Shown here: in pieces, positions 1 to 64,000 of the stretch | Layout of the letters: each line of letters starts with the position of its first letter | How positions within the stretch are numbered: the first letter of the stretch is position 1 | Origin: Phycisphaerales bacterium | GTDB taxonomy: Bacteria > Planctomycetota > Phycisphaerae > Phycisphaerales > UBA1924 | Direction: 5' to 3' | Assembly: GCA_035627955.1 (NCBI GenBank) | Contig: DASPKU010000007.1 | Coordinates: 186,001-250,000 of the forward strand | Length of the DNA stretch: 64,000 nt | Program-made: the position numbers and the translations under genes | Notes under the pieces: generated by a model | The model's input: the letters and a program-made list of their open reading frames with translations, nothing else | Told to the model about the DNA's origin: nothing | Database searches by the model: none

Positions 1-1
1 C

Positions 2-568
2 ACGCCCCTTCCCAGCTGCAACACCGCCGGCATCACCTTCCCCATCGCCACCTTCGGGCGCAACGTCGGCATCGCCGTGATCGGCGGCTTCCTCTACCGC
101 GGCAACGCCGTCCCCCAGCTCCGCGGCCAGTACGTCTTCGGCGACTTCTCCACCGCGTTCAACCTCGCCGACGGCCACCTCTTCTACATGCGCCCCATCC
201 CCGGCATCGCCACCTCGCAGATCAAGCGGCTCAAGCTCGGCGTGCACAACCGCACCTTCGGCCAGTTCCTGAAGGGCATGGGGCGCGACGAGCAGGGCGA
301 GCTCTACTTCACCGCCGGCCCAATCCTCGGCCCCACCGGCAACTCGGCATCCGTCTACCGCATGGTCGCCATCCCCTGCGGCACCGCCGACTTCAACGCC
401 GACGGCGACACCGGCACCACCGCCGACATCGAGGCCTTCTTCGACTGCCTCGGAGGCCACTGCTGCCCCACCTGCCTGCCCAACGCCGACTTCAACAACG
501 ATGGCGACATCGGCACCGACCAGGACATCGAGAGCTTCTTCCGCGTCCTGGGCGGCGGCACCTGCTGA
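2..568 (+). CDS. PQQ-dependent sugar dehydrogenase-like protein, C-terminal part, with GC-type dockerin (5' end outside window)
   Basis: The frame is open from the first bases, so the start lies upstream of the window. The fragment carries GGFLYRG.....LRGQYVFGDF, which closely parallels GGYVYRG.....LHGKYLFGDY in the complete glucose/sorbosone dehydrogenase-like protein at 20905-22350. This is the last blade of a six-bladed beta-propeller in that family. From about 389 to the stop there are two calcium-loop repeats (DFNADGD.GTTADIEAFF and DFNNDGD.GTDQDIESFF), separated by a Cys-rich stretch (CLGGHCCPTC) and ending in a C-terminal Cys. The protein is probably exported, with the repeat acting as attachment or sorting tail; the enzyme role is inferred from family resemblance only, because the catalytic half is not in view. 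Confidence 0.8.
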   Translation, partial: TPLPSCNTAGITFPIATFGRNVGIAVIGGFLYRGNAVPQLRGQYVFGDFSTAFNLADGHLFYMRPIPGIATSQIKRLKLGVHNRTFGQFLKGMGRDEQGELYFTAGPILGPTGNSASVYRMVAIPCGTADFNADGDTGTTADIEAFFDCLGGHCCPTCLPNADFNNDGDIGTDQDIESFFRVLGGGTC

Positions 569-607
569 GCTCAGCCGCTCCAAAGTGCCGCTCAGCAAAC
601 GCGGCCG

Positions 608-874
608 CTAGCGCTTGCGCTCCTTTCGCCGATCCCCCGCGTCGGTCCCCTGCTCCAACGCCTTTTCCAACTCGCATTCCGCCACCGCGGCCCCGGCGAT
701 CACCGCCGCGCCACCGACCACGCCGCCAATGGTGGCAAGCTCCTTCTTCGCGGCCCGCACGCCGCGGGGGCTGGCGCGTCCCCCGCCCTGGTACCGCGCC
801 AGCTCGGGGTCCGACGCGCAGCCTGCCAGCAGCACACACAGCACCACCGCACCCGCCCCGCGCAGCTGTCTCAT
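608..874 (-). CDS. small putative lipoprotein
   Basis: An 88-residue protein. Its N-terminus has a short charged start, a hydrophobic stretch and the lipobox LLAGC (Cys at about residue 19), so it should be lipidated after signal peptidase II cleavage. After it comes ASDPELARYQGGGRA, then a Gly/Ala-rich segment (GGVVGGAAVIAGAAVAE) like a glycine-zipper helix, and a basic tail. It is divergent from the modular gene starting at 1020. A frameshifted relative with the same ADPELARYEGGGRA motif sits in the same position before the modular gene at 13058. I do not recognise a named family; function unknown, perhaps envelope related. Confidence 0.7.
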   Translation of the reverse strand: MRQLRGAGAVVLCVLLAGCASDPELARYQGGGRASPRGVRAAKKELATIGGVVGGAAVIAGAAVAECELEKALEQGTDAGDRRKERKR

Positions 875-965
875 CGCCCCACGCTACCCCGCACGCCATC
901 CCCCGGTCAATATGAACCGCACGCCTTACCGGTCCCGCCTCCCCGCGGAAGCACGCCCATTTTGC

Positions 966-993
966 TTGGCGCGCCTCGGGTGCTTGGTAAGGT
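966..993 (+). promoter_or_regulatory. sigma70-type promoter of the modular gene at 1020
   Basis: TTGGCG (966-971), 16 bp, TAAGGT (988-993), 27 nt before the ATG at 1020. The same layout recurs before four other genes of this family. Confidence 0.55.
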
Positions 994-1019
994 AACCGAC
1001 CCTCGTGCGGAGTCGCCTC

Positions 1020-3383
1020 ATGCGTACCACCCTGCCCCTGGCACTGGCGATCGCCCTCGCCGTGCCCGCCCTCGCCCAGCCCCTCACCACCGCCTTCACC
1101 TACCAGGGCGAGCTCTCGCAATCTGGGACGCCCGCCAACGGCACCTTCGACCTCCGCTTCGCCCTCTACGAGGGCCTTACCGGGGGCGTGCAGGTCGGCT
1201 CCACGCTCTGCGTCGATGACATTGTCGTGACCAACGGCCGCTTCGCCGTGCAGCTTGACTTTGGCGCCCAGTTCACCGGCCAGCAGCGCTACCTCGAGGT
1301 CCTCGTCCGCCCCGACGCCGGCGCGGGCTGCGGCGACGCCTCCAACTACACCACCCTCCTCCCCCGCACGGAGCTCTCCGCCGCCCCCCACGCCGCCTTC
1401 GCCCTCTCTGCCGCCAGCGCCCTCTCCGCCGACACCGCCAACAGCGCCACCAGCGCCCAGAGCGCGCAGACCGCCGCCCAGGCCACCAACGCCGCCCAGC
1501 TCAACGGCCAGCCGCCCTCCTTCTACACCAACGCGGGCAACCTCACCGGCACTCTCCCCTCCACCCTCCTCAGCGGCCTCTACTCCAACCCGCTCACCCT
1601 CAGCAGCGCCACCAACCAGTTCACCGGCACCTTCACCGGCAGCGGCGCGGCCATCACCGCCCTCAACGCCTCCAACATCACCACCGGCACCCTGGCCAAC
1701 GCCCGCACGACCGGCACCCCGTCGCCCGTCGCCCACACCCTCGTCCTCCGCGACGGCTCCAACGGCTTCAGCGCCGGCGCCATCAACGCCACCTCCTTCA
1801 CCGGCAACGGCTCCACCCTCATCGCCCTCAACGCCAGCAACATCTCCACCGGCACCATCGCCAACGCCCGCACCACCGGCACCCCGCTCAACACCGCCAG
1901 CACGCTCGTGCTCCGCGACGCCTCGGGCAACTTCACCGCCGGCGCCATCACCGCCACCACGCTCAGCGCCGGCACCGTCTCCGCGAGCACTCTGAGCGGC
2001 GGCCACATCGGCGACGGCTCCGCCCTCACGAACCTCAGCGCCGCCAGCCTCACCGGCACGGTCAGCGACGCCCGCCTCTCCACCAACGTCGCCACCCTCT
2101 CCGCCCCGCAGACCTTCACCGGCCTCAAGACCTTCTCCGCCGCCCCCAGCTTCTCCGCCGCTAGCGGCGCGCCCTTCACCGTCGCCAGCACCGCGCCGGT
2201 CACCAACCTCAACGCCGACCTGCTCGACGGCCTGAGCTCCGCGGCCTTCGCCCGCCTCACCGGCAGCCAGACCTTCACCGGCGACATCACCATCGAGGGC
2301 GCCATCACCATCGCCGGGGCCACCGCCAACCTCTTCAGCGCCTTCGGCACCGTCACCCCCGGCACCAACTACGGCTTCGGCAACCTCGCCGCCGGCGGAC
2401 GTACCTACGCCCTGGTCGCCACCGCCAACTCGCACACCGAGGGCGCCGGCAAGCTCCTCCTCCGCGACGGCGTCACCAGCCGCCTGTCGATCGATTCCAC
2501 CGGCAACGTCGGCATCAACACCCCCGCCCCCGCCGCACGCCTGGACGTCAACGGCGCCATCCGGGCCCAGGGCGGCGTCACCTTCCCCGACGGCTCCACG
2601 CAGCACCGCGCCGCCCCCGGCTCCACCACCCCCTTTGTCACCAGCGGCCTGCCCGCCAACGCCACCTTCACCGTCACCCTGGGCGGCACCAGCGCCACCC
2701 TCAGCGGGACCTACACCGTCAACCGCACCATGCAGGTGGGCGGCGGCGGCGTGCAGACCCCCACCGGCGGCTACTCCATCCCCCAGGGCGCCTTTACCGT
2801 CCGCCGCGCCCGCACCGCCGACCAGACGTGGGCCAACTGGATCACCGGCAACACCTCGCCCGCCCTCACCATGGTGCTCACCGTGGGCGGCAGCACCGTC
2901 ACCTGGAGCGGCACCATGACCGTCCGCCAGCTGCGCCTCGTCACTATCGGCGGCACGCTCTACGAAGAAGCCGAGCTCTACCCCCAGGGCAACGTCAACC
3001 TCACCCGCACCGTCAGCGGCGCCCCCGCCGTCTCCGCCCCCTCCACCGACTCCCCCGGCATGACCTTCAACGTCAACAACAACCCCGTCCCCAACACCGT
3101 CGCCTTCGCCCCCAGCGCCGGCCTCTCGGTCCCCATCGACCCCACCACCGGCATGGCCGCAGGCAACCGCAGCGTCGCCACCTGTACCGTCCGCGCCAAT
3201 CCCTTCTCCTCCGGCATCTTCCGCACCAACTTCATCAGCAACGTCGCCAACCAGGCCGGCGCCATCGTCACCTCCGGCACCAACTGGCGCACCACCAGCA
3301 GCTGCTACCCCACCTCCTACACCCTGCGCCTGGCCGACGACGGCCTCCCCATCGAGGAGTACACGATGCTCATGAACAACTGA
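1020..3383 (+). CDS. secreted modular protein 1 (FTYQGEL N-domain, tail-fibre-like repeats, C-domain type A)
   Basis: 787 residues from ATG 1020. A GTG at 1005 would place extra residues before the signal peptide, while ATG 1020 follows GCGGAG. Residues 1-19 are a signal peptide ending VPALA/Q. The N-domain (about 20-140) has FTYQGEL, DLRFALYEG and RYLEVLVRPD and ends LSAAPHAAFAL. The middle is low-complexity repeats (ALNASNIxTGTxANARTTGTP, LVLRD), typical of beta-rich tail-fibre-like proteins. Residues from about 525 (FPDGSTQHRAA) to the end form a C-domain that is clearly shared with the protein at 11440 (YEEAEL, IDPTTG, LRLADDGLPIEEY). It is probably a surface or extracellular structural or adhesive protein; no enzymatic motif is visible. 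Confidence 0.85.
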   Translation: MRTTLPLALAIALAVPALAQPLTTAFTYQGELSQSGTPANGTFDLRFALYEGLTGGVQVGSTLCVDDIVVTNGRFAVQLDFGAQFTGQQRYLEVLVRPDAGAGCGDASNYTTLLPRTELSAAPHAAFALSAASALSADTANSATSAQSAQTAAQATNAAQLNGQPPSFYTNAGNLTGTLPSTLLSGLYSNPLTLSSATNQFTGTFTGSGAAITALNASNITTGTLANARTTGTPSPVAHTLVLRDGSNGFSAGAINATSFTGNGSTLIALNASNISTGTIANARTTGTPLNTASTLVLRDASGNFTAGAITATTLSAGTVSASTLSGGHIGDGSALTNLSAASLTGTVSDARLSTNVATLSAPQTFTGLKTFSAAPSFSAASGAPFTVASTAPVTNLNADLLDGLSSAAFARLTGSQTFTGDITIEGAITIAGATANLFSAFGTVTPGTNYGFGNLAAGGRTYALVATANSHTEGAGKLLLRDGVTSRLSIDSTGNVGINTPAPAARLDVNGAIRAQGGVTFPDGSTQHRAAPGSTTPFVTSGLPANATFTVTLGGTSATLSGTYTVNRTMQVGGGGVQTPTGGYSIPQGAFTVRRARTADQTWANWITGNTSPALTMVLTVGGSTVTWSGTMTVRQLRLVTIGGTLYEEAELYPQGNVNLTRTVSGAPAVSAPSTDSPGMTFNVNNNPVPNTVAFAPSAGLSVPIDPTTGMAAGNRSVATCTVRANPFSSGIFRTNFISNVANQAGAIVTSGTNWRTTSSCYPTSYTLRLADDGLPIEEYTMLMNN

Positions 3384-3384
3384 G

Positions 3385-3510
3385 CACGTGCCACCGAGAT
3401 GTCCTCATCTCGGTGGTCCCTCAACCGACCACGTGCCACCGAGATGTCTTCATCTCGGTGGTCCCTCGACCGACCACGTGCCACCGAGATGTCTTCATCT
3501 CGGTGGACCC
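3385..3510 (+). repeat. three tandem 45-bp hairpin repeats
   Basis: CACGTG starts each unit at 3385, 3430 and 3475, an exact 45-bp period. Each unit contains a perfect 11-bp stem, CCACCGAGATG / CATCTCGGTGG, with a 4-nt loop. The units directly follow the stop codon of the gene ending at 3383. There is no T-run, so a simple intrinsic terminator is unlikely; RNA stabilisation or a mobile palindromic element is possible. The whole interval 3384-4206 appears non-coding. Confidence 0.85.
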
Positions 3511-3663
3511 GCGGGCCGCCGCATCAACCCGGGTGCTCGATGCATCCGGTATCGCACGTGCCAAGGGCTCGCCGCCCTTGGCCGAACCCGCCCGGACGCA
3601 AGCGAGGCCACGTGCAACGGGCGATGCCGGCGCTGCTCGTGTCGGTGCGCCGCCAACCGCCGC

Positions 3664-3726
3664 CCCACTGAGAACGGCCCGGAGAGCCCGAGAGGGGCGG
3701 CCTTGAGCCCCTCTCGGATGCGCGGC
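3664..3726 (+). repeat. dispersed repeat, copy 1 (other copy at 18579)
   Basis: The block starting CCACTGAGAACGGCCC and ending TCTCGGATGCGCGGC is nearly the same as 18579-18644. It contains a GAGAGGGGCGGC ... GCCCCTCTC inverted repeat able to form a stem. Confidence 0.75.
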
Positions 3727-3804
3727 TCCGGCCGCGCCGTTGCATCATTCCCGGCGAGCGGCGCGTGCCCGCCCGGGCGCGGGGCGCACCCACCAGGCGG
3801 CGGG

Positions 3805-3890
3805 CCGTTCTCCCACGGGAGTGCGCCGTTCTCCCGCGGGAGTAGACGCTCCTCCCCCGGGAGTAGACGCTCCTCCCCCGGGAGTGGACG
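3805..3890 (+). repeat. 21-bp tandem array of palindromes
   Basis: The palindromes CTCCC(A/G/C)CGGGAG start at 3810, 3831, 3852 and 3873, an exact 21-bp period. Degenerate CCCGGG-rich material continues to about 4100. The array keeps the frame open through to the gene at 4207, but the encoded peptide is low-complexity and I do not regard it as coding. Confidence 0.7.
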
Positions 3891-4206
3891 GTCCCCCCCG
3901 TGGAGCGGGCCGCGGCACCCGGGAGCGGGCCTTCCACGGGCGGCCCCGCCATCGTCCATTCCCGGGCACGGCGGCCCGCTCCAGGGTGGCGACGGCCCGC
4001 TCCCAGGCGGGCACGGCCCCCGCCCGCGCGAGGATGGCCCGCTCCCCGGCGGCGGCGGGGGACGCCCGGGAGTGGACGGTCCATTCCCGGGCGGAAACCG
4101 CGTCGGGGGGCCAAAAACGCGGTTCCCGGCCCCCGCCGCCCCGGGTGCCGCGGCCGGGGTGCTTGACCGGCGCGGTAGCCTGCCCGCCTCACTCTGGAGC
4201 CCCCGC

Positions 4207-6171
4207 ATGCGCCCCGCCCTGATCCTCACCGCCGCGATCACCGCCCTCACCGCCGCGCCCGCCTTTTCTCAACCGCTGACCACCGCCTTTACCTACCAGG
4301 GCGAGCTGGCCGACAGCGGCAGCCCCGTCACCGGCACCTACGACCTGCAGTTCGCCCTCTTCACCGACGCGAGCGGCACCACGCAGGTGGGCCCCACGCT
4401 GTGCGCCGACAACGTCAGTGTCACGGGCGGCCGCTTCGCCGTGGAGCTCGACTTCGGCGCCCTCTTCCAGGGGCAGCAGCGCCACCTCGAGGTCCGCGTC
4501 CGCCCCGACACCGGCCTGGACTGCTCCAGCAGCGCCGGCCTCACCACCCTGTCGCCGCGCGCGAGCCTGACCGCCGCCCCCAACGCCGCCTTCGCCCTCA
4601 CCGCGGCGACCGCCAGTAGCGCCGCCACCGCGACGAACGCCACGCAGCTCAACGGCCAGCCCGCCGCCTTCTACACCAACGCGTCGAACTTCACCAGCGG
4701 CGTCCTCCCCAACGCCCGCACCACCGGCACGTCCTTCAACACCCCCGGCACCCTCGTGCTCCGCGACGCCTCCGGCAACATCTCCGCCCAGACCGTCACC
4801 GGCAGCAGCTTCGTCGGCTTCGGCGGCAACCTCACCGGCCTCAACGCCGGCAACATCACCGCGGGCACCATCGACAACTCCCGCACCAGCGGCACGCCCA
4901 TCAACGCGCCCAACACCCTCGTGCTCCGCAACAGCTCCGGCGGCTTCGACGCGGGAGCCATCTCCGCCACCACCATCGCCGGCAGCGGCGCCGCCATCAC
5001 CAACCTCAACGCCTCCAACATCGCCTCCGGCACCCTCGCCCCCGCCCGCGGCGGCACCGGCCTCTCCAACCAGCTGCCCGCCTCCAGCGGCCAGTACCTC
5101 CGCTCCACCGCCGCGGGCGTGTGGGGCATCGGCACCATCGCCGCCACCGACCTCCCCGCCCTCGCCGGCGACGTCACCGGCGCCGTGGGCGCAACCTCCG
5201 TCACCCGCCTCCGCGGCACCACCATCTCCTCCACGCCCCCCAGCACCAACCAGGTCCTCACCTTCAACGGCTCGCAGTGGGCCCCGCAGACCCCCGCCGC
5301 CCCGCCCGCCTACACCGCCGGCCAGGGCCTCGCCCTCTCGGGCACCACCTTCTCCGTCCCCAACAACGCCATCACCAGCGGCCTGCTCGCCAGCGACCCA
5401 CTCTCCCTCAGCCGCGTCTCGGGCAGCCTGCTCTCCGTCTCCTCGGGCAATATCGGCTTCAACGAGACCACCCCCGAGGCCCAGCTCCACATCACCAACG
5501 CGAGCGGCGCCGCCGGCATCATCCTCGAGGCCGACGCGGGCTCCGCCACCACCGCGGCCCTCACCCTCCGCGAGGACCTCGCCACCCCCGGCGGCGGCCG
5601 CCTCGCCTACGACACCATCTCCAACACCCTCCGCCTTGGCACCTTCCTCGGCACGACCGAGACCCCCGCCATCTCCATCCCCCGCGGCAGCACCGACGTG
5701 ACCTTCGCGGGCGATCTCTACGTCCCCACCACCACCCGCTCGCTCAACATCTCGGCCTCGTCACTGAGCCTCAACCCCGGCGCAGTCCTCACGCTCGCGA
5801 ACACACCCAACGGGCTGCTCCCGCAGATCATCCCCAACGCACCCGGCGGAACCGGCCTGGCCATCGGCCAGATCACGCTCCCCCACAACGCCGTGATCAC
5901 GCAGTTCGAGGTGTTCATCCAGGGCGGTGCCGGCCCCAACGTCACCGCCCAGCTGCACCGCGACTCCCTCTCCGGCCCCAGCTCCACCACCATGGCGACG
6001 CTCATCTCCGACGGTTCGGGGCCCTACGTCACCACCTCGATCGCGACACCCGTCGTCGACAACAACAACTACGCCTACCTCGTCTGGTTCCAGTTTCCAC
6101 TCAACGGCACGAGCTACATGAGCATCCTGGGCGCCAAGGTCACCTACACCATCAACACCGTCAGCCCCTGA
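4207..6171 (+). CDS. secreted modular protein 2 (FTYQGEL N-domain, C-domain type B)
   Basis: 654 residues. The ATG at 4207 follows CTGGAG and begins a signal peptide ending APAFSQ. An upstream open frame from 3388 runs through repeats and is rejected as a start. N-domain: FTYQGELADSG, DLQFALF, RHLEVRVRPD, LTAAPNAAFAL. The middle has repeats like LNAGNITAGTIDNSRTSGTP. The last 150 residues (LPHNAVITQFEVFIQGG to the end) resemble the C-domains of the proteins at 8422 and 13058 (LPxGATIT), giving a shared type B. A TAGCCT -10 lies at 4176-4181, but I see no good -35 at 16 bp. Likely extracellular structural or adhesive protein. Confidence 0.85.
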   Translation: MRPALILTAAITALTAAPAFSQPLTTAFTYQGELADSGSPVTGTYDLQFALFTDASGTTQVGPTLCADNVSVTGGRFAVELDFGALFQGQQRHLEVRVRPDTGLDCSSSAGLTTLSPRASLTAAPNAAFALTAATASSAATATNATQLNGQPAAFYTNASNFTSGVLPNARTTGTSFNTPGTLVLRDASGNISAQTVTGSSFVGFGGNLTGLNAGNITAGTIDNSRTSGTPINAPNTLVLRNSSGGFDAGAISATTIAGSGAAITNLNASNIASGTLAPARGGTGLSNQLPASSGQYLRSTAAGVWGIGTIAATDLPALAGDVTGAVGATSVTRLRGTTISSTPPSTNQVLTFNGSQWAPQTPAAPPAYTAGQGLALSGTTFSVPNNAITSGLLASDPLSLSRVSGSLLSVSSGNIGFNETTPEAQLHITNASGAAGIILEADAGSATTAALTLREDLATPGGGRLAYDTISNTLRLGTFLGTTETPAISIPRGSTDVTFAGDLYVPTTTRSLNISASSLSLNPGAVLTLANTPNGLLPQIIPNAPGGTGLAIGQITLPHNAVITQFEVFIQGGAGPNVTAQLHRDSLSGPSSTTMATLISDGSGPYVTTSIATPVVDNNNYAYLVWFQFPLNGTSYMSILGAKVTYTINTVSP

Positions 6172-6491
6172 CCGACTCTGAACCCCGGGCGACGTGCCGA
6201 TTGACGATCGGGCCCGCGCCTAGCTTTGGCCCCGTCTTCTTCCTTCCCGAAGCGGCGGCCCCTTCACCAGGGCCCCGTTCCTTCGCGCGGCCCGCCTCCG
6301 CGCGAACATGGGCAACCTGAAGTCCACCTCAGAATCGATTCATCCACAACCCACTGGACGGCTCGCTCCTGCCCGGTACATTCCCTCCGTCTCGTACCAG
6401 GATCGATCAGGCCGCGCGCAGAGTGGTGTGTGACCAGCCCTGCGCCCTTCCGGCCGAAAGCGCACCGTCAACACGGGCAGGCAGCACACCC
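6172..6491. other. intergenic stretch without recognisable gene
   Basis: About 320 bp between two genes. I see no convincing ORF, terminator or repeat. A TACATT hexamer near 6376 could be a -10 but is too far from the next start to be assigned. Confidence 0.4.
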
Positions 6492-6854
6492 ATGCAGGAC
6501 GAACTCCCCGATCTGGCGCAAGGACACGCGCCGCGCACCTCCGAGCCCGCCCCCCCTGCTGACGACACCGCGCTGGGCGACGATCTCTTCACGACGCTCA
6601 CCCCCGGGTTCATCATCTCCACCCTCCGCCCCGCCCGCGCCCGCGAGGTCGCTGACCAGTTCCGGGAAGCGCTGCACCAGCTGAGCGACGAGCCGCGCAC
6701 CCTCGCCCGCTCCTCCAACGACAGCACCGCCGCGACCCGCGCCCTGCTCCGCCTCCTCACCGACGAGGAGCTCCGCCGCATCGCCCTCAAGGTCGGCCTC
6801 CCCACCGACGGCCACTACCTCAGCCTCTACCACCGCCTCGCCCTGCTCTGCTGA
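6492..6854 (+). CDS. small hypothetical protein
   Basis: 120 residues from the ATG at 6492; the frame is open further upstream, but that part looks random. It is acidic and Pro-rich at the N-terminus, then helical, with many Leu/Arg and the tail LKVGLPTDGHYLSLYHRLALLC. There is no signal peptide or membrane segment. It sits between two members of the modular array without clear relation to them. Family not recognised; it could be a small cytoplasmic protein specific to this lineage. Confidence 0.5.
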   Translation: MQDELPDLAQGHAPRTSEPAPPADDTALGDDLFTTLTPGFIISTLRPARAREVADQFREALHQLSDEPRTLARSSNDSTAATRALLRLLTDEELRRIALKVGLPTDGHYLSLYHRLALLC

Positions 6855-6934
6855 CCAGCCGCGGCGCACGCAATTTCACTCCACATCCCACCCCCCGCGC
6901 GGTAGCGTGTCCGCTCCTTTCCGGAGACGCTCCC

Positions 6935-8173
6935 ATGCGCACCATCCTCGCCGCGCTCGTCCTCGCGCCCTTTGCACTGACCGTCGCCGCTGCCCCCGCC
7001 CTGGCCCAGACCGCCTTCACCTACCAGGGCCGCCTCGACAACGCCGGCGAGCCCGCCAGCGGCCCGCACGACCTCCGCTTCCGCCTCTTCCATAACAGCA
7101 CCCCCATCGGCCCCACCCTCTGCGCCGACAACCTCGACGTGCAGAACGGCCTCTTCACCGTCACGCTCGACTTTTCCGAGATCCTCACCCCCGGCTTCAG
7201 CTACTTCCTGGAGGTCGAGGTACGGGCCGACACCGGGCTCGCGTGCGCCGACACCACCGGCTACACCGTCCTCTCGCCCCGGCAGCCGATCACCTCCGCA
7301 CCACGCGCCGTCTCCGCGCTCAGCGCCACCTCCCTGTCAGCCCACGACGGCTCCCCCAACCCCGCTGTATTTGTCGATGCGGGCGGACGCGTGGGCATCG
7401 GCACGACCTTCCCCTCCGGCCCGCTCGACGTCCGCTCCGGCAGCGGCTCCGCCCTCGCCGTCGAGCCTGTCAACGGCGATCTCACCTTCAACGGCGGCGC
7501 CGACGGCTTCTTCGGCTTCTTCCACACCGGGCCCAGCGCCGGCCGCACCGAGTTCCTCTCCAGCACCGGCGTCCACCTCAGCGTGGGCAACAACGGGAAC
7601 GTGGGCGTGGGCACCACCACCCCCGCCGCCAAGTTCCATGTGGCCAACGGCGACATCCTCGCCGGCGCCGCCAGCGAGGAATGGCTCTTCCACACCCGCT
7701 CCTCCACCGGCGGGGACTTCCTCCAGATCACCGACCGCCAGGGCGGCACGCCGCAGTTCCAGCGCGGCCTGGTCATCCACTCCAACGGCGGCATCGGCAT
7801 CGGCACCACGGCCCCCGCCTCGGCGCTCCACGTCCTGGGCGAGGTCCGCCTCCACTCCTCCGGCAACTTCTTCGCCGTGAAGTCCCCCCAGCCCGACCGC
7901 ACCCTCCGCGGCCAGGTCAACGCCAACGCCACCATTGACGCCGCCCGCAGCTCCCCCGGCTTCACCGTCACCAGCTCCGTCACCGGCACCTTCGTGATCA
8001 ACTTCACCACACCATTCACAAACCCGCCCGTGATCGTCGCCACCCCCATGGGCGCCTGCTGCAAGGCCCACATCACCCAGACCCAGACCACCTTCGCCAC
8101 CGTCATCGTGCAGAACGTCTCCACCGGCGCCGGCACCGCCTCCCCCTTCCAGTTCATCGTGATGGGCAACTAG
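6935..8173 (+). CDS. secreted modular protein 3 (FTYQGRL N-domain, C-domain type D)
   Basis: 412 residues. The ATG at 6935 is preceded by CCGGAG at suitable distance. Signal peptide MRTILAALVLAPFALTVAAA...ALAQ, then FTYQGRLDNAG, DLRFRLF and FLEVEVRADTG, ending ITSAPRAVSAL. The middle has VGIGTT..P repeats (for example NGNVGVGTTTPAAKFHVANG), a common tail-fibre head-region motif. The last 115 residues (SSPGFTVTSSVTGTFVINF...FIVMGN) resemble an H-type-lectin-like beta-sandwich, an inference from pattern only. TAGCGT at 6903-6908 could be the -10. Likely secreted and surface associated. Confidence 0.82.
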   Translation: MRTILAALVLAPFALTVAAAPALAQTAFTYQGRLDNAGEPASGPHDLRFRLFHNSTPIGPTLCADNLDVQNGLFTVTLDFSEILTPGFSYFLEVEVRADTGLACADTTGYTVLSPRQPITSAPRAVSALSATSLSAHDGSPNPAVFVDAGGRVGIGTTFPSGPLDVRSGSGSALAVEPVNGDLTFNGGADGFFGFFHTGPSAGRTEFLSSTGVHLSVGNNGNVGVGTTTPAAKFHVANGDILAGAASEEWLFHTRSSTGGDFLQITDRQGGTPQFQRGLVIHSNGGIGIGTTAPASALHVLGEVRLHSSGNFFAVKSPQPDRTLRGQVNANATIDAARSSPGFTVTSSVTGTFVINFTTPFTNPPVIVATPMGACCKAHITQTQTTFATVIVQNVSTGAGTASPFQFIVMGN

Positions 8174-8213
8174 CCGTTCCACGGAGATGTGCTCGCGTTC
8201 CACCACAGTTGCG

Positions 8214-8345
8214 TTCGGTACGAGCCGCGAACGAAGTGAGCGGGCCCTCCGAGCCTCTCTATGCGCAGCGCGCCCCATGAACCCGTCACTTCGTTCCAGG
8301 CTCGTTGCGGACGTCCTCCGTTGACGGAGATCGTGCGCTATTCGT
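8214..8345 (+). repeat. dispersed inverted repeat family (related to 62484-62640)
   Basis: GTACGAGCCGCGAACGAAG near 8219 has an inverted partner, CACTTCGTTCCAGGCTCGT, near 8287. Similar direct and inverted copies (TTACGAGCCCGGAACGTAG and GGCTCGTTACGAACGTC) occur near 62486 and 62617. The intervals are otherwise non-coding. Confidence 0.6.
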
Positions 8346-8372
8346 GCTCAACCCTGACTGCGGAACTCTCTC

Positions 8373-8400
8373 TTGGCGCACCGCACAGGCGCGGTAGCCT
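8373..8400 (+). promoter_or_regulatory. sigma70-type promoter of the modular gene at 8422
   Basis: TTGGCG (8373-8378), 16 bp, TAGCCT (8395-8400), then a 21-nt gap containing GGAGGA before the ATG. Confidence 0.6.
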
Positions 8401-8421
8401 GTCGCCTTTGGAGGAGTTCCC

Positions 8422-10092
8422 ATGAAGTCCATCGCCGCCGCGCTCTGCCTGGTGGTCGCCGCCCCCGCCCTTGCCCAGCCTCTCACCAACGCATTCACCT
8501 ACCAGGGTGAGCTCGCCAGCGCCGGCGGCCCCGCTGCCGGCCTGCACGACTTCGAGTTCGCCCTTTACAGCGCCCCCACCGGCGGCCTCCAGGTCGGCCC
8601 CACGCTCTGCATGGACAACCTCGACGTCGTGAACGGCCGCTTCGCCGTGCAGCTCGACTTCGGCGCTCAGTTCAACGGCCAGACCCGCTACCTCGAGGTC
8701 CGTGTGCGTCAGGATTCCGGCCTCGCCTGTGGCAACGCGACCGGCCTGGAGACCCTCGCCCCGCGCACGCAGCTCACGGCCGCGCCCAACGCCGCCTTCG
8801 CCCTCACCGCGTCCAACGCCTTCAACGCGTCCACCGCCAGCAACGCCACGCAGCTCAACGGCCAGCCGCCAACCTTCTACACCAACGCCGCCAACCTTGC
8901 CTCAGGCACGCTGCCCAACGCCCGCCTGTCCGGCACCTACTCCAATCCCGTCAACCTTCAGAGCAGCAGCAACACCTTCGCCGGCAACGGCACCGGCCTG
9001 ACCGGCCTCAACGCCTCCAACATCAACGTGGGCATCCTCAGCCCCGGGCACGGCGGCACGGGATCCAGCATCACCTCCGCCAGCAACGGCCAGGTGCTCA
9101 AGTGGAACGGCGCCGCCTTCGCACCCGCCGCGGACACCGACACGACATACGTCGCCGGCAACGGCCTCTCACTCAGCGGCACCACTTTATCACTCTCCAC
9201 CGCGGGCGCCACTGCCGGCGAGGTGCTCAAGTTCAACGGTGTTTCCTGGAGTGCCGAGCCCGATGCGGACACCAACACCACCTACGCTGCGGGCAACGGC
9301 CTCGCCCTCACCGGGACCACCTTCGCGCTCTCCACCGCGGGCGCCACCGCCGGCGAGGTCCTCAAGTTCAACGGCGTCTCCTGGAACGCCGAGCCCGACG
9401 CCGACACCAACACCACCTACACCGCCGGCGCGGGGCTCTCGCTCACCGGCACCACCTTCGCCCTTGCCAACAACGGCGTGAGCGGCGGCGCCGGCGGGGT
9501 TCTCACGGATAACTCCATCACCTCCGCCGACCTCGCCAGCGACCCCAACTCCCTCATCCGCGTCACCGGCGGCAACATGGCCGTGTCCAGCGGCAACATA
9601 CAGGTGGCCAACGTCATCACCGCCAACGACTTCTCCTACGGCGGCAACGTCACCTCCTTCTACATGCTCGCCCCTTCCGACTTCGTCTCACGCGACGGCA
9701 CGCCCCTCTCAATCAACAACGGCAGCATCGCGGCCGTGTACCCACAGAGCACCACCACCGAAGGCCTTGTCGCCCCTGTGCACCTTCCCAACGGCGCCAC
9801 CATCACCGCCGTGCGCTTCTACGTCGTGGACTTCTCCTCCGCCATCAATCTCACCTGCTCTCTCATCGAGCAGGCGCCCACCTCGACCACCGGCAACCTC
9901 ATCGCCCAGACCACCAGCTCGGGCAACTCGACCACCGTCCTCACGCTCACCGTCTCCGGCCTCTCCGAACTCGTTGAAAACTCCACCAACACCTACTTCG
10001 TGACCGCCGTCCCCACCGGCTCCTGGACCAGCACCGCCCTCAGCGTCCGCGGCGTCCGCATCGACTACACCATGCCCCGCCCCGCACGCTGA
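8422..10092 (+). CDS. secreted modular protein 4 (FTYQGEL N-domain, C-domain type B)
   Basis: 556 residues with Shine-Dalgarno GGAGGA before the ATG. Signal peptide ending APALAQ. N-domain: FTYQGELASAG, DFEFALYSAPTGG, RYLEVRVRQD, LTAAPNAAFAL. The middle carries a near-exact tandem repeat of about 42 residues (TYxAGNGLxLxGTTxxLSTAG, ATAGEVLKFNGVSW, PDADTNT), present two to three times. The C-domain (YGGNVTSFYML ... DYTMPRPAR) is shared with the protein at 13058, down to an identical YTMPRPAR end. Expected in the envelope or outside the cell. Confidence 0.85.
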   Translation: MKSIAAALCLVVAAPALAQPLTNAFTYQGELASAGGPAAGLHDFEFALYSAPTGGLQVGPTLCMDNLDVVNGRFAVQLDFGAQFNGQTRYLEVRVRQDSGLACGNATGLETLAPRTQLTAAPNAAFALTASNAFNASTASNATQLNGQPPTFYTNAANLASGTLPNARLSGTYSNPVNLQSSSNTFAGNGTGLTGLNASNINVGILSPGHGGTGSSITSASNGQVLKWNGAAFAPAADTDTTYVAGNGLSLSGTTLSLSTAGATAGEVLKFNGVSWSAEPDADTNTTYAAGNGLALTGTTFALSTAGATAGEVLKFNGVSWNAEPDADTNTTYTAGAGLSLTGTTFALANNGVSGGAGGVLTDNSITSADLASDPNSLIRVTGGNMAVSSGNIQVANVITANDFSYGGNVTSFYMLAPSDFVSRDGTPLSINNGSIAAVYPQSTTTEGLVAPVHLPNGATITAVRFYVVDFSSAINLTCSLIEQAPTSTTGNLIAQTTSSGNSTTVLTLTVSGLSELVENSTNTYFVTAVPTGSWTSTALSVRGVRIDYTMPRPAR

Positions 10093-10109
10093 ACAAGCCC
10101 ATTACCGAG

Positions 10110-11321
10110 ATGCACCACATGCTCCGATCCCTCACGCTCTTCGCCGCTCTGCTCGCCGCCCCCGTCCTCGCGCAGCCCACCAACACTTCTATCACCTTCC
10201 AGGGCCGGCTCACCAACGGCGGTGCATCCGCCAACGGCCTGCACGACATCCGCGTCACCCCCTATGACGCCCAAGCCGGCGGCGCGGCCCTTGCCGCCAC
10301 CACCTGCATCGACAACGTCGAGGTCACCGACGGCCTCTTCACCGTCACCCTTCCCAATGCGCCCTTCGGCAAGACCGCCGGCGCCTACCTCGAGGTGCAG
10401 GTCCGCGCCGACCCCACCGGGCTGGTGGGCTGCGCCACCACCTCGGGCTACACGACCCTCACGCCGCGTCAGCCGGTGACCACCGCCCCCACCGCCGCGT
10501 ACGCCCTCGCCTTCCCCTCGCGCACGCAGAACCTCCCCGGCGCCGTCCGCTACAACGCCGAGAACGGCCGCTTTGAGGGCTACAACGGGGCCTATTGGGC
10601 GCCCTTCCAAATGGGCGAGGGGCTGCCCCCACCCAACCAGCAGGACTTCACCACCCCAGGCACGAGCACGTTCGTCGTGCCCGAGGGCGTCTCTTCCATT
10701 GGTGCGGACATTTGGGGCGGCGGCGGTGGCGGCGGTGGTGTCCGCACCGACGGTAACCTCGCGACCTCCTGCCAGTTTCCCAACTACCCCTACCGCGGCG
10801 GCGGGGGCGGCGGCGGCGGCGGGATGTACGCGCGCATCACCTTCCCCGTCACGCCCGGTGAGACCCTCACGCTTGTTGTCGGGGCCGGCGGTCAGGCCAG
10901 CACCACCGCTCCCGGCCAGCACGGGGGCCCATCCACCATCAGCCGAACCGGAAACATCATCTTCATGGCCCCGGGGGGCACCGGCGGCTTCGTCGGGCAG
11001 CTCCACAACCAGTCCTACTTCGTGTCACCTCCCGGTCCGGCCTCTGGCGCCGGTGGGCAGGGCGGCAACGGGCCCCTGATGCACCCATCCGTGAGTCTTC
11101 TGAGCATTGAAAACGGCGCGACCGGCGGGAACGGCATCGCGCTCCTGTGCAACCAGGTTGGTACCACCATGATGCCCGCCGGCGGCAACTTTGGTGAAGG
11201 ACGCACCGCCGGAACTCCGCTTGGGACCATGTCCGCGGGCCGTGGCGGCCTCGGCACCACCCCCAGCAACCTTCTCAACAGCGCCGGCACCGCGGGCGCG
11301 ATCCGCTTGTTCTGGAACTGA
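10110..11321 (+). CDS. secreted modular protein 5 (FTFQGRL-type N-domain, Gly-rich C-domain type C)
   Basis: 403 residues, 17 bp after the previous stop and so possibly cotranscribed with it. ATG 10110 is used; ATG 10119 is an alternative. Signal peptide ending AAPVLAQ, then ITFQGRLTNGG, DIRVTPYDAQAGG, YLEVQVRADP and TLTPRQPVTTAPTAAYAL. A short PGAVRYNAENGRFEGYNGAYW segment leads into a long Gly-rich C-domain with poly-Gly runs, FPVTPGETLTLVVGAGG and the end GAIRLFWN. The same C-domain type occurs in the protein at 40979-42175. Such Gly-rich sheets occur in adhesive or structural exported proteins; function unproven. Confidence 0.83.
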   Translation: MHHMLRSLTLFAALLAAPVLAQPTNTSITFQGRLTNGGASANGLHDIRVTPYDAQAGGAALAATTCIDNVEVTDGLFTVTLPNAPFGKTAGAYLEVQVRADPTGLVGCATTSGYTTLTPRQPVTTAPTAAYALAFPSRTQNLPGAVRYNAENGRFEGYNGAYWAPFQMGEGLPPPNQQDFTTPGTSTFVVPEGVSSIGADIWGGGGGGGGVRTDGNLATSCQFPNYPYRGGGGGGGGGMYARITFPVTPGETLTLVVGAGGQASTTAPGQHGGPSTISRTGNIIFMAPGGTGGFVGQLHNQSYFVSPPGPASGAGGQGGNGPLMHPSVSLLSIENGATGGNGIALLCNQVGTTMMPAGGNFGEGRTAGTPLGTMSAGRGGLGTTPSNLLNSAGTAGAIRLFWN

Positions 11322-11387
11322 CGGGGCGCCGCTGCTGCAGGGGCCGAGAACCTTGGTCATCGCACCAGCACGACCCCGCGTACACCC

Positions 11388-11415
11388 TTGCCAACCGCCC
11401 CCATCGTGCTAACTT
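11388..11415 (+). promoter_or_regulatory. sigma70-type promoter of the modular gene at 11440
   Basis: TTGCCA (11388-11393), 16 bp ending TGC (extended -10 character), TAACTT (11410-11415), 25 nt before the ATG. Confidence 0.65.
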
Positions 11416-11439
11416 GGCCCTCCTTTAGAGGTGCCCACG

Positions 11440-12696
11440 ATGCGTACCCGTCTTCACCTGTGGCCGCTCGCCCTCGCCCTGATCCTGCCCGCGGCCCCCG
11501 CGCTCGGTCAGCCCCTCACCACCGCCTTCACCTACCAGGGCGAGCTCGGCGCGTCCGGCGGCCCCGCGAGCGGCACGTACGACCTCCGTTTCGCCCTCTT
11601 CTCCGCGCCGGCGGGCGGCACTCAGTCGGGCGTCACGCTCTGCGCCGATGATGTCGCGGTTGTGGACGGCCGCTTCACGGTGGAGCTCGACTTCGGCCCT
11701 CAGTTCACCGGCGTGCAGCAGCACCTCGAAATCCTGGTCCGGCCCGACACCGGCAGCGGGTGCGGCGACGCCTCCGGCTTCACCACACTGACGCCGCGGA
11801 CGCCGCTCACCGCCACGCCCAACGCCTCCTTCGCTCTGACCGCCGCGGTCGCGCAGACCGCCCACGCCAGCGCTCCCGCCGGCTTCCGCTTCCCCGACGG
11901 CTCCATCCAGCACCGCGCGGCGGCGGGCGCGACAAGCCCATTAGTCACCAGCGGCCTGCCCGCGGGCTCCACCTTCACCGTCACCCTCGGCGGCACCCCC
12001 GCCACGCTCGTCGGCGCGTACACCGTCAACCGCGTGATGTCCGCCAGCGGAAACACTCCGACCGGCGGCTACACGTTCCAGCAGGGCACGTTCAAGGTCC
12101 GCCGCCCCCTGACCAGCGACACCACCTGGGCCGACTGGATCCTGACCGGGACACGGCCGCCGCTCAACATGACCCTTGCCTGCAACGGCGCCAGCGTGGT
12201 CTGGTCAACCAGCAACATCGCCATCCGTCAGCTCCGCCTCACCAGCGTCGACGGCGTCACCTACGAAGAAGCCGAGCTGCACCCTTCCGGCACGCAGCTC
12301 AATCTCCTCCGCACCGTCAGCGGCTCTGCGGTCACCGACCCACCCTCAACCGACCTGCCGGGCACGATCTTCGCCATCAACAACGCCGCCGACCCCAGCA
12401 TCGTGGTCTACGGCCCCACCTCCGGACTCCTCCTGCCAATGGACCCCACGACCGGCCAAAGCACCGGCGGCCGCAGCTTCTTCACCTGTACGGTCCGCAC
12501 CAACCCCTTCGCGTCCCCCGTCATCCGCGACCACTTCCTCAACACCGCTAACAACGTGCCCGCGGCCGTGGTCGTCAACGGCAACCAGTGGCGGACCGGC
12601 CCACGCTATTACCCCACCTCCTGCACGCTCCGCCTCGCCGATGACGGCCTGCCCATCGAGGAGTACGGCATCGTTCTGCACCCGCCGGGCACGTGA
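11440..12696 (+). CDS. secreted modular protein 6 (FTYQGEL N-domain, C-domain type A)
   Basis: 418 residues. ATG 11440 is preferred over GTG 11431 because AGAGG lies 8 nt before it. Signal peptide ending APALGQ. N-domain: FTYQGELGASGG, DLRFALFSAPAGG, LEILVRPDTG, LTATPNASFAL. It lacks the long middle repeats of its relative at 1020 and passes almost directly into the type A C-domain (FPDGSIQHRAA, YEEAEL, MDPTTGQ, CTVRTNPFAS, LRLADDGLPIEEY). This makes it a short version of the protein at 1020, with the same start and end modules. Confidence 0.85.
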   Translation: MRTRLHLWPLALALILPAAPALGQPLTTAFTYQGELGASGGPASGTYDLRFALFSAPAGGTQSGVTLCADDVAVVDGRFTVELDFGPQFTGVQQHLEILVRPDTGSGCGDASGFTTLTPRTPLTATPNASFALTAAVAQTAHASAPAGFRFPDGSIQHRAAAGATSPLVTSGLPAGSTFTVTLGGTPATLVGAYTVNRVMSASGNTPTGGYTFQQGTFKVRRPLTSDTTWADWILTGTRPPLNMTLACNGASVVWSTSNIAIRQLRLTSVDGVTYEEAELHPSGTQLNLLRTVSGSAVTDPPSTDLPGTIFAINNAADPSIVVYGPTSGLLLPMDPTTGQSTGGRSFFTCTVRTNPFASPVIRDHFLNTANNVPAAVVVNGNQWRTGPRYYPTSCTLRLADDGLPIEEYGIVLHPPGT

Positions 12697-12734
12697 CGCC
12701 CGTCACCGTCGCCCTCGTCCGCCCCGCCCGCACG

Positions 12735-12954
12735 CTACTTCTTCTCTCTCTTCTTCTTCGGCTTGGGCAGCTCCGGCCCGCAGTCATCATCCGCGATCAA
12801 CCCATCCGCGGCCACGACCCCGCCAGCGCCGCCGCGATCGCGCCCGCCCGCCGCCCTCGTACCGCGCCAGCTCCGGGTCGGCCGCGCAGCCGCTCGCGCC
12901 GGCAACGATCGCCGCGCACACCCCGGGCGCGATGACGCCGCGCCAGTAGCCCAT
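12735..12954 (-). pseudogene. frameshifted copy of the small lipoprotein
   Basis: From ATG 12954 the frame reads a hydrophobic start, then SGCAADPELARYEGGGRA, closely matching CASDPELARYQGGGRA of the lipoprotein at 608-874. It then soon meets a stop. The neighbouring frame continues with GGAGGVVAADGLIADDDC and a Lys-rich tail ending at 12735, matching GGVVGGAAVIAG and the basic tail of the intact copy. A single frameshift around 12835-12850 joins the halves. It may be a true pseudogene or a sequencing error. Like the intact copy, it stands divergently before a modular gene. Confidence 0.65.
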
Positions 12955-13005
12955 CCCAATCACCTAAGACCCGCCCGGCCCGCGGTCAATAGCAAACGCC
13001 ACGTC

Positions 13006-13033
13006 TTGCCAAACACCGACCCCGTGCTACCTT
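13006..13033 (+). promoter_or_regulatory. sigma70-type promoter of the modular gene at 13058
   Basis: TTGCCA (13006-13011), 16 bp ending TGC, TACCTT (13028-13033), 25 nt before the ATG. It is very close in sequence to the promoter at 11388. Confidence 0.65.
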
Positions 13034-13057
13034 TGCCGCCCTCCGGAGGTCCATCCC

Positions 13058-14311
13058 ATGCGTACCCGTCCCGCCCGGTGGCCGCTCGCGCTGCTCGCAA
13101 CGCCCTTGCTCGCGCTCCCCGCCCTTGCCCAGCCCCTCACCAGCACCTTCACCTACCAGGGCGAGCTCGCCAACGGCGGCCAGCCCGCCAGCGGCGTCTT
13201 CGACCTTGAGTTCCGGCTGTTCGATTCCGCCGCCGGAGCCACGCAAGTCGGCCCAACCCTCTGCTCCGACAACCTTACGATCACCGGCGGCCGCTTCACC
13301 GTCCAGCTCGACTTCGGACCCGTGTTCGGCGGCCCGTCCCGGTACCTCCAGGTCCGCGCGCGTCAGGACACCGGCCTCTCCTGCGCCGACCCCGCCGGGC
13401 TCGTCACCCTCGAGCCACGCACGAACCTCACCGCGTCGCCCGCGGCCTCCTACGCCCTCTCCGCCCCCGCCGCCGGCCTCACCGGCCTCCTCCCCGACGA
13501 CCGTCTCACCAGCAACATCCCACGCCTCGACGCGACCAACCAGTTCTGGGGCATCAACCAGTTCAACGGCTTCACCGGCGTCAACCGCGGCTTCCCCCTC
13601 ACCAGCGCCGAAGTCTTCGGCCTCCAGAACTCCCCCGCCCAGACCGGCTACGTGGGCATGTACATCAGCTCCACCGCCGGCGAGTCGGGCCTGCCCTTCT
13701 ACGGCTACGCCGTCAACGGCCAGTACGCCTGGAGCATGCTCGACTCGGGCGGCACGTGGCACCTGGTCAACAACGGCCTTCCCCTGAGCGTCACCAGCAA
13801 CCAGAACGTCGGCATCGGCAACCCATCCCCCGAGCGCCGCCTCGACGTCGCCGGCACCGCCCGCGCGGACGAGTTCGAGTACTCCGCCCCCGTGACCTCG
13901 TACATCTCCATCAGCCCCACCGCCTTCGTCGGGACCGACTACATCGCCGTGCACAGCCTCAACGGCCACGTGAGCGCGCCCACCGCGTCGAACATCCACA
14001 TGTTCGCGCCGCTCAACCTCCCCCACGGCGCCACCATCACGGGTGCCGAGCTCAGGGTGCTGAACCAGTCTGGGAACTTCGTCCGCTTCCGCGTGCTCTA
14101 CACGCCCTGGTTCGGGTCCGAGGCCACCGCCACCAACATCTACGACGTCTCCACCACCGACGCAGGCGTGCTGACCCTGACCGCCTCGAACCTCAACCAC
14201 CAAGTCAACAACGAGGGCGGCACCCTCAGCATCTACGTCCGCGGCGGCCTGCAGGTGGCCCGGATCTACGGCGCCCGCATCGAGTACACCATGCCCCGCC
14301 CCGCCCGCTGA
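13058..14311 (+). CDS. secreted modular protein 7 (FTYQGEL N-domain, C-domain type B)
   Basis: 417 residues, with CCGGAGG before the ATG. Signal peptide ending LPALAQ. N-domain: FTYQGELANGG, DLEFRLFDSAAG, RYLQVRARQD, LTASPAASYAL. A short middle (NQFWGINQFNGFTGVNRGF, QNVGIGNPSPERRLDVAGTA) leads to the type B C-domain (LPHGATITGAELRVL ... EYTMPRPAR), which shares its last residues with the protein at 8422. Last member of the tandem array; the next gene (nuoF) begins 36 bp downstream with its own putative -10. Confidence 0.85.
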   Translation: MRTRPARWPLALLATPLLALPALAQPLTSTFTYQGELANGGQPASGVFDLEFRLFDSAAGATQVGPTLCSDNLTITGGRFTVQLDFGPVFGGPSRYLQVRARQDTGLSCADPAGLVTLEPRTNLTASPAASYALSAPAAGLTGLLPDDRLTSNIPRLDATNQFWGINQFNGFTGVNRGFPLTSAEVFGLQNSPAQTGYVGMYISSTAGESGLPFYGYAVNGQYAWSMLDSGGTWHLVNNGLPLSVTSNQNVGIGNPSPERRLDVAGTARADEFEYSAPVTSYISISPTAFVGTDYIAVHSLNGHVSAPTASNIHMFAPLNLPHGATITGAELRVLNQSGNFVRFRVLYTPWFGSEATATNIYDVSTTDAGVLTLTASNLNHQVNNEGGTLSIYVRGGLQVARIYGARIEYTMPRPAR

Positions 14312-14347
14312 CCACGGCCCCTGCCTCTACCCCTACACTCCCCGCCT

Positions 14348-15874
<1,527 letters not shown>

Positions 15875-15892
15875 TCTCGACATTGCCGAGGA

Positions 15893-15995
15893 CCAACGAG
15901 CCCGACGCGCAAGCGAGGGTCTTCACCCCGTAGGGGTGACCGCATGTAGCCGTGGGTTAGCGAGTCCGCGAGCGTAACCCCCGGTCACGCACGCG
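15893..15995 (+). repeat. dispersed 27-bp repeat plus palindrome
   Basis: The 27-bp block 15893-15919 (CCAACGAGCCCGACGCGCAA, then GCGAGGG) recurs at 19703-19729 with one change, and inverted at 63728-63754. It is followed by GGGTTAGCGAGTCCGCGAGC GTAACCC, a second palindrome, near 15953-15980. The interval 15875-16060 has no gene. Confidence 0.75.
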
Positions 15996-16060
15996 TCCGT
16001 GTCCGCAGCCCGAAGGGGTGCTCGCACCTCACCCTCCACGATGCGGTACGCTCCCACCGC

Positions 16061-16435
16061 ATGCAGCCCCAAAGGATCTTCTTCGGCCAGCCGAGCCAAC
16101 GCCCCACAAAGCTGCTGAACTCCATCGCCCAGGCGCTCGCCACCGACCCGCATGCCACCGCGGCGTATCTCGGCCAGATGTACACCGTCGGGACCGACCC
16201 GGCACCCGTCGTCACCATCGGCCTCGCCGCCGGACCTCACTTCCATGAGGCACGCGCTCGGCTGGAACCAACCCTGCTCGCCTGGACCACCGAAGCTGAC
16301 GCCCCCGTCGACCTCGTAGACGTCAACGAGCGCGGCACGATGTCCGATTACCTCCGCAGCACGATCCCGTTCTGGGAACGCAACCCGCCCGGACTCTTCC
16401 GACGGCTCGTGCGCGCGTTGACAAAGAAACGTTGA
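16061..16435 (+). CDS. SseB C-terminal-domain-like protein
   Basis: 124 residues. The pattern FFGQPSQRPTKLLNSIAQAL, AAYLGQMYTVG, PVVTIGL, DAPVDLVDV and MSDYLRSTIPFWER matches what I know of the C-terminal domain of the enhanced-serine-sensitivity SseB family (yPteLv.aL, aYLaQ, pvdfvei, ...PFYeR). The longer N-terminal SseB domain is absent, so only this domain is present. No signal peptide, so cytoplasmic; the biochemical role of the family is unclear. TACGCT (16047-16052) lies 8 nt before the ATG with no Shine-Dalgarno, suggesting a leaderless message. Confidence 0.65.
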   Translation: MQPQRIFFGQPSQRPTKLLNSIAQALATDPHATAAYLGQMYTVGTDPAPVVTIGLAAGPHFHEARARLEPTLLAWTTEADAPVDLVDVNERGTMSDYLRSTIPFWERNPPGLFRRLVRALTKKR

Positions 16436-16470
16436 CCGCGCGATCGCACCGACTGCTATCGTGCCGCGGC

Positions 16471-17004
16471 ATGCCCACTCCGGGACCCACCCCCGACCCC
16501 ACCCTGAAACCCTTCGTCTACTCCTGGGGCCTGCGCTCGCGCGCCCCGATCTCGCACTACCGCCGCGCGCTCGTTTTCGCGCCCCTCGCCGCCGCCGCCC
16601 TCACCTACGCCGCCGTCCGCGCCACCAACGACCCCAATCGCTGGATTTACGCCGCCATCGCCGCCGTGGTGTGGGTCCTCGCCATCACCCTCTTTGTCCA
16701 CCCCATCATCGCCCGCCGCACCCCCGCCTCCCGCAATATCAAGGTCCACGAGTTCCGCCGCGTGATCGAGTTCCACAACGCGCCGATCACCACCGGCCTC
16801 TTCCGCACCCGCACCCTGCCCCACTACGAGTGCCCCATCGCGGACGTCCGCTCCGTCAGGCTCCGCCGTGGCGCCACCGGCCCCCACCTCTTCATTGAAA
16901 CCCCCGAAGGCCGCGTCCACATCACCACCCGCCACGACACTATTAGAGTCGAAGAGCTCTACCTCATACTCCGCGACCTCACCAACGCGCCTAGGCCTCG
17001 TTAG
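16471..17004 (+). CDS. two-span membrane protein, PH-like C-terminal domain
   Basis: 177 residues from ATG 16471. The open frame extends to 16432, but that part overlaps the previous stop. Two adjacent hydrophobic helices (ALVFAPLAAAALTYAAV and WIYAAIAAVVWVLAITLFV) are followed by a basic soluble domain rich in beta strands (VIEFHNAPITTGLFRTRTL, IADVRSVRLR, LFIETPEGRVHITTR). That arrangement resembles bacterial PH-domain membrane proteins. TATCGT (16457-16462) is 8 nt before the start and there is no Shine-Dalgarno. Function unknown. Confidence 0.6.
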   Translation: MPTPGPTPDPTLKPFVYSWGLRSRAPISHYRRALVFAPLAAAALTYAAVRATNDPNRWIYAAIAAVVWVLAITLFVHPIIARRTPASRNIKVHEFRRVIEFHNAPITTGLFRTRTLPHYECPIADVRSVRLRRGATGPHLFIETPEGRVHITTRHDTIRVEELYLILRDLTNAPRPR

Positions 17005-17019
17005 ACTTGCTCACGTCCC

Positions 17020-17080
17020 ATGCTCTCGCATGCTTCCCATGGCTCCCATGGGAGTCATGGGAGTGCATGTGAACGCATGC
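17020..17080 (+). repeat. short palindromic repeats of the CATGGGAGT type
   Basis: GCATGCTTCCCATGGCTCCC, then ATGGGAGTCATGGGAGTGCATG. Similar strings occur at 17757-17800, 19839-19870 and 39747-39770 (TCATGGGAGTCATAGGACTC). They flank the S23 gene on both sides. Confidence 0.6.
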
Positions 17081-17099
17081 AATCAAGGCGAGTCTTCCG

Positions 17100-17747
17100 A
17101 TGCCCGACTCCCCCGAGCACTTCCTGCCCGTCCACCGCGACTACCACCTCCTCCTGTCATTCCAGAAGGCCGAGGTGATCTTCGACATCACCTTCCACTT
17201 CTGCGAGCGGTTCTTGTCGAGGGGTGATCGCACCGTCGATCAGATGACCCAGGCCGCACGTTCGGGCAAGCAGAACATCATCGAGGGCAGCAAGGCCGGG
17301 CTCACCTCCCGCGAGATGGAGATCAAGCTCACCAACGTCGCCCGCGCCAGCCTCGAGGAACTGCTCAACGACTACCTCGACTACCTGCGCCCCCGAGAGC
17401 TACCGATCTGGGACCGCAACTCTAAGGAGGCGCTCTTCGTTCGACAGCTCTCCCGCGAACTCCACCCGAGCTCCACCGGGTCACATGCCTCTCCTGCCTC
17501 CCATTGCTCACACCCCTCCCGCACCCCCGCCGAAGCCCGCGCCCTCCTCATCGACTTTGCAAAAACCAAGCCCCCCGAGGTCGTCGCCAACATCGCTCTC
17601 TGCCTGATCCACCAGACCAACTACCTTCTCGACCAGCAGGTGCGGCGCCTCGAGCACGACTTCCTCAAGCACGGCGGCATGCGCGAAGCCATGACCAGGG
17701 CCCGCCTCCAGCACCGTTCACAGAAGAAACCGCCATCACAGAGCTGA
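17100..17747 (+). CDS. four-helix-bundle protein (S23 / 23S rRNA-intervening-sequence family)
   Basis: 215 residues. The core LLSFQKAEVIFDITFHFCER, MTQAARSGKQNIIEGSKAG, KLTNVARASLEELLNDYLDYL and the later CLIHQTNYLLDQQVRRLEHDFL fits the S23/four-helix-bundle family, which includes proteins encoded in 23S rRNA intervening sequences and many free-standing homologues of unknown function. A Ser/His/Pro-rich stretch in the middle (SSTGSHASPASHCSHPSRTP) interrupts the helices and looks inserted. Palindromic CATGGGAG repeats lie on both sides. No export signal. Confidence 0.85.
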   Translation: MPDSPEHFLPVHRDYHLLLSFQKAEVIFDITFHFCERFLSRGDRTVDQMTQAARSGKQNIIEGSKAGLTSREMEIKLTNVARASLEELLNDYLDYLRPRELPIWDRNSKEALFVRQLSRELHPSSTGSHASPASHCSHPSRTPAEARALLIDFAKTKPPEVVANIALCLIHQTNYLLDQQVRRLEHDFLKHGGMREAMTRARLQHRSQKKPPSQS

Positions 17748-17820
17748 CGAGTGTCCCGCATGCGTTCTCATGCACTCGCATGGCTCCCATCGGGAGTGGA
17801 CCTTCTGGAGGCCGTTGAGC

Positions 17821-17889
17821 CGCGTCCCTCGTCCCTGAAAACTCCGCTGGTGCAAAAGGGGCTCAGCCGCCCCTCTTGCGACTCCCTGC
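17821..17889 (+). repeat. dispersed repeat, copy 1 (other copy at 18643)
   Basis: CGCGTCCCTCGTCCCTGAAA...ACTCCGCTGGTGCAAAAGGG...CCCCTCTTGCGACTCCCTGC. The same order of blocks occurs at 18643-18713, so the SMI1-like gene between them is flanked by direct repeats. Confidence 0.8.
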
Positions 17890-17958
17890 TGAAGGCACCG
17901 CGAGGTGCGGGACCCGTCCGCACCAGCGTGCGAGGCGCCGATTGCTACGCTGCGCGGC

Positions 17959-18510
17959 ATGCAGCCGGAATCCCCCGCCCAGCTCCTCGCCCGCCTGGCC
18001 GCGCACTGCCTCCGCCATGATCTCCCCCCGCCCCAGCCCGCCAACCGGCACGAGATCGCGCTCCTCCGCCTCGCGGTTCCCTTCGAACTCCCCCAGGACC
18101 TCCTGCACTGGCTCTCCCTCTTCCGCGGCGGGGTTGTCTCCCTCCGCGACATCGACCGCTTCTACGGCACCGACGCGCAGCTCAGCATCGCGGGCGAACT
18201 CGAGCTTGACCCGTCGCTTGCGGAGCGCCGCTGGGTCCCCATCGCCAACGACGGCTGCGGCGACCTCTACTGCCTGGTCTGCCCGGCGACCGGCCCGCGC
18301 CCGGTCGTCTTCGTTGACCACGAGCTCGGATCGGATTCTGCGTACATGGTGGCCTCGGGCCTTTTCCCGTTCCTTCAAGTGATCCTCTCCGAGCCGGAGA
18401 ACGACGACGATCCGAACTACGAGCCGGTCTACACCAACCCGGACCGGTTCTTCGAGGCCGATCCCGCGGCCGCCGCCATCCGCGGCTTCCGCTACGCGTG
18501 GCAGGAGTGA
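17959..18510 (+). CDS. SMI1/KNR4 (SUKH) family protein
   Basis: 183 residues from ATG 17959; the frame opens earlier at 17905 without protein-like sequence. Features typical of SUKH proteins are the helical start, LLHWLSLFRGGVVSL, the central WVPIANDGCGDLYCLV, VVFVDHELGS and a final aromatic-rich helix. In bacteria this superfamily often supplies immunity proteins for polymorphic toxins, but many members are stand-alone. No toxin is visible nearby. TACGCT (17946-17951) lies 7 nt before the ATG. Direct repeats at 17821 and 18643 bracket the gene, which could mark past insertion. Confidence 0.78.
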   Translation: MQPESPAQLLARLAAHCLRHDLPPPQPANRHEIALLRLAVPFELPQDLLHWLSLFRGGVVSLRDIDRFYGTDAQLSIAGELELDPSLAERRWVPIANDGCGDLYCLVCPATGPRPVVFVDHELGSDSAYMVASGLFPFLQVILSEPENDDDPNYEPVYTNPDRFFEADPAAAAIRGFRYAWQE

Positions 18511-18578
18511 GCGCGGGTGCATTGGCGCACCCCATGGCGGCGTTGTCCGCCCGTGCGGGTTCACGGCCACCGTCCAAT

Positions 18579-18713
18579 CCACTGAGAACGGCCCGAGAGC
18601 TCGAGAGGGGCGGCCCTGACTGAAACCCCTCTCGGTTGCGCGGCGTCCCTCGTCGCTTAAAACTCCGCTGGTGCAAAAGGGGTTTTAGTCGGGCCCCTCT
18701 TGCGACTCCCTGC
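18579..18713 (+). repeat. two adjoining dispersed repeats
   Basis: 18579-18644 matches 3664-3726 (CCACTGAGAACGGCCC ... TTGCGCGGC). Directly after it, 18643-18713 matches 17821-17889 (GCGTCCCTCGTC...CTTGCGACTCCCTGC). The two elements are therefore composite here but separate elsewhere. Confidence 0.8.
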
Positions 18714-18721
18714 CCGGACCC

Positions 18722-18982
18722 TCAGCCACCGGCCTCACCCGCCCCACCGTCACGCCTCAGACGCCGCAACTCGGTCACCGCCTCATCCAGCGCCGCCCTC
18801 AGCACCCCCACCTCAAACCGCCACGCGCGCTGCCCCACAAGCGGCGCAAATAACTCCACGCGGTAATCCCCGCCCGCACCACTGGGCTCCGACACAATCG
18901 CCACGACGCCCTCCGCGCACGTCACTTCCGCCACAAGCCCTTCGTAGTCGGGGTGGGACCAGACCTGTACCTCCAGCGGCAT
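18722..18982 (-). CDS. small hypothetical protein
   Basis: 86 residues: MPLEVQVWSHPDYEGLVAEV, GVVAIVSEPSGAGGDYRVEL, then a helical tail. The alternation of strands then a helix looks like a real folded protein. I recall similar small proteins of unknown function in many bacteria, but cannot name the family. TACCGT (18989-18994) lies 6 nt before the ATG and there is no Shine-Dalgarno. Confidence 0.55.
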   Translation of the reverse strand: MPLEVQVWSHPDYEGLVAEVTCAEGVVAIVSEPSGAGGDYRVELFAPLVGQRAWRFEVGVLRAALDEAVTELRRLRRDGGAGEAGG

Positions 18983-19201
18983 GCATCAACGGTACCAGTC
19001 AACCGCAGCACCGCGCACAAAATCTCCGCCCCAATCCCCACAACCACTTGCGCGCGTCACAACCACGTTTGTGCGCAAACTCGTGGACATGCGCGCAGCC
19101 CCTCTTCCCGCCGCGTCCCCCGCGCCCTAGATTCCTCTACACGCCCCAGCCCCGCACCCGCCCCAGCCTTCCGCCCACGCCTCCACACCCAGGAGCCCGC
19201 C

Positions 19202-19891
19202 ATGCAAGCGAACCCACCCGCCCAGGACGCCGCGTGCGCCGACCGCGCCTCATCCGAAAGCCCCTCCCTGAGGGAGGGGTTGGGGTGGGTTCGTTCGACT
19301 TGCAGCGAACTGCCGCCCGGCTCGCGCGCCTTGCCCTCCTCCAACGCAACTCCCCCACATCCGACATCCGACATCGCACATCCCACATTGCCCCCCCTCT
19401 CCCTCCACGACCAGTCCACCCTCCTCGCCCTCATCCTCAGCGACTTCGACCTCCTCGAGGCCGCGTCCAGCGCACAGTCCACGCCGCTCGAACTGCTCAC
19501 CTTCTCCGCCCGTGAAGACATCGCGCCCTACCTCGCCCAGCACCGCACCCTCACCCACGCCCGCATGGAGCACCAGGCCCTCGAAACCCTCTCGCGCCTG
19601 CTCACCCAACCCCGCGAAATCAGCAAGCAGGCCCAGCTCGCCAACATCGAGTCCCGCCGCGCGGCCACCACCATCCTCCGCGCCCTCGCCGTCGCCCGCA
19701 CGCCAACGAGCCCGACGCGCCAGCGAGGGTCTTCCCCTCCCCGTCCCGAACCACGCCAAGGGAAGAGCGCCCCCCACTTCACCACGTCGGCTACCCCGCA
19801 AGTCACACACACTGCGTCCACTCAGTTCGCGGTCCCCTCATATGACTCCTATGAGTCCTCTGGCTCCTATCCCCAACCTGCTCCCGCCCAC
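19202..19891 (+). CDS. hypothetical helical protein invaded by repeats; 3' end unclear
   Basis: From ATG 19202 the frame encodes about 200 protein-like residues. The core is LSLHDQSTLLALILSDFDLL, LTFSAREDIAPYLAQHRTL, HQALETLSRLLTQPREISKQ and ANIESRRAATTILRAL, all amphipathic helices. It is interrupted by repeat-derived stretches: SPSLREGLGWVRS near the start, and TPTSPTRQRGS, which is the 27-bp repeat also found at 15893. No in-frame stop occurs before the antisense gene at 19892; formally the frame stays open to 21190 by overlapping two antisense genes. I therefore end the call at 19891, and the true end may be lost or frameshifted. Function unknown. Confidence 0.45.
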
Positions 19892-20344
19892 TCACCTCTC
19901 CACCCGCCACGCCCCCCCGCACTCCGGGCACACGCGGCAACCGTCGGGTTCGGGCACGAGGTCCCACAGGTTGTAGCCGCAGCTGGCGCAGCACCCGCGC
20001 CGGACCAGCTCCGCGCTGAGCGGCTCGGCGCTGGTGCGGCGCCATATCCATTGCCCGGCGGTGGCGAACCACGCCAGCATGACAACCAGCGTGACCGCGA
20101 ACGCCCAATCAACGCCGATGATCGGCCGCAGCCAGGACGCCGCGAGCGTCGCTACCAGCGGTGCCCCGCCCCCCACGACGATCGCGGCGAGCCAGTTCTT
20201 CAGTTTCCGCCGCGACCACGGCTGTCCTATGAGCGAATCCTGAGCGGCCTGCACCACCTCGCGGTTCTTCCTGCCGTACCACGACACACGCATCATCTCG
20301 ACACGCCGGCCACGGTGATCCCTGATCATCACACGCCCGATCAC
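19892..20344 (-). CDS. membrane protein with C-terminal zinc ribbon (copy 1)
   Basis: 150 residues. Two hydrophobic segments (WLAAIVVGGGAPLVATLAA and WAFAVTLVVMLAWFATA) are followed by a zinc ribbon with two CxxC pairs: CASCGYNLWD and CPECGGAW. The tail matches the protein at 20399-20854 (EPDGCRVCPECGGAWRVE), so the two are paralogues by tandem duplication. Small proteins with this CPSCGY...CPECG ribbon are abundant in Planctomycetota; their function is unknown to me. Confidence 0.75.
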   Translation of the reverse strand: MIGRVMIRDHRGRRVEMMRVSWYGRKNREVVQAAQDSLIGQPWSRRKLKNWLAAIVVGGGAPLVATLAASWLRPIIGVDWAFAVTLVVMLAWFATAGQWIWRRTSAEPLSAELVRRGCCASCGYNLWDLVPEPDGCRVCPECGGAWRVER

Positions 20345-20398
20345 ACCGCCAGCCTACCGCGCCCACCCCCGCTCGAGCGCCGCGACTATGCCGCGGAG

Positions 20399-20854
20399 TT
20401 ACACCTCCACCCGCCACGCCCCCCCGCACTCCGGGCACACGCGACAGCCGTCGGGCTCGGCCTCCACGCCTGCGAGGGCGTACCCGCAGCTGGGGCAGCG
20501 GCCGATCTTCAGCAGCGCCACCCGCACCCGCGCGGCCTTGCCGCGCCGGTCGATGCCGCGCAGGCAGTACACGGCGGCGAAGAAGGGCACCAGGAAGGCC
20601 AGCGCCTCCACCACGCGGCTGGTGATCACGGGCCTGATCCACTGCTGGTACACGATGAACACGCCGATGAACAGCGCGATTGGGAGGAGTGCCCCCGCGA
20701 CCTCCGAGCGGTTGAGGTGGGCGTTGCTGGGCAGCCGCTGCGCCGCCACGGCCGCGACCACCGCCTCGCGGTCCTCGCGCGTCCGCACGTCCCGCTCGTC
20801 AAAGAGCGGGACCGACGCCCCGCGGTCATCCAGGATTGTCACGCGCCCGAACAC
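20399..20854 (-). CDS. membrane protein with C-terminal zinc ribbon (copy 2)
   Basis: 151 residues. Starts MFGRVTILDDRG, parallel to MIGRVMIRDHRG of its neighbour at 19892-20344. It has two hydrophobic segments (GALLPIALFIGVFIVYQQW and VVEALAFLVPFFAAVYCL), then CPSCGYALAG and CPECGGAWRVEV. Upstream gene of a probable tandem duplicate pair, 54 bp before copy 1. Likely an inner-membrane protein with a cytoplasmic zinc ribbon. Confidence 0.75.
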   Translation of the reverse strand: MFGRVTILDDRGASVPLFDERDVRTREDREAVVAAVAAQRLPSNAHLNRSEVAGALLPIALFIGVFIVYQQWIRPVITSRVVEALAFLVPFFAAVYCLRGIDRRGKAARVRVALLKIGRCPSCGYALAGVEAEPDGCRVCPECGGAWRVEV

Positions 20855-20904
20855 GCCGCGAGCGTACCGCGCGGCTCAGGCGCCGCCACCAACCCCACCA
20901 ACCC

Positions 20905-22350
20905 TCAGCACCACCCTCCACCCAGCACCCGGAAGAACGCCTCGATGTCCTGGTCGGTGCCGATATCGCCGTCGCCGTTGAAGTCCGAGTCCTCGCCCGC
21001 GGGACAGGTGCCGCCCAGGCAGGCGAAGAAGGCCTCGATGTCCTGGTCGGTGCCGACGTCGCCGTCGTGGTTGAAGTCAGAGGTGCCGCACCCGCACTGG
21101 CTGGCGACGTCGGTACTCACGAGGCGGTACACCCCGCCGTTGCTGCCGCAGATGTACAGCTCGCCGCTGGCGTCCTGGCCGAAGCTGTAGATGGCCGGGC
21201 GTGGCTGCCCCGACCACACCTGCGCGGTGATGTCGGTGATCTCGGTCAGCAGCGTCCCGTCGTAGACGCTGGTCCACACCTTGCCCGAGCAGTAGTCGCC
21301 GAAGAGGTACTTCCCGTGCAGCCACGGCATCGCGCAGCCCCGGTACACGTACCCGCCCGACACGGCGCACTCGCTGGTGCCGCCGCTGAGGTACGCGTAC
21401 GCCGGCGGCACCAGCGACGGGTTGTTGCAGGCGCAGCTGGTGCTGGTGGTGCTGCCGTTGCAGAAGAACCCCTCCATGCAGTTCCAGCCATAGTTGCGGC
21501 CAGCGGCCGCGGGCGGGGCAGGGGCGACATTGATCTCCTCCCACACGCCCGCGCCCACGTCCCCGATGTACAGCTCACCGGTGAGGCGGTCGAAGGAGCA
21601 CCGCCACGGGTTGCGCAGGCCGTAGGCCCAGATCTCGTCGTCGCCTTCGACGTTCACGAAGGGGTTGTCGGAGGGGATCGCGTAGTGCTTGTTGGCGTCG
21701 GCGGGGAACTGGTCGTCGTCGGCATTGCCAGGGATGTTGTCCAGGCCGTCGACGTCGAGACGGTGGATCTTGCCCAGGGCGTTGTCGGTGATGTCGGGGG
21801 CGTTGGTGGAGACGCCGCGCTCGCCCCATGCGATGAACAGGTTGCCGTCGGGGTCGTTGGGGGCGAAGGCGATCCAGCCGCCGTTGTGGTTCCCGGTGCT
21901 GGCGGTGTAGGCCCAGATGGTGGCGGCGGAGTCGGGGTCCGCGATGTTGGGGTTGGCGGCGCTCACGCGGTAGCGGACGATCACGCGCTGGTCGGTGGGG
22001 CTGGCGACGCGGTTGTAGTAGAGGTAGAAGTAGCCGTTGCTGGCGTACTGGGGGTGGAAGGCCATGCCCAGCAGCCCGCCCTCGCCGCCGTAGCGGACGC
22101 TCGGGACGGTGAGGAACGGCGTGGGCTCGACCGCACCGGTCGCGGCGTTCATCACGCGGATCGTGCCGGGCTGCTCCACCACCCACAGCCGATCGTGCAC
22201 GCCCTCGGGCTGCGTGACGAGGATGGGGCGGTTGAAGCTGGCGCTGCTGACCCGCTGGGCGCGAACCGTCTGCGCCTCAACGGTTCCGGACAGCGCCGCG
22301 ACGCACACCACACCTGCCACCACGCCCGCCGCGAGCATCCCACGAGCCAT
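20905..22350 (-). CDS. secreted PQQ-dependent sugar dehydrogenase-like protein with GC-type dockerin
   Basis: 481 residues with AAGGAGGGG before the ATG. Signal peptide ends SGTVEAQ. The glucose/sorbosone dehydrogenase propeller shows GGEGGLLGMAFHP, the GNHNGG segment expected to carry the catalytic His, YGLRNPWRCSFD with the conserved Arg, and GGYVYRGCAMPWLHGKYLFGD. Family members oxidise sugars with PQQ, but many homologues have unknown substrates. Residues from about 425 (DNA 20908-21078) are two calcium-loop repeats (DFNHDGD, DFNGDGD) ending in GGGWC. The first repeat's linker has fewer Cys than in the other four dockerin proteins. Located in the cell envelope or outside. Confidence 0.87.
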   Translation of the reverse strand: MARGMLAAGVVAGVVCVAALSGTVEAQTVRAQRVSSASFNRPILVTQPEGVHDRLWVVEQPGTIRVMNAATGAVEPTPFLTVPSVRYGGEGGLLGMAFHPQYASNGYFYLYYNRVASPTDQRVIVRYRVSAANPNIADPDSAATIWAYTASTGNHNGGWIAFAPNDPDGNLFIAWGERGVSTNAPDITDNALGKIHRLDVDGLDNIPGNADDDQFPADANKHYAIPSDNPFVNVEGDDEIWAYGLRNPWRCSFDRLTGELYIGDVGAGVWEEINVAPAPPAAAGRNYGWNCMEGFFCNGSTTSTSCACNNPSLVPPAYAYLSGGTSECAVSGGYVYRGCAMPWLHGKYLFGDYCSGKVWTSVYDGTLLTEITDITAQVWSGQPRPAIYSFGQDASGELYICGSNGGVYRLVSTDVASQCGCGTSDFNHDGDVGTDQDIEAFFACLGGTCPAGEDSDFNGDGDIGTDQDIEAFFRVLGGGWC

Positions 22351-22377
22351 CCGCCCCTCCTTGTTGTCACCAGTGGA

Positions 22378-23244
22378 TCAGCAGGTGCCGCCGCCCAGCA
22401 CTCGGAAGAAGGCCTCGATGTCCTGGTCGGTGCCGGTGTCGCCGTCGCCGTTGAAGTCGGCGCCGTTGTGCCAGCAGGTGTCGCAGCACGTGCCGCCGAG
22501 GCAGGCGAAGAACGCCTCGATGTCCTGGTCGGTACCGGAGTCGCCGTCGCCGTTGAAGTCCTGCGGGCCGCAGCTGCTGGCCTCCTGGCCGAAGAGCTTG
22601 AAGGGGAAGTCGCGGGGGACGGAGACCCAGTTGCCCTGGAAGAGCTGCGCGGAATCCTGTCCGGCGCGCTGGGCGAGGGGGATCGAGCCCGGGGCGGAGG
22701 TCACGCCCGGCTCCCCTTCGACAGAGACGCCGACCCAGTACGTGCCGGGCTGGAGGACAGGGGCCCAAGTCATGTCGATCTCGACCTGAAAGATGGGGCG
22801 GGTGTTGCTGGCGGCGCCGCTGGAAGAGAGTCGCCAGCACCGCGTCCACATGCCGCCGCGGAGGCGGTTGGTGGTGAGGTCGCCGGCGATGACCACGCCG
22901 CCCAGGCGCGGGTCGGCGTCGAAGATCTGCACGAACGCCGCGGGGAAACGGAAGTCGGTGTGAAGGTTGGACGCGACCTGCGACTGCACCTCGTAGAAGT
23001 AGAGCTCGCTGAGCTGCCACGCCGCGGTGGCGGTGAAGCTCTCGGCGATCATGAGGGCGCCGTTGGCTGTGGTCGGGTCGTTGCCCAGGGAGATGGCCGT
23101 GCCGGTCTCGGTGACCGAGTTATCGGTTCCGTCGGGGCCTGCCCCCGGGTGGGTGACGAACGTGCCGTTGTCGAACAGCAGGTTCTGGGCCAGGACAGGG
23201 GAGGCGGACAGTGCGAGCGCGGCGACAACGAGGTGGGTACGCAT
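22378..23244 (-). CDS. secreted protein with GC-type dockerin, unknown N-domain
   Basis: 288 residues. Signal peptide MRTHLVVAALALSASPVLAQ. The body (LLFDNGTFVTHPGAGPDGTD, ESFTATAAWQLSELYFYEVQ, AFVQIFDADPRLGG, APVLQPGTYWVGV) is beta-rich and resembles the jelly-roll-like exported domains common in Planctomycetota; I cannot name it. DNA 22381-22560 encodes the two calcium loops with CLGGTCCDTC between and a terminal GGGTC. It lies 27 bp upstream of the dehydrogenase gene on the same strand, so the two may be cotranscribed. Confidence 0.8.
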   Translation of the reverse strand: MRTHLVVAALALSASPVLAQNLLFDNGTFVTHPGAGPDGTDNSVTETGTAISLGNDPTTANGALMIAESFTATAAWQLSELYFYEVQSQVASNLHTDFRFPAAFVQIFDADPRLGGVVIAGDLTTNRLRGGMWTRCWRLSSSGAASNTRPIFQVEIDMTWAPVLQPGTYWVGVSVEGEPGVTSAPGSIPLAQRAGQDSAQLFQGNWVSVPRDFPFKLFGQEASSCGPQDFNGDGDSGTDQDIEAFFACLGGTCCDTCWHNGADFNGDGDTGTDQDIEAFFRVLGGGTC

Positions 23245-23399
23245 GGTTTCTCTCTAGGTAGATACGGACCGGCAGAACCCCCGCCACCCCTCGGGGACCT
23301 CCCTGTACGTGCCCGCGGCGGGCAGGTTGCCATTATCGCGGGGGGCGCGGCTGCCTCCAAGCCGATTTCGCCCTCGATTGGTAGAGTGGGGAACCGGAC

Positions 23400-23711
23400 A
23401 TGCCCCTGCTCAAACGACGATTCGAACCCGAACGACTGCCGCCGATGCTCATCGCCCTCGCGGGGGCGATGGTGCCCGTGCTGGCGCGGGCGCACTCGAA
23501 GGAGGTTGGGGCCTGGGTGGGGCGGCACTGGTACCTGTGGGTGCCGGTGTTCCTGGTGCCGTGGGTGTGGGCCGTCAGGCGGTACCTGCGGGCGAAGTCC
23601 AGATCGGAGCAGGGGGCAAGGTACACCTGCCACGCGTGCGGGTACGACCTCGTGGCGCACGTCAGGGGCGAGCGGTGCCCGGAGTGCGGGGCGCCGTTCA
23701 GGCTTCCTTAG
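23400..23711 (+). CDS. small membrane protein with C-terminal zinc ribbon
   Basis: 103 residues. Two hydrophobic stretches (PPMLIALAGAMVPVLARA and WYLWVPVFLVPWVWAV) and a ribbon CHACGYDLVAHVRGERCPEC. The third protein of this type in the window, although shorter than the pair at 19892-20854. Its 3' end overlaps the convergent glycosyltransferase gene by 14 bp. TAGAGT precedes the ATG at 23400, with a purine-rich GGGGAA between. Function unknown. Confidence 0.7.
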   Translation: MPLLKRRFEPERLPPMLIALAGAMVPVLARAHSKEVGAWVGRHWYLWVPVFLVPWVWAVRRYLRAKSRSEQGARYTCHACGYDLVAHVRGERCPECGAPFRLP

Positions 23712-25467
23712 CTCTTGGGGTGACGCGCTCGGCCCAGGCCTGCTGCAGCAGGTCGCGGAACCGGCGGGCGAAGCCGGGGCCGTCGCAGATGGGGCTGGCG
23801 AGGACCTCATTACGGAGCTGCTGCCGCAGGGCGGCGCGGCGGGACGCGTCATTCGCGAGCTCTACAGCGACGCGGACGTAGTCGTCCTCGGTCGCCGCGC
23901 AGAGCTCGGGGTGGCCCACGGCGGTGAGGATCGACAAGGCCGCGCGGCTGGCGGACGTCCGGCCCGCGAGCGAGACATAGGGCACACCCATGAGCAGGGC
24001 CTCGACCACGGTGACCGCGCCGTTGTAGGGGAAGGTGTCGAGGGCGATGTCGAGCTCGCTGTAGGCGGGGAGCACGCCCTCGCGCGTCGGTGCGGGAGGT
24101 CGCGGGTCGATGCGGGCGGGGTCGATGCCGAGCGCGGCGAAACGCTGGCGAAGGTCGTCGCGGACTTCTGGTTCTCTGAGGCCGGTGTGCATGAGCACCA
24201 GGCGCGAGCTGGGGACCGCGTGGAGCACGCGCGCCCACAAAGCGAGCAGCGGGCCGTTCATCTTGAGGAGGCTGGAGAACGAACCGAACGTAATGACGGT
24301 CTGCGGGTCGCTGGGCGCAGGCCGGAGGGGCGGGAGCTCGCGCGGCGCGCGGTAGGACATGTAGCAGGGGTCCAGCCGCAGCAGGCGCTCGGTGTGGAAG
24401 GGTTCGACGCCGTGCGGGTCGGTGAGCGAATCGACGATGCGGAAGTCGCAGGCGCGCAGGCCTGTGGTGTTGGGGTAGCCGGTGTAGGTCATCTGCACCG
24501 GCGCGGGGCGGAGTGCGAAGAGCGGCAGCGCGTGCCCGGCGGTATGCCCCGCAAGGTCGATGAGCACGTCGACGCCATCGGCGCGCACGGCCTTCGCGGC
24601 GTCGCCGAAAGTGCGCCCGCGGAGCGAGGTCCATTGGTCCGCGCGCCGGCGGAGACGCTTCGATGTGTCGTCCTCGGGGCCCAGCGGGTAGCAGGCCACG
24701 TGCAGCGTGGAGCGGTCGGCGTACTCGAGGAAGTTCTCGATGAGGTGCGCCACCGCGTGCTCGCGCAGGTCGGGGGACACCAGGCCAACCCGCAGCCGCC
24801 CGTCGGGGCGGGGCGGCGCTGGCGGCGGTGCGTCGGGCACGCCCAGCTGCTGCTCGAGCAGCAGGCCGAACGCGCGGTGGGCTTTGAAGATCTCAGCAGG
24901 CTCAGCGTCGGGCGCGTAGTTGAGCGTGCAGCAGAGGGCGTCGGCGAGGTTGAGGTCGTGAGGGTTCTGGGCCGCGAGGGCGCGGAGCATCGGCAGGCCT
25001 TCGTCGAGGCGGCCGCGGGGCTGGAAGGTGTGGGTCCAGTTGGCGCGGAGGACCGGGTGCGAGGGGTTGCTCGCCAGGGCCCGCGCGAGCACACGCTCGG
25101 CCTGCACGTGCCGGTTGGACCGCGAGTAGAGCTCACCCAGGCCGATGCTGATCTGCGGCTCATCGGGGGCCCGTTCGAGGGCGCGGAGGAACAGCGGCTC
25201 GGCTTCCTCGGTGCGACCCAGCCGCAGCAGGATGTTGGCGAGGTTGTGCAGGGCCTGCGGGTGGTCGGGCATGCCTGCGAGCAGCCTGCGGGCGAAGTGC
25301 TCGGCGCGGGCGTTGTCGTTCACCTTGGCGAGCACGTACGACATCATGGAGACAAGCTCGAGGTCGCGGGGGCTGCGCGCGAGGGCGCGTTCGAGCAGCG
25401 GGATGGCCGCGGCGTGCTGACCCTGGTCGATCAGCGTGTTGATCCGCTCGTGCGGGGAGCTCGACAT
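23698..25467 (-). CDS. TPR-containing SPINDLY-type glycosyltransferase (GT41-like)
   Basis: 589 residues. Residues 1-210 are tetratricopeptide repeats (for example AIPLLERALARSPRDLELVS, HNLANILLRLGRTEEAEPLF). The rest is a GT41 (O-GlcNAc transferase/SPINDLY) fold with LRVGLVSPDLREHAVAHL, DLAGHTAGHALPLFALRPAP, TGYPNTTGLRACDFRIVD, TFGSFSSLLKMN and LDTFPYNGAVTVVEALLMGV. Such enzymes transfer a sugar from a nucleotide donor to Ser/Thr of proteins; donor and target here are unknown. TATAAC (25476-25481) lies 8 nt before the ATG, with no Shine-Dalgarno. Cytoplasmic. Confidence 0.88.
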   Translation of the reverse strand: MSSSPHERINTLIDQGQHAAAIPLLERALARSPRDLELVSMMSYVLAKVNDNARAEHFARRLLAGMPDHPQALHNLANILLRLGRTEEAEPLFLRALERAPDEPQISIGLGELYSRSNRHVQAERVLARALASNPSHPVLRANWTHTFQPRGRLDEGLPMLRALAAQNPHDLNLADALCCTLNYAPDAEPAEIFKAHRAFGLLLEQQLGVPDAPPPAPPRPDGRLRVGLVSPDLREHAVAHLIENFLEYADRSTLHVACYPLGPEDDTSKRLRRRADQWTSLRGRTFGDAAKAVRADGVDVLIDLAGHTAGHALPLFALRPAPVQMTYTGYPNTTGLRACDFRIVDSLTDPHGVEPFHTERLLRLDPCYMSYRAPRELPPLRPAPSDPQTVITFGSFSSLLKMNGPLLALWARVLHAVPSSRLVLMHTGLREPEVRDDLRQRFAALGIDPARIDPRPPAPTREGVLPAYSELDIALDTFPYNGAVTVVEALLMGVPYVSLAGRTSASRAALSILTAVGHPELCAATEDDYVRVAVELANDASRRAALRQQLRNEVLASPICDGPGFARRFRDLLQQAWAERVTPRAKEA

Positions 25468-25729
25468 GCGCCCACGTTATACGCCCGCCGGGACTGGGAC
25501 CCCCGGACGGCCGCGGCACGTGCGTCAGGCGGTAGGTCCCCAGACCCGGGAGGGCTGGCATGGGCGGCACAACCGGAAACTTGGACATCCCCGGGGCGGT
25601 TCCCGGACGCGTGGGCGGGTCCACGCGTGAATCTGGGCAGGGTGGGGGTCGATGAAGCCCTGTAGCACGCGGGCGAACTGGGCAGAGTTGCACAGGTGCG
25701 CGGCGTGCAGCGTGGTCAGGACCCGAGAT

Positions 25730-26398
25730 ATGTCAATGGAACCCGAGAACGAGGACCTGTCGACCAAGCGCGTGTTCACCACGGGCGAGGCGGCGCAGAT
25801 CTGCAAGGTGAGCCAGCAGACGATCATCCGCTGCTTTGATTCAGGGCGGCTGACGGGCTTCCGCGTGCCGGGGAGCAAGTTCCGGCGGATCCCGCGGGAT
25901 GAGCTCGTGCGGTTCATGCGGGCGAACAACATCCCGCTGTCGGCGCTGGGGAGCGGGCGCAAGCGCGTGCTGGCGGTGGACGACGACCCGCGGATCGTGG
26001 AGCTGTACGTCGATCTGCTGGGGCGGGACGGGCGGTTCGACGTCAAGACGGCGGGGAACGGGTACGACGCGGGGCTGCTGACCGAGGCGTTCCGGCCGCA
26101 GCTGATCATCCTGGACTACATGCTGCCGGACATCAACGGCAACATCGTGTGCCAGCGGGTGCGCGAGAACGCGAACCTGGCGGACACCAAGGTGCTGTGC
26201 GTGAGCGGCGTGGTGAACCAGGCGGAAATCGACGGGCTGATTTCCGCTGGGGCGAACGCGTTCCTCAAGAAGCCGTTCGATGTGCCGGTGCTGATGGGCA
26301 AGATCGAGGAGCTGCTGGAGCTGGAGGCGGAGGCGGGGGAGGAAGGCCAGAGCTCAAAGCTCAAAGCGCAGAGCTCAAATGGGAACGGAGTGCACTAG
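25730..26398 (+). CDS. HTH (MerR/excisionase-like) plus receiver-domain protein
   Basis: 222 residues from ATG 25730, chosen because AGGA lies 8 nt before it; ATG 25736 is an alternative. Residues about 12-65 form a DNA-binding winged helix of the excisionase type (VFTTGEAAQICKVSQQTIIR, GFRVPGSKFRRIPRDELVRF). Residues about 76-200 are a receiver domain with the acidic pair VDDD, the phospho-acceptor LDYMLPD and the LKKPF lysine. The DNA-binding domain precedes the receiver, the reverse of usual response regulators. The last residues (SSKLKAQSSNGN) come from an intergenic repeat. The HDOD-kinase gene follows 77 bp later, so the pair is likely a two-component system. Confidence 0.85.
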   Translation: MSMEPENEDLSTKRVFTTGEAAQICKVSQQTIIRCFDSGRLTGFRVPGSKFRRIPRDELVRFMRANNIPLSALGSGRKRVLAVDDDPRIVELYVDLLGRDGRFDVKTAGNGYDAGLLTEAFRPQLIILDYMLPDINGNIVCQRVRENANLADTKVLCVSGVVNQAEIDGLISAGANAFLKKPFDVPVLMGKIEELLELEAEAGEEGQSSKLKAQSSNGNGVH

Positions 26399-26475
26399 AA
26401 CTGGAGGCTCAGGCGAAGGGCTCGCGGACGTGGTTCTGATTTGAGCCTTGAGCTTTTGAGCTTCGAGCTTTCCAT
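26346..26475 (+). repeat. AGCTCAAAG-type inverted repeat between regulator and kinase
   Basis: AGAGCTCAAAGCTCAAAGCG...GAGCTCAAAT (about 26349-26379) lies inside the end of the regulator gene. Its inverse, TTTGAGCCTTGAGCTTTTGA...GCTTCGAGCTTTCC, spans 26439-26473, directly before the next ATG. Each arm is itself a short tandem repeat. Confidence 0.75.
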
Positions 26476-28782
26476 ATGACGGTCCCGGCGACACCAACCC
26501 CAGACCTCGCCCGTGCCCGCCAGGTGGAGATGATCCTGGAGCGGGTGCGGACGCTGCCCACGCTGTCACCGGTGGCCGCGCGGCTGCTGGCGATCGGCAC
26601 CATTGACGAGGTGCTGATCTCGGATGTGGTCAAGATCATCGAGAGCGACCCGGCGCTGTCGGCGCGGATCCTGGGCTTGTGCCGGCGGGCGGACAAGGGA
26701 TTAGGCGACCGCATCACGACGGTGAAGCGGGCGGTGCTGATGCTGGGGATTGAGGCCGTGCGGTCGGCGGCGCTGTCGGTGAGCGTGTACGACCTGATGA
26801 CGCGGGAGGATGAGCAGGCGAGCGAGGCGCTGGACGCGTCGATGGTGTCGGAGCATGCGGAAGCGGAGAGCCGGAATCGGAGAACCGAGAGCGGTGGCGG
26901 GGAGCGGGCGTTTGACCGCAAGGGGTTCTGGAAGCACTCAATCGCGGTGGCGTGCGCGGCGGAGTTGATCGCGCAGAACAATCCGAAGCTGCGGGTGATG
27001 CCGGAGGAGGCGTTCCTGGCGGGGCTGCTGCACGATGTGGGCAAGCTCGTGCTGGAGCTGGTGCTGCCGCGGAGCTACGAGCGGGTCTTGGCCCTCGCGC
27101 ACCGGCGGGCGTGCGACAGCGGCGCGGTGGAGCGGACGGTGCTGGGGCTGGACCATCACACGGCCGGGCGGCGCGTGGCGGAGCACTGGGGGCTGCCGGA
27201 GCCGATCCAGAACGTGATCTGGCTGCATGGGCAGGCGTGGGCGGCGCTTCCGGAGGGGCCGGACCGGGCGCTGACGGGGATCGTGACGGTCGCGAAGGCG
27301 GTGTGCAGGCGGCTGCACCTGGGGTGGTCGGGGGACTTTGGGCCTGTGCCGGATGCGGACCGGCTGTGGTCGGACATGGGGCTCAAGCAGGGCGGGCCCG
27401 CGCTGATCGCGGGGCCGCTGCACGTGGCCATCGCTGACCGGTTGAAGATCCTGGGGCTGGACGACACGACGCCGCCGGGGCTGCTGCTGGAGAGCCTCGC
27501 GAACGCGAACCGGCAGCTGAGCGACCTCAACAACGCGCTGCAGGAGCGGGCGACGCTGAGCGTCTCGCAGACGAAGGTGCTGGAGGCGATCGAGCAGTTC
27601 CATGCGCTGGGGGGCCCAAGGCGCACAGTGGCGGAGACGATGGGCGTGGTGGCGCAGTCGGCGCTGCGGGCGTTCGGGCCGGGCTACTTCGGGGTGCTGG
27701 TGCAGGATGAGTTCGCGTGGCGGCTGGTGCGGCTGGATGCGTCGGGCGTGCCCGTGGGGGCGGTGATGCTGGAGGCGCTGCCGGAGCGGCTGGCGTCGGC
27801 GCTCACGGCATTGTCGCACGGGGCGGCGCTGAACGCGGGGGTGCTGGGGCTGCTGCCGTGGCTGGGCAAGCATGTGGAGGCGGCGGGCGACAAGCGGAAG
27901 CTGCGGGTGATGCCGATCGGCGTGGGCGGTGGCGGGCGCGAGGAGGGGCCGTTCGCGCTGCTGCTGACGGACCGGGACATCGGCGAAGGGCTCGCGCCGG
28001 GCATCCTGCGGGCGGTGACGGCGACGTGGAGCGCGGCCCTGGCGAGCGCGGCGGAGCGGGAGCGCTCGCGGCGGCTGCACGATCAGCTGGTGGAGTCCAA
28101 CCGCGCGGTGGCGGACATGCAGGCGCGGCTGGCCGAGCACGAGGCGATGGCGAAGCTGGGGCAGACGACCGCGGGGGCGGCGCACGAGATGAATAACCCG
28201 CTGTGCGTGATGTCGGGGCATGCGCAGCTGCTGATGCGGCGACTGGAGGATGAGAGGGACAAGGCCGCGGCGAAGGCGATCGCGGACGCGGCGAAGGAGC
28301 TGTCGAGCCTGATCTCGAGCCTGCACCTGCTGTCGCAGACGCCCGAGTGCCGCCCGAGGCCGGTGGCGGTGCGGGCGGTGGTGGACGCGGCGGTGGCTCA
28401 TGCTCGCCAGCGTGCGGGGGTGGAGACGGCCGTGAGCGTTGACATCGGTGTGCCCACGCCGACGCTGGACCCGGAGCTCACCGAGGGCGTGCTGACGGAA
28501 CTTATGGCCAATGCGCTGGAGGCGTGCCCGGCGGGGCCGGTGTCGGTGGAGGTCGTTGAGCGCGATGGGTGCGTGGAGTTTGTGGTGGAGGACGCGGGGC
28601 CGGGGCTGAGCGAGGCGGCGCGCCAGCACGCGTTTGACCCGTTCTTCTCCGACAAGCGGGCGGGGCGGGGGAAGGGGCTTGGGTTGACGCGGGCGCAGCG
28701 GATGGCGGGGGCGATGGGCGGGGAGGTGCGGCTGGTTGGGTTGGAGCGGGGGACGCGGGCGGTGCTGCGGGTGCCGCAGTAG
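26476..28782 (+). CDS. HDOD-domain sensor histidine kinase
   Basis: 768 residues. Residues about 15-300 form an HDOD domain (LPTLSPVAARLLAI, ESDPALSARILGLCRRADKG, MPEEAFLAGLLHDVGKLVLE, GLDHHTAGRRVAEHWGLPEP), related to HD hydrolases. A GAF-like region follows (about 370-530). A coiled segment then leads to the dimerisation domain with the phospho-acceptor His in AAHEMNNPLCVMSGHAQLL. An ATPase domain follows with the N-box (ELMANALEA), G1 (EDAGPGL) and G2 (GRGKGLGLT). No membrane span, so a soluble sensor. It probably phosphorylates the upstream receiver protein. A segment EAESRNRRTESGGGE in the HDOD part looks repeat-derived. Confidence 0.9.
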   Translation: MTVPATPTPDLARARQVEMILERVRTLPTLSPVAARLLAIGTIDEVLISDVVKIIESDPALSARILGLCRRADKGLGDRITTVKRAVLMLGIEAVRSAALSVSVYDLMTREDEQASEALDASMVSEHAEAESRNRRTESGGGERAFDRKGFWKHSIAVACAAELIAQNNPKLRVMPEEAFLAGLLHDVGKLVLELVLPRSYERVLALAHRRACDSGAVERTVLGLDHHTAGRRVAEHWGLPEPIQNVIWLHGQAWAALPEGPDRALTGIVTVAKAVCRRLHLGWSGDFGPVPDADRLWSDMGLKQGGPALIAGPLHVAIADRLKILGLDDTTPPGLLLESLANANRQLSDLNNALQERATLSVSQTKVLEAIEQFHALGGPRRTVAETMGVVAQSALRAFGPGYFGVLVQDEFAWRLVRLDASGVPVGAVMLEALPERLASALTALSHGAALNAGVLGLLPWLGKHVEAAGDKRKLRVMPIGVGGGGREEGPFALLLTDRDIGEGLAPGILRAVTATWSAALASAAERERSRRLHDQLVESNRAVADMQARLAEHEAMAKLGQTTAGAAHEMNNPLCVMSGHAQLLMRRLEDERDKAAAKAIADAAKELSSLISSLHLLSQTPECRPRPVAVRAVVDAAVAHARQRAGVETAVSVDIGVPTPTLDPELTEGVLTELMANALEACPAGPVSVEVVERDGCVEFVVEDAGPGLSEAARQHAFDPFFSDKRAGRGKGLGLTRAQRMAGAMGGEVRLVGLERGTRAVLRVPQ

Positions 28783-28788
28783 GGCGAC

Positions 28789-28943
28789 GCCGGGACTGAG
28801 GAGTCCTCGACGAAGTCCCGGATTGGCGGGGGCTTGGGATTCGTAAGTGGTTGCGGGGTGGGCGCTTCGCGGTCGCAGGAACGGCGTCGCGCTCAATCCG
28901 GGACTTCGCCCAGGGCGGCTCAGTCCCGGCGTCGTGGTGGCGC
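28789..28943 (+). repeat. inverted pair of the GGGACTTCG element
   Basis: 28894-28943 (CAATCCGGGACTTCGCCCAG...GGCTCAGTCCCGGCGTCGT) matches the segment 52918-52969 inside truA. An inverted partial copy (GCCGGGACTGAG...GAAGTCCCGGATTG) lies at about 28790-28827. The gap 28783-29061 holds no gene that I can support. Confidence 0.75.
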
Positions 28944-29061
28944 GGTTTGTGTTCGAAGCTGATTCCGAGAACTGGGCTCAACCGCCTCTTCGTTACAGCC
29001 GATGCCATCCGTACGCCCGCATGTGTGCTTTCGCGGGCGGCCTTTACAGGGAAGACTCGCG

Positions 29062-30177
29062 ATGGCACGGCGCAAGACCAACCGCAAGACCGCACAGGGG
29101 CTCCTCGGGCGCGTTCGCGTGCTGGTGGTGTCGACGTCGCGCGAGCGGCGCGATGCGCTGGCGTCGCGCCTGGACAGCCTCGGGTCTCACAGCCCCAGCG
29201 CGTGCGACGTGGACACGGCGCGGGCGATGCTCAACGAGTCGTTCTATGACGTGGTGATGATCGGGGACCACGCGGGCGATGCGCTGAGCGCGGTGCCGGA
29301 GCTGAACGCGGCGGACCGGTGCGTGAGCTGCATCGTGGTGGCGGAGCCGTCGATGGAGATGGCCGTGAAGGTGATGCGGGCGGGGGGGGTGGACCTTGTG
29401 GATCTTGGGTGCACCGACGCGGAGCTGTGCGCGGCCATCAAAAGCGCCGGGCAGCGGGCGCGCCGTCTGCGGGCGCGGGCGCGGCTGGAGGAGCGGCGGG
29501 CGCGGAAGCTGCGGTCGGCCTGCCGCGAGCTGAACCGGTCGCGGCACAGCCTGATGGACCAGCTGGGGAGTGTGTGCAACGACATGGCCGCGAGCTATCG
29601 TGACTTGTCGGAGCAGATGAAGCAGGTGGCGCTGGCGAGCGAGCTGAACACGATCTTCCGGCAGGAGCTCGACCTCGAGTGCCTGCTGCGGACGGTGCTG
29701 GAGTACACGCTGAAGAAGATCGGCCCCACGAACGCGGCGATCTTTCTGCCGGCGCAGTCGGGGGACTTCACGCTGGGGGCGTACGTGAACTACGACTGCC
29801 CGCGGGACACGGCGGAGACGCTGCTGGACCACCTGGCGGACATCATGGCGCCGGCGTTCGAGGGGCGTGACGACGTGGCGGTGATGCGTGGGTTGAAGGA
29901 CGTGCGGCCCGAGCCCGGGCCGGCGGGCGCGTGGCTGGAGGACTCGGCCGTCGCGGCGTTCTCCTGCCGCGTGGATGGCGAGTGCCTTGCGGTGGTGGTG
30001 CTGTTCCGCGACCGGCGGACGCCGTTCACGGGGAGCGCGCCGGCGACGCTGCGGATCATCAAGGACCTGTTCGCGCAGCAGCTGTCGCGGATCGTGAAGA
30101 TGAACTACCGGCACCTGCCCAAGCACCAGTGGGGCGGGTTCTTCAAGGATGAGGATGAGCGGGGGATGGCGGCGTGA
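29062..30177 (+). CDS. receiver-like plus GAF-domain signalling protein
   Basis: 371 residues from ATG 29062; AGGGA lies upstream, and the open frame before it is not protein-like. Residues about 17-130 are receiver-like (VRVLVVSTSRERRDALASRL, SFYDVVMIGDHAGDALSAVP, KVMRAGGVDLVDLGCTDAEL). The usual acidic pair is replaced by STS and the acceptor region reads IGDH, so it may be a pseudo-receiver. A Arg-rich coiled coil (about 130-190) leads to a GAF domain (about 215-350: LASELNTIFRQELDLECLLR, YTLKKIGPTNAAIFLPA). No output enzyme motif. It likely belongs to the same signalling group as the preceding kinase. Confidence 0.75.
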   Translation: MARRKTNRKTAQGLLGRVRVLVVSTSRERRDALASRLDSLGSHSPSACDVDTARAMLNESFYDVVMIGDHAGDALSAVPELNAADRCVSCIVVAEPSMEMAVKVMRAGGVDLVDLGCTDAELCAAIKSAGQRARRLRARARLEERRARKLRSACRELNRSRHSLMDQLGSVCNDMAASYRDLSEQMKQVALASELNTIFRQELDLECLLRTVLEYTLKKIGPTNAAIFLPAQSGDFTLGAYVNYDCPRDTAETLLDHLADIMAPAFEGRDDVAVMRGLKDVRPEPGPAGAWLEDSAVAAFSCRVDGECLAVVVLFRDRRTPFTGSAPATLRIIKDLFAQQLSRIVKMNYRHLPKHQWGGFFKDEDERGMAA

Positions 30178-30178
30178 G

Positions 30179-30273
30179 CGTGCCACGATCATGGCTCTGC
30201 ATGATCGTGCCGAGTTGACGTTGCTACGTTGAGCGCGCGGAGGACACGATCATGAGGACATGATCGTGGCACA
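30179..30273. repeat. two strong hairpins between convergent genes
   Basis: CACGATCATG/CATGATCGTG stems occur twice, at about 30184-30209 with a 6-nt loop and about 30244-30267 with a 4-nt loop. GTGCCAC and GTGGCAC at the outer ends make the whole block an inverted repeat. No T-tract. It may separate the converging transcripts. Confidence 0.8.
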
Positions 30274-31515
30274 TTATTCGTGCCGCAGGGCGTCGATGGG
30301 GTCGAGGCGCGCGGCCTTGATGGCGGGGAACATGCCGAAGACGACGCCGGTGACGGCGGCGACGCCGACGGCGACGAGCATGGCCCAGAGGGGGACGGCG
30401 GCGTGGCCCATGAACTTGGGGGCCGCGGTTTTGGCGATGAGGACGAGTGATTGGCTGAAGAGCAGGCCCAGGCCGCTGCCGACCACGCAGAGGGTGACGG
30501 CCTCGACGAGGAACTGGGCGAGGATGATCTCGGGGCGGGCGCCGACCGCTTTGCGCAAGCCGATCTCGCGGGTGCGCTCGCTGACGCTCACGAGCATGAT
30601 GTTCATGATGCCCACGCCGCCGACCAGGAGGGAGATGGCGGCGATGCCGCCGACCAGGGCGGTCATGAAGCCGGCGACCTTGTTGAACTGCTGGCGGGCC
30701 TGCTCGATGGCCTCGATGCCGAAGGTGTTGGGGTCCTCGGGCTGGAGCTTGCGGACGCGGCGCATGTAGCTGGTGATCTCGGCCTTGGCGTCCTCGAACT
30801 GCTCGGGCTTGTAGGTCTGCGCGATCATCCAGATGCGGGGCTCGGGGCGCATCATCACGGCGGTGGAGAAGGGAATCAGCAGCTCGGTCTGGGCCTCGTT
30901 GCCGCCCATCTGGATGATGGGGTCCTTGGTCTCGACGACGCCGACGATGAGGAAGCGGCGGCCGGCGACCAGGATGGTGGTGCCGGAGGGGTCGCTGTCG
31001 AGGCCGAGCTCTTCGACGCCCTTGTCGTTGATGAGGCAGACCTGGCGGCGTTCCTCCTCGTCGATGGCCATGAAGGGGCGGCCCTGCTTGACGCTGCGGC
31101 CCTCGATATCGTGCCACTCGGGGCGGATGCCCTGGACGTTGACGCCCTTCTTGACGATGTCCTTGTACTGAACCGTCGGGTTCATGCTGGTGACGGGCGT
31201 GAGGCGCTCGAGGCTGGGGGCCGCGGTGGCGAGGCCCTCGGCCTGCTGCTGGGTGATGCGGACCTGGCGCCAGGAGAAGCGGTCGCGGACCTGCGGGGGG
31301 AAGCGGGGGAAGATCCAGATCTTGTTCGCGCCCACCTTGCTGAACTCGTCGAGGATGGTCTGGCGGGCGCCCACCATGGCTGCGACGGTCAGCACCACCG
31401 CGACCACGGCGATGATGATGCCAAGCGTCGTGAGCAGCGAGCGGACCTTGTTGGCCCAGATCTGGCCCAGGGCCAGGACGATGGTCTGGAGGATGACGCG
31501 AGGGAGGAGGAGCAT
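30274..31515 (-). CDS. MacB/FtsX-type ABC transporter permease
   Basis: 413 residues. One N-terminal membrane helix (VRSLLTTLGIIIAVVAVVLT), a large periplasmic domain (about 55-270), then three C-terminal helices with LLVGGVGIMNIMLVSVSERT and REIGLRKAVGARPEIIL, the classic FtsX signature. The end reads PAIKAARLDPIDALRHE. Together with the ATPase (31561-32382) and adaptor (32372-33688) it forms a MacAB-like tripartite export system. Such systems move macrolides, peptides, lipoproteins or toxins from the periplasm outward; the substrate here is unknown. The 45-bp gap to the ATPase gene carries a GGAAACCGGAAAGCGG tandem repeat. Confidence 0.9.
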   Translation of the reverse strand: MLLLPRVILQTIVLALGQIWANKVRSLLTTLGIIIAVVAVVLTVAAMVGARQTILDEFSKVGANKIWIFPRFPPQVRDRFSWRQVRITQQQAEGLATAAPSLERLTPVTSMNPTVQYKDIVKKGVNVQGIRPEWHDIEGRSVKQGRPFMAIDEEERRQVCLINDKGVEELGLDSDPSGTTILVAGRRFLIVGVVETKDPIIQMGGNEAQTELLIPFSTAVMMRPEPRIWMIAQTYKPEQFEDAKAEITSYMRRVRKLQPEDPNTFGIEAIEQARQQFNKVAGFMTALVGGIAAISLLVGGVGIMNIMLVSVSERTREIGLRKAVGARPEIILAQFLVEAVTLCVVGSGLGLLFSQSLVLIAKTAAPKFMGHAAVPLWAMLVAVGVAAVTGVVFGMFPAIKAARLDPIDALRHE

Positions 31516-31560
31516 TTGGAAACCGGAAACCGGAAAGCGGAAAGCGGAAGCGGGGACGTG

Positions 31561-32382
31561 CTAGGCGGTGGGGACGAGGGTTGGTTCGGCGGCGCGCTTG
31601 GCGGCATCGAGGGCGCGGGCGAGGTAGTCCTGGTGGATGGGGTCGTGGGTGGTGGGGTGGTCGGAGACGATCCGGCCGTCCTTGAGGCGGACGATGCGCT
31701 CGGCGTGGCCGGCGATGTCCTCCTCGTGGGTGACGATGACGATGGTCTGGCCGCTGCGGTGGAGCTCTTTGAAGAGGCCGATGATCTCCTCGCTGGTGGT
31801 GGAGTCCAGGTTGCCGGTGGGCTCGTCGGCGAGCAGGATGGAGGGCTCGTTCACCAGGGCGCGGGCCACGGCCACGCGCTGGCGCTGGCCGCCGGAGAGC
31901 TGGTTGGGCTTGTGCTTGATGCGGTGCTCGAGGCCGACCTTCTCGAGCGCTGCCTTGGCCCGCTTGCGGGCGCTGAGCCAGTGGCGGCGCGAGTAGATGA
32001 GCGGGAGCATGACGTTCTTGAGGGCGGTGGCGCGGTTGAGGAGTTCGAAGGACTGGAAGACGAAGCCGATCTCCTCGTTGCGGACGCGGGCGAGGGCGCC
32101 GGGGCCCATGGTGTGGGTGAGCTTGCCGTTGAGCTCGTAGCTGCCGCTGGTGGGCTGGTCGAGGCAGCCGAGGATGTTCATGAGCGTGGACTTGCCCGAA
32201 CCGGAGGAGCCCATGATGGCGACGAACTCGTTGCGGCGGACGGTGAGGTCGACGCCGCGGAGGGCGTGGACCTGCTCGCTGCCGATCTTGTAGACCTTGG
32301 TGAGGGCGCGGATCTGGAGGGTGACGGGCTGCTGCCCCGTACCGGATGGAGTCGCTGCGGGCGGGCGGGTTTCAGCCACCAT
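31561..32382 (-). CDS. MacB/LolD-type ABC transporter ATP-binding protein
   Basis: 273 residues. Walker [10 protein letters not shown] (about 56-64), signature [15 protein letters not shown], Walker [14 protein letters not shown] and the switch [20 protein letters not shown] are all present. The TGNLDS form is typical of the MacB/LolD/FtsE group that works with FtsX-type permeases. The start overlaps the end of the adaptor gene by 11 bp, so translation is probably coupled. It energises the permease encoded next downstream. Confidence 0.92.
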
Positions 32383-33688
32383 GCGCGCCGTCCTTGGCGG
32401 TGGCGGTCTTGGTGTCGCCGCTTTTGGCTGGGTCCGGCTGCGTGCCCTCCTCCATGACGAGGTGGTCGTCCCGGAGGTTCACGAGCTCTTTGAAAGGACC
32501 GACGATGATGCGGTCGCCCTCTTTGAGGCCGCGGAGGATCATGGTGTCGGTGAGGTCGCTGGCGCCGGTGGTGACGGGGACGGAGCGGGCCTTGCCCTCG
32601 TTCATGACGTAGACGACGCGGACGAACTTCTTGTTCTTGTCGATGAGCGGGTTGTCGGCGGTGATGGCGGCGGGCAGCTCCTCGCGCACGCGATCAAGCA
32701 CGGCCTGGCTGGGGACCTTGATGACTTCGCGGTAGGTCTCGACCTCGATGTCGGCGTTGGCGGTCATGCCCGAGCGGAGGACCATGTCGGCGGGCGCTTC
32801 GAGGACGATGTCGGTGAGGAAGTAGGCGGTCATGTCCTTGTCGACCTCCTTCTTGAGGCCGACGTGCTCGACGGTGCCGATGATGGGCGTGTCGGGGAAG
32901 GAGTTGACGTAGACGCGGGCCTTCTGCCCTTCCTTGACGAACGCGATGTTGGCCTCGTCGATCTTGGCCTTGAGGAGCATCACCCCGAGGTCGGCGACCT
33001 CCATGATGATGCTGCCGGGGTTGTTGAGGGTGCCGACGACGACGGTCTCGCCCACCTCGGCGTTGAGCTTGGTGACGACGCCGTCGAAAGGGGCGGTGAT
33101 GGTGGTGTTGTCCAGGTCCTTCTCGGCGCGGAGGATGTTGGCCTTGGCGATTTCGATGGAGTGCTCGGCCACGCGCATGGCGCTCTCGGCACGCCGGTAC
33201 TCGGTCTCGAACTGGTCGAGCTCGGCCTTGGAGATGTCGCCGGTCTCGGCGAGCTTCTGGCGGCGGGTGCGCTCGGAGAGTGCGTTCTCGAGGGCCGCGC
33301 GGGCGCCCTCGTAGCGGGCCTGCTCGGACTTGAGGGAGGCTTTCGCGGATTCGAGGAGGGCCTGGAGGTCGCGGGCGTCGAGGCGGATCAGGACGTCGCC
33401 GGCCTTGACGCGGTCGTTCTCGCGGAAGGGCAGGGCGATGATGCGGGCGGAGACCTGGGCGGAGATCTCGACCTTGGTCTTGGGCTCGATCTCGCCGGGG
33501 GTGGAGATGGTGCGGACGAGGTCGTCCTTGATGGCCGCGCCGACACGGACGGTTTTGGGCTTGCTCTCGGGGTTCATCCACTGGCGGAGGTCATCCGCGA
33601 GGCCGGACTGCTTGAAGAAGTAGGTGCCGGCGCCGGCGAGCGCGGCGACGATAACCACGAAGGCGAGGACCCACTTCCACACGCGCAC
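32372..33688 (-). CDS. MacA-like periplasmic adaptor (HlyD/RND membrane-fusion family)
   Basis: 438 residues; GTG start at 33688 with CGGGAGC before it. N-terminal membrane anchor [22 protein letters not shown]. The lipoyl halves ([20 protein letters not shown] and [20 protein letters not shown]) bracket an alpha-hairpin of about 110 residues ([20 protein letters not shown] ...). Beta-barrel and membrane-proximal domains follow. The pattern is MacA-like and fits the downstream ATPase and permease. A TATAAA hexamer (complement, about 33734-33739) some 45 bp upstream may be the operon's -10. First gene of a three-gene operon. Confidence 0.9.
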
Positions 33689-33908
33689 GCTCCCGAAAAG
33701 CCGGCGACCACCCCTGACCGACGGCGACGTGAGTTTATACCGAGGCGGGTAATCCCAGTCTGTGGGAATTGCGGTTCTCGCGTTTTGAGTTTGAGGGGGA
33801 AGGGGACCACCGCGGAGTTGGCGGAGGGGGCGGAGTTTCGCGGAGGAGGAGAGGGTGGCGAAGACCAGCCCCTGATTGAGTGTGGTGAGTGGAGGGCGTG
33901 GGCGCTGG
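33689..33908. other. intergenic region with a repeat of the GCGGAGTT type
   Basis: The interval between the adaptor start and the acetyltransferase stop. It contains ACCGCGGAGTTGGCGGAGGG...GCGGAGTTTCGCGGAGGA (about 33808-33846), related to the repeat cluster at 44762-45175. No ORF I can support. Confidence 0.5.
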
Positions 33909-34538
33909 TCAGGCCTTGAAGGGCTTGCGGTCCTTCACCTTCACCGCCGGGTTGCCGGCGTAGACGGACCAGGGCTCGAGGTCCTTCATGGCGCAGGCGC
34001 GGGCGCCGAGCACGGCCCCGGTGCGGACGGTGACGTTGGGGCCGACGAACGCGTCCGCGGCGATCCAGGCGTAGTCCTCGATGACGATCGGGGGCCTGAG
34101 CAGGGGCATGTCGGGGCGGCGGAAGTCGTGGGTGCCGGCGCAGAGGTGGGCGCCCTGCGAGACCGAGACGTGGCGGCCGATGGTGACCTTGCCCAGGCAG
34201 TAGACGATGCCGCGGTCGCCGACGGAGGAGTTGTCGCCGATGGTGAGGTTCCAGGGCTGCTCGATGAGCACGCTGGGGCGGAGCCGGACGGGGCGGCCGA
34301 TCTTGGCGCCGAAGAGGCGGAGGAGGGCGTTGCGCGGGCCGTACCAGTTGTGGAAGGTGAAGCGGAAGAGGACCTGGCCAAGGTAGTTCCACAGGACGCG
34401 GAGGAGGCGCTCCTTCAGCGTGTAGGGGCTCTGGCTGCGGGCAAGGAGGGCGTCGAGCTCGGCGTCGCTATCGGCCGCGCCGGTTCCGTCAACGGGCGTC
34501 GCGGGGCGGCTGGAGTGCTCGAGGCCGGGGGTGGTCAC
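33909..34538 (-). CDS. left-handed beta-helix (hexapeptide) acetyltransferase, WcaF-like
   Basis: 209 residues from GTG 34538. Longer open frames upstream are shadows of the glycosyltransferase. GGAGG lies 10 nt before, and the GTGA overlap with the preceding stop implies coupled translation. After a helical start (YTLKERLLRVLWNYLGQVLF) the hexapeptide coils appear: RPSVLIEQPWNLTIGDNSSV, IVYCLGKVTIGRHVSVSQGA, HLCAGTHDFR (catalytic His), IVIEDYAWIAADAFVGPNVT and GAVLGARA. This is the pattern of colanic-acid/serine O-acetyltransferases that modify sugars of exopolysaccharides. Third gene of a glycan operon; cytoplasmic. Confidence 0.85.
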   Translation of the reverse strand: MTTPGLEHSSRPATPVDGTGAADSDAELDALLARSQSPYTLKERLLRVLWNYLGQVLFRFTFHNWYGPRNALLRLFGAKIGRPVRLRPSVLIEQPWNLTIGDNSSVGDRGIVYCLGKVTIGRHVSVSQGAHLCAGTHDFRRPDMPLLRPPIVIEDYAWIAADAFVGPNVTVRTGAVLGARACAMKDLEPWSVYAGNPAVKVKDRKPFKA

Positions 34539-36622
34539 AGGTGGCGGCCTCCGGTCATTGAAGCTTCGCGCCGGGCGCGGTCGGAGTGGAGGGCCTTGCG
34601 CTCGCGGTACTTGGCGATGGAGACGAATTCGTACCAGGCGAGGAGGCGACACATGACGAAGCCGGCGTAGCCGTCGCGCCAACCCTTCTGGAAGGCGTAG
34701 GCGTAGATGAAGCGGAGGGTGGGGCGGAAGGGCAGGCCGCGAGCCATGCGCTTGAGCCAGCGGCGGCGCTCGATGGGCTCGCCGAAGAGGCGGGCTCGGA
34801 CCGCGCCCTCGTCGCGGGCCTCCATGGCGTGAGCTTCCCAGCTGGTGTAGCGGTTGTGCTTCTCGATCCAGGCGGTGAGGTCGGGGTAGGCGTAGTGGAG
34901 GAACTCGTGCTCCAAGTACCCGGCCTTGCCGGTGGAGAGGACGATGTGCTCGTGCACCTCGTTGTCGCCGCTGCCGGTGTCGCCCAGAGTGCCGATGCGC
35001 TCGTAGCGGCCGACCTTGTGCTTGAGGAGGCGGACGTTCCAGGAGGGGTAGTAGCCGCAGCCGCGGAGCCACTGGCCGAAGAACATGAAGCGGCGGTTGA
35101 CCCAGTAGCCGTCGCCGCAGCCGGCGAGGGCGGGGTCTTTGGGCGTGTACTGGCCGGTGACGACGCGCCGGATCTCGTCGGCGAGCTCGGGGGTCATGTA
35201 CTCGTCGGCGTCGAGGATCATGACCCACTCGTTCTTCCAAGGGATCTTGTCCAGAGCCCAGTTCTTCTTCTTGGGCCATCCGCTGGCGCGGTCGTAGTGG
35301 AACTGGTAGACGTCGGCGCCCATCGCCTGCGAGAGCTCGATGGTGGGGTCGGTGGACTGGCTGTCCACGACGACGAGCTCGGTGGCCCACTGGCAGCGGC
35401 GGAGGCACTCGACGATGTTGCGCTGCTCGTTCTTGACGGGCACGAGGATGGAGACGGGGACGCTCTTGACGGCGGGCCAGGCGCCCGGGGGCATGGCGGT
35501 GGGGTTGAGCTCGCGCTCGAGGGCGTCGGCGCGATGGCGGCGGGGCTCGGCGAGCGGAGGAGCATCGGGCGTCGCGGGCGCGCCGAGGGGCGCGATCGCG
35601 GGTGCGGCGATGGTTGTGGGCGCAGGCGGTGGCGCCGCGGGCGCGTGCGTGGCGACCGTGGGCGTGCTCACCGCGCGCTCGGTGGCCAGAGCGCCCTCCG
35701 GGATTGCAAGGCCGCGGGCGGGCAGCACGGCGGCGTTGCTGGCGGCGGCACTGCGGATTTCCGCGAGCTTGAGGCTGATGAAGACGTCGTAGGTGGAGAG
35801 CAGCAGGCAGAAGCGGAAGCCGTTGACGCCGTCAAGGAAGCCGGCTCGCACGATGTACATGTAGAGGAAGCGCCACAGGCCAGAAACGGGCAGGCGCGGC
35901 AGGACCTTGCGCTTGAGCCAGCGACGCACGGCGATGCCGCGCTCCTTGGCGGCGGGGTCGTCGGGCAGGGGGTTCTGACGTTCGCGGACGAGCTGGCCGG
36001 CCTCGAGGGTGGAGTAGCGGTTGTGCTTGGCGATGAAGTGCTCAAGGCCGCGCCGGTCCTCGTGCAGCATGATGTGCTTGAGGGATGCGGTGGGCCCGTC
36101 GACGATCATGTGCTCGTGGACGTCGCGGTCCTCGTAGCGGGCGCGTCCGCGCTTGAAGAGGCGGAGGTTGTAGCTGGGGAAGTAGCCGCAGTGGCGGATG
36201 GGCTTGCCCAGGAAGTAGGTGAGGCGGTTGACGTAGAAGCCCGACTCGGTGATGTTCGCGGGATCGCGCTGGGCGATGGCGAGCATCTCGTCGCGCAGCT
36301 CGGGCGTGACGCTCTCGTCGCTGTCGAGGATGAAGACCCAGTCGGTCTGGATGGGCAGGTTGTCCAGGGCCCAGTTCTTCTGCGCGGCGTAGCCCAGCCA
36401 GGAGCGCTCGGTGACGGTGGCGCCGGCCTCGCGGGCGATGTCGCGGGTGCGGTCGGTGGAGCCGGAGTCCACGACGTGCACGGCCTCGGCCCACTGAAGC
36501 ACGCTGGCGAGGGCGTGGGGGAGGTTGAGCTCCTCGTTGAAGGTGGGGATGACGACGGTGATGTTGCTGCGGAGGGCGGGCGCGGGGCGCGGGCGAGATG
36601 TGGGCTGAGCGGCAACGGTCAT
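34535..36622 (-). CDS. fused tandem GT2 glycosyltransferase (two catalytic domains)
   Basis: 695 residues from ATG 36622; the ATGA overlaps the upstream stop, and the open frame beyond is a shadow. Domain 1 (about 20-270): ITVVIPTFNEELNLPHALAS, VVDSGSTDRT, FILDSDESVTPELRDEML, GYFPSYNLRLFKRG. A linker rich in Ala/Pro (about 285-360) follows. Domain 2 (about 375-690) repeats the fold: VSILVPVKNEQRNIVECLRR, VVDSQSTDPT, MILDADEYMTPELADEI, GYYPSWNVRLLKHK. The two domains are related (GYxPSxNxRLxK in both), so this is an internal duplication with fusion. Family members act in lipopolysaccharide or exopolysaccharide assembly. Both DxD motifs (DSD, DAD) are intact, so both halves may be active. Confidence 0.88.
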   Translation of the reverse strand: MTVAAQPTSRPRPAPALRSNITVVIPTFNEELNLPHALASVLQWAEAVHVVDSGSTDRTRDIAREAGATVTERSWLGYAAQKNWALDNLPIQTDWVFILDSDESVTPELRDEMLAIAQRDPANITESGFYVNRLTYFLGKPIRHCGYFPSYNLRLFKRGRARYEDRDVHEHMIVDGPTASLKHIMLHEDRRGLEHFIAKHNRYSTLEAGQLVRERQNPLPDDPAAKERGIAVRRWLKRKVLPRLPVSGLWRFLYMYIVRAGFLDGVNGFRFCLLLSTYDVFISLKLAEIRSAAASNAAVLPARGLAIPEGALATERAVSTPTVATHAPAAPPPAPTTIAAPAIAPLGAPATPDAPPLAEPRRHRADALERELNPTAMPPGAWPAVKSVPVSILVPVKNEQRNIVECLRRCQWATELVVVDSQSTDPTIELSQAMGADVYQFHYDRASGWPKKKNWALDKIPWKNEWVMILDADEYMTPELADEIRRVVTGQYTPKDPALAGCGDGYWVNRRFMFFGQWLRGCGYYPSWNVRLLKHKVGRYERIGTLGDTGSGDNEVHEHIVLSTGKAGYLEHEFLHYAYPDLTAWIEKHNRYTSWEAHAMEARDEGAVRARLFGEPIERRRWLKRMARGLPFRPTLRFIYAYAFQKGWRDGYAGFVMCRLLAWYEFVSIAKYRERKALHSDRARREASMTGGRHL

Positions 36623-37902
36623 GGGTGGGCCGCTCCGGTAAGAGCTCGCGCACTGCTGTTTGGCTGCGTGCGGAGGCCGCGCTCGAGGACGTCGCAGAAG
36701 CGGCCCTGGAGACTCTTTTTGCTGAGGGTGGTGGCGACAACCTGCCCCGCGCGCTGGCCCATGTCGGCGAGGCGGTCGCCGGTGGTGGTCGCCATCTCGC
36801 GGAGCACGCGCTCGGCCCCGTCGACGTCGCCGTGGTTGATGTGCCAGCCGATGCGGTGGTTGACGATGAGGTCGGAGACGTGGCTGGGGTTGGGCCCAAG
36901 GAGCAGGATGGGGCGGCTCACGGCCATCGCCCCGTAGACCTTGCACGGGTGCACGATGCCCACAACCTCGTCGCCGATGGAGACCACGTGCACGTCCGCG
37001 GCTGAGAGCGAGTACTTGATCTCGCTGAGGGGCTGGTAGGGCAGGCTGCGGATGTTCGTCACGCCCCTGGCGATGCGGTCGTCCACTTCCTTCTTGCCGC
37101 CGCCGCCGCCGATGAACATGAAGACAACGTTGGGCAGATCCTGCACGCGCTCCGCGGCGTCGAGGAGCGTCGCGAGCGGGTTGGCGGGGCTGTGGTTGCC
37201 CGAGTACATGACCACGAACTTGCCGGCGAGGTTGTGCTTCGCGCGGAAGGGGTTCTGCTCGTGGGGGATGTCGTGGACCTCTTCCTCGTGGGACCAGGGC
37301 GGCATGACGGCGGTCTTGTCCTCGACGGGCACGCCCTTCTTCTTCACGCGCTCGAGCATGAAGCGGTCCATCATGACGATGTCGCTGGAGCGGCGCAGGA
37401 TCATGCGGTTGAAGAAGTCGAACACGCGCACCTGGAGCGAGCCGGGGCGGGCCTTGCCCAGCGCGATCATCTGGTCTGGGTTCAGGTCCATGAGCCAGTA
37501 CTTCACGGGCACGCCCTTGAGGCGGCTGAGCACCGCGCCGGCGAAGCCGCAGAAGGGCGGGCTGGTGGAGACCATGATGCCGGCGACGTTGCGCAGGAAC
37601 AGCGACCGCAGCATCGCCTGGAGCACGAACAGCCACTGGGCGAGCAGGCGGATGGCGATGGACTTCTTGCCGAAGCTGGAGAGGGGCAGGCGGCGGACAT
37701 CGACGCCGTTGAGCATCTCGCGCGAGGGGTATCGCTTGGTGGGGTCGTCGTAGCCGCGGGCGGAGGCGTAGACCACGGCGTGGTAGCCGCGGCGCGACAT
37801 CTCCGCGGCGGCATCGGCGATGTGCTGGCCGACGGAGGCCGGGTCGGGCACGTACACCTGACTGATGATCAGGAAGACCGGTTTGGGGGGGTTGCTGGGC
37901 AC
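36619..37902 (-). CDS. GT4 family glycosyltransferase (WbuB-like)
   Basis: 427 residues; GTG start. The N-terminal Rossmann half shows FLIISQVYVPDPASVGQHIA, YHAVVYASARGYDD and STSPPFCGFAGAVLSRLKGV. The C-terminal half shows VVMYSGNHSPANPLATLLDA, VFMFIGGGGGKKEVDD, SAADVHVVSIGDEVVGIVHP and KVYGAMAVSRPILLLGPN. This resembles WbuB-type transferases of O-antigen or capsule loci. First gene of an operon with the fused GT2 and the acetyltransferase (ATGA and GTGA overlaps). It probably uses a UDP-sugar donor; acceptor unknown. Confidence 0.87.
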   Translation of the reverse strand: MPSNPPKPVFLIISQVYVPDPASVGQHIADAAAEMSRRGYHAVVYASARGYDDPTKRYPSREMLNGVDVRRLPLSSFGKKSIAIRLLAQWLFVLQAMLRSLFLRNVAGIMVSTSPPFCGFAGAVLSRLKGVPVKYWLMDLNPDQMIALGKARPGSLQVRVFDFFNRMILRRSSDIVMMDRFMLERVKKKGVPVEDKTAVMPPWSHEEEVHDIPHEQNPFRAKHNLAGKFVVMYSGNHSPANPLATLLDAAERVQDLPNVVFMFIGGGGGKKEVDDRIARGVTNIRSLPYQPLSEIKYSLSAADVHVVSIGDEVVGIVHPCKVYGAMAVSRPILLLGPNPSHVSDLIVNHRIGWHINHGDVDGAERVLREMATTTGDRLADMGQRAGQVVATTLSKKSLQGRFCDVLERGLRTQPNSSARALTGAAHP

Positions 37903-38017
37903 GTGGGAACAGTGATAGCCGCGGCGACGGGCCGCGGTTCGGGGGGAGGTGATGGTAGTGGGTTATCGGTTATTCCGGGGTGGGGCTTGGGCGAGGGTCG
38001 GGGGATGTGGGCGCGTG

Positions 38018-38041
38018 AAAAACCCCCGGGGTGCGGGGGTT
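38018..38041 (-). terminator. putative intrinsic terminator downstream of the gene at 38070
   Basis: Read on the minus strand: AACCCCC, 7-nt loop, GGGGGTT and then TTT. It lies 29 bp after the stop of the 38070-38477 gene. Confidence 0.6.
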
Positions 38042-38069
38042 GGGGGGGTCCCGTGGTGGCGTGACACCG

Positions 38070-38477
38070 CTATCGGGTAGCACGGTCGGGATCAAAGAGA
38101 GTCACATCGTCGCTCGTGTCCCAGGCGCCATCCGGTCCACGCGATTGGGCCCGGTAGCCATCAGCGGTTCTCCATACACGCACTGGTCGATTCCAACCGT
38201 CCTTGACACGATTGATTTTATGACCGATGTCAGGCAAGGCCGTTACATCAAGCTCGAGCGGGCCTGAGTTCTCAACCAGCTTCGCACGTTCGAGCACGAC
38301 CCTCAGAACGGTGATCGTCATGTCGGGAGCACTGATTGTCGGTCTGAGCCCGACCACTAGCGCGGCAATCGCAGCGGCAATGATCACAGCCGCCGCGGCG
38401 ATGACGCCAGTGCTCTTCACTTCACTCGCCCTTTCCTTGACCCAGTGCAGGACATGCTCACCCAGAGCGGTGAGCAT
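38070..38477 (-). CDS. single-span membrane protein with GspG-like C-terminus
   Basis: 135 residues. One membrane helix (VIAAAAVIIAAAIAALVVGL, about 25-44) and a periplasmic tail. The tail end (DGWNRPVRVWRTADGYRAQS, GPDGAWDTSDDVTLF) resembles the C-terminus of type II secretion major pseudopilin GspG (DPWGNPY...SxGxDGxxGTxDDI), but the prepilin cleavage motif is absent. The coding sequence looks visibly less GC-rich than its neighbours. It ends 29 bp before a putative terminator. Role unknown; perhaps a pseudopilin-like assembly or structural protein. Confidence 0.6.
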   Translation of the reverse strand: MLTALGEHVLHWVKERASEVKSTGVIAAAAVIIAAAIAALVVGLRPTISAPDMTITVLRVVLERAKLVENSGPLELDVTALPDIGHKINRVKDGWNRPVRVWRTADGYRAQSRGPDGAWDTSDDVTLFDPDRATR

Positions 38478-38494
38478 GCCACATGGTCAGCCAC

Positions 38495-39703
38495 TCAGAC
38501 CTCGATCACCATCGCCACCGAGTTGCCGCCGCCGAGGCAGAGGGCGGCGACGCCGCGCTTGCCGCCGGTGCGGTGGAGCTGGTGGATGAGGGTGGTGAGG
38601 ACACGGGCGCCCGAGGCGCCGATGGGGTGGCCCAGGGCCACGCCGCCGCCGCAGATGTTGATGCGCTTCTCGTCGAGGGAGAGGGCCTTGACGTTGCAGA
38701 GGACCTGCGCGGCGAAGGCCTCGTTGATCTCGAAGAGATCGATGTCCTTGGCGGAGAGGCCGGCCTTCTGGAGCACGCCCTCGATGCCCGCGATGGGGGC
38801 CGCGAAGATGTCCTTGGGGGCGACGCCGCTGGTGTGGTAGGCGACCACCCTGGCGATGGGCTTGACGCCCAGCTGCTCGGCCGTGGCCATGGAGGCGACG
38901 ACCACGGCCGCGCCGCCGTCACTGATCTGGCTGGCGTTGCCGGCGGTGATGAACTCGTGGCCGGGGACGGGGCGGAGCTTGGCGAGCACCTCGGCGGTGG
39001 ACTCGGCGCGGACGCCCTCGTCGATGCTGACGCCGTTGCCGGCGTTGTACTTCTTGTCGCCGATCTGCTCGGCGGAAAGGGCAACCGTCTCGCTCTTGAA
39101 GTGGCCGGCCTTCGCGGCCTCGGCGGCGCGCTGGTGGCTCTGGGCGGAGAAGCGGTCCTGGTCGGCGCGGCTGACCTCGTACTTCTTGGCGATGTGGTCG
39201 GCGGCGTTGGTCATGCCCCAGCACTCAAAGGCGCAGCGGAGGCCGTCGTACTGCATGTGGTCTTCGAAGTTCGTGGGGCCGAACTTGACGCCGTCGCGGA
39301 CGCGGGCGAAGTGCGGGGCCGCGGTCATGTTCTCGAAGCCGCCGGCGATGACGAGCTGGTTGTCGCCGGCGCGGATGGACTGCGCGGCGGTCATCACCGC
39401 CTGAAGGCCCGAGCCGCAGACCTTGTTGACGGTCTGGGCGGAGGTGGTGTCGGGGAGGCCGGCCTTGAGGGCGGCCTGGCGGGCGGGGTTCTGGCCCAGG
39501 CCGGCCTGGAGCACGCAGCCCATGATGACCTCATCGACCTGGCCGGACTTGAAGGCGTTGGCGAGGGCGGGGCTGTCGGCCGCGATCCCCTGGATGGCGT
39601 AGGCGCCGAGGTGGGGACTGTGGACCTTGGAGAGGCCGCCGAAGAACTTGCCGATGGGGGTGCGCTTGGCCGCGAGGATGACGGGGGTGGTGTTGGCTGC
39701 CAT
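38495..39703 (-). CDS. acetyl-CoA C-acetyltransferase (thiolase)
   Basis: 402 residues, normal length for the family. It condenses two acetyl-CoA to acetoacetyl-CoA or works in the reverse direction. The active-site Cys is in NKVCGSGLQAVM (about residue 93), the NEAFA loop is present, His lies in GGGVALGHPIGASGAR and the second Cys in LCLGGGNSVA. All catalytic residues are intact. The neighbours do not form a polyhydroxybutyrate or fatty-acid operon, so its pathway cannot be read from context. GGAG of GGGGTCTCC (complement) lies just before the ATG. Confidence 0.93.
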   Translation of the reverse strand: MAANTTPVILAAKRTPIGKFFGGLSKVHSPHLGAYAIQGIAADSPALANAFKSGQVDEVIMGCVLQAGLGQNPARQAALKAGLPDTTSAQTVNKVCGSGLQAVMTAAQSIRAGDNQLVIAGGFENMTAAPHFARVRDGVKFGPTNFEDHMQYDGLRCAFECWGMTNAADHIAKKYEVSRADQDRFSAQSHQRAAEAAKAGHFKSETVALSAEQIGDKKYNAGNGVSIDEGVRAESTAEVLAKLRPVPGHEFITAGNASQISDGGAAVVVASMATAEQLGVKPIARVVAYHTSGVAPKDIFAAPIAGIEGVLQKAGLSAKDIDLFEINEAFAAQVLCNVKALSLDEKRINICGGGVALGHPIGASGARVLTTLIHQLHRTGGKRGVAALCLGGGNSVAMVIEV

Positions 39704-39806
39704 GGGGTCTCCTTCGGGGGGAGTTTAGCGCGCGGGCGTGCGATAGGACTCATGGGAGTCATAGGACTCGTAGGAAGGTGCGGCGGGTTTCACCTATCCT
39801 GCTGCC

Positions 39807-40961
39807 ATGAACGAGCCTGCTCACCGCTTCGGCACCCGCGCTATTCACGCCGGGCAGTCGCCCGACCCCACGACCGGCGCGATCATGACGCCGGTGTACA
39901 TGACCTCGACCTACGTCCAGGACTCCCCCGGGGTGTTCAAGGACGGGTACGACTACTCGCGCTCCAAGAACCCCACGCGCACGGCCCTGGAGGCCAACCT
40001 CGCGTCGCTCGAGGGGGCCAGGCACGGCCTGTGCTTCTCGTCGGGGCTGGGGGCGATGGACTGCGTGCTGCACCTGCTCAAGGCGGGCGACCACATCGTG
40101 CTGAGCGATGACGTGTACGGCGGGTCGTTCCGGCTCATCGACAAGGTGTTCAAGCACCACGGCGTGGAATGCACCCGCGTGGACATGACGAACATGGAGG
40201 CCGCGAAGGCGGCCTTCAAGCCCAGCACCAAGCTGGTGTGGCTGGAGACGCCCAGCAACCCGATGCTGAAGGTGATCGATATCGCGGCGATGGCGAAGAT
40301 GGCCCGGCAGCACGCGGCGCACCTGGTGGTGGATAACACCTTCGCGACGCCTTTCCTGCAGAACCCGCTGGCCCTGGGCGCAGACATCGTGTGCCACAGC
40401 GCGACCAAGTACCTGGGCGGGCACAGCGACCTGGTGGGCGGGGCGCTGATGGTGAGCGACGAGAAGCTGGCGGAGCGGCTGCGCTTCACGCAGAACGCCG
40501 TGGGCGCGGTGCCCAGCCCGATGGACTGCTTCCTGATCCTGCGGAGCACCAAGACGCTGCACGTGCGGATGGAGCGGCACTGCCAGAACGCGATGGAGAT
40601 TGCGAGCTGGCTGAGCAAGCACCCCAAAATCGAGAAGGTGATCTACCCGGGGCTGGCCAGCCACCCGCACCATGAGCTGGCGAAGCGGCAGATGAAGGCC
40701 TTCGGCGGGATGATCTCGGTGGTGCTCAAGGGAGGGCTGTCGGCCGCGAAGAACTTCCTGGAGCGGGTGGAGCTGTTCTCGCTGGCGGAGAGCCTCGGCG
40801 GGGTCGAGAGCCTCATCGAGCACCCGGCGATCATGACCCACGCTTCCATCCCCGCCGACGCGCGGGCCGCCCTGGGGATCGTGGACGGCTTCGTGCGCCT
40901 GAGCGTGGGGATCGAGGATGTGCAGGACCTGATCGGGGATATCGAGGCGGCACTCAAGTAA
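39807..40961 (+). CDS. cystathionine gamma-synthase / gamma-lyase family PLP enzyme
   Basis: 384 residues. Cys/Met metabolism PLP-dependent family: GTRAIHAGQSPDPTTGAIMT, YDYSRSKNPTRTALEANLAS, SSGLGAMDCVLHLLKAGDHI, DNTFATPFLQNPLALGADIV, and the PLP-binding lysine in HSATKYLGGHSD. The C-terminal SLGGVESLIEHPAIMTHASI is typical of both cystathionine gamma-synthase and gamma-lyase; sequence alone does not separate them. It acts in transsulfuration. TATCCT (39795-39800) lies 6 nt before the ATG with no Shine-Dalgarno, consistent with a leaderless transcript. Confidence 0.92.
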   Translation: MNEPAHRFGTRAIHAGQSPDPTTGAIMTPVYMTSTYVQDSPGVFKDGYDYSRSKNPTRTALEANLASLEGARHGLCFSSGLGAMDCVLHLLKAGDHIVLSDDVYGGSFRLIDKVFKHHGVECTRVDMTNMEAAKAAFKPSTKLVWLETPSNPMLKVIDIAAMAKMARQHAAHLVVDNTFATPFLQNPLALGADIVCHSATKYLGGHSDLVGGALMVSDEKLAERLRFTQNAVGAVPSPMDCFLILRSTKTLHVRMERHCQNAMEIASWLSKHPKIEKVIYPGLASHPHHELAKRQMKAFGGMISVVLKGGLSAAKNFLERVELFSLAESLGGVESLIEHPAIMTHASIPADARAALGIVDGFVRLSVGIEDVQDLIGDIEAALK

Positions 40962-40978
40962 TCACCGCGCGGTGAGCC

Positions 40979-42175
40979 TCAGTCCCAGAACACGCGGATG
41001 ACGCCGGCGCCGCCGGCGGCGGCGGGCGGGGTGTTGCTCGCCTCGGCACCGTTGCCGCCCTGACCGGCGCTGATCACCGGGAGCGGCGCGACCGAGGGCG
41101 AGGAGTTGCCGCCGACACCGAGGGGCCCGGGGCCGCAGAAGATCGACGATGGGAAGCCGCCGGCGCAGGCGGGGCCGCGCCCGATACCGCCCATGCCGCC
41201 GACGTTGTTGGCCAGGATGTTGCCGCTGCCCAGGAGCTGCGCGGGCGCGCCCGAAGCGCCCGGCGCGCCGGAGGGCGGGTGCGAGCAGCTGCCGGTGGTG
41301 TTGATGCTCGCGTGGGTCGTGCCCTGCCCGCCGCCGCCGCCGCCGAAGGCCCGCAGCACCACCGTGGCCCCGCGCATGACGGTGGAGTTCTGGCCGGCCT
41401 GCCCGGCGCCCGCGGTTGGGGAGCCGCCCTGGCCGACGACGAGCGTGAGCGTTTCGCCAGGAGTGACATCCAGGATGGCACGGACGTAGGTGCCGGCGGC
41501 CCCGCCGCCCCCCGCGCCGGGGAAGGGGCCGGTGCTTGAGCAGTTGGCCGCGGCGATACCGGGGCCGCGGTTTCCGCCCGCGCCGCCACCGCCGTACATG
41601 TCGACGCCCAGGCGTGTGACGCCGGCAGGGACCACGAACGAGTGCGAGCCGACGGGGAAGGTCTGCGCGTTCGCGGGCGGGAGCGGGGCCCCCATCGTGA
41701 GCGGGTACCAGAACTGGCCGTCGGAGCCCTCGAAGCGGTTGTTGGCCGCGTTGTAGCGGAGGGCGCCGGGCATTGGCGGGGACTGCGCGGGCACGGCGTG
41801 GGCGTACACGGCCTTGGGTGCGGGCGTCAGGCTCTGGCGCGGCGTCATGGTGGTGTAGCCCGTCGCGCTCGCGCAGGTCCCGGCGGCGCCGGGACGGACC
41901 TGGACCTCCAGAAAGGCGTCGCCCACGGTGGGCGCGGTGAGCGGCACGATGACGGTGAACAGGCCGTTGACGACGGGCACGTCGTCGGCGCACACGACGC
42001 CGGAGATGGGGCTGCCGCCGGTCTCGACCCCAAAGAGCGTGAAGCGCACGTCGTAGGCGCCGTTGGCGGGCTGGCCGGCCTCATCCAGCCGTCCCTGGTA
42101 GGTGAAGCTGGTGGACTGGGCCTGCGCCGCGATGAAGCTGAGCAGGAACGCGAAGAGACAGGTGATCGCCCGCAT
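40979..42175 (-). CDS. secreted modular protein 8 (FTYQGRL N-domain, Gly-rich C-domain type C)
   Basis: 398 residues. Signal peptide MRAITCLFAFLLSFIAAQAQ. N-domain as in the array at 1-14 kb: FTYQGRLDEAGQPANGAYDV, FTLFGVETGG, FLEVQVRPGAAG, MTPRQSLTPAPKAVYAH. It then shares MPGALRYNAANNRFEGSDGQ and the Gly-rich C-domain (VDMYGGGGAGGN, VTPGETLTLVVGQGG, end GVIRVFWD) with the protein at 10110. The copy is detached by about 27 kb and inverted relative to the array, yet keeps the same promoter layout (42204-42231). Likely extracellular. Confidence 0.85.
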   Translation of the reverse strand: MRAITCLFAFLLSFIAAQAQSTSFTYQGRLDEAGQPANGAYDVRFTLFGVETGGSPISGVVCADDVPVVNGLFTVIVPLTAPTVGDAFLEVQVRPGAAGTCASATGYTTMTPRQSLTPAPKAVYAHAVPAQSPPMPGALRYNAANNRFEGSDGQFWYPLTMGAPLPPANAQTFPVGSHSFVVPAGVTRLGVDMYGGGGAGGNRGPGIAAANCSSTGPFPGAGGGGAAGTYVRAILDVTPGETLTLVVGQGGSPTAGAGQAGQNSTVMRGATVVLRAFGGGGGGQGTTHASINTTGSCSHPPSGAPGASGAPAQLLGSGNILANNVGGMGGIGRGPACAGGFPSSIFCGPGPLGVGGNSSPSVAPLPVISAGQGGNGAEASNTPPAAAGGAGVIRVFWD

Positions 42176-42203
42176 GGCGGTAGCTCCCTCGGGGTAAAGC
42201 CCC

Positions 42204-42231
42204 AGCCTACCCGCATCTCCCTCTGCTGCAA
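42204..42231 (-). promoter_or_regulatory. sigma70-type promoter of the modular gene at 42175
   Basis: On the minus strand: TTGCAG (42231-42226), 16 bp, TAGGCT (42209-42204), then GAGGGAG before the ATG. The spacing equals that of four genes in the 1-14 kb array. Confidence 0.55.
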
Positions 42232-42447
42232 GGCGATGTGCGGTGATCGGGAGCGCGTCACCTCGCCGACAAGCGGACGCGTGACGCCGACGGCATTTTT
42301 CTCAGACCCGGGCCAACGCGGCCGGGCCGTTGAGGGCTTGTAACCGCAGGCGAGGGAACTGGTTGGATCACCCGCCTCCGAGGGGGATCGGAGCGGCGCG
42401 AGAAGGTTTTCACCGCGCCACCCTCCGGGAGGGGGCACATTCGAGCC

Positions 42448-44724
42448 ATGCGACTCCCCCACTGCTCCGCCCGTCCCGCCTGCCTCGCCGTCGTCGCGGC
42501 TGCCGCCGCGCTTGCTCCCAGCGCGCTGGGGCAATCGTGCAACCACAACACGTGGCGGTCGCCCGCGCTGGTTCCGACGTACGCCGGGTGGGTGATCGAT
42601 CTCGAGATGTGGGACCCCGACGGGCCGGGGTTCGCGCCCGCGGCCATCGTGATGTCGGGCATCATCCCGGGCGGGCCCAACGAGGTCATCGGGTACTGGG
42701 ACGGGGCGGCGTGGGTCACGCTGGATCGGGCCGCGGTGCGGAACGCGCGGGGGCTGGCGGTGCTGCCCGACGGGACGCTGATCGCGGGGGCGACCTTCCG
42801 TCAGCCCAACGGCGTGTTCGTCGACGGCGTCTCGCGCTGGACGGGGACGGCGTGGGAGCTCATGGGCGGGGCCTTCAACGGCTTGGTGCAGCACGTGGAC
42901 GCGACTCCACAGGGCGAGATCGTGGTCGCGGGCGGGTTCACCTCCGTCGGCGGCGTGAGCGCCCGGCACGTGGCGCGGTGGGACGGCACGGCGTGGGTGG
43001 GGCTGGGCGGGGGGATCACCGACTCGGGCAGCCCGGGCCTGGACCCGCGGGTGGACCACCTGGTGGCGCTCAGCGGCGGGCGGGCGGCGGTGGCGGGGCT
43101 GATTGGGGCGACCGCGGACGGCCCCGCGGGGCAGTTCGCGTACTTCGACGGCACGCAGTGGCAGAACATGGGCATGCCGACGCCGGCGGGGGTGCGCACG
43201 GTGGGTCGGGCGCCGAGCGGTGACCTGGTGGTGGGCGGCAACTTCACGTCCATCGGCGGGGTCGCGGTGCCGCGTCTGGCGCGGTGGACGGGGACAACGT
43301 GGGCGGCGGTTGCGCCGGGCGTGCCCATGGGCGTCGGCGCGCTGGACTTCGCCGCGGACGGACGGCTGCTCATCAGTGACGGCGGGCGGGGGGCGCGGTG
43401 GGACGGCACTGCGTGGGAGGGCCCTGGGCCCTTCATCACGGAGTTCCGCGGCCTGATGGCCCTGCCCAGCGGCGACGCCGCGGTGTGGGGGATGTTCAGC
43501 AGCGCCAACGGCATCAACGCCCACGGAATCGGGCGGTTCGAGGGCGGGCAGTTCCGCTCCATCCAGGCGGGGGTGCCGGTGCGGCCGCTGGCGATGACCG
43601 TCGACGCCGCGGGGCTGGCGGTGCTGGCGGGCGAGCCCTGCCCGGGGTGCGTGCCCGGCACGGTGGTGCGGTACGACGGGCGCGACTCCACGGTGCTGGG
43701 CTCGTTCAACCAGAAGACCTACGCCCTGGCCACCATGGCCAACGGCGACATCGTGGTGGGCGGGGCGTTCACCAATATGACGGCGCCCTACGGCTTCCTG
43801 AACGTCAACAAGCTGGCGCGGCTGAGCTCGACGGGTGGGGGCGGGGGCACGTGGACCGCCCTGGGCTCGGGCGTGGCGACCAGCAACCACGAGGTCGCGG
43901 AGGTGTTCGCCCTGGCGGTGACGCCGTCCAGTGAGCTGATCGCGGGGGGGCGGTTTGATACCGCGGGCGGCGGGGCCGCGGCCAACGTCGCCCGCTGGAA
44001 CGGCAGCGCGTGGTCGCCGCTGGGCGGGGGGCTGGCGGGGCGGGTGTTCGCCCTGGCGGTGACGCCCGCGGGCGAGGTGATCGCGGGCGGGCGCTTCGAG
44101 CAATCGGGCAGCTCCAACATCGCCCGCTACAGCGGCGGCGTGTGGACACCGATGGGCGTTGGCCTGGGCGGCGCGGGCGATCAGGTGAACGCCGTGCACG
44201 TGCTCCGCGACGGGCGGGTCCTCGCGGGGGCGAGCAACGGCGTGGTGGCGGTGTGGGAGGGCGGGGTGTGGCAGCCGGTGGGCTCAGCATTCAACGGGCG
44301 GGTGCTGTGCGTCATGGAGGACGCGCACGGCGGGCTGTACGCGGGCGGGGACTTCACCGCCAGCGGCGTCGAACCGACGCTCCGCGGGGCCAAGTGGGAC
44401 GGGGCCAAGTGGGTGCAGCTGGCCTTCGGGTTCAACGACTGGATCGGGTCGATGCGGATGCAGGGCGGGGACCTCGCGGTGGCGGGCTCCTTCTCCACGC
44501 TCGGGCACCCCGCGGGCGGGTACGCCCGGCTCATCTTCCCGCACGCGGACTTCAACGGCGACGGGGACTACGGCACCGACCAGGACATCGAGGCGTTCTT
44601 CGCCTGCATCGGCGGGCACTGCTGCCCCACCTGCGGCTCGGCGGACTTCAACGCCGACGGCGACCTGGCGACCGACCAGGACATCGAGTCGTTCTTCCGG
44701 GTGCTGGGCGGGCACGCGTGCTGA
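42448..44724 (+). CDS. secreted repeat protein (propeller-like) with GC-type dockerin
   Basis: 758 residues. Signal peptide ending APSALGQ. The body is about a dozen imperfect repeats of 40-55 residues with the pattern (G)xIxxGGxF..xGG....VARWxGxxWxxLGGG, for example EIVVAGGFTSVGGVSARHVA and VIAGGRFEQSGSSNIARY. That is the delta-60/kelch-like propeller seen in many exported bacterial proteins. DNA 44548-44721 encodes two calcium loops (DFNGDGDYGTDQDIEAFF, DFNADGDLATDQDIESFF) with CIGGHCCPTC between and GGHAC at the end. No catalytic motif; possibly a surface scaffold. Confidence 0.85.
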   Translation: MRLPHCSARPACLAVVAAAAALAPSALGQSCNHNTWRSPALVPTYAGWVIDLEMWDPDGPGFAPAAIVMSGIIPGGPNEVIGYWDGAAWVTLDRAAVRNARGLAVLPDGTLIAGATFRQPNGVFVDGVSRWTGTAWELMGGAFNGLVQHVDATPQGEIVVAGGFTSVGGVSARHVARWDGTAWVGLGGGITDSGSPGLDPRVDHLVALSGGRAAVAGLIGATADGPAGQFAYFDGTQWQNMGMPTPAGVRTVGRAPSGDLVVGGNFTSIGGVAVPRLARWTGTTWAAVAPGVPMGVGALDFAADGRLLISDGGRGARWDGTAWEGPGPFITEFRGLMALPSGDAAVWGMFSSANGINAHGIGRFEGGQFRSIQAGVPVRPLAMTVDAAGLAVLAGEPCPGCVPGTVVRYDGRDSTVLGSFNQKTYALATMANGDIVVGGAFTNMTAPYGFLNVNKLARLSSTGGGGGTWTALGSGVATSNHEVAEVFALAVTPSSELIAGGRFDTAGGGAAANVARWNGSAWSPLGGGLAGRVFALAVTPAGEVIAGGRFEQSGSSNIARYSGGVWTPMGVGLGGAGDQVNAVHVLRDGRVLAGASNGVVAVWEGGVWQPVGSAFNGRVLCVMEDAHGGLYAGGDFTASGVEPTLRGAKWDGAKWVQLAFGFNDWIGSMRMQGGDLAVAGSFSTLGHPAGGYARLIFPHADFNGDGDYGTDQDIEAFFACIGGHCCPTCGSADFNADGDLATDQDIESFFRVLGGHAC

Positions 44725-44761
44725 GGGGGAGTTGAGCGCGAAGGGCGCGAAGGGGAGCGAA

Positions 44762-45175
44762 GGCGCGAAGAGGGAAGGCAGGTACGCGGAGTTGCGCGGA
44801 AGGGCGGAGTTGCGCGGAGAAAGGCAGTGCGAAAGGATGCCGCCTTTCTACTTCGCGATTCTGTCATCTGAGAATGACTCGATCCGCTTTTGCGATCTGC
44901 TCTTCAACCTGCCTTCAACTCCGCGCGACTCCGCCCTTCCGCGCCACTCCGCGTACCTGCCTTTATTCTTCGCGCCTTCGTCCGCCTTCGCGACCTTCGC
45001 GTTCAGAAGGCGTTCGATCGCTTGCGCGATCGGCTCTTTTCGCTGCCTTCCTCCGCGCGACTCCGCCCTTCCGCGCAACTCGGCGTACCTGCCTTTCCTG
45101 CTTCGCGTCTTCGCTCCACCTTCGCGACCTTCGCGTTCAAAGAGGGGTTCGATCGCTTGCGCGATCGGCTCTTTT
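44762..45175. repeat. composite repeat cluster: two direct copies of about 125 bp plus an inverted partial copy
   Basis: Copy A (44919-45040) and copy B (45051-45175) both run CTCCGCGCGACTCCGCCCTT ... GTACCTGCCTTT ... CCTTCGCGACCTTCGCGTTC and end in the palindrome GATCGCTTGCGCGATC followed by GGCTCTTTT. An inverted partial copy (GGCAGGTACGCGGAGTTGCG...AAGGGCGGAG) lies at about 44775-44820. A degenerate palindrome sits at 44876-44905. The interval 44725-45185 has no gene that I can support. Confidence 0.85.
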
Positions 45176-45185
45176 GGACGCGCGG

Positions 45186-46355
45186 CTATTCCAGCACGAA
45201 GGACCGCTCGCGCCAGAGTTTTTCCAGGCGCTCCGCCATGCCGCCCTTCTCCGGCAGGCGCTGGGCGCACGCGGCGAGGAGGTCGACGAGGTTCTCAAAG
45301 TCGGAAAGGGCGATGAACTCGCGGGCGACCTTCGGCGGGCTGGTGTTGGTCCCCGCCTGCACGGCGGTCAGGTCCGCCATGTTGTGGTAGTTGCCCAGGG
45401 GCAGGCAGACGCAGGTGGACTCAAGGCCGGCATGGAAGAACACCGACGCCTCGCAGGCGCCCCCGGCCATGAGCTTGCGCTGCCACTTCCACGCGGGGGC
45501 GTCGGCGAGCTTCTGCGAGGCGGTGGGCTGGGAGCCCCCGGCGATCTCTTCTGCCCGCTTGGCGATGGCGTCGGTGAGGGTGGGGCTGAAGACGGAGATG
45601 CGGTCGCCCACGCGGACGATGGGGCCGCCGCCGATGGGGGATTCGGGGAAGCTGCGGCTGTTCTCCAGGGCGATGACGCGGGCGTTGCGGGGAATGGTGC
45701 CGTGGCGCACGGCGGCGATCGCGCCGATGAAGCCGATCTCCTCGGCGCGGGTGAAGAGCAGGGTGGGATTGGAGGCGGGGTCGTCGAGGGAGACATCCAG
45801 GGCGGCGAGGGCCGCGGCGGCGGCGGCCATGTCGTCGCACGCCTGCGTGTGCACGAGGCCGTCGATGAGCTCGGCGGGGCCCACGTCCCACACGCCCACG
45901 TCGCCGACGGTGAGGTCGGCCCTGCCCTGCAGCTCCGCGGTCCAGAACTTGAAGGGCTCGGTCTGGCCGGTGGCCCCGGTGATGCGGGCCTTGTGCCGCT
46001 GGCCGTCGCGGGAAGCGAGCACGACGCGGGCGTCGGTGAAGTAGTCGTCCATGACCCCGCCGCGGAAGGAGAGCTCGACGACGCTGGGGGCCACGACGCG
46101 CTCGACGACGAAGGCGGGGTGGTCGAGGTGTGCGGTGAGCCAGAGGGGGCGTTCGGGCTGCGGCTTGGTTCGGTGGGAGATGACCAGGTTGCCGGAGGGG
46201 TCCTTGTCGAGCTTCAGCTGCGGGCGGGCCGCGGCCCAGCGCTCGATCCACTCGATGACGCGGTGCTCGCGCCCGGAGGCGGTGGGGATGTCGGTGATCT
46301 CCAGCAGCCAGGCGAGGTGCTGCTGGCGCTGGGCGGGGGTGATGGGCACGGTCAT
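45186..46355 (-). CDS. M42/M28-like metallo-aminopeptidase
   Basis: 389 residues from ATG 46355; the open frame beyond is a shadow. Metal and catalytic motifs in order: HLDHP (about 77), the bridging Asp in QACDDMAAAA, the catalytic pair in FTRAEEIGFIGA, ALENS and a C-terminal His in GNYHNMADL. This order is that of the M42 (glutamyl/deblocking aminopeptidase) and related M28 families, which remove N-terminal residues from peptides using two zinc or cobalt ions. No signal peptide, so cytoplasmic. TACCAT (46366-46361, minus strand) lies 5 nt before the ATG, with no Shine-Dalgarno. Confidence 0.85.
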   Translation of the reverse strand: MTVPITPAQRQQHLAWLLEITDIPTASGREHRVIEWIERWAAARPQLKLDKDPSGNLVISHRTKPQPERPLWLTAHLDHPAFVVERVVAPSVVELSFRGGVMDDYFTDARVVLASRDGQRHKARITGATGQTEPFKFWTAELQGRADLTVGDVGVWDVGPAELIDGLVHTQACDDMAAAAAALAALDVSLDDPASNPTLLFTRAEEIGFIGAIAAVRHGTIPRNARVIALENSRSFPESPIGGGPIVRVGDRISVFSPTLTDAIAKRAEEIAGGSQPTASQKLADAPAWKWQRKLMAGGACEASVFFHAGLESTCVCLPLGNYHNMADLTAVQAGTNTSPPKVAREFIALSDFENLVDLLAACAQRLPEKGGMAERLEKLWRERSFVLE

Positions 46356-46399
46356 GGCGGATGGTACGGGCCGCAGCGATCGCTCTTGTGGCGGGGTGC

Positions 46400-46837
46400 C
46401 TAGTCGTCGCCGCCCTGACGCCGCTTCTTGACCTCGCCGCGGCTCTTCTTCTCGCTGAGGCGGCGTTCCTTGGCGCCGCGGCTGGGCTTGGTGGGGCGGC
46501 GGACCTTGGGGGCGACCAACGCGCGCTTGACGAGGTCCTGCAGGCGCTCGGTGGCCGCGGCCTTGTTCTGGCCCTGGGAGCGGTGCTCGTCGGCGGTGAT
46601 GAGCAGGTCGCCGGCCTCGGTGACGAGCGAGGGGGCGAGGCGTGTGAGGCGGTTGAGCTGAGTGCCTGTCAGCGGCAGGTCGGCCAGGCGCACGCGGAGC
46701 TGGCAGCGGGTCGCCCGCTTGTTGACGTTCTGCCCGCCGGGGCCGGAGGACGCGGAGAAGCTGTAGTCCAGCAGCCCCTCGGCGATGAAGAGGCCGGGGG
46801 CGAGCCGCACCGAAGAGGATGGCGTCTCCGCGTCCAC
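46400..46837 (-). CDS. arfB: ArfB/YaeJ-type alternative ribosome-rescue factor
   Basis: 145 residues; GTG start. The release-factor catalytic motif sits in SFSASSGPGGQNVNKRATRC (GGQ at about 34-36), followed by VTEAGDLLITADEHRSQGQN and a strongly basic C-terminal tail (RRPTKPSRGAKERR, KKSRGEVKKRRQ) that in ArfB enters the mRNA channel. It hydrolyses peptidyl-tRNA on stalled ribosomes. TAAGGT (46849-46844) lies 6 nt before the GTG, overlapping the stop of the upstream protease gene. No Shine-Dalgarno. Confidence 0.9.
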   Translation of the reverse strand: MDAETPSSSVRLAPGLFIAEGLLDYSFSASSGPGGQNVNKRATRCQLRVRLADLPLTGTQLNRLTRLAPSLVTEAGDLLITADEHRSQGQNKAAATERLQDLVKRALVAPKVRRPTKPSRGAKERRLSEKKSRGEVKKRRQGGDD

Positions 46838-46846
46838 GCTGCGACC

Positions 46847-47683
46847 TTAGGTGATGAGCACGGCCACGACCACGTTCATCGCGTTGAAGGCCATGTGCAG
46901 GGCGATGGGCACGGCGATGCTCCGCGAGCGCTCGAAGGCAAAGCCCAGGCACACGCCGAAGACAAACAGCGTGCCCACCGCATACCACGGCACGCCCGTG
47001 CTGACGTGGGCGAGGGCAAAGAGCGCTGCGGTGATTACGATCGCGGCCCAGGGGCGGCGCGAGAGCCGCAGGATCCCCGACTGCAGGAAGCCGCGGTAGA
47101 CGAGCTCCTCGTGGATGGGGGCGAGGACGACCGCAACGGCGATCATGACCCAGGCCCAAGGGTCGCCGCCGTCGCTGGTGATGGTGCGGAGGGCAGGGTG
47201 GGCGATGGGGTCGGTGACGCGGGTGGAGGTCTGCAGCTCGTACGCGAGCTGGAAGACCCCGGAGCAGAAGTAGAGGATGGGCACGCACAGGGGCAGGCAG
47301 ACAAGGCCGAGGGCGAAGGTGCGCGGGCGTGCGGTGAGGCCCGCCGCGGGCGCGGCTCGGCGGATCATGACCGCGAGAAACCCGGACACGGCGAGGGCCA
47401 CGGTGAACGACGCGGCGCCGGTGATGGCCATGCCGCGTGTGCTCGCCGGGTCGGTGCCGCCCAGCAGCAGCATCGCCGGCAGGCTGCCGAGCATGAGGCC
47501 GGCGTAGCCGACGATGGACGCGATGAACCAGAAGGCGGGCTCGATGGGCGCGAGGTCGCGGAGGCCGCGTGCCAGCACGCCCGGGCGCAGCGTGCGCGTA
47601 GACCACAGGAGCCAGAGCACGCCCAGGGAGAACGCGAGCGCGGCCCAGGTCGACCACGAGGTAAGGAACGCTTCACCGGGCAT
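46847..47683 (-). CDS. CPBP (CAAX/Rce1-type) intramembrane metalloprotease
   Basis: 278 residues from ATG 47683, with about eight membrane helices. The CPBP motifs are visible: IHEELVYRGFLQ (Glu-Glu-x3-Arg), ALAHVSTG and ALHMAFNAMNV (second and third His motifs). In bacteria these glutamate-type proteases process or modify membrane proteins, sometimes linked to bacteriocin immunity. Upstream of the ATG the same frame reads LIVGLALALFPSPRAHAQ, a convincing signal peptide, but without ATG, GTG or TTG before it; CTG 47794 or ATT 47791 would be needed. The true start may therefore be earlier and overlap the divergent TrpC-like gene region. Confidence 0.8.
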   Translation of the reverse strand: MPGEAFLTSWSTWAALAFSLGVLWLLWSTRTLRPGVLARGLRDLAPIEPAFWFIASIVGYAGLMLGSLPAMLLLGGTDPASTRGMAITGAASFTVALAVSGFLAVMIRRAAPAAGLTARPRTFALGLVCLPLCVPILYFCSGVFQLAYELQTSTRVTDPIAHPALRTITSDGGDPWAWVMIAVAVVLAPIHEELVYRGFLQSGILRLSRRPWAAIVITAALFALAHVSTGVPWYAVGTLFVFGVCLGFAFERSRSIAVPIALHMAFNAMNVVVAVLIT

Positions 47684-47813
47684 TGCGGCGGCTGTTTCAC
47701 CAGTTGGGGCTAGAGCTTCAGGAACGGGGGTCGTCCCGGTCTGCGCGTGCGCACGCGGGCTCGGGAAGAGGGCCAGGGCAAGGCCAACAATCAGGGGCGT
47801 GCAGGACGAACGC

Positions 47814-48635
47814 GTGACGCTTGAACGGATGGTCGAGCACAAGCGGCGGCGGCTGGCGGAGGCCAAGGCCCGGACGCCGCAGCATGAGCTGGAGCTGCTG
47901 GTCGCCCAGGAGGAGCCGCCGCGGAACTTCTTCCGCGCGGTGACGCGGCGCCGCGGGTTCCACGCCACATCGGTGATCGCGCAGGTGATGCGGCGCAGCC
48001 TGGGCAACGGGCTGCTGCGGCCGGAGTACGACGGCGAGGGGTACAGGCCCGCGGACATCGCCAGACGTTATCACGCGGCCGGGGCGTCCGCGATCGCGTG
48101 CGTGACCGAGGAGGACCATCATGGGGGGAGGCTGGACGACATCCGAGCGGTGAAGGAGGCCGTGCACCTGCCGGTGATGCGGTGGGACGTGATCGTGGAC
48201 CCGTGGCAGCTGTGGGAGAGCCGCGCCGCGGGGGCGGACGCGGTGCTGCTGATCGCGGACATCCTGCGCGAGGGGGAGCTGGTGGATCTGCTGATCCTGG
48301 CGCAGCAGCTGCAGATGACCACCCTGCTGGAGGTGCACGACGTCGAGAGCCTGCTGCGGGTGCGGCCGCACTATGGGTTCCCGCACCGGAGCTATGCCCT
48401 GCTGGCGATTGACAACCGCGACCCCACGACGATGAAGGAGGACCTGCGGACGACGCTGCGGCTGGCGGACCTGGTGGAAGACCGTGCTACCTTGGTGTCC
48501 GAGGCGGCCGTGCACGACCGCGACGACCTGCTCAAGTTGCGTGGGGTGGGCGTACGGATCGTGCTCGTCGGCGAACACCTGCTGCGGAGCGACGACCCCG
48601 GGTTCGCGCTCCGGCAGCTGCTCGGGTCTGATTGA
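47814..48635 (+). CDS. TrpC-like (indole-3-glycerol-phosphate synthase fold) protein lacking catalytic lysines
   Basis: 273 residues from GTG 47814, chosen because AGGA lies 7 nt before; GTG 47799 and ATG 47829 are alternatives. The fold is clear: LERMVEHKRRRLAEAKA, PADIARRYHAAGASAIACVT, VDPWQLWESRAAGADAVLLI, TTLLEVHDVESLLR, VSEAAVHDRDDLLKLRGVGV, VLVGEHLLRSDDP. Yet key residues differ. AEIKRAS is AQVMRRS (Glu to Gln, Lys to Met), RKDF is RWDV (general-acid Lys to Trp) and INNR is IDNR. Normal tryptophan-pathway chemistry is therefore doubtful. It lies 35 bp before the TlpA-like gene, probably one operon, with no trp genes near. Confidence 0.8.
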   Translation: MTLERMVEHKRRRLAEAKARTPQHELELLVAQEEPPRNFFRAVTRRRGFHATSVIAQVMRRSLGNGLLRPEYDGEGYRPADIARRYHAAGASAIACVTEEDHHGGRLDDIRAVKEAVHLPVMRWDVIVDPWQLWESRAAGADAVLLIADILREGELVDLLILAQQLQMTTLLEVHDVESLLRVRPHYGFPHRSYALLAIDNRDPTTMKEDLRTTLRLADLVEDRATLVSEAAVHDRDDLLKLRGVGVRIVLVGEHLLRSDDPGFALRQLLGSD

Positions 48636-48670
48636 GAGAGGTCCCCAGCGGACCGTTGGAGAGGTTGATC

Positions 48671-50110
48671 ATGCGGACGACGGCGATTTCGCGGGTGCTG
48701 TGGCTTGTGCTCACCGCGGGCGGGGCGGTGGGTGTGGTTGGTGCTGCGCACGGGCAGGAGAAGTCACCCGAGGATGGGGGGCAGCCCGCGAGCGCTCCGC
48801 AGCCGGAGACGCCCGCTACGCCGGCACCCGCGGAGGGCGCCGCCCCGGCTGCTTCGACCGATCCGGGGCGGGCGGTCTTTGAGCAGGCCCGCGAGGCGGT
48901 GAAGCGGGCCCAGGCGTTCACCTACCACGCGAAGTACTACGGCACGGGCGGCATGGAGATGTACACCTCGCGCGTGGAGGCCGACGTGCGGCTGATGCGC
49001 TCGCCGCGGGGCACGGCGTGGCTGGGGCGGGCCATCGGCACGGGCGAGAGCCGCTCGCTGCCGCGGTTTGAGATCGACGTTGGCTGGCGCGAGATCACCA
49101 ACGAATGGATCGACCACAAGGAGAAGAAGCTGTTCGAGAAGAACAAGCGCGACTCCAAGGGCGTCGCCTTCACCATGGGCAACAGCGCCCGCCTCGAGGA
49201 GCTGGTGGACCCGCAGCCTTTCAAGAACGAGCTCGCGGCGGGCGTGACGTACGAGGTGGAGCCGGCGGTCGAGTTCGCGGGCGTGACCTGCGACTCGATC
49301 CTGGTCAAGACCGGACGGACGAACGTGCGGTGGCTGATGGGGCAGCAGGACAAGCTGCCGCGCAAGCGCGAGGCGGTGCTGAACAGCAGCACGGTGTCGG
49401 GCACGATGGTGATCGAGCTGCACGACATCAAGGCGGACGAGAACCGCCCGCCTCGGATGACCGAGGAGATGGTGCGGGTGGCCCTGCCCGAAGGCTACAC
49501 GGAGGAGCGGGTGGCCCCGCCCCCCCCACCGCCGCCGCCCCCGCCGCCCCCCGCGCCGATGCCGATGGAGTCGGGCAAGGGCGACCCCATGCCGAGCCCG
49601 GGCAAGGGCGAGGAGCCCGCGCCGCCGCCGAAGGTGGAGGAGCCCCCGCAGCCCACGGTGCAGATGGCCCCCGACTTCGAGTTGAGCACGCCCACGGGGG
49701 AGAAGGTGTCCGCGGCCTCGCTGCGCGGGAAGGTGGCGGTGCTGCAGTTCGGCGGCTCGTGGTGCCTGCCGCTGCGCGACGCCAACCCCGAGGTCCAGGC
49801 GATGGCCTCGGCGCTCAAGGACCGCGGCGTGCAGGTGTACTACGTGAACGTGCGGGAGAAGAACCCGGCGCAGATGGTGGATGAGTTCGGCAAGGCGGGG
49901 TTCACCTTCGGCGTGCTGCTGGGCGGGGATGAAGTAGCCAAGGCGTTCGGCGTGAAACGCTACCCGACGTACTGCGTGATCGACCCGAGCGGGATGGTGG
50001 TGGCCCGTGAGGCGGGGTACACCAAGGACGCGACCATCAACGCGGTGCGGCAGGCGGCGGAGGCGGCGCTGGGGGGGGCGGCGCCCGCGCCGAGCACGGC
50101 GGGGAAGTAG
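48671..50110 (+). CDS. exported TlpA/redoxin-like protein with N-terminal LolA-like domain, single Cys
   Basis: 479 residues from ATG 48671 (GGAGAGG upstream). Signal peptide ends GAAHGQ. Residues about 75-270 (FTYHAKYYGTGGMEMYTSRV, EWIDHKEKKLFEKNKRDSKG, VNSSTV-like strands) resemble the DUF2092/LolA-type fold of exported proteins. A Pro-rich linker with a run of 12 Pro follows, then a thioredoxin-fold domain (MAPDFELSTPTGEKVSAASL, VAVLQFGGSWCLPLRDANPE, VKRYPTYCVIDPSGMVVARE). The expected WCxxC is WCLPL, so the resolving Cys is missing and a classic disulfide reductase role is unlikely. Probably cotranscribed with the TrpC-like gene. Confidence 0.82.
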   Translation: MRTTAISRVLWLVLTAGGAVGVVGAAHGQEKSPEDGGQPASAPQPETPATPAPAEGAAPAASTDPGRAVFEQAREAVKRAQAFTYHAKYYGTGGMEMYTSRVEADVRLMRSPRGTAWLGRAIGTGESRSLPRFEIDVGWREITNEWIDHKEKKLFEKNKRDSKGVAFTMGNSARLEELVDPQPFKNELAAGVTYEVEPAVEFAGVTCDSILVKTGRTNVRWLMGQQDKLPRKREAVLNSSTVSGTMVIELHDIKADENRPPRMTEEMVRVALPEGYTEERVAPPPPPPPPPPPPAPMPMESGKGDPMPSPGKGEEPAPPPKVEEPPQPTVQMAPDFELSTPTGEKVSAASLRGKVAVLQFGGSWCLPLRDANPEVQAMASALKDRGVQVYYVNVREKNPAQMVDEFGKAGFTFGVLLGGDEVAKAFGVKRYPTYCVIDPSGMVVAREAGYTKDATINAVRQAAEAALGGAAPAPSTAGK

Positions 50111-50217
50111 CCGGGGGGAGGGCTTTCGGCCCGCACGAGGGGCTGAGGAGCGCGGCTAATTGCGGGTCGGGGAGGCGGGCTTTCAGCCCGCAGTCAGGAC
50201 CAGAGGAAGTGTGCGGG
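50111..50217. repeat. GGGCTTTCAGCCCGC-type palindromes
   Basis: GGGCTTTCGGCCCGC and GCGGGCTTTCAGCCCGC, followed near 50213 by GTGCGGGCTAAAACCCCGCC, which overlaps the end of the convergent glycosyltransferase gene and supplies its last residues. Confidence 0.65.
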
Positions 50218-51579
50218 CTAAAACCCCGCCCCCCCGGGGTTGAGTGCCTTTGCATAGACCTGCTCGAGGTCGCTGATCATCCTCTCGGTGGAGAAGAGTT
50301 CGGCGCACTCGCGCTGGCCTCGGGCCGCGAGGGTTTGCCGCTCCTGCGGGTGCGCGGCGCACCAGAGGATCGCTTCCCGGAGCTTCTCGAGGTCGGCGAG
50401 GGGGACGAGGCGGCCGGTCTGCATCTCGCGGCAGGCCTCGCCGGTGCCATCCACGTCGTAAGCCACCGGGCACACGCCCGCGAGCAGGGCCTGCGGCACC
50501 GTGCGCGGCAGGCCCTCGCGGTAGCTGGGGTGGGCGAGCACGTCCATCGCCCGCATGAGGGCGGGGATTCGCTGCGGGGGGACCAGGCCGGTGATGAGGA
50601 CCTGAGGCGGTGAGTCGGTGAGACGGTGAGACGGTGTTGGCGCGCTGCTTGCCCGGTCGAGTTCGGTGACGGTGAGGCCCATGGCGCGGGTCTTCTCGAT
50701 CAACCGCTCGCGCCACCAGCCATTGCCGACCCAGAGCAGCTTCCACTGCGGGTTACGCCTTAGGTCGTCGGCAAGGGCGTCGAGCAGGTCGTCGTGGCCC
50801 TTGTGCTCGGCGAGGCGGGCGACGGTGCCGATGACGAAGTCGGTGTCGTTGAGGCCCAGTTCGCGCCGGACCTCGCCGCGCGATTCGCCGGGCGCCGCGT
50901 GCAGGAATGGGGCGGTCTCCATGCCCGAGCGGACGGTGACGTACTGCTCGGGAAGCCCGATGCCGCGGGCGAGGAACTGGCGGGTCATGGCGTCGGCGAC
51001 GCTGACGATCGTGTGGCAACGCTCCGCCGCGTGCCGCTCGGCGACGGTGTAGATGAGGTTGTTGAGGCGGACCTTGGCGCGCTTGAGGGGGCCGCCCTCG
51101 ATGGGCATGAAGGGCGGGCCGTGGATGGTGTGGGCGACGCCCGGGCGCAATCCCGCGATGCACTCCGCGACCTCTGCTGGCTCACCGTGCGGGCCCTTTG
51201 CCAGGTAGGTTTGCATCGTCATTCGGCAACGACTTGCCCACCCAGCACGGCGGCCAAGGATGCCCGCTTTCGACGAGTGCGTGTGCACGATGTCGGGCTT
51301 GATGTCACGGATGAGCGCGAGCAGCTCGCGCTCGGCACGCCAGTCGGAGAGTGGGTTCACCTCCCGCACCAAGTGCGGGACGACGTGCGTGGTGATCCCG
51401 TGCCCCTCAGGTGTGCGGAAGTTCTCCACCCGCTCCAGCAGCGAGCCCTCGGGGCCGTAGATCGGCCCGAACGCGAGGTGCACATCATGCCCCAGGCGCG
51501 CCTGCCCTTCGCAGGAGAGCACGGTGTTCTCCTGCGAGCCGCCGAGGATGAGGCGGGTTGAGATGTGGAGGATGCGCAT
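50218..51579 (-). CDS. GT4 family glycosyltransferase
   Basis: 453 residues. N-half: MRILHISTRLILGGSQENTV and DIVHTHSSKAGILGRRAGW. C-half: FVIGTVARLAEHKGHDDLLD, KLLWVGNGWWRERLIE, MRAMDVLAHPSYREGLPRTV (donor-binding Glu region). The order fits family 4 retaining transferases of cell-surface glycans. A stretch RASSAPTPSHRLTDSPPQ (DNA about 50606-50650) comes from a GGTGAGACG tandem repeat inserted in frame. The last residues (NPGGAGF) come from a palindromic repeat. The ATG overlaps the stop of the HEPN gene (TAATG), so translation is coupled. Confidence 0.88.
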   Translation of the reverse strand: MRILHISTRLILGGSQENTVLSCEGQARLGHDVHLAFGPIYGPEGSLLERVENFRTPEGHGITTHVVPHLVREVNPLSDWRAERELLALIRDIKPDIVHTHSSKAGILGRRAGWASRCRMTMQTYLAKGPHGEPAEVAECIAGLRPGVAHTIHGPPFMPIEGGPLKRAKVRLNNLIYTVAERHAAERCHTIVSVADAMTRQFLARGIGLPEQYVTVRSGMETAPFLHAAPGESRGEVRRELGLNDTDFVIGTVARLAEHKGHDDLLDALADDLRRNPQWKLLWVGNGWWRERLIEKTRAMGLTVTELDRASSAPTPSHRLTDSPPQVLITGLVPPQRIPALMRAMDVLAHPSYREGLPRTVPQALLAGVCPVAYDVDGTGEACREMQTGRLVPLADLEKLREAILWCAAHPQERQTLAARGQRECAELFSTERMISDLEQVYAKALNPGGAGF

Positions 51580-51974
51580 TAGACGAGAGGTCGGAGGATC
51601 GTCCAGATTGAGTGTGCGATTCGCTGCAGGTCCGCCACGTTCGCCGGCGTAAGTCGCGGCCCGGGGTAGCGGAACCGTACAGCAGCGGCGGAGAGCTTGA
51701 GCAGGTCCTGCACCGACGCGGTCGGACCGATCGCGAACTGGCCAAGCAGCTGATCAAGCACTTCCAGGTCGTGCGTCTTCGGCGGGGTCACGCCCTTCTT
51801 CGTGAGCACCGCCTTCATCAGCTTCTCTGTGGCCTGCTGGTACAGGAACCCGACCTGATCAAGGTGTGGCCTCTGAGCACCCGACTCGCGCCGTGCCATA
51901 TCAAGGTCCGCTTCAGCGATCTGAACCCACTCGAGAACCAGCGCCGCGACAGGGTTCGAGGGCACCTGGCTCAC
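51579..51974 (-). CDS. HEPN-domain protein (partner of MNT nucleotidyltransferase)
   Basis: 131 residues; GTG start overlapping the MNT stop (GTGA). A helical protein: LEWVQIAEADLDMARRESGA, GFLYQQATEKLMKAVLTKKG, PPKTHDLEVLDQLLGQFA, AVRFRYPGPRLTPANVADLQ. This is the HEPN pattern (E..YQQA.EK.lKa.l, HdL..L, RYPG). HEPN proteins paired with MNT proteins often form type VII toxin-antitoxin systems, in which the HEPN protein is an RNase and the MNT protein modifies it. The RNase motif (R-x4-6-H) is not clear here; R-I-A-H near the end is too short. It may be a non-nuclease member. Confidence 0.8.
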   Translation of the reverse strand: MSQVPSNPVAALVLEWVQIAEADLDMARRESGAQRPHLDQVGFLYQQATEKLMKAVLTKKGVTPPKTHDLEVLDQLLGQFAIGPTASVQDLLKLSAAAVRFRYPGPRLTPANVADLQRIAHSIWTILRPLV

Positions 51975-52297
51975 GCCGCGGCCTCGTACAGCACGCGCCC
52001 GCGATCAACCGCCTCGCGGATGATCGGGTCGCCCCCCTCGTAACGCCACTTCATCTCCTCAGGGGTCCTCACGATCACGTCGATTGGAAACCGGTGCGGA
52101 TGGATCCGGGCCGCAATCTCGGAAGTGATGTCCAGCCATGAACCGTCGTAGGGCATCACGACAAGCAGATCGACGTCTGAATCGTCATGCGGAGTTCCGT
52201 ACGCGCGGGACCCAAAGAGAATCACCTTCCGCGGCTTGAACTCAGCCGCGATCTTGGCGGCGAGTTCCTGGATGTCGCTTTCGGTGACCGTGAACAT
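51971..52297 (-). CDS. MNT-type minimal nucleotidyltransferase
   Basis: 108 residues. The nucleotidyltransferase signature KVILFGSRAYGTPHDDSDVD (GSx10DxD; Asp pair plus the later Asp in FPIDVIV) is complete. In HEPN/MNT pairs this protein AMPylates or otherwise neutralises the HEPN partner. It is first in a tightly overlapped operon, MNT-HEPN-GT4. TACAAT (52309-52304, minus strand) is 6 nt before the ATG, a good -10 and a strong leaderless candidate. Confidence 0.88.
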   Translation of the reverse strand: MFTVTESDIQELAAKIAAEFKPRKVILFGSRAYGTPHDDSDVDLLVVMPYDGSWLDITSEIAARIHPHRFPIDVIVRTPEEMKWRYEGGDPIIREAVDRGRVLYEAAA

Positions 52298-52336
52298 GCA
52301 CCCATTGTATCGGCTGGGGCCGGGCCACTGTTCGAG

Positions 52337-53329
52337 CTAGTACCTGATCCACTCCAGGCACAACCCCTCCGGCGGCATGGTGCTGCCGGCCTGGCGGCGG
52401 TCTTTGCTCGCGATGATCCGGGGGATGTCGTCCGGCGTGAGCCGCCCGCGCCCGACGTCGGCGAGGGTGCCCGCGATGATGCGGACCATGTTGTAAAGGA
52501 AGCCGTTGCCGCTCACGTCGATGCGGATGCGGTCCTCCGCGGCGCGGGTCACGGTGCAGTCGTAGATGGTGCGGACGGTGGTCAGCCGCCCGTGCCCGGC
52601 CGCGGCGAAGGCCGCGAAGTCGTGCTCGCCCGTCAGGTGCTTCGCGGCCTCGTGCATGCGGGCGTGGTCAAGGGTCTCCCACACGTGGGCGACGTAGCGG
52701 CGGTCCCACAGGGGGCGGGTGCGGGAGGCGTGGATGGTGTAGGAGTAGCCCTTGGCCCTGGTGTCGCCGATGGGGTCAAAGTGCGAGGCGACCGGCTCGA
52801 TGGAGGTGATGAGGGCGTCGGGGGGAAGGCGGCCGTTGAGGGCGTAGAGCAGGCGGTCGGTGCCGCGGGAGAGGGGCCAGCCAGAGTGGCGGGGGCTTGT
52901 TGGAGGGGTGTCGTCGTCAACCCGGGACTTCGCCCCGAGCGGCTCAGTCCCGGCGTCGTCATCGCCCGAGCAGCTGAACGCGGCGACCTGACCCTTGGCG
53001 TGGACCCCAGCGTCGGTGCGGCTGGAGCCCATCAATATGACGGGCTCCCGCACGATCTCGCGCACGGCCCGCTCCACCACGTGCTGCACGGTCCGGAGCT
53101 GCACCCGCGGCCGGTCCTCGCCCTCGCGGTGCACCGACCCCTGAACCTCCAGTTTCAGCTCCCCCGCGGTGCCGCGCCGGATGCGGTCCTCGAGGGTGGC
53201 GTGCGTGGCGCCCGCCTGGTGGGGGCGGGCCTGGGGGTTGGCGTGCAGAGCGTCGGCGAACGGCTCCTGTTTCTGCCAGCCGCAGAAGTCGGTGCCGTCG
53301 TAGGCGATGGTGAGCTTGTACCGGGGCAC
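52337..53329 (-). CDS. truA: tRNA pseudouridine(38-40) synthase TruA
   Basis: 330 residues from GTG 53329, where the family start PRYKLTIAYDGTDF begins; GTG 53374 is the longer option. It makes pseudouridine at positions 38-40 of the tRNA anticodon arm. The catalytic Asp is in SSRTDAGVHAKGQVA; GRLPPDALI, FDPIGDTRAKGYSY, HDFAAFAAAG and NGFLYNMVRIIAGTLADVGR follow as expected. Two insertions make it longer than usual. One of about 50 residues lies between GWQKQEP and LRTVQHV. The other (GDDDAGTEPLGAKSRVDDDT) comes from a dispersed DNA repeat. Confidence 0.92.
   Translation of the reverse strand: MPRYKLTIAYDGTDFCGWQKQEPFADALHANPQARPHQAGATHATLEDRIRRGTAGELKLEVQGSVHREGEDRPRVQLRTVQHVVERAVREIVREPVILMGSSRTDAGVHAKGQVAAFSCSGDDDAGTEPLGAKSRVDDDTPPTSPRHSGWPLSRGTDRLLYALNGRLPPDALITSIEPVASHFDPIGDTRAKGYSYTIHASRTRPLWDRRYVAHVWETLDHARMHEAAKHLTGEHDFAAFAAAGHGRLTTVRTIYDCTVTRAAEDRIRIDVSGNGFLYNMVRIIAGTLADVGRGRLTPDDIPRIIASKDRRQAGSTMPPEGLCLEWIRY
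52918..52969 (-). repeat. dispersed repeat inserted in frame within truA
   Basis: CCCGGGACTTCGCCCCGAGC...GGCTCAGTCCCGGCGTCGTC matches 28894-28943, an intergenic copy. It encodes part of an extra loop just after the catalytic region of TruA. Confidence 0.8.
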
Positions 53330-53553
53330 TGGGTGAGGGTAGCTCGAACCGGGTTTTGGCCGATGGAGCGGCACGGACGGTCTGTGGGGCGAAGGCCCAG
53401 GCCAGAAACAGACAGCGGTGTCCGCTGCGGGTTCAAGATTCCATTCAGTTTTTCCGGTTTACGGGAACCCATGGGCGCGGTACAACGGCAGGCGGCCGTT
53501 CGGCCAGTTCTCGCCTCGTTCGTGGATGTGGTCCCTCAACTTGTGGAGGAGTC

Positions 53554-56172
53554 ATGAGTCGCAACCGGATGTTCGGGGTCGGTGTGTCCAGCGCGCTCGC
53601 GCTCGCGTGCGCGGCGTATGCCACGCCTCAGGAAAGCGTTACGTTCAACAACGTCATCACCGAAGGGCTGCTGGGCGACCCTGCGAACACGGTGCTGACG
53701 CACACCTTCACCGGCACCTACACGGTGACGAAGCTGCGGCTGAACGCCTCTCTCTTCTCCACCAGCACCGGCACGTGGCCGGCGGACTCCCGGATCCAGG
53801 TTCAGACCCCCTCGGGCCAGATTTTCGAGGTTCAGCCGTTCACACAGATCGGCGGGTTCACCTCGGTGAGCACCCCCGGCGACTTCATCGTGAACATGCC
53901 CAACCCCGAGGTGGCCGCGGGCACATGGACGTTCACGTTCTTCGAGGATTACAACGACACCGGCACCGACGCGTACTGGGAACCCGCGGTCATCACGCTC
54001 GATAACGAAGCCCCGCCGCCGCCGCCGCCCCCGGCCAACTTCCAGGAGATCGAGGGCAACGACATCAAGGACGCTGCCAACCTCGTCATTGACATCGCCG
54101 CGGGCCAGACCGTCGGTGGCCTGACGATGGGCGCCAGCACCACCACCCCCGGCAACACCTCCGCCGACTACTTCAAGGTCAAGACCCGGACGGCGCCCTC
54201 CGGGATTTACCGCCACCGGCTCTCGTTCGTGTCCACGGGCGGCACCGCCGTTCCCACCGCCAGCATCCGCGGCCTCAGCCAGACGGACGGATTCATCAAC
54301 CCCGGCACCGACGTGGCTGTGCAGACCGCCGCCACCACGACCGACCCGGCCAGCACCGTGCAGTGGTACGGCTTCGGCCGGCAGGAAGAGCTGTACGTCG
54401 CGGTGATGGGGTCCTCGGCCTCCAACACCGAGTACCGCGGGACGTATGACGTCTCCCCGGTGACGCCGATCGAGGCGGGCTCCTTCATCACCGGCGAGAT
54501 CACCATCGACCGCGACCCCGGCAACTTCGCCGACGCCGACTTCATGGTGTACGACAGCACCTTCACGGCGATGCCCGGATATTCCAACGACGGCGGCAAC
54601 ACACTGACCCGCAACTTCGAGCCGGGCACCTACTACATCGCCTTCAGCAACTGGAACACGGCCAACGATCAGCCCGCGCCCATCGACGACACCTACCCCA
54701 GCGAGAACGTGATGGACTTCCCCAACGTGGTGGTGAACAACAGCACCTCCACGTTCGCGAACATGAACATCCAGGTGACCGACATCACCGGCGCCCCGAC
54801 GATCATCACCGGGTCCAAGGACGGGTTCTTCGACGTCGTGTGGTACCGCTTCACGGTGGCCAACCCCACCGGCCCGATCCCGCCGCGGGGTACCGGGACC
54901 GCGATCCCGGGCACGGCCCAGATCACGAGTGACGTGCTGCTGACGGTGCAGGCGTACGCCGGCATCAACCCGCCCAGCACGGGCCTGCAGGTGCGGGCCG
55001 ACCTGACCAGCCTCAACGGCGGGGCGAACCAGGCGTTCTATGACGATGGAACCCACGGCGACGAGGCCGCGGGCGACAACGTGTTCAGCTACCTGGCCAC
55101 GCTCGCGGAGCCGATGACCGCGGGCCCCGTCAGCGTGCCCTTCACGGTGTCCGACGCCGAGCTCCGGACCGGCACCGGCACGATCACGTTCAACGCCACG
55201 GCCGCGCCCACGGGCGGCTGCTGCGTCGCGAGCGACTGCAGCCTGATGTCCGCCTACGCGTGCAACCAGGCGGGTGGCACGTACCGGGGCAACGGCTCTG
55301 ATTGCGGCAGCGTCAGCTACAACTTCAGCGACAGCAACATCGAGTTTGCGACGATCTCGGGCACGGGCGTCATGCTGAACACCGTGTCGAACTGCGACGA
55401 CTGCACCGAGTCGGTCGCGCTGCCCTTCACCTTCAACTTCTTCGGCACCGACTACACCACGATCTACGTGTCCTCCAACGGCAACGTGCAGTTCGGCGGG
55501 TTCGGCAGCGCCGCGTACTTCAACACCGGAATCCCCAACACCGGCACGCCCAATGATGCGGCGTACCCCAAGTGGGACGACTACGACACCTCCGACTCCA
55601 CCGGTTACGGCCAGGGCTCGATCTTCATGCAGGAGTTCGGCACCGCGCCCAACCGCCGCGTGGTGATCGAGTGGAACAACGTCACGCAGTTCACTGCCGC
55701 TGCTACGTACCCGTTCACCTCCGAGACCTTCCAGGTCATCCTGCACGAGGGCAGCAACAACATCGAGTTCGCGTACGGCTCCAACTCGCCGGTGGACACC
55801 TCCGGCTTGAACCAGGGTTCGGGCACGGACGGCAGCGGCGGCGACTGCACCATCGGCGTTGAGAATGCCTCGGGCACGACGGCCTACAGCATCCCCAGCG
55901 CCGGGTTCAACTTCGGGGCCCAGCTGCTGACCTTTACCAACACCCCCGTGTGCGGCAACCCCTGCCCCGGCAATGAGTGCGGCCCGCAGGACTACAACGG
56001 CGACGGCGACAGCGGCACCGACCAGGACATCGAAGCCTTCTTCGCCTGCCTGGGCGGCACCTGCTGCGAGACCTGCTACTGCCAGGGCAGCGACTTCAAC
56101 GGCGACGGCGACTTCGGCACGGATCAGGACATCGAGGCGTTCTTCCGCGTCCTTGGTGGCAACCCCTGCTGA
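53554..56172 (+). CDS. large secreted protein with proprotein-convertase-like, nidogen-like and GC-type dockerin regions
   Basis: 872 residues from ATG 53554, with GGAGGAG before it; the upstream open frame is a shadow of truA. Signal peptide ends AAYATPQ. An N-terminal beta region (VTFNNVITEGLLGDPANTVL to about 155) resembles the proprotein-convertase P-domain. Two or more beta-sandwich regions follow. A Cys-rich module then appears, CCVASDCSLMSAYACNQAGG, of a type common in exported planctomycete proteins. A nidogen/PKD-like region follows (VALPFTFNFFGTDYTTIYVS, SNGNVQFGG, RVVIEWNNVTQF). DNA 55990-56169 encodes two calcium loops with CLGGTCCETC between and GGNPC at the end. No protease motif. 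Likely a surface or matrix protein. An intrinsic terminator follows. Confidence 0.82.
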   Translation: MSRNRMFGVGVSSALALACAAYATPQESVTFNNVITEGLLGDPANTVLTHTFTGTYTVTKLRLNASLFSTSTGTWPADSRIQVQTPSGQIFEVQPFTQIGGFTSVSTPGDFIVNMPNPEVAAGTWTFTFFEDYNDTGTDAYWEPAVITLDNEAPPPPPPPANFQEIEGNDIKDAANLVIDIAAGQTVGGLTMGASTTTPGNTSADYFKVKTRTAPSGIYRHRLSFVSTGGTAVPTASIRGLSQTDGFINPGTDVAVQTAATTTDPASTVQWYGFGRQEELYVAVMGSSASNTEYRGTYDVSPVTPIEAGSFITGEITIDRDPGNFADADFMVYDSTFTAMPGYSNDGGNTLTRNFEPGTYYIAFSNWNTANDQPAPIDDTYPSENVMDFPNVVVNNSTSTFANMNIQVTDITGAPTIITGSKDGFFDVVWYRFTVANPTGPIPPRGTGTAIPGTAQITSDVLLTVQAYAGINPPSTGLQVRADLTSLNGGANQAFYDDGTHGDEAAGDNVFSYLATLAEPMTAGPVSVPFTVSDAELRTGTGTITFNATAAPTGGCCVASDCSLMSAYACNQAGGTYRGNGSDCGSVSYNFSDSNIEFATISGTGVMLNTVSNCDDCTESVALPFTFNFFGTDYTTIYVSSNGNVQFGGFGSAAYFNTGIPNTGTPNDAAYPKWDDYDTSDSTGYGQGSIFMQEFGTAPNRRVVIEWNNVTQFTAAATYPFTSETFQVILHEGSNNIEFAYGSNSPVDTSGLNQGSGTDGSGGDCTIGVENASGTTAYSIPSAGFNFGAQLLTFTNTPVCGNPCPGNECGPQDYNGDGDSGTDQDIEAFFACLGGTCCETCYCQGSDFNGDGDFGTDQDIEAFFRVLGGNPC

Positions 56173-56202
56173 GTTGCAGTTGACATCCCGATGAACGATC
56201 AA

Positions 56203-56232
56203 CCCCCACGGGCCCGCGCCCGTGGGGGTTTT
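56203..56232 (+). terminator. intrinsic terminator
   Basis: Perfect 11-bp stem CCCCCACGGGC / GCCCGTGGGGG, 4-nt loop, followed by TTTT. It lies 30 bp after the stop of the gene ending at 56172. Confidence 0.9.
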
Positions 56233-56240
56233 CTCTTGAG

Positions 56241-56326
56241 GAGCCGATCGCGCAGGCGATCGGTCTTCCCATACGGAAGTGCAAGACACGGAGAAGAACT
56301 CGATCGCTCGCGCGATCGGCTCTTTT
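56241..56326. repeat. two GATCGC-family palindromes
   Basis: GAGCCGATCGCGCAGGCGATCGG (56241-56263) and CTCGATCGCTCGCGCGATCG GCTCTTTT (about 56299-56326). They belong to the family also at 45013, 45148, 57599 and 57673. Confidence 0.8.
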
Positions 56327-57096
56327 CAGGGCTCCGCGTCCGGCAGCAGGGCGTCGTCCTCGTCTTCGGTAAAGAACCGCAGGTGCGTGTCGAGCGTGCC
56401 CTGGGTGACGCTCACGCCGTCCCGCTGCTCGTCTCCTCCCTCGCCCATCCACTCGTTGTGGTGGTACATGTTGGGGTCCTGCTGCCCCGCCAGGCTGCGG
56501 GTGCGCACGAACTCCGCGTGCTGATCGGTGAACGCCACGCACATGCCCTCCCCGCCCCAAGCGGCCGAGAGCGTCCGGCCCAGCCGGTAGTCGGCCCTGT
56601 CGCCGATATAAACGATCGGTTTGAAGGCGCGCAGCACCTTCACATCGTTGTCGAAGGCGAAAGAGGCGTGGAAGCGGACGCGGGCGATGGAGCCCGGGTC
56701 GATGGTGGTCGCGGCGTCCACCTCTGCTCCGTCAAACGTCGCGAGCACCGGGCGGCGGTCGTCGGTTTCCAGGGGCGAGAGCGTGTCGCCGGCATTGGGG
56801 TTGATGAACGCCTGCGCGGGCAGGCTCTGGACTTTCGCGAGCAGGCTCAGACCCAGGAAGGCCTTCTCGTCCGGATCTTCCATTGTGGGCAGCTGATCCT
56901 TGTACTCATGCGAGTACGCGGCCATGGCGATGCCCAGGTCGTGCAGGCGGGCGAGGGTGACGGTCTGACGCGAGGCGCGCCGGGCCTTGCCCAGCGTGGG
57001 AAGCAGGATGCCGATGAGCAGCGCGATAATGGCGATGACCACCAGCAGCTCGATGAGCGTGAACGCGCGGACGCGGTCACGGCGTGCGTGAGGCAT
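56326..57096 (-). CDS. prepilin-type N-terminal domain protein (pseudopilin-like)
   Basis: 256 residues from ATG 57096 (GGAG 8 nt before). The type III signal is FTLIELLVVIAIIALLIGIL preceded by basic RRDRVRA. The usual Gly before Phe is Ala here, although the Glu at +5 is present. The rest is a globular domain with CVAFTDQHAEF and MYHHNEWMGEGGDEQ near the end. Planctomycetota have many such proteins of unknown function, often with the C-terminal DUF1559-type domain; this one lacks a clear H-X9-DG motif. It lies 65 bp downstream of the His-rich gene on the same strand, so they may share a transcript. Confidence 0.82.
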   Translation of the reverse strand: MPHARRDRVRAFTLIELLVVIAIIALLIGILLPTLGKARRASRQTVTLARLHDLGIAMAAYSHEYKDQLPTMEDPDEKAFLGLSLLAKVQSLPAQAFINPNAGDTLSPLETDDRRPVLATFDGAEVDAATTIDPGSIARVRFHASFAFDNDVKVLRAFKPIVYIGDRADYRLGRTLSAAWGGEGMCVAFTDQHAEFVRTRSLAGQQDPNMYHHNEWMGEGGDEQRDGVSVTQGTLDTHLRFFTEDEDDALLPDAEP

Positions 57097-57161
57097 GGTG
57101 TGGCTCCGTGGATGGTGGGTGTGGGCGCGCTGGGCGCGCCTGTGAGTGCGGTGTCGTGAGT

Positions 57162-57551
57162 TCAGGCGGCCGTCAGGCGCGGCGGCCCGCGGGCGGTGGC
57201 CTGTCTCACGAAGCACACCGCCGGGTGCTCGTCCTGTGCGAGCTCGATCACGACGGCGAGCGGGGCGTGGAGAAAAAGAGCCGTCGGTGCAGGCAGGTCA
57301 CGCGGGCCGGCATGGAGCACGGCATGGCAGACCTCGCACGCTGGCTCCTCATCGTGGTGATCGCGGTTCTCGTGCTCGTTGTGCGCGTGCTCGTCGTCTG
57401 CACGCTGCTCTTCGGGGCGCTCACAGTGGGCGAGCTCATCGCCCCCGGTCTGGTGGCCCGCGTGGTCGTGGTCATGCCACAGCGGCGATGCCGCCATCAG
57501 CAGCAGCGCGACGATGCAGGCCAGAGCCGGGATGGACCGCGGGAGGGCCAT
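57162..57551 (-). CDS. exported His-rich putative metal-binding protein
   Basis: 129 residues from ATG 57551; a longer frame upstream runs through repeats. A signal or anchor (MALPRSIPALACIVALLLMA) is followed by a stretch unusually rich in His, Asp and Glu: HDHDHAGHQTGGDELAHCER, HAHNEHENRDHHDEEPACEV CHAVLH. Such clusters bind zinc, nickel or copper in the periplasm. The CEVCH pair adds thiol ligands. The promoter carries a perfect 16-bp dyad (57553-57568), as expected for a metal-dependent repressor site. The downstream prepilin-type gene is in the same direction. I cannot assign a named family. Confidence 0.7.
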   Translation of the reverse strand: MALPRSIPALACIVALLLMAASPLWHDHDHAGHQTGGDELAHCERPEEQRADDEHAHNEHENRDHHDEEPACEVCHAVLHAGPRDLPAPTALFLHAPLAVVIELAQDEHPAVCFVRQATARGPPRLTAA

Positions 57552-57552
57552 G

Positions 57553-57595
57553 TGAGAACGCGTTCTCATTATGGCATGGCGCGGCGGTACGGCAA
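57553..57595 (-). promoter_or_regulatory. promoter with a perfect 16-bp dyad operator before the His-rich gene
   Basis: On the minus strand: TTGCCG (57595-57590), 16 bp, CATAAT (57573-57568). Next comes the palindrome TGAGAACGCGTTCTCA (57568-57553), which ends two bases before the ATG. A protein bound there would cover the transcription start. The dyad is of a size used by Fur/Zur-family repressors, but the identity is a guess. Confidence 0.7.
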
Positions 57596-57598
57596 GCT

Positions 57599-57697
57599 GA
57601 AAAGAGCCGATCGCGCGAGCGATCGGAATCGGAACCAGCATTTCACGCTTCACCAGCCCGGCAAGCACAAAACCGATCGCTTGCGCGATCGGCTCTC
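57599..57697. repeat. two GATCGC-family palindromes
   Basis: AAAAGAGCCGATCGCGCGAG CGATCGG (57599-57626) and CCGATCGCTTGCGCGATCGG CTCT (57673-57697), in the gap between the His-rich gene promoter and the end of the alkaline phosphatase gene. Confidence 0.8.
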
Positions 57698-57705
57698 TAC
57701 TGAAC

Positions 57706-59160
57706 TCAGTCGTCGTTCACGCCCCGAGCCGGCTCGATCCGGTGCTCCATGCCCGGCAGCAGCTTGGGCGCGGGCAGCTGCATCGCGCTCACCATCAGGC
57801 GGTGCAGGTCGGTGTTGTCGAGCGCGGGCGTGAGCAGCTCGCTGCCGGGGCCCATCGCGGTCACCTCGACCATGTCGGAGGTGTGGTTGGGGCCGGTGAA
57901 GGCAACGCCCAGGTGGTCGGCGAGCAGGCCGCCGAGCACACTGGTCCACACGCTGGCCTGGCTGAACGCGGCCGTGCGGCGCTTGCTCACCGCCATGGCC
58001 AGCAGCGTGCGCTCGTCCTGGTCGAGCCCGATGCCGGTTGCTGCCTCCACGATCTCAGCGACCGCGGCGGGCTGGGCCTCCGCGGGCCGCTTGGCCAGCT
58101 CCTCCCAGATCCAGTCGAACGAGTGCTTGACGTTGTTGATGCGCTGGAAGGCCTCGCGCCCGGGCTTGCCGTAGAGGGTGAGGCCGGGGTTGGCGTTGGC
58201 GTGGTCGGTGGTGACGATCAGCAGCGTGTCGTCGCGGCCCTCCATCCAGTGCAGCACTACCTGAAGCGCGAAGTCGAAGTCGATCTGCTCCATGATCAGG
58301 GACGCGGCGTCGTTGTTGTGGGCCGCGTGGTCCACACGCCCACCCTCGACCTGCAGCACGAAGCCGGCGGGATTCTCCAATCTCTTGAGCGCTACGCCTG
58401 TCATTGTGGAAAGTGCGGGAACCTCCGGCGTCCGTTCGAACACCATGGGCACATGGTCCTGTGCGAAAAATCCCAGCAGTCGTCCCTGGCCGGCGGTCAG
58501 CAGCTCGGCCTTGTTCCGCGCTACCAGCAAGCCGGGATGCTGCTTGAGCAGCTGGTCCGGGAAGTGCTTCCCACCCCCGCCGAGCATCACGTCGACGCCA
58601 CGCTCCAGCATCTGCTGCGCGATGGGCTGCCACAGGTCGCGCTTGGGCACGTTGGCGACGAAGCTCGCCGGAGTTGCGTGCGTGACACGGGTGGTGGTCA
58701 CCACACCCGTCCGTTTGCCGCTCTGGCGGGCGTGCACGAGGATGGGCACCAGCTGCTCACCCTCGTTCGAGATGTTGATCACGCCGTTGTTGACGTGGAC
58801 CCCGCAGCCCCACGCCGACCCGCCCGCGGCCGAGTCCGTCACCCAGGCGTCAGCCGAGTAGGTGGTGGCGGTGCCCCGCCGGACCCCCTCGCGCGACCAC
58901 AGGGAGACCCAGTGCGACGGCCGCCCCTCACGCTGGCGGTAAGCCAGATCGGCCAGGGTCAGTGTCCCCGTGCTCATGCCGTCGGAGACCATAAAGATGA
59001 TGTTCTTCGCCACCCGCGCTGTGGGAGGCGTCGCGGGCGGCCCCTGCTCCCGCGCCTGGGTGGCTCGGGTGGGGCCGGCGCCCAGAGCGGCGCCTCCCAC
59101 GCCGAGGGCGGCCAGGGTGGAGGAGGTCCGCAGGAAGGAGCGGCGGTTGATCGGGGGCAT
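57706..59160 (-). CDS. alkaline phosphatase (PhoA superfamily), Tat-exported
   Basis: 484 residues. Tat signal NRRSFLRTSSTLAALGVGG. Catalytic features: metal Asp in IIFMVSDGMSTGT, the nucleophile Ser in WVTDSAAGGSAWG, EGGRVDHAAHNND (metal Glu/Asp/His), TTDHAN and GPNHTSDMVEV. It hydrolyses phosphate monoesters with two Zn and one Mg in the periplasm. Zinc demand fits the nearby His-rich gene, although no shared operator is seen. TACGCT (59174-59169, minus strand) lies 8 nt before the ATG, with no Shine-Dalgarno, so it would be one of the few exported proteins with a leaderless-type start. Confidence 0.92.
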   Translation of the reverse strand: MPPINRRSFLRTSSTLAALGVGGAALGAGPTRATQAREQGPPATPPTARVAKNIIFMVSDGMSTGTLTLADLAYRQREGRPSHWVSLWSREGVRRGTATTYSADAWVTDSAAGGSAWGCGVHVNNGVINISNEGEQLVPILVHARQSGKRTGVVTTTRVTHATPASFVANVPKRDLWQPIAQQMLERGVDVMLGGGGKHFPDQLLKQHPGLLVARNKAELLTAGQGRLLGFFAQDHVPMVFERTPEVPALSTMTGVALKRLENPAGFVLQVEGGRVDHAAHNNDAASLIMEQIDFDFALQVVLHWMEGRDDTLLIVTTDHANANPGLTLYGKPGREAFQRINNVKHSFDWIWEELAKRPAEAQPAAVAEIVEAATGIGLDQDERTLLAMAVSKRRTAAFSQASVWTSVLGGLLADHLGVAFTGPNHTSDMVEVTAMGPGSELLTPALDNTDLHRLMVSAMQLPAPKLLPGMEHRIEPARGVNDD

Positions 59161-59352
59161 GGGTGGAGAGCGTACCGGGGTTGGGGAGGCCGCAAGGTCG
59201 GCTTGGCAGAACCTTTACAGATGCCGCCCGCCCGTTCCCCGTCCGCGGAACCGCGCGTGGCCCGTGCGGGGGAGGCGAAGCCGCGACTCCACCGCTGCCG
59301 CACAGTGCTTTGGAACCCGGCCCCTCCGGAATCCGTACCGCTGCCTGGGTCC

Positions 59353-59381
59353 TTGAGGAATCCGGCGGGTTCGGGTAGCCT
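59353..59381 (+). promoter_or_regulatory. putative promoter of the HTH membrane protein gene
   Basis: TTGAGG (59353-59358), 17 bp, TAGCCT (59376-59381), 85 nt before the ATG at 59466. The rest of the 59161-59465 interval shows nothing I can name. Confidence 0.45.
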
Positions 59382-59465
59382 CATCCCCCCGGTCCACAGG
59401 CAAGTGCCACTGGCGGCTTGCCCGCCGGACCGACAACGATCTCGCAGTCACCGGAGCGTCGCCCC

Positions 59466-60266
59466 ATGGACAAGATGTTCTATTCGATCGAAGAGGCCGC
59501 CCAGAAGCTCGGCAAGACGACGGACCAGGTCCGCGACATGGCCGCGCGGGGGCAGCTCCAGGAGTTCCGCGACCGCGACGCCCTGGTGTTCAAGCGTGAG
59601 CAGGTCGACCTGCTTGCCGGCGACGACGTGATCCCGCTGGCCGACAGCGGCGAGCTTGAGCCCCTCACCCTTGCCAGCAGCGGCAGCGCCCCCGGCCTCG
59701 TTGAGGCCAAGGAGTCGACGGGCATCAACATCTTCGAGGCCGAGGGCACCGACGAGGCCGACCCGTCGGCCGTGACGCGCGTCACCACCTCGCCCGGCTC
59801 GCTGGTTGACCCCGGCGACAAGAGCGCCAGCGGCAGCGGCGGCCTGCTCGACATGACCCGCGAGCCCGACGACACCTCGCTCGGCGCCGACCTGCTGGGC
59901 GATGTCTACGGCAGCGAGACGATGGCGGCGCAGACGGCCGCGGAGCCGGCGATCACCGACGGGGGCGGCGCCCTCTTCGAGACGCCCGGCGCGGTCATGG
60001 AGACTACCGAGACCACCACCGCGATCGCGATGATCCCCGCCGAGCCCTACGACGGCGCGGCCAGCGGCTGGATGGGCGGCCTGGCCCTGGGCGCGATCGT
60101 CGCGATCGGCCTCGCGGCGTTCACGCTCATCATCGGCCTCACCAGCACCGCCGGCGGCGGCATGCTGAAAATGATCGGCGACCAGTACATGATCTTCGTG
60201 GGCGCGGCCGCGGCGTGCCTGGTGCTCTTCGCGGGCATCGGGTTCGTGCTGGGGAAGAAGAGCTGA
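59466..60266 (+). CDS. membrane-anchored helix-turn-helix protein
   Basis: 266 residues from ATG 59466 (GGAG 9 nt before). Residues 1-50 are an excisionase/MerR-type winged helix (MFYSIEEAAQKLGKTTDQVR, LQEFRDRDALVFKREQVDLL). A long acidic, low-complexity linker (about 50-195; Asp/Glu/Ser/Thr/Gly) follows. Two membrane helices end the protein (LGAIVAIGLAAFTLIIGLTS, MIFVGAAAACLVLFAGIGFV). The architecture tethers a DNA- or protein-binding domain to the inner membrane. I know similar proteins only from Planctomycetota, without a function. A terminator follows. Confidence 0.78.
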   Translation: MDKMFYSIEEAAQKLGKTTDQVRDMAARGQLQEFRDRDALVFKREQVDLLAGDDVIPLADSGELEPLTLASSGSAPGLVEAKESTGINIFEAEGTDEADPSAVTRVTTSPGSLVDPGDKSASGSGGLLDMTREPDDTSLGADLLGDVYGSETMAAQTAAEPAITDGGGALFETPGAVMETTETTTAIAMIPAEPYDGAASGWMGGLALGAIVAIGLAAFTLIIGLTSTAGGGMLKMIGDQYMIFVGAAAACLVLFAGIGFVLGKKS

Positions 60267-60293
60267 ACGCGATCCACAACTGAGTGAAATGAG

Positions 60294-60321
60294 AAACGGC
60301 CGCTCGTGCGGCCGTTTTCTT
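60294..60321. terminator. bidirectional-looking intrinsic terminator
   Basis: AAACGGCCGC, loop TCGT, GCGGCCGTTT followed by TCTTTT. It sits between the convergent genes ending at 60266 and 60343. Confidence 0.9.
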
Positions 60322-60342
60322 TTGTTCGGATCGTAGAGCGAA

Positions 60343-61704
60343 TCACTTCGAGCGCTCGAGCATCCACGCCTTCACCGCGTCGAGCACTTCGGGATCGATG
60401 GTCGTGGCGATGGTGCCGTACTCCTCGAGGCCGCCTGTGGTGGCGGGCTGGAAGAGGTGGTTGCACTTGGGGAACACGCGCACGGTCGCGTCCTTCATCG
60501 GCTTGAACGCGGCATCCAGCGCGGGCCGGTTGTAGGACGCGGGCACCTGCACGTCCTTGCCGCCCAGCAGCGCGAGCACGGGAACGCGGACCTTCTTGAG
60601 GTCGTTGCGGATGTCGTTGGCGAGCAAGTCGCGCATGCCGGGCGAGCGGAGCTGCTTGAGGGCCTCATCGACCTCGGCCTCGGGGATGTCCTGCACGCTG
60701 GTCTGCGCGAGCATCAGGGCGCGGGCGAGCTCGCGCAGCTTGCTCTCGGGGGCGTTGGCCAGCACGCCGTCGAAGAGCGCCTTCGCCGCCTTGCACACCT
60801 TGTCAGCGCCCTCGTCGCTCATGCCTGCGGCCTTGAAGATCGCGCGGTTCTGCTCGGCGAGGTTGCTGGCCCCGTCGGTGCCGATGCCAGCGAGCAGCAC
60901 GACCCACGCGACCTTGGGGTCGTTCGCCGCGACGCGGGCCGCGACCTCGGCCCCCTGGCTGTGGCCCAGCAGGCCGACGGAGCCAATGTCCTTGCGGGTG
61001 CGGAGGTGGCGGACGCACGCTGCGGCGTCGGCGACGAGGTCGGTGAAGCGGCTGGCCACGCCGGTGGACTGGCCGACGCCGCGGTCATCGACGCGGAGCA
61101 CGGCGAACCCGGCGCGGGTGAGGTGGTCGGCCCACACCAGGAACGGGCGGTGGTCAAAGAGTTCGCTGTCGCGATTCTGGGGGCCGCTGCCGGTGATGAG
61201 CAGTACGGCCGGGAACGGGCCCTCACCCTGCGGCAGCGTGAGCGTGCCCGCGAGCTTGGCGCCGGCGGACTGCACCGTCACCTCCTCGCTGCGGTATGGG
61301 AACGGCGGCTTGGGGTCCTGCGGGCGACGCACGGCCTCCGCGGTGGTGCGCTTGAGGGTGAACGGGAACGAGCCGCCGCTCTGGGTGAACTGGCCGGTCA
61401 TCTCGTCGCCCTTCACCGTGCCCTTGAACGACGGCTCGCCGGGGACCTCGGGCATCCGGAACGTGACGGCCGGCGGCGTGTACGTCACATCGCTGAGCTT
61501 CATTGCGGTGACGCCCTGGTCGGGGATGTCGATTGTCGCGGCGGTGTCGGTCGTGAACTTGACGCGGATGCCGAGCTTCTGGCCCATCACGTCGATGTGG
61601 CCGGACCAGAGGCCTTTGACGCCGTCAGCGATGGGGGCAGCAGCGAGGGCGGTGGCGGAGATGACCAGCGCGGCCATGGCCGCGAACACACGGGCGAACT
61701 GCAT
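60343..61704 (-). CDS. exported alpha/beta hydrolase (serine esterase/dienelactone-hydrolase type)
   Basis: 453 residues with a strong AGGAGG before the ATG. Signal peptide MQFARVFAAMAALVISATALAAA. An N-terminal beta domain (about 25-135) precedes the hydrolase fold: GPFPAVLLITGSGPQNRDSE (oxyanion region), AVLRVDDRGVGQST, the nucleophile elbow LLGHSQGAEVAAR, VLALLGGKDVQVPASYN (acid) and FPKCNHLFQPA (His). It is probably a periplasmic esterase of unknown substrate. Divergent from the ArsR-type regulator at 61771, with a shared AT-rich control region. Confidence 0.88.
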   Translation of the reverse strand: MQFARVFAAMAALVISATALAAAPIADGVKGLWSGHIDVMGQKLGIRVKFTTDTAATIDIPDQGVTAMKLSDVTYTPPAVTFRMPEVPGEPSFKGTVKGDEMTGQFTQSGGSFPFTLKRTTAEAVRRPQDPKPPFPYRSEEVTVQSAGAKLAGTLTLPQGEGPFPAVLLITGSGPQNRDSELFDHRPFLVWADHLTRAGFAVLRVDDRGVGQSTGVASRFTDLVADAAACVRHLRTRKDIGSVGLLGHSQGAEVAARVAANDPKVAWVVLLAGIGTDGASNLAEQNRAIFKAAGMSDEGADKVCKAAKALFDGVLANAPESKLRELARALMLAQTSVQDIPEAEVDEALKQLRSPGMRDLLANDIRNDLKKVRVPVLALLGGKDVQVPASYNRPALDAAFKPMKDATVRVFPKCNHLFQPATTGGLEEYGTIATTIDPEVLDAVKAWMLERSK

Positions 61705-61744
61705 CGGGGAACCTCCTGAAGGCCGCGCCCCACCCGGCGCGTGC

Positions 61745-61770
61745 TTTGAGTTTTTGGTATTATTCTCAAT
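61745..61770. promoter_or_regulatory. AT-rich shared control region of the hydrolase/ArsR divergon
   Basis: TTTGAG (61745-61750) and CTCAA (61765-61769) form an imperfect dyad around TTTTTGGTATTATT. TATTAT (61758-61763) would be the -10 of the regulator, 7 nt before its ATG. The dyad could be the regulator's own operator. Confidence 0.55.
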
Positions 61771-62445
61771 ATGCCGCGCCAGTCAATACGCGTCAAGGGG
61801 AAGGGCGTTACACGAACGCCCAAGAATGGCGGTCCCACGGGCACGCAGCTGCCGTCGCGTCGGCCGCTGATGACGCTGACGACCTCGAAGCAGGTGCGGG
61901 CGATCGCCAGCCCCGTGCGGCTAGAGGTCATCAGCTTCCTGGTGTCACTGGGGCCGTGCACGGTGGCGGAACTGGCCGCGGCGATGGACCGGCCCGCCGA
62001 CGGCCTGTACCCGCACCTGAGGGCGCTCGTACATGCGGGCGTTGCGGTCGCGGCGCGGCGCGAGCCGGGCCCGGGCGAAGGGCGTGGCGAGGCGGTGTTC
62101 GATGCCGCGGCCGATCACTTCAGCACCGAATGGGACGAGGAGACTGGTCGTGGCACGGCGGCGTTCATGGAGGTTTCGGATGCGGTGCTGCGGGCAGCGG
62201 GGCTGGGGCTGCGGCGGGCGTTTGAGGCAAGGGCCGTGCGGCTGACGGGGGACAAGCCGAACCTCACGTGCATGCACGAGAGCGGGTGGGTGGACGAGGA
62301 GACGCTGGCGAAGGTGATGGGGCACCTGCGCGAGGCCCGCCGCCTGCTCGTGGAGGGTCGCACGCAGCGACGCGGGCAGCTGGTGCAGATGACAACGGTG
62401 CTGGTACCGACGGTGAGGAAGCGGGGAGCGGCAGAACGAGAATGA
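61771..62445 (+). CDS. ArsR-like winged-helix transcriptional regulator
   Basis: 224 residues. Residues about 33-110 form a winged helix (MTLTTSKQVRAIASPVRLEV, GPCTVAELAAAMDRPADGLY, HLRALVHAGVAVAARR) of the ArsR/HTH_20 type. The C-terminal half is helical, without metal-binding CxxC. The N-terminal 30 residues are basic and poorly folded; a later ATG (61870) would remove them, but the position of TATTAT favours 61771. It probably controls the divergent hydrolase and itself. The ligand is unknown. Confidence 0.82.
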   Translation: MPRQSIRVKGKGVTRTPKNGGPTGTQLPSRRPLMTLTTSKQVRAIASPVRLEVISFLVSLGPCTVAELAAAMDRPADGLYPHLRALVHAGVAVAARREPGPGEGRGEAVFDAAADHFSTEWDEETGRGTAAFMEVSDAVLRAAGLGLRRAFEARAVRLTGDKPNLTCMHESGWVDEETLAKVMGHLREARRLLVEGRTQRRGQLVQMTTVLVPTVRKRGAAERE

Positions 62446-62483
62446 GAGCGCGAACGGCAAAGGCGGGCGCACATCTTGCACGT

Positions 62484-62640
62484 TCGTTACGAGCCCGGAA
62501 CGTAGTGACGGGTTCTCGGGGAGACCTGCGACACCCGGCACGCCGGCACGCCCGTCAACGAGAGCAGCACCGCCCGCTCACTTCGTGGGCGGACGCCGCG
62601 CGAAGACTCGTCGGGGCTCGTTACGAACGTCGTCTGTTTT
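62484..62640. repeat. dispersed inverted repeats (related to 8214-8345)
   Basis: TTACGAGCCCGGAACGTAGT...GACGGG near 62486 and GGCTCGTTACGAACGTCGTC near 62617. They share blocks with the intergenic region at 8214-8345. No gene is visible in 62446-62644. Confidence 0.6.
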
Positions 62641-62644
62641 CGAT

Positions 62645-63679
62645 TCACTCCGGCCACTCGACCTGCATCGGCCGGTTCTCCGCCGCGGCGATGAGGCCAG
62701 CGCGCCACATCCAACGCTTGAGCAGCAGGTGCTGCTGGTACAGCGCATCGCGGAGGGTCGCGCCTGCGGGGCCGTCGAGCAGCGAGGGCGGGAGCTGCGT
62801 GAGGGCACGGAAGGTGGGCAGTGCCCGGGCCGCGCCGGTGCGCTCTCGGCGCACGAACTCGCGCGAGTAACTCAGCTCGGGGGCCTCGTTCACCGCCCGC
62901 CCGAAAGTGGCGCGGGCGAACGCGGGCGAGGTCTGGGCGACGCCGAAGGCCGCGTAGCCGAGAGAGAACTCGCGGGTCAGGTACGCGTCGGGCTCCATGC
63001 GGTGGTCGTGCCACAGGCGGGCATCGGGGCGGTAGAGCACGGGCGCGCTGAAGCGTTCCTTGAGCTTGAAGGCAATCTCGTTGTCCTCGTAGCCGTACCA
63101 GGCGGGGAAGACAGTGAAGTTGCCGACCTCACGCACGGCCTGCGTGGGCATCGACATGTTCAGCCCCCACGCGTGGCGGAAGCCCCAGTCCTTGTCGGGT
63201 TGTGCGAGTGACTCGGGGGTGTCCATGCCGTTGTAGAAGAACACCATCGACGTCTCTCGCACGAGCCGGTCGAAGAGACGGTCGGGCTGGTGCACCACCC
63301 ACGGCGATGCCCCGCTGATGACGACCACGCGCCGTTCCGCCCGGGCCTGCTCGTGGGCCCTCAGGTGCGCCTCGAGGAACCCCGGCTCGGGGAGCACGTC
63401 GTCGTTGGTTGACAGCAGCACCCACCCGCGGACCGTCGCCATGAGGCGGTTGCGCACACCGGTAAGGCCGACGCGGTCGCCTTCGACCAGCCGCACACTG
63501 CCGCGGATCCGCTCGGGGCAGGCGCGACGCGCGGCCTCCGCGCCTTCGGGGTCGTAGCCGTCGAAACCGATGAGCACCTCGAAACGAGATGGGTCGAGCG
63601 TCTGCTCGCCGAACGCGCGGAGGCACGCGTGCAGCTTCTCCGGACGCCTGTAGGTCGGGATGATCACACTTATGTCCAC
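62645..63679 (-). CDS. GT2 family glycosyltransferase
   Basis: 344 residues. Typical GT2 start MDISVIIPTYRRPEKLHACL, then RFEVLIGFDGYDPEGAEAAR, GLTGVRNRLMATVRGWVLLS and TNDDVLPEPGFLEAHL (the DxD-like acidic pair NDD). GLNMSMPTQAVREVGNF and WYGYEDNEIAFKLKE follow, with the catalytic acidic ED. The C-terminal part is helical and family specific. It likely transfers a sugar to a surface glycan or lipid; no neighbouring pathway genes. No Shine-Dalgarno is evident. Confidence 0.87.
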   Translation of the reverse strand: MDISVIIPTYRRPEKLHACLRAFGEQTLDPSRFEVLIGFDGYDPEGAEAARRACPERIRGSVRLVEGDRVGLTGVRNRLMATVRGWVLLSTNDDVLPEPGFLEAHLRAHEQARAERRVVVISGASPWVVHQPDRLFDRLVRETSMVFFYNGMDTPESLAQPDKDWGFRHAWGLNMSMPTQAVREVGNFTVFPAWYGYEDNEIAFKLKERFSAPVLYRPDARLWHDHRMEPDAYLTREFSLGYAAFGVAQTSPAFARATFGRAVNEAPELSYSREFVRRERTGAARALPTFRALTQLPPSLLDGPAGATLRDALYQQHLLLKRWMWRAGLIAAAENRPMQVEWPE

Positions 63680-63864
63680 GTGAATGGGTTATCGGCCGGT
63701 CTCGGCGGGGCGGGTGAACGGAGCAGGCCCTCGCTCGCGCGTCGGGCTCGTTGGACGAAGGCAAGCACCCGAGCGGGTGGATATGCACGTGGTTACCGCG
63801 CGAGAGGCGATCCTGCGAGCCGCTCCCTGACGGTCGCGGTTCTTATCGCACCTACAATCACCCA
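63680..63864. repeat. intergenic region with inverted copy of the 27-bp repeat
   Basis: 63728-63754 (CCCTCGCTCGCGCGTCGGGC, then TCGTTGG) is the reverse complement of the repeat at 15893 and 19703. The rest holds nothing I can support apart from the -10 of the next gene. Confidence 0.75.
63854..63859 (+). promoter_or_regulatory. -10 element of nadA, leaderless type
   Basis: TACAAT ends 5 nt before the ATG at 63865; no Shine-Dalgarno is present. See the finding on leaderless starts for the other cases. Confidence 0.5.
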
Positions 63865-64000
63865 TGCTCTGGCAACCGCCCCTCCCAGAGTCCTACACGA
63901 AGATGACGCCGGAGAACCTCGCGGCCGCGATCTCGACGCGGCGGCGGGAGCTGGGCGACCAGCTGGTCATTCTGGGGCACCACTACCAGACCGACGAGGT
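63865..64000 (+). CDS. nadA: quinolinate synthase, N-terminal part (gene runs off the window)
   Basis: The first 45 codons are present. They read MLWQPPLPESYTKMTPENLA, a helix with RRRELGDQ, then LVILGHHYQTDEV. The motif ILGHHYQxDEV, with two adjacent His that contact the substrate, is characteristic of the N-terminus of NadA, the [4Fe-4S] enzyme that condenses iminoaspartate with dihydroxyacetone phosphate to give quinolinate for NAD synthesis. The cluster cysteines lie beyond the window. TACAAT is 5 nt upstream. Confidence 0.88.

Follow-up and report, generated by a model that had tools for sequence, protein, structure and literature searches.

In the window, a 64,000-nucleotide stretch of a Phycisphaerales genome, the gene at positions 47814 to 48635 encodes a protein with the fold of indole-glycerol-phosphate synthase (IGPS, TrpC). 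There is strong support for the view that it has lost the IGPS active site and kept an intact barrel. The best explanation is that the gene is directly orthologous to ordinary trpC and has turned into a pseudoenzyme, and the selection that acts on such dead TrpC genes after loss of the tryptophan pathway suggests a second, non-catalytic job. We consider it fairly probable that the window's protein is retained for a job that is independent of catalysis, that probably consists in the binding of a partner, and that the live enzyme already had.

Active site and fold of the window's TrpC

The window is part of contig C7 of a draft genome (G000) of 4.26 Mb with a completeness of 95.7%. Its features that are relevant here are as follows.

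47814..48635, + strand: degenerate TrpC (IGPS-fold pseudoenzyme), 273 amino acids, GTG start assumed
47982..47990, + strand: codons Q57-V58-M59, in place of canonical Glu51 and Lys53 (Sulfolobus numbering), from the alignment
48183..48185, + strand: codon W124, in place of canonical catalytic Lys110, from the alignment
48201..48239, + strand: codons 130-142 PWQLWESRAAGAD, helix a3 and the loop to b4, retention in dead proteins at least as high as in live ones
48330..48332, + strand: codon E173, equivalent to Glu159, the sole catalytic residue of six that is retained, from the alignment
48411..48413, + strand: codon D200, in place of canonical Asn180, from the alignment
48504..48509, + strand: codons A231-A232, in place of canonical Ser211-Gly212, from the alignment
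46847..48058, - strand: divergent CAAX/Rce1-like intramembrane protease (PF02517, 80.4 bits)
48671..50110, + strand: TlpA/ResA-like gene (PF00578, 57.2 bits)

The trpC frame runs from a GTG at 47814 to a stop codon ending at 48635. Upstream it is open as far as 47514, so that its exact start is not fixed. The match to PF00218 spans the whole profile and the full length of the protein (165.5 bits; cut-off 27), and the best score against the NCBIfam TrpC equivalogs, 195.1 bits versus a cut-off of 317, is below every cut-off shown. An AlphaFold2 model built with 31 homologues (mean pLDDT 95.0, pTM 0.93) has 6y88, the IGPS of Pseudomonas, as its closest solved fold (TM 0.91).

The catalytic residues of Sulfolobus IGPS, as named in the accessible part of PMC3391178, are E51, K53, K110, E159, N180 and S211. 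At these six positions the window's TrpC is aligned with Q57, M59, W124, E173, D200 and A231, which means that five of them are replaced (E51Q, K53M, K110W, N180D and S211A in Sulfolobus numbering). Furthermore, the SPS motif is broken (P to L), F112 has become V and G212 has become A, and G233 is retained. An earlier note on this DNA had deduced the loss of two lysines, one glutamate and one asparagine from the motifs AQVMRRS, RWDV and IDNR. All three motifs are present, as is the retained LLEVHD, and the four losses are right by alignment; the fifth, serine to alanine, had been overlooked. The same note regarded the phosphate-binding end as roughly intact, which is true of G233 but not of S211/G212 and the SPS loop, which are lost.

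For comparison, 13 TrpC residues were scored in the GTDB family of the window's genome (f1; 163 genomes). E51 and K53 are present in all 138 family genomes that were read with a complete canonical TrpC, and these 138 genomes carry all 13 scored residues; the replacements in the window's protein are therefore not a matter of chance. It is barely credible that the protein retains IGPS activity through catalytic residues at shifted positions, even though no other IGPS was found in the genome and E159 is kept. Its only lysines, at positions 10, 18, 114, 208 and 241, lie away in sequence from the replaced positions, and a migrated catalytic lysine was rejected on this ground. Moreover, with trpA and trpD not found and a TrpB that lacks its PLP lysine, the product would have no obvious use. 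These observations support the view that the window's TrpC would not catalyse the IGPS reaction.

Pathway loss and ancestral gene position

With strong support, the tryptophan pathway of the window's genome appears to be missing trpA and trpD, neither of which was found in G000, and to be left with degenerate homologues of TrpB and TrpF. The TrpB homologue, at 339 bits against a cut-off of 392, reads YPGSAAINH where live relatives read HTGAHKINN, and it is without the PLP lysine of that motif. The TrpF homologue reaches 70 bits, compared with 128-160 for solo TrpF proteins with canonical motifs. It has lost its acid (LVDG to MVQA) and its phosphate loop (DVSSG to EACAG). The frames of both genes are open despite their degenerate sites (TrpF, L105, G000:C15:236774-237346; TrpB, L182, G000:C1:425794-426945). 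A PF00218 profile search of the genome returned one match only. The second, canonical TrpC for which the earlier note proposed to search was thus not found, and a paralogue that diverged alongside a canonical enzyme was rejected on this ground. Since no second TrpC was found and trpA and trpD are missing, the setting is one of pathway loss and not of duplication and divergence.

The named relatives found (45 loci) are metagenome-assembled genomes, mostly titled Phycisphaerales, Phycisphaeraceae or Planctomycetota. Among 40 live named loci, a CAAX match lies beside trpC in 36, a TlpA-like gene in 33 and both in 31. Both neighbours are also found in six of the eight dead loci, the other two, G085 (on a 3.8-kb contig) and G058, showing neither. 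Of 21 loci from other families, for which mostly just 1.5 kb of flank was covered, 16 have a CAAX match and none has a TlpA-like gene. As the two genes flank live trpC too, the window's gene is a trpC orthologue in its ancestral place. The pairing with a TlpA-like gene, offered earlier as a clue to function, is for the same reason uninformative, and we dropped any functional meaning of this neighbour.

Some further observations concern these loci. The TlpA/ResA-like protein of the window has WCLPLR in place of the expected WCxxC redox site, and a long, proline-rich linker precedes its redoxin domain. The CAAX protease frame as listed overlaps trpC, and its true start is probably near 47750. 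A record named 'Cyanobacteria bacterium CYA N2_1' (L150) bears a Phycisphaerales-type trpC locus and is probably a mislabelled bin.

Conceivably, the common order of trpC and the TlpA-like gene in live and dead loci could reflect a constraint at the level of the operon or the DNA, the trpC frame staying open just for translation of the gene downstream. We regard this as very improbable. Such coupling requires an open frame but not the conservation of amino acids, and the constraint on the protein is strong, as described below. In addition, no TlpA-like match lies beside the dead TrpC of G058, and TrpF and TrpB show like behaviour in other gene contexts.

Distribution of dead TrpC

PF00218 matches were obtained in 150 of the 163 family genomes. 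Apart from the 138 canonical cases, a dead TrpC is the only copy in six genomes (G000, G014, G028, G085, G091 and G093), while G020 has a dead TrpC plus a canonical one that adjoins trpB and trpA. Five genomes have pieces of TrpC only (G021, G024, G034, G156 and G149); the reading of residues covered neither G149 nor the second match found in G111. The dead orthologues in these seven genomes keep 4-8 of the 13 scored residues, versus 13 of 13 in the canonical ones, and no complete copy read in the family falls between 8 and 13. The mildest case is G091, where E51, K110, E159 and N180 are retained and K53M, R182H, E210A and S211T are found.

Several planctomycete lineages with a dead TrpC appear to have lost the tryptophan pathway. 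In the family, trpA is absent from all six dead-only genomes versus four of the 138 canonical ones (Fisher p 2e-8). These four (G090, G094, G097 and G129, with completeness values of 60, 64, 91 and 86) hold a canonical TrpC, which indicates that a gap in the assembly can account for a missing trpA. Nearly all genomes are assemblies of several to hundreds of contigs. In 17 genomes trpC lies within about 3 kb of trpA, and the family profile finds the old copy as well only in G020. Five of the 15 trpA-less family genomes are without a TrpC match. Searches for trpA, trpD and TrpC all failed to find them in G031 (86% complete, and with its rpoB match also missing), G118 and G181. A second job of TrpC therefore cannot be vital everywhere, and retention of the dead protein is not universal.

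In the sister family, to which G058 belongs, 134 of 141 genomes match PF00218, and residues were read for nine complete genomes, mainly low-scoring ones. A dead TrpC is present in G058, G212 and G241, all of genus g56. G241 has, besides its dead ancestral TrpC, a canonical TrpC with an adjoining TrpF on another contig (L254, L255). The TrpC of G225 (L256) also looks dead, with K110 changed to Ser and E210 to Met and with Glu51 and Lys53 kept; perhaps it represents an early stage of inactivation.

Across the eight dead rows of the alignment, the K53 position is occupied by M, A, T, V, V, M, K and F and the K110 position by W, K, R, R, R, K, G and H, K53 being retained in G093 and K110 in G028 and G091. 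The Met and Trp replacements of the window's protein, whose conservation in relatives the earlier note had suggested checking, are thus not conserved. Such differing letters argue against one shared new substrate, and because of their variation between most lineages a shared new active site was rejected. Of the earlier proposal of a new substrate or a non-enzymatic role, the second half is the best reading of these data and the first is disfavoured as a substrate common to the dead proteins, although a new substrate in the window's lineage alone is conceivable.

The same variation fits several inactivation events. In an rpoB tree of 29 rows, the dead lineages of the family occupy about six places, namely G014+G085 (100/99), G028 as sister to the canonical G019 (97/89), G093, G000, G020 and G091; the rows of G013, G091 and G033 filled just 17-19% of the columns, and G031 contributed none. 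Eight changes are needed on this tree for the label 'dead or none'. The best TrpC tree, of 88 rows, needs four changes of the label 'dead', two of which are forced by starred branches, the forks there being open. The two trees conflict over G020, the TrpC tree grouping it with G028. G014 and G085 share K53V, K110R and S211G and were for that reason probably dead before they split, although R and G at these positions also occur in G020, which makes parallel change in the two genomes possible. Together, these findings strongly support loss of the TrpC active site in several lineages other than that of the window, their exact number being uncertain.

Selection on the dead genes

Conservation was examined in 64 columns with an identity of 97% or more among 78 distinct canonical rows. 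The eight dead rows keep 57 of 120 of these live-invariant cells at the active site versus 292 of 392 elsewhere (p 9e-8). When the sister pair was counted as one row, the values were 50 of 105 and 260 of 343. Row by row, p was below 0.05 in four of the eight (G000, G028, G091 and G058). The 15 active-site columns were chosen by the author, and S64, A65, L97, F103, G198 and I233 were counted as 'other'; these six are poorly kept and probably lie near the site, so that their label works against the selection reading.

A similar picture was obtained from columns whose conservation in live rows is 90% or more. Among these, the dead rows departed most from the live pattern in active-face loops (32 columns, 0.57 retained) and strands (29 columns, 0.70), less in helices (33 columns, 0.86) and least in loops of the other face (13 columns, 0.95). 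Identity to the live consensus in helix a3 was 0.94 in dead rows versus 0.89 in live ones, and in the AGAD motif 1.00 versus 0.93. According to the part of PMC5343507 available to us, GxD loops such as AGAD are known clamps that serve barrel stability, and part of the retained pattern therefore reflects a plain folding need. What the dead TrpC proteins have in common is an intact barrel whose outside is conserved and whose active face varies freely.

A codon model with three tips, run with our own script, gave LRT values of 27.5 to 139 on the dead branches tested and rejected the neutral rate on all of them. The clearest instance is the pair G014+G085 (LRT 139, p 5e-32). For single dead rows, part of the branch predates the loss, and this applies to the window's own branch, for which two sets of relatives gave LRT values of 40.6 and 48.3. 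An LRT of 247 was obtained for the dead trio of genus g56, in a test whose 'live f2' control contains G225, itself dead-looking. As expected, neutrality was also rejected on three live branches. In every TrpC set the synonymous sites are saturated, which makes the omega values of about 0.03 to 0.12 rough figures rather than measurements and leaves only the rejection of neutrality usable.

The eight dead genes have 12 in-frame indels of their own and otherwise whole frames, each of the six dead-only f1 genomes gives one uninterrupted TrpC match, and the G+C content by codon position follows the pattern of a coding gene. The rows used are all open frames, so that a badly broken copy could have escaped notice.

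These data bear on the idea that the window's gene is a slowly decaying pseudogene, its frame still unbroken after a recent loss of the pathway. The degenerate TrpB and TrpF of the same genome and the trpA-less genomes without a TrpC match would agree with this, as would the fact that G+C-rich DNA rarely yields stop codons. Nevertheless, we judge it improbable. The codon model and a loss that was aimed at the active site speak against neutral decay, the neutral rate was rejected even with a probably dead ancestor, and the reading frames survived repeated indels with a coding-gene composition. There is thus strong support for the view that the dead TrpC genes are under purifying selection, directed at the fold, at the outer helices and at those loops that lie away from the active site.

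The main rival to protein binding is a ligand-binding role. The protein could be a new, lineage-specific enzyme with a new substrate, or a sensor that binds a phosphorylated ligand without turnover. TIM barrels are easily re-used, and selection on the fold would fit such a role equally well. In addition, E159 and G212 are each kept in seven of the eight dead rows and G233 in six, so that leftover ligand binding is possible. However, the catalytic letters vary among most dead lineages with no shared new site visible, and no structural class is conserved less well among the dead proteins than the active-face loops, at 0.57 against 0.95 on the other face. We therefore consider an enzyme or sensor unlikely.

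Probably dead TrpF, and TrpB without its PLP lysine

Genus g23 has an operon TrpF together with a second, ancestral-type TrpF in G022, G117, G119, G121 and G122, and in G118 the ancestral-type TrpF is retained and the operon TrpF absent. In G022, G117, G118, G119 and G121 this TrpF has Glu as its acid, a shorter glycine stretch after it, an altered phosphate loop and a retained cysteine, and the copy of G122 is more decayed. The change of Asp126 to Glu also occurs in the operon TrpF of the genus, and in G117, G118 and G119 an arginine sits one place ahead of the expected one; for these reasons 'dead' is only probable for the TrpF proteins of g23. The loci concerned are L107, L272, L273, L274 and L268. 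The ancestral-type proteins of G022 and G121 are 93% identical at 20% third-position differences, which is unsaturated, and the three-tip set gave an omega estimate of 0.05. The operon copies of the same species are 71-74% identical.

A TrpB without the PLP lysine was found in G000, G181, G033 and G091, and in G020 as a second, very divergent copy. Neutrality was rejected for the G091-G033 pair (LRT 331) and on the branches of G000 and G181. The letters at the lysine position differ between G091 and G033, and their ancestor may therefore have been live. Apart from its lysine-less TrpB, G033 has a low-scoring TrpA (L083, 190 bits) and no TrpC, TrpD or TrpF match.

No neighbour gene common to TrpC, TrpF and TrpB was detected in the few loci examined. 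In these, TrpF lies next to a rhomboid protease or citrate synthase gene, and TrpB next to an MFS/Atg22-like gene. P0002, initially taken as a conserved TrpF neighbour, was rejected because it runs antisense to the citrate synthase gene, with which it overlaps. An intramembrane protease adjoins both TrpF, live or dead, which lies behind the rhomboid protease, and TrpC, which lies by the CAAX protease (L283, L286, L278 and window positions 46847-48058).

That a probably dead TrpF and a TrpB lacking its PLP lysine are retained as well makes a general second role likelier than a peculiarity of TrpC. As a tentative extension, it is possible that the separately encoded TrpC, TrpF and TrpB of Phycisphaerales each have a non-catalytic second job that outlives the pathway, and would repeatedly become selected pseudoenzymes, sometimes beside an acquired live trp operon. 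The three proteins may still act together, for instance in a shared regulatory or structural complex.

A proposed second job for IGPS

On our preferred reading of a catalysis-independent job, live TrpC would already have had this second job. With the pathway gone, or an acquired trp operon in its place, the active site would no longer have been under selection, while selection for the second job would have continued. This job would most likely be the putative binding of another protein via the outer helices, with TrpC as a scaffold, stabiliser or allosteric partner, and the best candidate for the binding face is a3-a4. For IGPS, known from textbooks and used as a model barrel in studies of protein folding and design, a second job is unexpected. 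That it was repeatedly inactivated in place amounts to a natural experiment, in which the needs of the active site can be told apart from those of the second job and which shows where on the barrel to look for the latter. It also follows that a match to TrpC, TrpF or TrpB by profile score is no proof that an uncultured bacterium makes tryptophan.

Comparison with known systems

The window's protein shares with IGPS (PF00218; PDB 6y88, 1a53) its fold, homology over the full length and an orthologous genome position. It differs in that five of six catalytic residues are replaced and that trpA and trpD were not found in the genome. Another parallel is Chlamydia trachomatis, where a catalytically dead TrpA is retained and activates TrpB. 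There, likewise, a tryptophan enzyme without activity of its own has been retained after partial loss of the pathway; however, the partner TrpB is live in Chlamydia, whereas in the window's genome TrpB has lost its PLP lysine and no trpA was found.

No description of a TrpC pseudoenzyme was found in the open-access literature, as judged by titles and the beginnings of abstracts. For freshwater Planctomycetes, the part of PMC6461901 at hand describes uneven amino-acid pathways and auxotrophies and reports no loss of tryptophan synthesis. In pseudoenzymes generally, the catalytic motif is lost and the fold kept, and scaffolding or allosteric roles are usual, the examples in the available portion of a review (PMC10211241) coming mostly from signalling and ubiquitin-type families. 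The window's TrpC resembles them in the loss of the motif and the retention of the fold, but here the active site disappeared from a single-copy biosynthetic enzyme at its ancestral position, and did so in several lineages as the pathway around it vanished.
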